Shown piece by piece: positions 1 to 11,171 of a stretch of 11,171 bases of DNA; the first letter of the stretch is position 1, and every line of letters begins with the position of its first letter. This stretch comes from Chloroflexota bacterium. Its GTDB lineage: Bacteria > Chloroflexota > Dehalococcoidia > JACQGW01. The stretch is from assembly GCA_016199325.1 (NCBI GenBank), contig JACQGW010000319.1, positions 1 to 11,171 on the forward strand. The letters are read 5' to 3'. The position numbers and the translations under genes are program-made. The notes under the pieces are model-generated. The model did not search any database. It was not told the DNA's origin and worked only from the letters and a program-made list of their open reading frames with translations.

Positions 1-424
1 GCAGCGCGCGTTCATTTCCCGGGCATTCATCGGCATCGACCTGCTGCTGGTCGTGCTGTTCATCCCGTCGCTGCTCGGGCTGATCAACACCCTGGCGATC
101 AACGTGCTGGAGCGCACGCGGGAGATCGGCGTGCTTCGGGCGATCGGCGCGACGCGGGCACAGGTCCGAAAGCTGGTGCTGGCCGAGGCGCTGCTGCTCG
201 GGGCAGCGGGGGCCGCCCTCGGCATGCTGGCAGGGCTCGCCCTCGGCTACGGCCTCACGACGATGCTGGCGGCCATCATGCTCCCGTCCATGAGCTTCTC
301 CTTCCCGCTGGGTGAACTCATCGCGGCGGTGGCTATCGCGCTGCTGATGGCGGTGGTGGCGAGCCTGCTGCCGGCACGCCAGGCCGCGGGCCTGCGTATC
401 GTGCAGGCGCTCAGGTACGAGTAG
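1..424 (+). CDS. ABC transporter permease, FtsX/MacB type (3' end only)
   Basis: The gene is cut by the left edge; the frame is open from base 2 and ends at TAG 422-424, giving about 140 C-terminal residues. A hydrophobic helix (IDLLLVVLFIPSLLGLINT) is followed by the conserved permease loop ERTREIGVLRAIGATRAQV, then two more hydrophobic stretches (around LLLGAAGAALGMLAGLALG and ELIAAVAIALLMAVVASLL) and the typical ending LPARQAAGLRIVQALRYE. This is the C-terminal FtsX domain of MacB/LolC-like permeases, which are inner-membrane, partner with a separate ATPase and move lipoproteins, peptides or drugs by mechanotransmission. The ATPase gene would lie upstream, outside the window. A GTG at 53 is an internal codon, not the start. 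The family call is firm; the substrate cannot be told. Confidence 0.9.
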   Translation, partial: QRAFISRAFIGIDLLLVVLFIPSLLGLINTLAINVLERTREIGVLRAIGATRAQVRKLVLAEALLLGAAGAALGMLAGLALGYGLTTMLAAIMLPSMSFSFPLGELIAAVAIALLMAVVASLLPARQAAGLRIVQALRYE

Positions 425-470
425 GGGACGGGTCTCAGGTGCCAGGGGGCGTGTGAGGCGCTTCGCGGTT

Positions 471-499
471 TTGCCAGGGACCCCGTGGGGCGCTATACT
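471..499 (+). promoter_or_regulatory. Sigma70-like promoter for the hydrolase/dehydrogenase unit
   Basis: TTGCCA at 471-476 and TATACT at 494-499 are separated by exactly 17 bases. Transcription would start near 506, leaving a leader of about 30 bases before the TTG start at 538. It lies in the 113-base gap after the permease gene, so the hydrolase need not depend on read-through from upstream. Motif match only. Confidence 0.7.
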
Positions 500-524
500 C
501 GCGCCGCGTCAGAATTGGAGAGCG

Positions 525-532
525 AAGGAGGA
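525..532 (+). promoter_or_regulatory. Ribosome binding site that selects the TTG start at 538
   Basis: AAGGAGGA is a near-perfect Shine-Dalgarno sequence ending five bases before TTG 538-540. The first in-frame ATG is at 562, about 30 bases away and too far to be served by it. This is why the rare TTG start is preferred. Confidence 0.75.
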
Positions 533-537
533 TTGCC

Positions 538-2211
538 TTGGACTCCAGCGTGAACGCGACCATGATCTGCACGCGGGACGTGGCCGTGCCGATGCGAGAC
601 GGCATCAGACTGATGGCCGACCTCTATCGGCCGGCGACCGGCGGCCCGTGGCCGGCGCTGGTCCAGCGCACGCCGTACAACAAGAGCGCGCTCCTGCCCC
701 CCATCGGCGTGGTCGACCCCGTGCGTGCCTGCCTGGACGGCTTCGCCGTGCTCATCCAGGACGTCCGCGGCCGCTACAAGTCGGAGGGCGAGTTCTACCC
801 GTACCGGGACGAAGCGGCCGACGGGTACGATACCGTCGAGTGGACGGCGGCGCAGCCGTGGTGCAACGGTCGGGTGGGCGTGTACGGCCGCTCCTATTCC
901 GGCGCGACGGCCTGGCTGGCGGCCGTCGCCAGCCCTCCCCACCTCGGCGCCATCGTGCCGATCGTCACCGCCTCCGAGTACTGCGAGGGCTGGACCTATC
1001 GCCAGGGCGCGCTCGAGAATGCCTTCATCCTTGGCTGGGTCCTGCGCGATCTCGCGGGTATCGAGCGCGCCGCCGTGGGCGCGGTGCCTTTCGAGGAGGT
1101 CGCCGCGCTGGCCGACCGCCTGCCCGAGATCTTCGCCAGCCCGACGCCACCGCCCTGGGAGGAGGTTTTCCGCCTGGCGCCGTACGTTCGGGATTGGCTC
1201 GACCATGCCTACGACGATGCGTACTGGGGACCCTGGGCCATCTGGCCGCGGCTGCACGCCGGGATCGCGCCGTCGCTGTCTATCGGTGGCTGGTTCGACT
1301 TCCTGGCACGGGGCGCGCTCGACAACTTCACGCGGCTGCAGGCGATGGACGGCACGGCCGGCCGGCACGCGCTGATCATGGGACCCTGGGCGCACACCAA
1401 CCCGCTCTCCCAGATCGTGGGCGACGTCGACTTCGGGATGCGGGCGTCGCCCGGCTTTTTCGACGTCCCCGGCGCCCTGTTGAACTGGTTCCGCCGCTGG
1501 CTGATGGGGCCCGAGCATGCCCGTCCGCAGCCGCCGGTCCAGGCGTTTGCCATGGGCGCCAACCGATGGCTGAGTGCCCAGACCTGGCCGCTCGGCGCCA
1601 CGACCGAGACACTCTACCTGACGAGCGGCGGCGCGGCCAACGGGCTCGACGGCGACGGGCGTCTGGTGCGAGCAGCGCCCACTGCCGTCGGCGCCGATTC
1701 GACGACCTATCACGCCGATCAGCCGGTCCCAACGCTTGGGGGCGGCTGCGCCGACTACCCGGCAAACCGAGCCGGCGCCTTTGACCAGCGACCGATCGAG
1801 CGACGTCCTGACGTCCTCGTCTACACCGGCGAGCCTCTCGATCGCCCGTTGGCGATCGCCGGCTCCGTCACGGCGGCGATCTTCGCGAGCGCCGCCGAGG
1901 GCGAATTCGACCTGGCGGTGAAGCTCGTCGACGTTGCGCCCGATGGGTACGCTCGGAACGTCGCCGACGGTATCGCCCGCAGCCAGCACGTCGTTCCGCC
2001 GGCTGGCCGGACCGGTCCGGTGAACGCCTACGCCGTCGACCTCGGCCCAACGGCCAACGTCTTCGCCGCCGGCCACCGCATCCGCGTCGACGTGGCGCTC
2101 AGCAGCTACCCGCGCTTCGACCTGAACCCGCTGGCGCGCGACGGCTCCAAGCAGACGATCTCCCACGGTGGGCCCTTTCCCAGTCGGGTGACGCTCCCGG
2201 TCAAGTCCTGA
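538..2211 (+). CDS. CocE/NonD family serine hydrolase (X-Pro dipeptidyl-peptidase S15-like)
   Basis: 557 residues, the usual length for the CocE/NonD family of esterases and acyl-peptidases (alpha/beta hydrolase, helical cap, C-terminal jelly-roll). Visible order: N-terminal strand VPMRDGIRLMADLYRP (17-32); oxyanion tyrosine in RTPYNK (Tyr47); DVRGRYKSEGEFYPY (75-89); nucleophile elbow GRSYSG with Ser119; catalytic Asp254 in GGWFDFL; catalytic His286 in MGPWAHTN; C-terminal beta domain from about residue 355, including the family-typical AGHRIRVDVALSSYPRFDLNP. The whole triad is intact and no signal peptide is seen, so a cytoplasmic enzyme is likely. Cocaine esterase, glutaryl-7-ACA acylase and X-Pro peptidases share this fold, so the natural substrate, an ester or amide, is unknown. 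It has its own promoter and is followed 33 bases later by an oxidoreductase gene, probably in the same transcript. TTG start chosen from the ribosome binding site. Confidence 0.93.
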   Translation: MDSSVNATMICTRDVAVPMRDGIRLMADLYRPATGGPWPALVQRTPYNKSALLPPIGVVDPVRACLDGFAVLIQDVRGRYKSEGEFYPYRDEAADGYDTVEWTAAQPWCNGRVGVYGRSYSGATAWLAAVASPPHLGAIVPIVTASEYCEGWTYRQGALENAFILGWVLRDLAGIERAAVGAVPFEEVAALADRLPEIFASPTPPPWEEVFRLAPYVRDWLDHAYDDAYWGPWAIWPRLHAGIAPSLSIGGWFDFLARGALDNFTRLQAMDGTAGRHALIMGPWAHTNPLSQIVGDVDFGMRASPGFFDVPGALLNWFRRWLMGPEHARPQPPVQAFAMGANRWLSAQTWPLGATTETLYLTSGGAANGLDGDGRLVRAAPTAVGADSTTYHADQPVPTLGGGCADYPANRAGAFDQRPIERRPDVLVYTGEPLDRPLAIAGSVTAAIFASAAEGEFDLAVKLVDVAPDGYARNVADGIARSQHVVPPAGRTGPVNAYAVDLGPTANVFAAGHRIRVDVALSSYPRFDLNPLARDGSKQTISHGGPFPSRVTLPVKS

Positions 2212-2234
2212 CCGCGTCCGAACGGTGAAACGAT

Positions 2235-2241
2235 GGGAGGA
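2235..2241 (+). promoter_or_regulatory. Ribosome binding site placing the dehydrogenase start at 2245
   Basis: GGGAGGA lies four bases upstream of ATG 2245. An in-frame ATG at 2233 is overlapped by this motif and has no comparable motif in front of it. The 2245 start also gives the normal family N-terminus MRVGFIGLG. Confidence 0.7.
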
Positions 2242-2244
2242 GCT

Positions 2245-3129
2245 ATGCGAGTAGGCTTTATTGGGCTGGGCAAGATGGGGCGGCCGATGGCCGAGCGGCT
2301 CCTCCAGGCCGGGTTCGACCTGGCCGTGCACAGCCGCAGCCGCGGCCCGGTCGACGCGCTCGCCGCGCAGGGGGCCCGCGCGTGCGCCTCGGCGGCCGAA
2401 GTGGCTGCCGGATGCGATGTCGTCCTGACCTGCCTGCCCGACGCCGAAGCGGTCGAGCTGGTCTACCTCGGGCCGGACGGCCTGGCCGGCGCTGCCCATC
2501 CTGGGCAGGTTCTGGTCGACCACAGCACTGTCAGCCCCTCCTTGAGCGCCACCATTGCCGGAGCCGTTCAGGCCGCCGGAGCGGCATTCCTCGACGCGCC
2601 GCTCAGCGGCGGGGTCGAGGGCGCCAGGCAGGGAACGCTGACGATCATGGCCGGCGGCGATGCGGGCGCCTTCGAGCGGGTGTTGCCCGTCTTCGCCGCC
2701 TACGGCCGGAACGTTCGGCGCGTCGGCCCGACTGGCGCCGGCAGCGTCGTGAAGCTGGCCAACCAGCTCCTCACGGCCGTCAACGCGGCTGCCGTCGTCG
2801 AGGCGTTCGTGATGGGTGTCCGGATGGGTGCCGATCCTCAGGTGATGTTCGACGTGATCAGCACGGGGTATGGCGGCAGTACCATGCTCAACCGGAACGT
2901 CCCCCGGTTTCTCGCCCGAGACTTCATCCCCGGCAGCACCGTCAATCAGTTGCTGAAGGATATCGGATTCGTTCGAGAGCTTGCCCGCGCGCATGCACTC
3001 CGATTGCTTCTGGCCAGCGCGGTCGAGCCCATTCTCATCGAAGCGCGGGCGAGCGGCCTCGGCGATGCCGACATGGCGTCGCTGGTGATCATTCTGGAGC
3101 AGTTGGCGGGTTGCGAGGTCCGGGCGTGA
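2245..3129 (+). CDS. NAD(P)-dependent beta-hydroxyacid dehydrogenase (3-hydroxyisobutyrate dehydrogenase family)
   Basis: 294 residues from ATG 2245, the standard length for the HIBADH / tartronate-semialdehyde-reductase family. Rossmann motif GFIGLGKMGRPMA (4-16); after the second strand comes HSRSRG (29-34), with Ser-Arg rather than Asp, which hints at NADP(H) preference (inference). DHSTVSPS (92-99) and the substrate loop FLDAPLSGGVEGARQGTL (115-132) are intact. Catalytic Lys170 and Asn173 lie in GSVVKLANQ, and the helical C-terminal domain carries LLKDIGF (236-242). Family members reversibly oxidise 3-hydroxy acids such as 3-hydroxyisobutyrate, tartronate semialdehyde or gamma-hydroxybutyrate; which applies cannot be read from sequence. 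It follows the CocE-type hydrolase by 33 bases on the same strand, so co-transcription is likely and the pair may act in a short catabolic route (inference). Confidence 0.92.
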   Translation: MRVGFIGLGKMGRPMAERLLQAGFDLAVHSRSRGPVDALAAQGARACASAAEVAAGCDVVLTCLPDAEAVELVYLGPDGLAGAAHPGQVLVDHSTVSPSLSATIAGAVQAAGAAFLDAPLSGGVEGARQGTLTIMAGGDAGAFERVLPVFAAYGRNVRRVGPTGAGSVVKLANQLLTAVNAAAVVEAFVMGVRMGADPQVMFDVISTGYGGSTMLNRNVPRFLARDFIPGSTVNQLLKDIGFVRELARAHALRLLLASAVEPILIEARASGLGDADMASLVIILEQLAGCEVRA

Positions 3130-3178
3130 GCGGTGCAGCCGTCAAGTCGACGACTGATTGGCCCGCCCGTGCATTGTG

Positions 3179-3253
3179 ATGCTGAGCCGCCGCGAAGCAT
3201 CTCCTGGACGGTGCCGGCCCAGGACGCGGAGATGCTTCGCGGCGGCTCAGCAT
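3179..3253. repeat. Perfect 26-bp inverted repeat around a 23-base loop (dispersed palindromic repeat)
   Basis: The left arm 3179-3204 begins ATGCTGAGCCGCCGCG and ends AAGCATCTCC. The right arm 3228-3253 is its exact reverse complement, and three further pairs form outside one mismatch (TGT at 3175-3177 with ACA at 3255-3257). Each arm also contains a short inner palindrome-like pair (ATGCT...AGCAT). The style resembles the GCTGAGC..GCGAAGC repeats seen in many copies in Chloroflexota and other environmental genomes; they produce spurious peptides such as MLSRREASP and CFAAAQHD when translated. It follows the dehydrogenase stop by 50 bases and precedes the pilus promoter. There is no T-tract after it, so a role as an intrinsic terminator is unsupported, although the RNA would fold strongly on either strand. 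Confidence 0.85.
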
Positions 3254-3335
3254 GACAGACGGGGAGCCGTCAGCATCACGAGTGGATCTGCCGGATGCAC
3301 CATCGAGTGTATCGCCCGAAGCCCGAAAAGGGCAC

Positions 3336-3364
3336 TTGACGCACCGGTGGATAACGGATAGACT
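3336..3364 (+). promoter_or_regulatory. Sigma70-like promoter for the cpaB-tadBCE block
   Basis: TTGACG at 3336-3341 and TAGACT at 3359-3364 have a 17-base spacer. The predicted transcript starts near 3371, about 27 bases before the GTG start of cpaB. It lies between the inverted repeat and the first pilus gene and is the only convincing promoter seen for the four genes that follow. Confidence 0.65.
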
Positions 3365-3397
3365 GCGGGCGAACACCTGAGAAGCTGGTTCTGGCCT

Positions 3398-4135
3398 GTG
3401 AAACGAATCAATCTGCTGCTGGTTGGGCTTGGGCTGATTCTCGCGATCTCGAGCGGCGGCCTGGCGATGGTTTTCCTCCAGGGTGCCGCTCAGCAAACCG
3501 ACGTCGCGCCGTCCGCTTCTTCGCACGTGCTGGTTGCCACCAAGGACATCCCGGAATTCGCCATCGTGACGGCCGAGCGGATCTCGGCGCGTGAGCTGAC
3601 GACGGCCAGGCCGCCGAGGGGGGCGCTCGGCGTGCCGGAGGAGGCGATTGGCCGGATTGCGCTCACCCGCATCCGGGCGGGTGAAGTGCTCCTCGGCAGC
3701 AAGCTCGGCGAGCCGGGCGCGTCGTCGGCGGCGGCCGCCATGCCGGCACCGGCCGCGAACGAGGCCCAGCGCGTGCTCTACGCGCTGCCGGCCACCGACC
3801 TGCTCGCGCAGTCGGGTGCGCTCGGTCGAGGCGACCGGGTGGACGTACTGGTCTCGGCGGGTCGCGAGCCGGTCACCCAGGTCCTCATCAAGGATCTCCT
3901 CGTGCTTGGCGTGGGGCGCTGGGGCGCGAGCGGCGAGATCCGAGAGCAGCTCGGCTCGATGCCCGTCGTCTACCTGCTCGTCACGCCGCAGGAAGCGCTG
4001 GTCCTCAAACACGTGCGGGACACCGGAGGTAGCCTCGACCTCGTGCTGCGGGCTGTGCGTGACAATCGCGACACGCCCACGGAGCCGGTGGACAAGCAGT
4101 ATCTCTTCAGCCAGTTCGGCGTCGGATCGCCGTAG
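3398..4135 (+). CDS. cpaB: Flp pilus assembly protein CpaB/RcpC
   Basis: 245 residues. One N-terminal membrane anchor (6-27, LLLVGLGLILAISSGGLAMVF) is followed by an SAF-like domain (about 43-103, from VLVATKDIPEFAIVTAERIS to IRAGEVLLGSKL), a low-complexity Ala/Pro linker (108-120) and the RcpC domain (about 127-222: ALPATDLLAQSGALGRGDRVDVLV, VLIKDLLVLGVG, VTPQEALVLKHVRDTGGSLDLVLR). The order and length match CpaB/RcpC, a periplasmic, inner-membrane-anchored protein thought to link the Tad secretin to the inner-membrane platform. The GTG start has only a weak ribosome site (GAAG at 3381-3384) but is preceded by a good promoter. The stop lies six bases before tadB. The usual neighbours cpaC, tadZ and cpaF/tadA are absent between this gene and tadB. 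Confidence 0.88.
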   Translation: MKRINLLLVGLGLILAISSGGLAMVFLQGAAQQTDVAPSASSHVLVATKDIPEFAIVTAERISARELTTARPPRGALGVPEEAIGRIALTRIRAGEVLLGSKLGEPGASSAAAAMPAPAANEAQRVLYALPATDLLAQSGALGRGDRVDVLVSAGREPVTQVLIKDLLVLGVGRWGASGEIREQLGSMPVVYLLVTPQEALVLKHVRDTGGSLDLVLRAVRDNRDTPTEPVDKQYLFSQFGVGSP

Positions 4136-4141
4136 CCGCCT

Positions 4142-5128
4142 GTGGACTCCTCGATCGTCGGGATCATCCTTGCCTTTGGCGTCGGCCTTGGCGTCGCGCT
4201 CGCCTTCTGGGGGGTGACCAGCGCGTTCGTCTCGCCTGGCGCGATCGATCGCCGGCTCGCCGAGCTGGCCGTGCCCTCTGCTCCGGTGCAGTCCAGCGCG
4301 CCGGCGCTGGCAGATCCCAGCGTTGTGCTGCGGATGGTGCAGTTCACCGGTGGCCTGCTGACCCGCTGGCTCCGAGACGTGGGCGCCGGGGAACGGATCG
4401 CCCGGGATCTGCTCCAGGCGGACCTGCGTATGAGCGTCGGCGAATTCGTCATCGCCGAGGTGGCCGCGGCGGCGGGTGGGCTGGTGCTGGCGCTGCTGGT
4501 GCGCGGGGACGCGGTCTCCATGATCGCCTGCGCCACCATCGGCTGGGCGATCCCCGGTATCTACGTGCGCCGCCGCCGCAATGCCCGCATCGACGCGATG
4601 GTCCGCCAGCTCGGCCATACCATCTCGGTGATCGCCAACGCGCTGCGCGCCGGCAGCAGTCTGCTCCAGGCGTTTCAGATGATCTCGCGCGAGATGCCGG
4701 ACCCGACCGCCACCGAGTTCGGCCGGGTCGTCCGTGAGGTCGGCCTCGGGCTCACGTTCGAGCAGGCGCTCTGGAACATGCTCAAACGGGTGCCGGGGTA
4801 CGAGCTCGAGCTCGTCGTCATTGCCATCACCATCCAGTACGGCATCGGCGGCAATCTGGCACCGGTGCTCGACAACATCTCCGACACGATCCGGGAGCGC
4901 GTCCGCATTCGCGGCGACGTCAAAGCGCTGACAGCGCAGCAGACGTACTCGGGCTATCTGCTGGCGTTCCTGCCGGTCGGACTGATCGGCATTCTGTACA
5001 TGATGAGTCCCGACTACATTGGCGTCCTCTTCCAGCCGGGGCCGGCGATGATCTTGCTCTTCGGCGCGATCCTGTCGATCGCCATCGGCTTCATGGTCAT
5101 TCAGCGCATTACGCGGATTGCGGTCTGA
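4142..5128 (+). CDS. tadB: Tad inner-membrane platform protein TadB (type II secretion F-domain)
   Basis: 328 residues from GTG 4142, six bases after the cpaB stop with no clear ribosome site, so it probably depends on coupling. Hydrophobic segments at about 5-25, 103-120, 122-141, 271-287 and 302-320. The T2SSF domain spans about 157-285, with the helix-rich LGHTISVIANALRAGSSLLQAF (157-178), FEQALWNMLKRVPGYELELV (206-225) and GGNLAPVLDNISDTIRERV (236-254). TadB and TadC form the inner-membrane platform that works with the TadA ATPase to assemble Flp pili. The stop codon overlaps the tadC start (TGATG, 5126-5130). An arginine cluster (YVRRRRNAR, 141-149) follows the third segment. Assignment to TadB rather than TadC rests on gene order and the long N-terminal region. 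Confidence 0.87.
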   Translation: MDSSIVGIILAFGVGLGVALAFWGVTSAFVSPGAIDRRLAELAVPSAPVQSSAPALADPSVVLRMVQFTGGLLTRWLRDVGAGERIARDLLQADLRMSVGEFVIAEVAAAAGGLVLALLVRGDAVSMIACATIGWAIPGIYVRRRRNARIDAMVRQLGHTISVIANALRAGSSLLQAFQMISREMPDPTATEFGRVVREVGLGLTFEQALWNMLKRVPGYELELVVIAITIQYGIGGNLAPVLDNISDTIRERVRIRGDVKALTAQQTYSGYLLAFLPVGLIGILYMMSPDYIGVLFQPGPAMILLFGAILSIAIGFMVIQRITRIAV

Positions 5129-6042
5129 TGCTGATTCCCGCTATCGGACTCCTGCTCGGCCTGGGCGTCTTCTTCATCACGCTCGGCGTGGTCGCTTCGC
5201 TGCGTTCGTCACAGGCCGACCGGAGGCTGGCGGAGCTGTCGCTGGCGCCGGAAGTGAACGCCCTCGACGTTCAAGCCCTGGATCGTCCGTTCGCCGAGCG
5301 GGTGATCTTGCCGGCCATCCGCCGCCTGACGGCGACCGTGTTGCGGAGCACACCCGAGCGCAGCCTCGACAGTATCCGCTTCCGCCTCATCCAGGCCGGG
5401 GCGCCGCAGGGCCTGGACGCGCAGACGTTCCTCGGGCTCAAGCTCGCCTTCGCGGTGCTCGGCGGCCTCGTCATCCTCGCCTTCACCGGACCGCTCATCG
5501 GCCTGTTGACGGCGGTCGTGTTCGGCATCGGGGTCGCCGCCTTCGGCTACGTCGCGCCGGATCTCTGGCTGAGCCAGCAGGTTGCCGCGCGCCAGGCGGC
5601 GATCCGGGCGGCACTGCCTGACGCCCTCGACATGCTAACCATCTGCGCCGAGGCCGGCCTCTTCTTCGACGCGGCGATGACCCGGCTGGTCGCCCGCTGG
5701 GACAATGCGCTGACGCAGGAGTTCCGGCAGGTGCTCGCCGAGATCGCCATCGGCCATGCTCGCCACGACGCGCTCCGCCACCTTTCTGAGCGGACCGGCG
5801 TTGAGGATCTGTCGACGTTCGTCACGCTGCTGATCCAGGCCGAGCTCATGGGGTCGGGAATTGTCAACGTGCTGCGGACCCAGTCGGCCTTCCTCCGGAT
5901 GCAGACGCGCCAGCGGGCCGAGCGACTCGCCCGCGAGGCGGGGATCAAGATGCTGATCCCGCTGGTGATCTTCATCTTCCCGCCCATCTTCATCGTGCTG
6001 ATGGGCCCCGCGCTGATCACGGCGCTGCCGTCGCTTCGATGA
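5128..6042 (+). CDS. tadC: Tad inner-membrane platform protein TadC (type II secretion F-domain)
   Basis: 304 residues; ATG 5128 shares its A with the tadB TGA, indicating translational coupling. Membrane segments at about 1-22, 104-122, 124-143 and 274-294. The T2SSF domain (about 163-290) has the TadC-typical LPDALDMLTICAEAGLFFDAA (163-183) and the C-terminal block KMLIPLVIFIFPPIFIVLMGPA (274-295). The N-terminal helix followed by ADRRLAELSLAP (30-41) mirrors TadB (IDRRLAELAVP), consistent with the two being ancient paralogues. It partners TadB in the pilus platform. The TGA stop at 6040-6042 overlaps the ATG of the tadE frame (ATGA, 6039-6042). The repeat array begins three bases after the stop, so the TadC C-terminus is untouched. 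Confidence 0.88.
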   Translation: MLIPAIGLLLGLGVFFITLGVVASLRSSQADRRLAELSLAPEVNALDVQALDRPFAERVILPAIRRLTATVLRSTPERSLDSIRFRLIQAGAPQGLDAQTFLGLKLAFAVLGGLVILAFTGPLIGLLTAVVFGIGVAAFGYVAPDLWLSQQVAARQAAIRAALPDALDMLTICAEAGLFFDAAMTRLVARWDNALTQEFRQVLAEIAIGHARHDALRHLSERTGVEDLSTFVTLLIQAELMGSGIVNVLRTQSAFLRMQTRQRAERLAREAGIKMLIPLVIFIFPPIFIVLMGPALITALPSLR

Positions 6043-6683
6043 CGAGTCGGCAGTCGGCAGTCGGCAGTCGGCAGTCGGCGATCCGGGGTCGGCAGTCGGC
6101 AGTCGGCAGTCGGCAGTCCTGTCTCCGGAGCCGGGCATCTGGACCCCGCACCCCGGACCGCGAACTGCCGACCGCCGACCGCGAACTGCCACCCCCCGCT
6201 TTCCGACCCCCGATCGTGGGCTGCCCACTGCCTGCCGACCGCCGCCCACGGACTGCCGACTGCCGACTGCCGACTGCCGACTCGCCGGGCCAGGGCCTGG
6301 TGGAGTTTGCGCTGGTGCTGCCGGTCCTCCTGCTCGTCGTGTTCGGCATCGCCCAGTGGGCCATCATCATGAACGCGCTGGCGACGGTAAACCACGCTGC
6401 GCAGATGGGCGCCAGGACCGGCGCGGCAATCGGCGCCAACCTGGATCGCACCAACAGCGGCGACGCCGACACCGACGTCCGCAATGCGGCCAAAGCGGAA
6501 CGCGGCGTCCTGAATCTCGCCGACGGAGACATTATGATCGAGCCGGCCGTCGGGTTGCGAGCGGCCGGCTCGATCATGACTGTCACGGTCACCTACGGCC
6601 AGTCGATCTTCCTGCCCGCGGTCTCCGATCTGGTGGGCGGCGTCTACACCGTGACGGGGCGCTCGGCGGTGCGCGTCGAGTGA
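6039..6683 (+). CDS. tadE: TadE-like pseudopilin with a repeat-encoded leader
   Basis: 214 residues from ATG 6039. Residues 85-110 (QGLVEFALVLPVLLLVVFGI and on) are the hallmark TadE/TadG N-terminal segment, with Glu89 at +5 after Gly84, the prepilin-peptidase cleavage geometry. The rest (NALATVNHAAQMGARTGA, then VTVTYGQSIFLPAVSDL and VYTVTGRSAVRVE) is also TadE-like. TadE is a minor pseudopilin needed for Flp pilus assembly. The oddity is residues 3-81: they are encoded by a heptanucleotide array and read SRQSAVG and CRLPTAD repeats, so the leader is about 84 residues instead of the usual 10-30. Other in-frame starts are a GTG at 6216 without a ribosome site and a GTG at 6300 that would delete the cleavage site, so 6039, coupled to tadC, is the best choice. 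The last 40 bases overlap the convergent methyltransferase gene. Confidence 0.78.
   Translation: MTSRQSAVGSRQSAIRGRQSAVGSRQSCLRSRASGPRTPDRELPTADRELPPPAFRPPIVGCPLPADRRPRTADCRLPTADSPGQGLVEFALVLPVLLLVVFGIAQWAIIMNALATVNHAAQMGARTGAAIGANLDRTNSGDADTDVRNAAKAERGVLNLADGDIMIEPAVGLRAAGSIMTVTVTYGQSIFLPAVSDLVGGVYTVTGRSAVRVE
6045..6282. repeat. Heptanucleotide repeat array with internal strand switch
   Basis: The left part is AGTCGGC units: five perfect copies (6045-6079), one degenerate, GGTCGGC, three perfect copies (6094-6114) and a partial one. The middle (6122-6233) is made of degenerate heptamers such as ACCCCGG, ACCGCGA and ACTGCCG that keep the same 7-base phase as the left part: 27 units from 6045 to 6233. 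The right end has four perfect GACTGCC units (6251-6278) plus GACT after a small phase slip. GACTGCC is a permutation of the reverse complement of the left unit, so the array switches strand near the palindrome CTCCGGAG at 6123-6130, and the ends can pair as a long hairpin. The unit contains no stop codon in any of six frames. Confidence 0.9.
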
Positions 6684-8194
6684 CCCAGGCCGACGAGATG
6701 CCGCGGCCAGTCCTCGCGCTCTTCCATCTCCGCCTCGGCCTGCCGGATCCACTCATGGTAGAGCTGGACGACCTCCGGCTTGATCGGCATCTCCGGCTCC
6801 TGGTACGACGCCAGCAGCCGCTTCCACTCCTCGGTCGCCCGCTCAGCCGCGCTCTTCGACCCCCGCTTCACCCACTCGGCGTAGATCTGGCGGTCCATCA
6901 GCTTCGGCTGGAAGTAGGCGGTCTTGAAGTGCTTGTAGGTATGATCCGTCGTCAGGAACATCCCCTGTGGTCCCACCTCGTGGATGACGTCCACCGCCAG
7001 CTCTTCGTCGGTGATCGGGGGCGGCTGCATGAGCCGCTGGATCATCCCCATCAGGTCCTGGTCCAGCACGAGCTGCTCATATGAGCTGGTGAGCAGCGAC
7101 TCCAGCACCCCGGTGGCCGACGGCAGCGTGTTGGAGCCGGAGAGGACGGCGACGAGCGCCGTCAGCGCATGCTCGAACCCCGCCTGGACGTCCGGGATCT
7201 TCGATTCGCTCGCACCGCCGCACCCGGCAGACGGCACGCCGTAGCGCCGGGCCAGCATGCAGACCATGTTGGTCGCCAGCGCCATGTCCGGGCTCCCGTA
7301 CGGCGGCAGCCCCACCTTCATGTCGCATTGCACTGCCCAGGTAGTGTAGCTGACCGGCAGTCCGGGGCGGATGGACTGGACCAGCACGAGCGGGCCGAGG
7401 AACTCGGCGTTCGTGACGACCATCATCCCGGCAAAGGTCATCGGCGCCGTCATGCCGCCCAGAATGGCCGACCCGATGCCACACGGCTGGCCGGCCTTCG
7501 CCGTGTTGATGAACGACATCGCCATCCGCTGGTCCAGCATGAGCGGACTGACGGGCTGGGCACCGCCCCGAGACACCGGCCTGGCGACGTAGTCCCAATC
7601 CGAGCCGAAGATGACGGCGACCGCCTCTTTGAACTCGGCCACGGGGTCCCGGTCCAGCTCGCCGGCCTGGGGCGCCAGGCGGGGCAGGCCGTTGACCCGA
7701 TCCGTGTACGTCGCGTCCACGAGCGGGCGGACGTAGGGGCGCAACGGCACCGGCACATCCTCGATGGTCCCTGTGAGGCCGCCGGCGGGGTCCACGATCG
7801 GGAGTTGGTGGACAATCTTGACCAGCTCGATGGCGTCGGCGAGTTTGTTGAGGCGCCGGCCACGCTCCAGGTCGTTGATGATGACCCGGCCTACCGACGG
7901 CGTGAGGTAGATGTTGTCGCCGCCGTGGGTCCGGTTGTACTTCGGATTACGGGCGTAGACCGTGTAGGACGCTGGGCACAGGGCGAGCGCGCGCTCGACA
8001 GCCGAACGATCGATCCACACCCGCTGCCGGTCGCGGTCGACCTTCGTGCCGGGTGTCGCCTCGTAGATGTCGAGGGCCTCCTCGCACAGCACGGCAAAGC
8101 CCGTCTCTTCCAGAACCCCGAGGCTCGCCTGGTGGATTTTCTCGACGTCTTCCCGCGTGAACAGCTCGAGCTTGGGGTGACGGTTGACGATCAT
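6644..8194 (-). CDS. MttB-family (trimethylamine methyltransferase family) corrinoid-dependent methyltransferase, no pyrrolysine
   Basis: 516 residues from ATG 8194, matching the MTTB family (about 470-520). N-terminal helix-rich region LFTREDVEKIHQASLGVLEETG (11-32), strand block RVWIDRSAVERALALCP (58-74), then the TIM-barrel core with PCGIGSAILGGMTAPMTFAG (237-256), NAEFLGPLVLVQ (262-273), YGSPDMALATNMVCMLARRYGVP (299-321) and CGGASESKIPDVQAGFEHAL (325-344). The last segment is where, as I recall, true MttB carries pyrrolysine; here the frame has no internal amber codon and an ordinary residue (about Ala328). Non-pyrrolysine members such as MtgB pass a methyl group from glycine betaine, carnitine or similar amines to a corrinoid protein; the substrate here is unknown and no corrinoid protein gene is nearby. 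A near-copy lies at 10136-11171. The frame is open further upstream to 8314, but that stretch is repeat and promoter. Confidence 0.88.
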   Translation of the reverse strand: MIVNRHPKLELFTREDVEKIHQASLGVLEETGFAVLCEEALDIYEATPGTKVDRDRQRVWIDRSAVERALALCPASYTVYARNPKYNRTHGGDNIYLTPSVGRVIINDLERGRRLNKLADAIELVKIVHQLPIVDPAGGLTGTIEDVPVPLRPYVRPLVDATYTDRVNGLPRLAPQAGELDRDPVAEFKEAVAVIFGSDWDYVARPVSRGGAQPVSPLMLDQRMAMSFINTAKAGQPCGIGSAILGGMTAPMTFAGMMVVTNAEFLGPLVLVQSIRPGLPVSYTTWAVQCDMKVGLPPYGSPDMALATNMVCMLARRYGVPSAGCGGASESKIPDVQAGFEHALTALVAVLSGSNTLPSATGVLESLLTSSYEQLVLDQDLMGMIQRLMQPPPITDEELAVDVIHEVGPQGMFLTTDHTYKHFKTAYFQPKLMDRQIYAEWVKRGSKSAAERATEEWKRLLASYQEPEMPIKPEVVQLYHEWIRQAEAEMEEREDWPRHLVGLGHSTRTAERPVTV

Positions 8195-8197
8195 GTG

Positions 8198-8205
8198 CTC
8201 CTCCC
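8198..8205 (-). promoter_or_regulatory. Ribosome binding site that sets the methyltransferase start at 8194
   Basis: Read on the minus strand, GGGAGGAG precedes ATG 8194 by three bases. The open frame continues 40 codons upstream to 8314, but those codons cover the heptamer repeats and the predicted promoter and give a non-family N-terminus, so 8194 is the real start. Confidence 0.75.
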
Positions 8206-8212
8206 TTTTCGG

Positions 8213-8268
8213 TATCGGGTCTGTGATTCCTAGTCTGTGGTCCCTGGTCCGCGGTCTCTGGTTTTTCC
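8213..8268. repeat. Short degenerate heptamer array in the methyltransferase leader
   Basis: From 8213 the plus strand divides into eight in-phase heptamers: TATCGGG, TCTGTGA, TTCCTAG, TCTGTGG, TCCCTGG, TCCGCGG, TCTCTGG, TTTTTCC, with a rough consensus TCYSTGG. Its period and degenerate style match the middle of the array at 6045-6282, where units such as TCTCCGG and CATCTGG occur. It lies between the predicted promoter and the ribosome site of the methyltransferase, so it would be transcribed as 5' leader. Confidence 0.6.
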
Positions 8269-8298
8269 TTACAATGAACCGGCCGACCGTCCACCGCA

Positions 8299-8327
8299 AG
8301 TATACCGGAAGCACCTTCGGGCGTCCA
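8299..8327 (-). promoter_or_regulatory. Putative sigma70-like promoter of the methyltransferase gene
   Basis: On the minus strand TGGACG (8327-8322) and TATACT (8304-8299) are 17 bases apart. The -10 is five of six to consensus and the -35 four of six. Transcription would begin near 8292 and give a leader of about 100 bases that carries the degenerate heptamers and the strong ribosome site. Confidence 0.5.
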
Positions 8328-8430
8328 GGGCTCGGATTTCCTGTGTATCAGAAACCGGTTGACAGTTGGCTGCGGGGCCAAGCAGGCTAGCAAGGAACTC
8401 CCTGGGCTGTAAGCTAGACTTTATCCATTA

Positions 8431-9642
8431 CTATCCAGCGGGGTTCTTGCCAGCGGGGTTCTTGGCGATGGACTCGACTACCTCTGCGATGCGCTCGATA
8501 TCCGACTCCCTGTTCCACACGCCAACGGAGAGGCGGATGCCCTGAGGCCTGGTCAGGACGATAGTCCTGCCAAAGATGAAGTGCTCACGAAGCCGCGCAA
8601 CCGCGCTGGCCGGGTCGGCGCCATGGACCGCAAAGGTGATGAGCCCGCTCTGACCGGGCTGGGAGATCATCTGCACGTTCCCGATGGCGTCGAGGCTGTA
8701 CCACAGCTGGTTGTACAAGGTCCCGAGACGCTCGTACACGAACGTCCAGCCCACGCTCTCGGCGAACCACTTGAGGGCAGCGGTCCCACCCATGATGACG
8801 GGGATGGGCCGAGTGCTCACCTCGTAGCGCTGGGCGGTGTCCATCAGGTCCAGCCTGCCGCTCATGCCGTGCCGGGCATCGGTGAAGACACCGGAGTAGG
8901 TGGGCAGGACTCGCGGGAACACCCCCTTACGGATGTACAGCGCGCCAGCACCATCGGGGCCGCAGAGGAACTTGTGGCGCGCGATGGCGTAGCCATCGAC
9001 CTCCATCTCCTTCACGTCGACGGGATAGGTGCCTACGGTCTGGATGCCGTCGGCAAGGACCAGGATATCCCGCTCATGGGCCAGCCGGCTGATACCCTTC
9101 AGGTCTGCGCGGCCGCCGGTGGCAAAGGTGGCGTCAGAGAACAGGACCATCCTGGTCCTGGGGGAGAGCACCTTGCGTACCGCCTCCACGGAGTCCTTCT
9201 CGCCGTTGCCGAGGTCGGCGATCCTCAGGGTCAGCTTTCGCCGCTGGGCGATGACCATGAGCGGCACGCTGGCGGCGGGGTTCTCAAGGCTTCCGGCGAT
9301 GATTTCGTCGCCAGGCTCGAAATCGTAGCCCCAGAGGAAGACGTTCATGGCCGTAGAGGACGAGTCGGTGAGGGCCACCTCATCAGGGGAGCAGTTGAGG
9401 AGCCGGGCGACCTCCTCCTTGGCCTCGTCAATGGGCCCCGAATAGCGAGCAAGTCCCATATAGCCGCCACGCATCCCGTCCGGGTCGTCGCCCCTGGCCA
9501 GGGCCTCTTGCTCGTAGCCCTTGGCAATGGCCTCGCGGGCAGCGCGAGACAGCGGCCCCCAGGAGCCGGCGTTGATGGCGATGGCGTGGTCCGGCAGGTT
9601 CAGTTCCCTCCGAATATAGGCGACCTGCTTTTCCGTGGTCAT
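8431..9642 (-). CDS. Class V PLP-dependent aminotransferase (cysteine desulfurase / isopenicillin N epimerase-like)
   Basis: 403 residues from ATG 9642, with GGAGG at 9650-9654 six bases upstream. Fold-type I PLP enzyme: cofactor phosphate loop around TDSSSTAMN (92-100), ring-stacking region at 117-121, FATGGRADL (173-181), PLP-ring Asp198 and Gln201 in VLADGIQTVGTYPVDV, Schiff-base Lys224 in ARHKFLCGPDGAGALYIRKG, and the carboxylate-binding Arg370 in GIRLSVGVWN. The family includes cysteine desulfurases, isopenicillin N epimerase-like and serine-glyoxylate or phosphoserine-type enzymes. The small insert in the region of the desulfurase active-site loop (TYSGVFTDARHGMSGRLD) shows no obvious catalytic Cys, so desulfurase activity is not supported. 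The product is cytoplasmic. It sits between two near-identical mttB-family genes on the same strand, with gaps of about 236 bases downstream and 260 bases upstream of it. The C-terminus carries a duplicated KNPAG. Confidence 0.88.
   Translation of the reverse strand: MTTEKQVAYIRRELNLPDHAIAINAGSWGPLSRAAREAIAKGYEQEALARGDDPDGMRGGYMGLARYSGPIDEAKEEVARLLNCSPDEVALTDSSSTAMNVFLWGYDFEPGDEIIAGSLENPAASVPLMVIAQRRKLTLRIADLGNGEKDSVEAVRKVLSPRTRMVLFSDATFATGGRADLKGISRLAHERDILVLADGIQTVGTYPVDVKEMEVDGYAIARHKFLCGPDGAGALYIRKGVFPRVLPTYSGVFTDARHGMSGRLDLMDTAQRYEVSTRPIPVIMGGTAALKWFAESVGWTFVYERLGTLYNQLWYSLDAIGNVQMISQPGQSGLITFAVHGADPASAVARLREHFIFGRTIVLTRPQGIRLSVGVWNRESDIERIAEVVESIAKNPAGKNPAG
8435..8464. repeat. 15-bp perfect tandem duplication at the 3' end of the aminotransferase gene
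   Basis: CCAGCGGGGTTCTTG occurs at 8435-8449 and again at 8450-8464 with no gap. On the minus strand it encodes KNPAG twice, so the duplication keeps frame and adds five residues immediately before the TAG stop. Confidence 0.9.
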
Positions 9643-9680
9643 CGAAAACCTCCTCGTATACTACCTTGGCAATGTCACAT

Positions 9681-9902
9681 TTACGGTGAAGCTGAGTTTG
9701 GAGGATGACGGCGTTTGAGATGGCTTCTCTTCGCCCGCGTGCGATTGACGAGATGCTGAACCACGAGGGCGGTAGCCTGCTTCGGTGTCAGTTGCGGCAG
9801 CGGCATCACGGCCCGCAACAACTCCCGGACATTGGCCGCCGACGGCATCGGCAGCACCTCCACGTCCAGTTGCACGGCGAGCGTCGGGTCTCGCCGCGTC
9901 TG
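9681..9902 (-). CDS. Unrecognised small ORF directly after the mttB remnant, same frame
   Basis: The frame of the upstream remnant continues past its TGA (9905-9903) without further stops to about 9681. The possible start is GTG 9875 (64 residues), with no ribosome site. The peptide reads LDVEVLPMPSAANVRELLRA, then MPLPQLTPKQATALVVQHLV and a basic tail NRTRAKRSHLKRRH. It does not resemble MttB. The basic, helix-forming C-terminus could be a nucleic-acid-binding or transposase-derived piece, but I do not recognise a family and offer this only as a possibility. It ends about 40 bases before the aminotransferase start codon. It may not be expressed. Confidence 0.25.
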   Translation of the reverse strand, partial: QTRRDPTLAVQLDVEVLPMPSAANVRELLRAVMPLPQLTPKQATALVVQHLVNRTRAKRSHLKRRHPPNSASP

Positions 9903-10136
9903 TCACGCCCAGTCCAGCGTGTAGCGGTGCGGCGTGACGGAGAGCGCCCAACCGACGAGCTTCGGCGGGATGTGGACGCGTCCGTCGGCCTCGACGCGTG
10001 CCCCGCCGCGCCGAAACGTCTCCCGCGCCTCCGCGCCCTCCACCTGGACGCCGGTGCGCTCCAGCACCTGGGGCGCACCCGCATGGAGCCGGTCCAGCTT
10101 CGCCGGCTGGGGTGTGATCAGAAGCCGAGTATCCAT
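9903..10136 (-). pseudogene. N-terminal remnant of a further mttB-family gene
   Basis: 77 codons from ATG 10136 to TGA 9905-9903. The peptide matches the first 80 residues of the complete methyltransferase in layout: LITPQPAKLDRLHAGAPQVLERTGVQV against LFTREDVEKIHQASLGVLEETGFAV, then GARVEADGRVHIPPKLVGWAL and PHRYTLDW. It ends exactly where the TIM barrel should begin, so it cannot be an active methyltransferase. The ATG shares its A with the stop of the preceding methyltransferase gene (TGATG on the minus strand), so it could still be translated by coupling. It is either a decayed third mttB copy or a free-standing N-terminal domain. Homology was judged by eye. Confidence 0.65.
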
Positions 10137-11171
10137 CACCGCACCGCTGCCACTGGCTCCAACCCGATGAGATGGCGCGGCCAGTCCTCGCGCTCCTCCA
10201 TCTCGGCTTCCGTCCGTCGGATCCATTCCTTATAGAGGGCGACGACCTCCGGCTTCACCGCCATCTCCGGCTCCCGGTACGCCGCCAGCAGCCGCTGCCA
10301 CTCCTCCGTCGCCCGCTCCGCCGCGGTCTTCGCGCCCTTCTTCGCCCACTCGGCGTAAATCTGGCGGTCCATCAGCTTCGGCTCGAAGTACGCGGACTTG
10401 AAGTGCTTGAAGGTGTGCTCGTGGGTCAGGAACATCCCCTGGGGGCCGACCTCGTGGATGACGTCTACCGCCAGCTCTTCGCCGGTGATGGCGGGCGGGT
10501 TGACGAGCCGTCGGATCATCCCGTACAGGTCCTGGTCGAGGACCACCTGCTCGTACGACGCGGTGAGGAGCGATTCCAGAACGCCCGACGCCGACGGAAT
10601 CGAGCTCGCGCCGGAGAGCACCGCGACGAGCGCCGTCAGGGCATGCTCGAAGCCCGCCTGGACATCCGGGACCTTCGATTCGGTGGCGCCGCCGCACGGG
10701 GCGCAGGGCACGCCGTAGCGCCGGGCCAGCATGCACGCCATGTTCGCCGCCAGCGCCATGTCCGGGCTCCCGTACACCGGCAGCCCCACCTTCATGTCGC
10801 AGGCGACGGCCCAGGTATCGTAGATGACGGGCAGGCCGGGGTGGATCGCCTGGACCAGCACCAGCGGACCCAGGAACTCCGCGTTCGTGACGACCATCAT
10901 CCCGGCGAAGGTCATCGGCGCCGTCATCCCGCCCAGGATGGCCGACCCGATCCCGCAGGGCTGGCCCACCTTCGCGGTGTTGACGAAGGACATCCCCATC
11001 CGCTCGTCCAGCATCAGAGGGCTCACGGGCTGGGCGCCGCCCCGGCCCACCGGCTTGGCGACGTAGTCCCAGTCCGAGCCGAACATCGCGGCCACCGCCT
11101 CCTTCCACTCGGCGACGGGGTCCCGGTTGAGCTCGCCGGCCTGGGGCCCCAGGCGGGGCAGGCCGTTGACC
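10136..11171 (-). CDS. Second MttB-family methyltransferase (C-terminal two thirds, cut by window edge)
   Basis: The open frame runs off the right edge (first full codon at 11170) and ends at TGA 10138-10136, giving 345 C-terminal residues of an expected ~510. It aligns without gaps to residues 168-502 of the complete paralogue at 6644-8194, and I estimate at least 80% identity by eye. All core blocks are shared: FGSDWDYVA, PCGIGSAILGGMTAPMTFAG, NAEFLGPLVLVQ, YGSPDMALAANMACMLARRY, CGGATESKVPDVQAGFEHAL, DVIHEVGPQGMFLT and EREDWPRHL. The C-terminal tail differs (GLEPVAAVR here). No internal amber codon is present, so it also lacks pyrrolysine. An apparent start at 11095 is an internal Met. Same reaction class as the paralogue; substrate unknown. 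Confidence 0.9.
   Translation of the reverse strand, partial: VNGLPRLGPQAGELNRDPVAEWKEAVAAMFGSDWDYVAKPVGRGGAQPVSPLMLDERMGMSFVNTAKVGQPCGIGSAILGGMTAPMTFAGMMVVTNAEFLGPLVLVQAIHPGLPVIYDTWAVACDMKVGLPVYGSPDMALAANMACMLARRYGVPCAPCGGATESKVPDVQAGFEHALTALVAVLSGASSIPSASGVLESLLTASYEQVVLDQDLYGMIRRLVNPPAITGEELAVDVIHEVGPQGMFLTHEHTFKHFKSAYFEPKLMDRQIYAEWAKKGAKTAAERATEEWQRLLAAYREPEMAVKPEVVALYKEWIRRTEAEMEEREDWPRHLIGLEPVAAVR

What the first reader, a model, noticed from the sequence alone, without database searches (positions are those of the whole stretch)
6039..6290. Heptamer array translated as the leader of a TadE pseudopilin
The tadE frame opens in the tadC stop codon (ATGA) and stays open through about 238 bp of 7-bp repeats until the cleavage site SPG|QGLVEF (Gly84, Glu at +5). 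The repeat-encoded residues therefore lie where a prepilin peptidase would cut them off, so an otherwise harmful insertion may be tolerated or may even modulate leader length. Removing 6045-6281 (79 codons) would join ATG-ACG to TCG-CCG-GGC and leave a short leader MTSPG before QGLVEF, which suggests a clean in-frame gain of the array.
Basis: partly seen in the sequence, partly recalled or inferred. Interest (0 to 1): 0.72.

Follow-up and report, generated by a model that had tools for sequence, protein, structure and literature searches.

The report
Seven-base repeats spelling a pilin leader
A known kind of bacterial seven-base repeat array sits between two pilus genes and runs up to the pilin's predicted cleavage site, so the part of the pilin that is later cut off appears to be spelled by repeats; similar arrays turn up inside ordinary enzymes of a related bacterium, so the case is not special to pilins.

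Summary
A heptamer array (6045-6287) fills the tadC-tadE junction, the ATG6039 frame is open through it, and Pfam TadE starts at the predicted cleavage Gly84. Openness is no evidence of coding: all six frames are open, because a perfect heptamer array reads the same seven codons in every frame. The array is two arms facing each other (AGTCGGC at tadC, CTGCCGA at tadE) around a degenerate middle. In samples of two Chloroflexota genomes, dispersed heptamer arrays tend to the same gene-edge polarity, and arrays lying close together mostly face each other. No ATG, GTG or TTG lies between array and cleavage site, so any TadE with a leader translates repeat DNA: 84 residues from ATG6039, or 25 from GTG6216, the public prediction. 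Cleavage is not needed to explain tolerance: in one of these genomes arrays are read in frame at enzyme N-termini and inside conserved enzymes. No array-free allele, close relative or reads were available, so 'clean in-frame gain' and leader-length modulation are unproven. Most likely a passive, frame-neutral repeat element reached the first constrained codon of tadE.

The parts
3398..4135 (+). cpaB/rcpC-like gene of the tad operon
   Evidence: Pfam RcpC and SAF
4142..5128 (+). tadB-like (T2SSF) gene
   Evidence: Pfam T2SSF; also matched by the TadC profile
5128..6042 (+). tadC (T2SSF); its stop overlaps the tadE ATG
   Evidence: Pfam T2SSF and DUF5936; best listed public relatives up to 48% identical
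6039..6683 (+). tadE, longest ORF (214 aa); 84-residue leader if ATG6039 is used
   Evidence: Pfam TadE at residues 84-126
6216..6683 (+). tadE as in the public protein set (155 aa, GTG start, 25-residue leader)
   Evidence: P0001
6045..6118 (+). left arm: AGTCGGC heptamer array, G-rich on the + strand (G 32, C 21)
6119..6231 (.). degenerate heptamer middle (lag-7 identity 0.56 against 0.34 at lag 6 and 0.29 at lag 8)
6232..6287 (-). right arm: heptamer array, CTGCCGA on the + strand, C-rich there (G 16, C 27), ending next to the cleavage motif
6043..6284 (.). inverted repeat: 53-nt outer arms, 89% complementary, 136 nt apart
   Evidence: fold z -11.2
6288..6305 (+). predicted prepilin-peptidase motif: Gly84 (6288-6290), then QGLVE with Glu at +5 (6303-6305)
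   Evidence: match start at 6288

Best explanation
The feature is a member of a dispersed class of heptamer arrays that mostly lie between genes or at gene edges, with polarity tending to follow the nearest gene edge and, in part of the cases, two arms facing each other. Here it fills the tadC-tadE junction and has reached tadE's first constrained codons, next to the Gly at the predicted cleavage site (shown). Because a perfect heptamer array reads the same seven codons in any frame, and this unit has no stop on either strand, the array is frame-neutral; only its total length decides the frame downstream (shown). No ATG, GTG or TTG lies between the array and the motif, so a leader-bearing TadE must begin inside or before the array and carry a repeat-encoded leader (follows from the sequence). 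Translation probably starts at ATG6039 by coupling to tadC's stop, as tadB and tadC also overlap, with GTG6216 a serious alternative (inferred, roughly 55:40). Prepilin peptidase would then discard the leader (inferred). The array persists because this stretch is unconstrained, not because it serves the pilus (inferred).
For: All six frames open, and the in-frame start list; same seven codons in every frame. Inverted arms. An exact 21-mer of the unit occurs in 4 of 400 sampled genomes of the phylum, with 77 overlapping matches in G263 and 9 in G181. Period 7 is the commonest period from 4 to 12 among perfect tandem arrays: 50 in 0.8 Mb of G263, 81 in 0.485 Mb of G181. Polarity follows the nearest gene edge in 44 of 53 (G263, p 1.4e-6) and 38 of 50 (G181, p 5e-4) scored arrays; arrays less than 250 bp apart face each other in 11 of 11 and 15 of 23 pairs. 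The window arms fit. In G181 arrays are in frame between two domains of two molybdopterin enzymes, inside a Maf domain, and at the N-termini of PrmC-like and Cys/Met PLP enzymes. Published analogues: PMC4692102, PMC4679880.
Against: The window's own genome is not held, so dispersal there is inferred from genomes of uncertain kinship, chosen because they carry the unit. Genes in G263 and G181 were called with a crude home-made caller. The polarity rule has exceptions (9 of 53 and 12 of 50); in regions with a single scored array it is weaker, 24 of 32 and 23 of 32. Facing pairs are a minority layout: 11 of 43 array-bearing regions of G263 hold two arrays, and in 8 of 11 G263 pairs the arms share no inverted 9-mer, unlike the window. 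Neither tadE start has a Shine-Dalgarno-like sequence (by eye). An 84-residue leader exceeds the 4-42 seen in 60 homologues and the nearest-start range of 3-43 in 40 genomic TadE matches.
Confidence: 0.72

Rival explanations
1. One reading: the array was gained in frame inside tadE and is kept because the leader is cut off, perhaps tuning leader length.
For: The array ends next to the cleavage Gly; predicted leader lengths vary from 4 to 42 in 60 homologues; two reviews describe leaders of variable length (PMC10191384 and PMC4471445, passages).
Against: Arrays are also read in frame in enzymes without cleaved pilin leaders; openness is automatic; a search with the array-encoded part found no homologue at E 0.001 (weak evidence).
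Confidence: 0.12
2. TadE starts only at GTG6216; most of the array is an untranslated spacer and only its last part (24 codons before the Gly) forms the leader. This is a variant of the best explanation, not exclusive of it.
For: The public prediction starts there; a 25-residue leader fits the 4-42 of 60 homologues and the 6-26 given for studied pilins (PMC4471445, passage).
Against: No Shine-Dalgarno-like sequence (by eye) and a strongly folded region, whereas ATG6039 overlaps tadC's stop. A gene caller's choice is not evidence of use.
Confidence: 0.4
3. The array silences tadE: the hairpin blocks coupling and the gene is decaying.
For: Hairpin z -11.2.
Against: The rest of the tadE frame is intact, with a TadE match well above the gathering score.
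Confidence: 0.08
4. Assembly artefact: two contigs were joined at a dispersed array, or the copy number is wrong.
For: Dispersed repeats are typical misjoin points (general knowledge); the database shows this TadE from one contig only, of 11,171 bases.
Against: The join falls between tadC and tadE, functional neighbours; perfect repeat runs are about 35 bp at most and the middle is degenerate.
Confidence: 0.06

Closest known systems
GGGAATC / GGGGA(C/T)T heptamer repeats of Xanthomonas and Nostoc (PMC4692102; passages and two sections read)
   Same: Dispersed heptamer arrays, mostly non-coding, with the G-rich strand starting close to an ORF edge whatever the gene's direction; the paper also mentions inverted repeats.
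   Different: A G4-forming unit there; here the unit has no GGG tract, and the two related genomes mix many units. The polarity holds in arrays without three GGG tracts (25 of 30 and 37 of 48).
TAACTGA direct repeats of Beggiatoaceae (PMC4679880; abstract, passages and one section read)
   Same: Dispersed heptamers; some lie in ORFs, mostly at protein ends.
   Different: Different unit, with stops in all forward frames, mostly sited just upstream of starts; one indirect repeat reported; no pilin leader in the parts read.
Heptanucleotide repeats of cyanobacteria such as Calothrix (a passage of PMC4692102; the name STRR is recalled and also in the listing of PMC5088731)
   Same: Short tandem heptamers in a bacterial genome.
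   Different: Other units and hosts; not compared here.
Borg tandem repeats in proteins (PMC9879509, search listing only)
   Same: Tandem repeats that add protein segments.
   Different: Borg elements of archaea; unit lengths were not read.
TadE pseudopilins (PF07811)
   Same: Cleavage motif, hydrophobic segment, tad operon neighbours.
   Different: The leader is repeat-encoded and, from ATG6039, longer than in the 60 homologues measured.

Membership tests
TadE pseudopilin | PF07811 match above the gathering score | tested here: met
   49.3 bits against 22.9
TadE pseudopilin | Gly at -1, Glu at +5, hydrophobic stretch | tested here: met
   SPG|QGLVEFALVLPVLLLVVFG
TadE pseudopilin | tad operon neighbours | tested here: met
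   CpaB-, TadB- and TadC-like genes upstream
TadE pseudopilin | cleavage by a prepilin peptidase of the same cell | not testable with these tools
   genome not held
dispersed heptamer arrays with ORF-edge polarity | tandem 7-bp unit | tested here: met
dispersed heptamer arrays with ORF-edge polarity | many copies in the same genome | not testable with these tools
   own genome not held; met in G263 and G181
dispersed heptamer arrays with ORF-edge polarity | G-rich strand starts at the nearest gene edge | tested here: met
   left arm G-rich beside tadC, right arm C-rich beside tadE
dispersed heptamer arrays with ORF-edge polarity | repeat unit with a G tract able to form G4 (Xanthomonas/Nostoc kind) | tested here: not met
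   unit AGTCGGC has no GGG; the arms hold one GGG run and one CCC run. Against this, 6150-6287 (middle plus right arm) holds five CCC runs, so a G4 on the minus strand of the middle is not excluded
[quoted passage not shown]
   unit is AGTCGGC
MITE | terminal inverted repeats | tested here: met
MITE | target-site duplication | tested here: inconclusive
   none seen by eye; edges are ambiguous

The most novel reading that the evidence does not exclude
Heptamer arrays in Chloroflexota, often as facing pairs, are a frame-neutral element class that repeatedly writes new protein segments (leaders, tails, linkers, loop insertions) into genes, whatever the frame; a pilin leader built wholly from such an element is one case, and the gene-edge polarity does not depend on G-quadruplexes.
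Probability: 0.3. Interest if true: 0.65.

Novelty: new variant of a known kind. Interest (0 to 1): 0.4.

Why it matters
It shows in one gene how a short-repeat array can supply coding sequence without breaking the frame, and it offers a test of why heptamers are so common among bacterial tandem repeats: 7 is coprime to 3, so a stop-free unit is harmless in every frame. The gene-edge polarity, seen here in arrays without G tracts, argues that G-quadruplex formation is not its general cause.

Tried and rejected
Junction comparison: a TadC-profile scan kept the best 80 of 557 genome loci. A motif search found TadE after tadC in 0 of 80, a profile search in 1 of 80 (L078, about 2.5 kb past tadC); 10 of the 80 end less than 1 kb after tadC. 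A TadE search of 61 genomes (G263 and relatives) matched 20 of them, not G263 itself. A first pass read one strand only of its 20 loci; both strands gave 40 TadE matches in 20 of 20 loci, nearest start codon 3-43 residues before the motif (39 of 40 at most 22), with no TadC in these loci.

Search for other repeat-encoded leaders: none at E 0.001 among 433 candidates; weak evidence, since low-complexity peptides score poorly.

Taxonomy: the aminotransferase matched 150 of 151 genomes of the phylum, best listed rows at most 38% identical. The MttB search used too strict a cut-off (1e-120; 0 of 400) and says nothing. The lineage stays unplaced. Chloroflexota is inferred from the TadC hits, most of whose record titles name Chloroflexota lineages. 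'Phylum' is that of G001 (locus L042, Thermalbibacter) and includes G006 (L039, Chloroflexus); I call it Chloroflexota from recall of GTDB, while NCBI files Thermalbibacter under Thermomicrobiota.

The 21-mer control (pattern read backwards) hit 8 of 400 genomes, more than the 4 of the pattern itself; that string is itself a heptamer array, so the exact unit is not special. The pattern was absent from 14 of 14 genomes tried first.

G-quadruplex as general cause of the polarity: not supported, since arrays without three GGG tracts obey the rule. No standard gene caller was found in the box.

Paper searches. None of their listings showed a paper on heptamer arrays in Chloroflexota (named the group and returned nothing); most papers of subscription journals are not covered.

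Full report
What is there. The window carries a tad operon segment: cpaB-like, tadB-like, tadC and tadE. Between tadC's stop (6042) and the TadE cleavage motif lies a heptamer array. The left arm is 6045-6118 (AGTCGGC, 10.6 copies), the right arm 6232-6287 (CTGCCGA, 7.9 copies). The middle keeps weaker 7-base periodicity (0.56 against 0.34 at lag 6 and 0.29 at lag 8). The arms are inverted to each other (53 nt, 89% complementary), and the RNA would fold far better than shuffles (-178.7 against a mean of -122.4 kcal/mol, z -11.2).

Openness means little. All six frames are free of stops across the array. A perfect heptamer array reads the same seven codons cyclically in any frame, because 7 and 3 share no factor. 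AGTCGGC gives SRQSAVG and its complement gives ADCRLPT, neither with a stop. So given such an array here, the frame must be open, and an ATG at the tadC stop would be in frame with the TadE core one time in three by length alone (own arithmetic).

The leader must still be repeat-encoded. In-frame ATG/GTG/TTG codons up to the motif are ATG6039, GTG6216 and GTG6300. The last lies inside the motif and would remove the cleavage site. A leader-bearing TadE is thus read from repeat DNA: 84 residues (15 R+K, 7 D+E) or 25 residues (4 R+K, 3 D+E). The public protein set uses GTG6216 (P0001). Leaders of 60 homologues are 4-42 residues by their predicted starts; of 63 proteins I set aside P0001 itself, one where the motif search hit the wrong place and one without a motif hit. 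In 40 genomic TadE matches the nearest start codon lies 3-43 residues before the motif. A review gives 6-26 for studied pilins (PMC4471445, passage). Neither tadE start has a Shine-Dalgarno-like sequence, nor do cpaB, tadB and tadC, while the cocE-like and aminotransferase genes do (by eye). tadC starts on tadB's stop, so coupling at ATGA suits the operon (inference).

The same kind of array elsewhere. The exact 21-mer occurs in 4 of 400 sampled genomes of the phylum (77 overlapping matches in G263, 9 in G181, 1 each in G301 and G025); the backwards control, itself a heptamer array, occurs in 8. I took G263 and G181 further because they carry the unit. In the first 0.8 Mb of one G263 contig, perfect tandem arrays of at least three copies number 50 for period 7, 17 for period 8, 10 for period 4 and 0-1 for each other period from 5 to 12; one base shuffle gave 0 for period 7. 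In 0.485 Mb of G181 (its first 60 contigs, up to 20 kb of each) they number 81 for period 7 and at most 12 for any other. A looser detector gives 61 and 92 arrays. In G263, 38 of 61 are intergenic, 17 overlap a gene edge and 6 lie inside a called gene.

Polarity and pairing. An array near the left gene tends to be G-rich on the top strand, one near the right gene C-rich, whatever the gene directions: 44 of 53 scored arrays in G263 (8 of 61 dropped) and 38 of 50 in G181 (42 of 92 dropped). Among regions with a single array it is 24 of 32 in G263 and 23 of 32 in G181 (7 of 39 not scored there; p 0.007 and 0.02). Adjacent arrays less than 250 bp apart face each other in 11 of 11 pairs (G263) and 15 of 23 (G181: 3 GG and 5 CG against); a further 11 G181 segments hold both arms in the facing order and 0 the reverse. 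Facing pairs are not the majority layout: two arrays lie in 11 of 43 array-bearing regions of G263 and 10 of 49 of G181. In 8 of the 11 G263 pairs the arms share no 9-mer in inverted orientation, so identical units as in the window are the minority there. Arrays without three GGG tracts obey the rule in 25 of 30 and 37 of 48; those with them in 19 of 23 and 1 of 2. The window arms follow the rule. The published Xanthomonas/Nostoc repeats show the same polarity (PMC4692102, section read). The window's middle and right arm hold five CCC runs, so a G4 there is not excluded.

Arrays read as protein. Overlaps of at least 21 bp between arrays and called genes number 33 in G181 (15 C-terminal, 10 N-terminal, 8 internal; 29 genes) and 7 in G263 (3, 3, 1; 7 genes). 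I gave Pfam 17 of these 36 genes. The clearest are a 758-aa and an 823-aa molybdopterin enzyme, each a single ORF with arrays at the junction of MoCoBD_1 and MoCoBD_2 (both MoCoBD_2 matches start at profile position 21), and a Maf-like protein with an array at residues 120-137 inside the Maf match (16-207). At N-termini, the PrmC-like (L248) and Cys/Met PLP (L238) ORFs have no ATG, GTG or TTG between the array and the domain. In the other N-terminal G181 cases looked at, a start codon after the array exists, so translation of the array is not forced (L212, L197, L194:2821-4368, L231:679-1497, L235, L236, L237). L237 gave no Pfam match and L231:1534-2808 only one below its cut-off. In G263, EamA and molybdopterin oxidoreductase ORFs end in array-encoded tails beyond the Pfam match. 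Tolerance therefore does not depend on cleavage.

What follows. The best-supported view is a passive, frame-neutral repeat element at the junction, reaching the first constrained codons. How such arrays arise or spread, and why their polarity follows gene edges, was not resolved. The Beggiatoaceae paper already notes repeat-encoded residues mostly at protein ends (PMC4679880, section 15), and the Xanthomonas paper mentions inverted repeats, so the kind is known. The mixed units in one genome, the polarity without G tracts and the arrays inside conserved enzymes are parts I did not see in the passages read.

Limits. Genes were called with a home-made hexamer method, so class counts are approximate.

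Noticed in passing
window 3175-3257: Near-perfect palindrome (30-nt arms, 97% complementary, 23 nt apart) between the 3-hydroxyisobutyrate-dehydrogenase-like gene and cpaB; looks like another dispersed intergenic repeat.
   Followed up: no
window 8435-8464: Perfect 15-bp tandem duplication (two copies) at the 3' end of the class-V aminotransferase gene, giving NPAGKNPAG at the C-terminus.
   Followed up: no
window 6644-8314 and 10136-11170 (- strand): Two MttB-family trimethylamine methyltransferase-like genes flank an aminotransferase gene; they share a 300-bp stretch at 85% identity. The first overlaps the 3' end of tadE tail to tail by 40 bp.
   Followed up: partly
L244:1205-3481 and L234:468-2939 (genome G181): Two related molybdopterin enzymes carry in-frame heptamer arrays at the same place between MoCoBD_1 and MoCoBD_2: an old shared insertion or repeated gain.
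   Followed up: partly
L203:12609-14465 (genome G181): One ORF joins a PAP2 domain and a glycosyltransferase through an array, a possible repeat-made gene fusion.
   Followed up: partly
L001-L012 (IMG/VR contigs): The same 21-mer occurs in 12 stretches of contigs filed as viral; L007 holds several arrays of different units. Host flanks or misfiled contigs are possible.
   Followed up: partly
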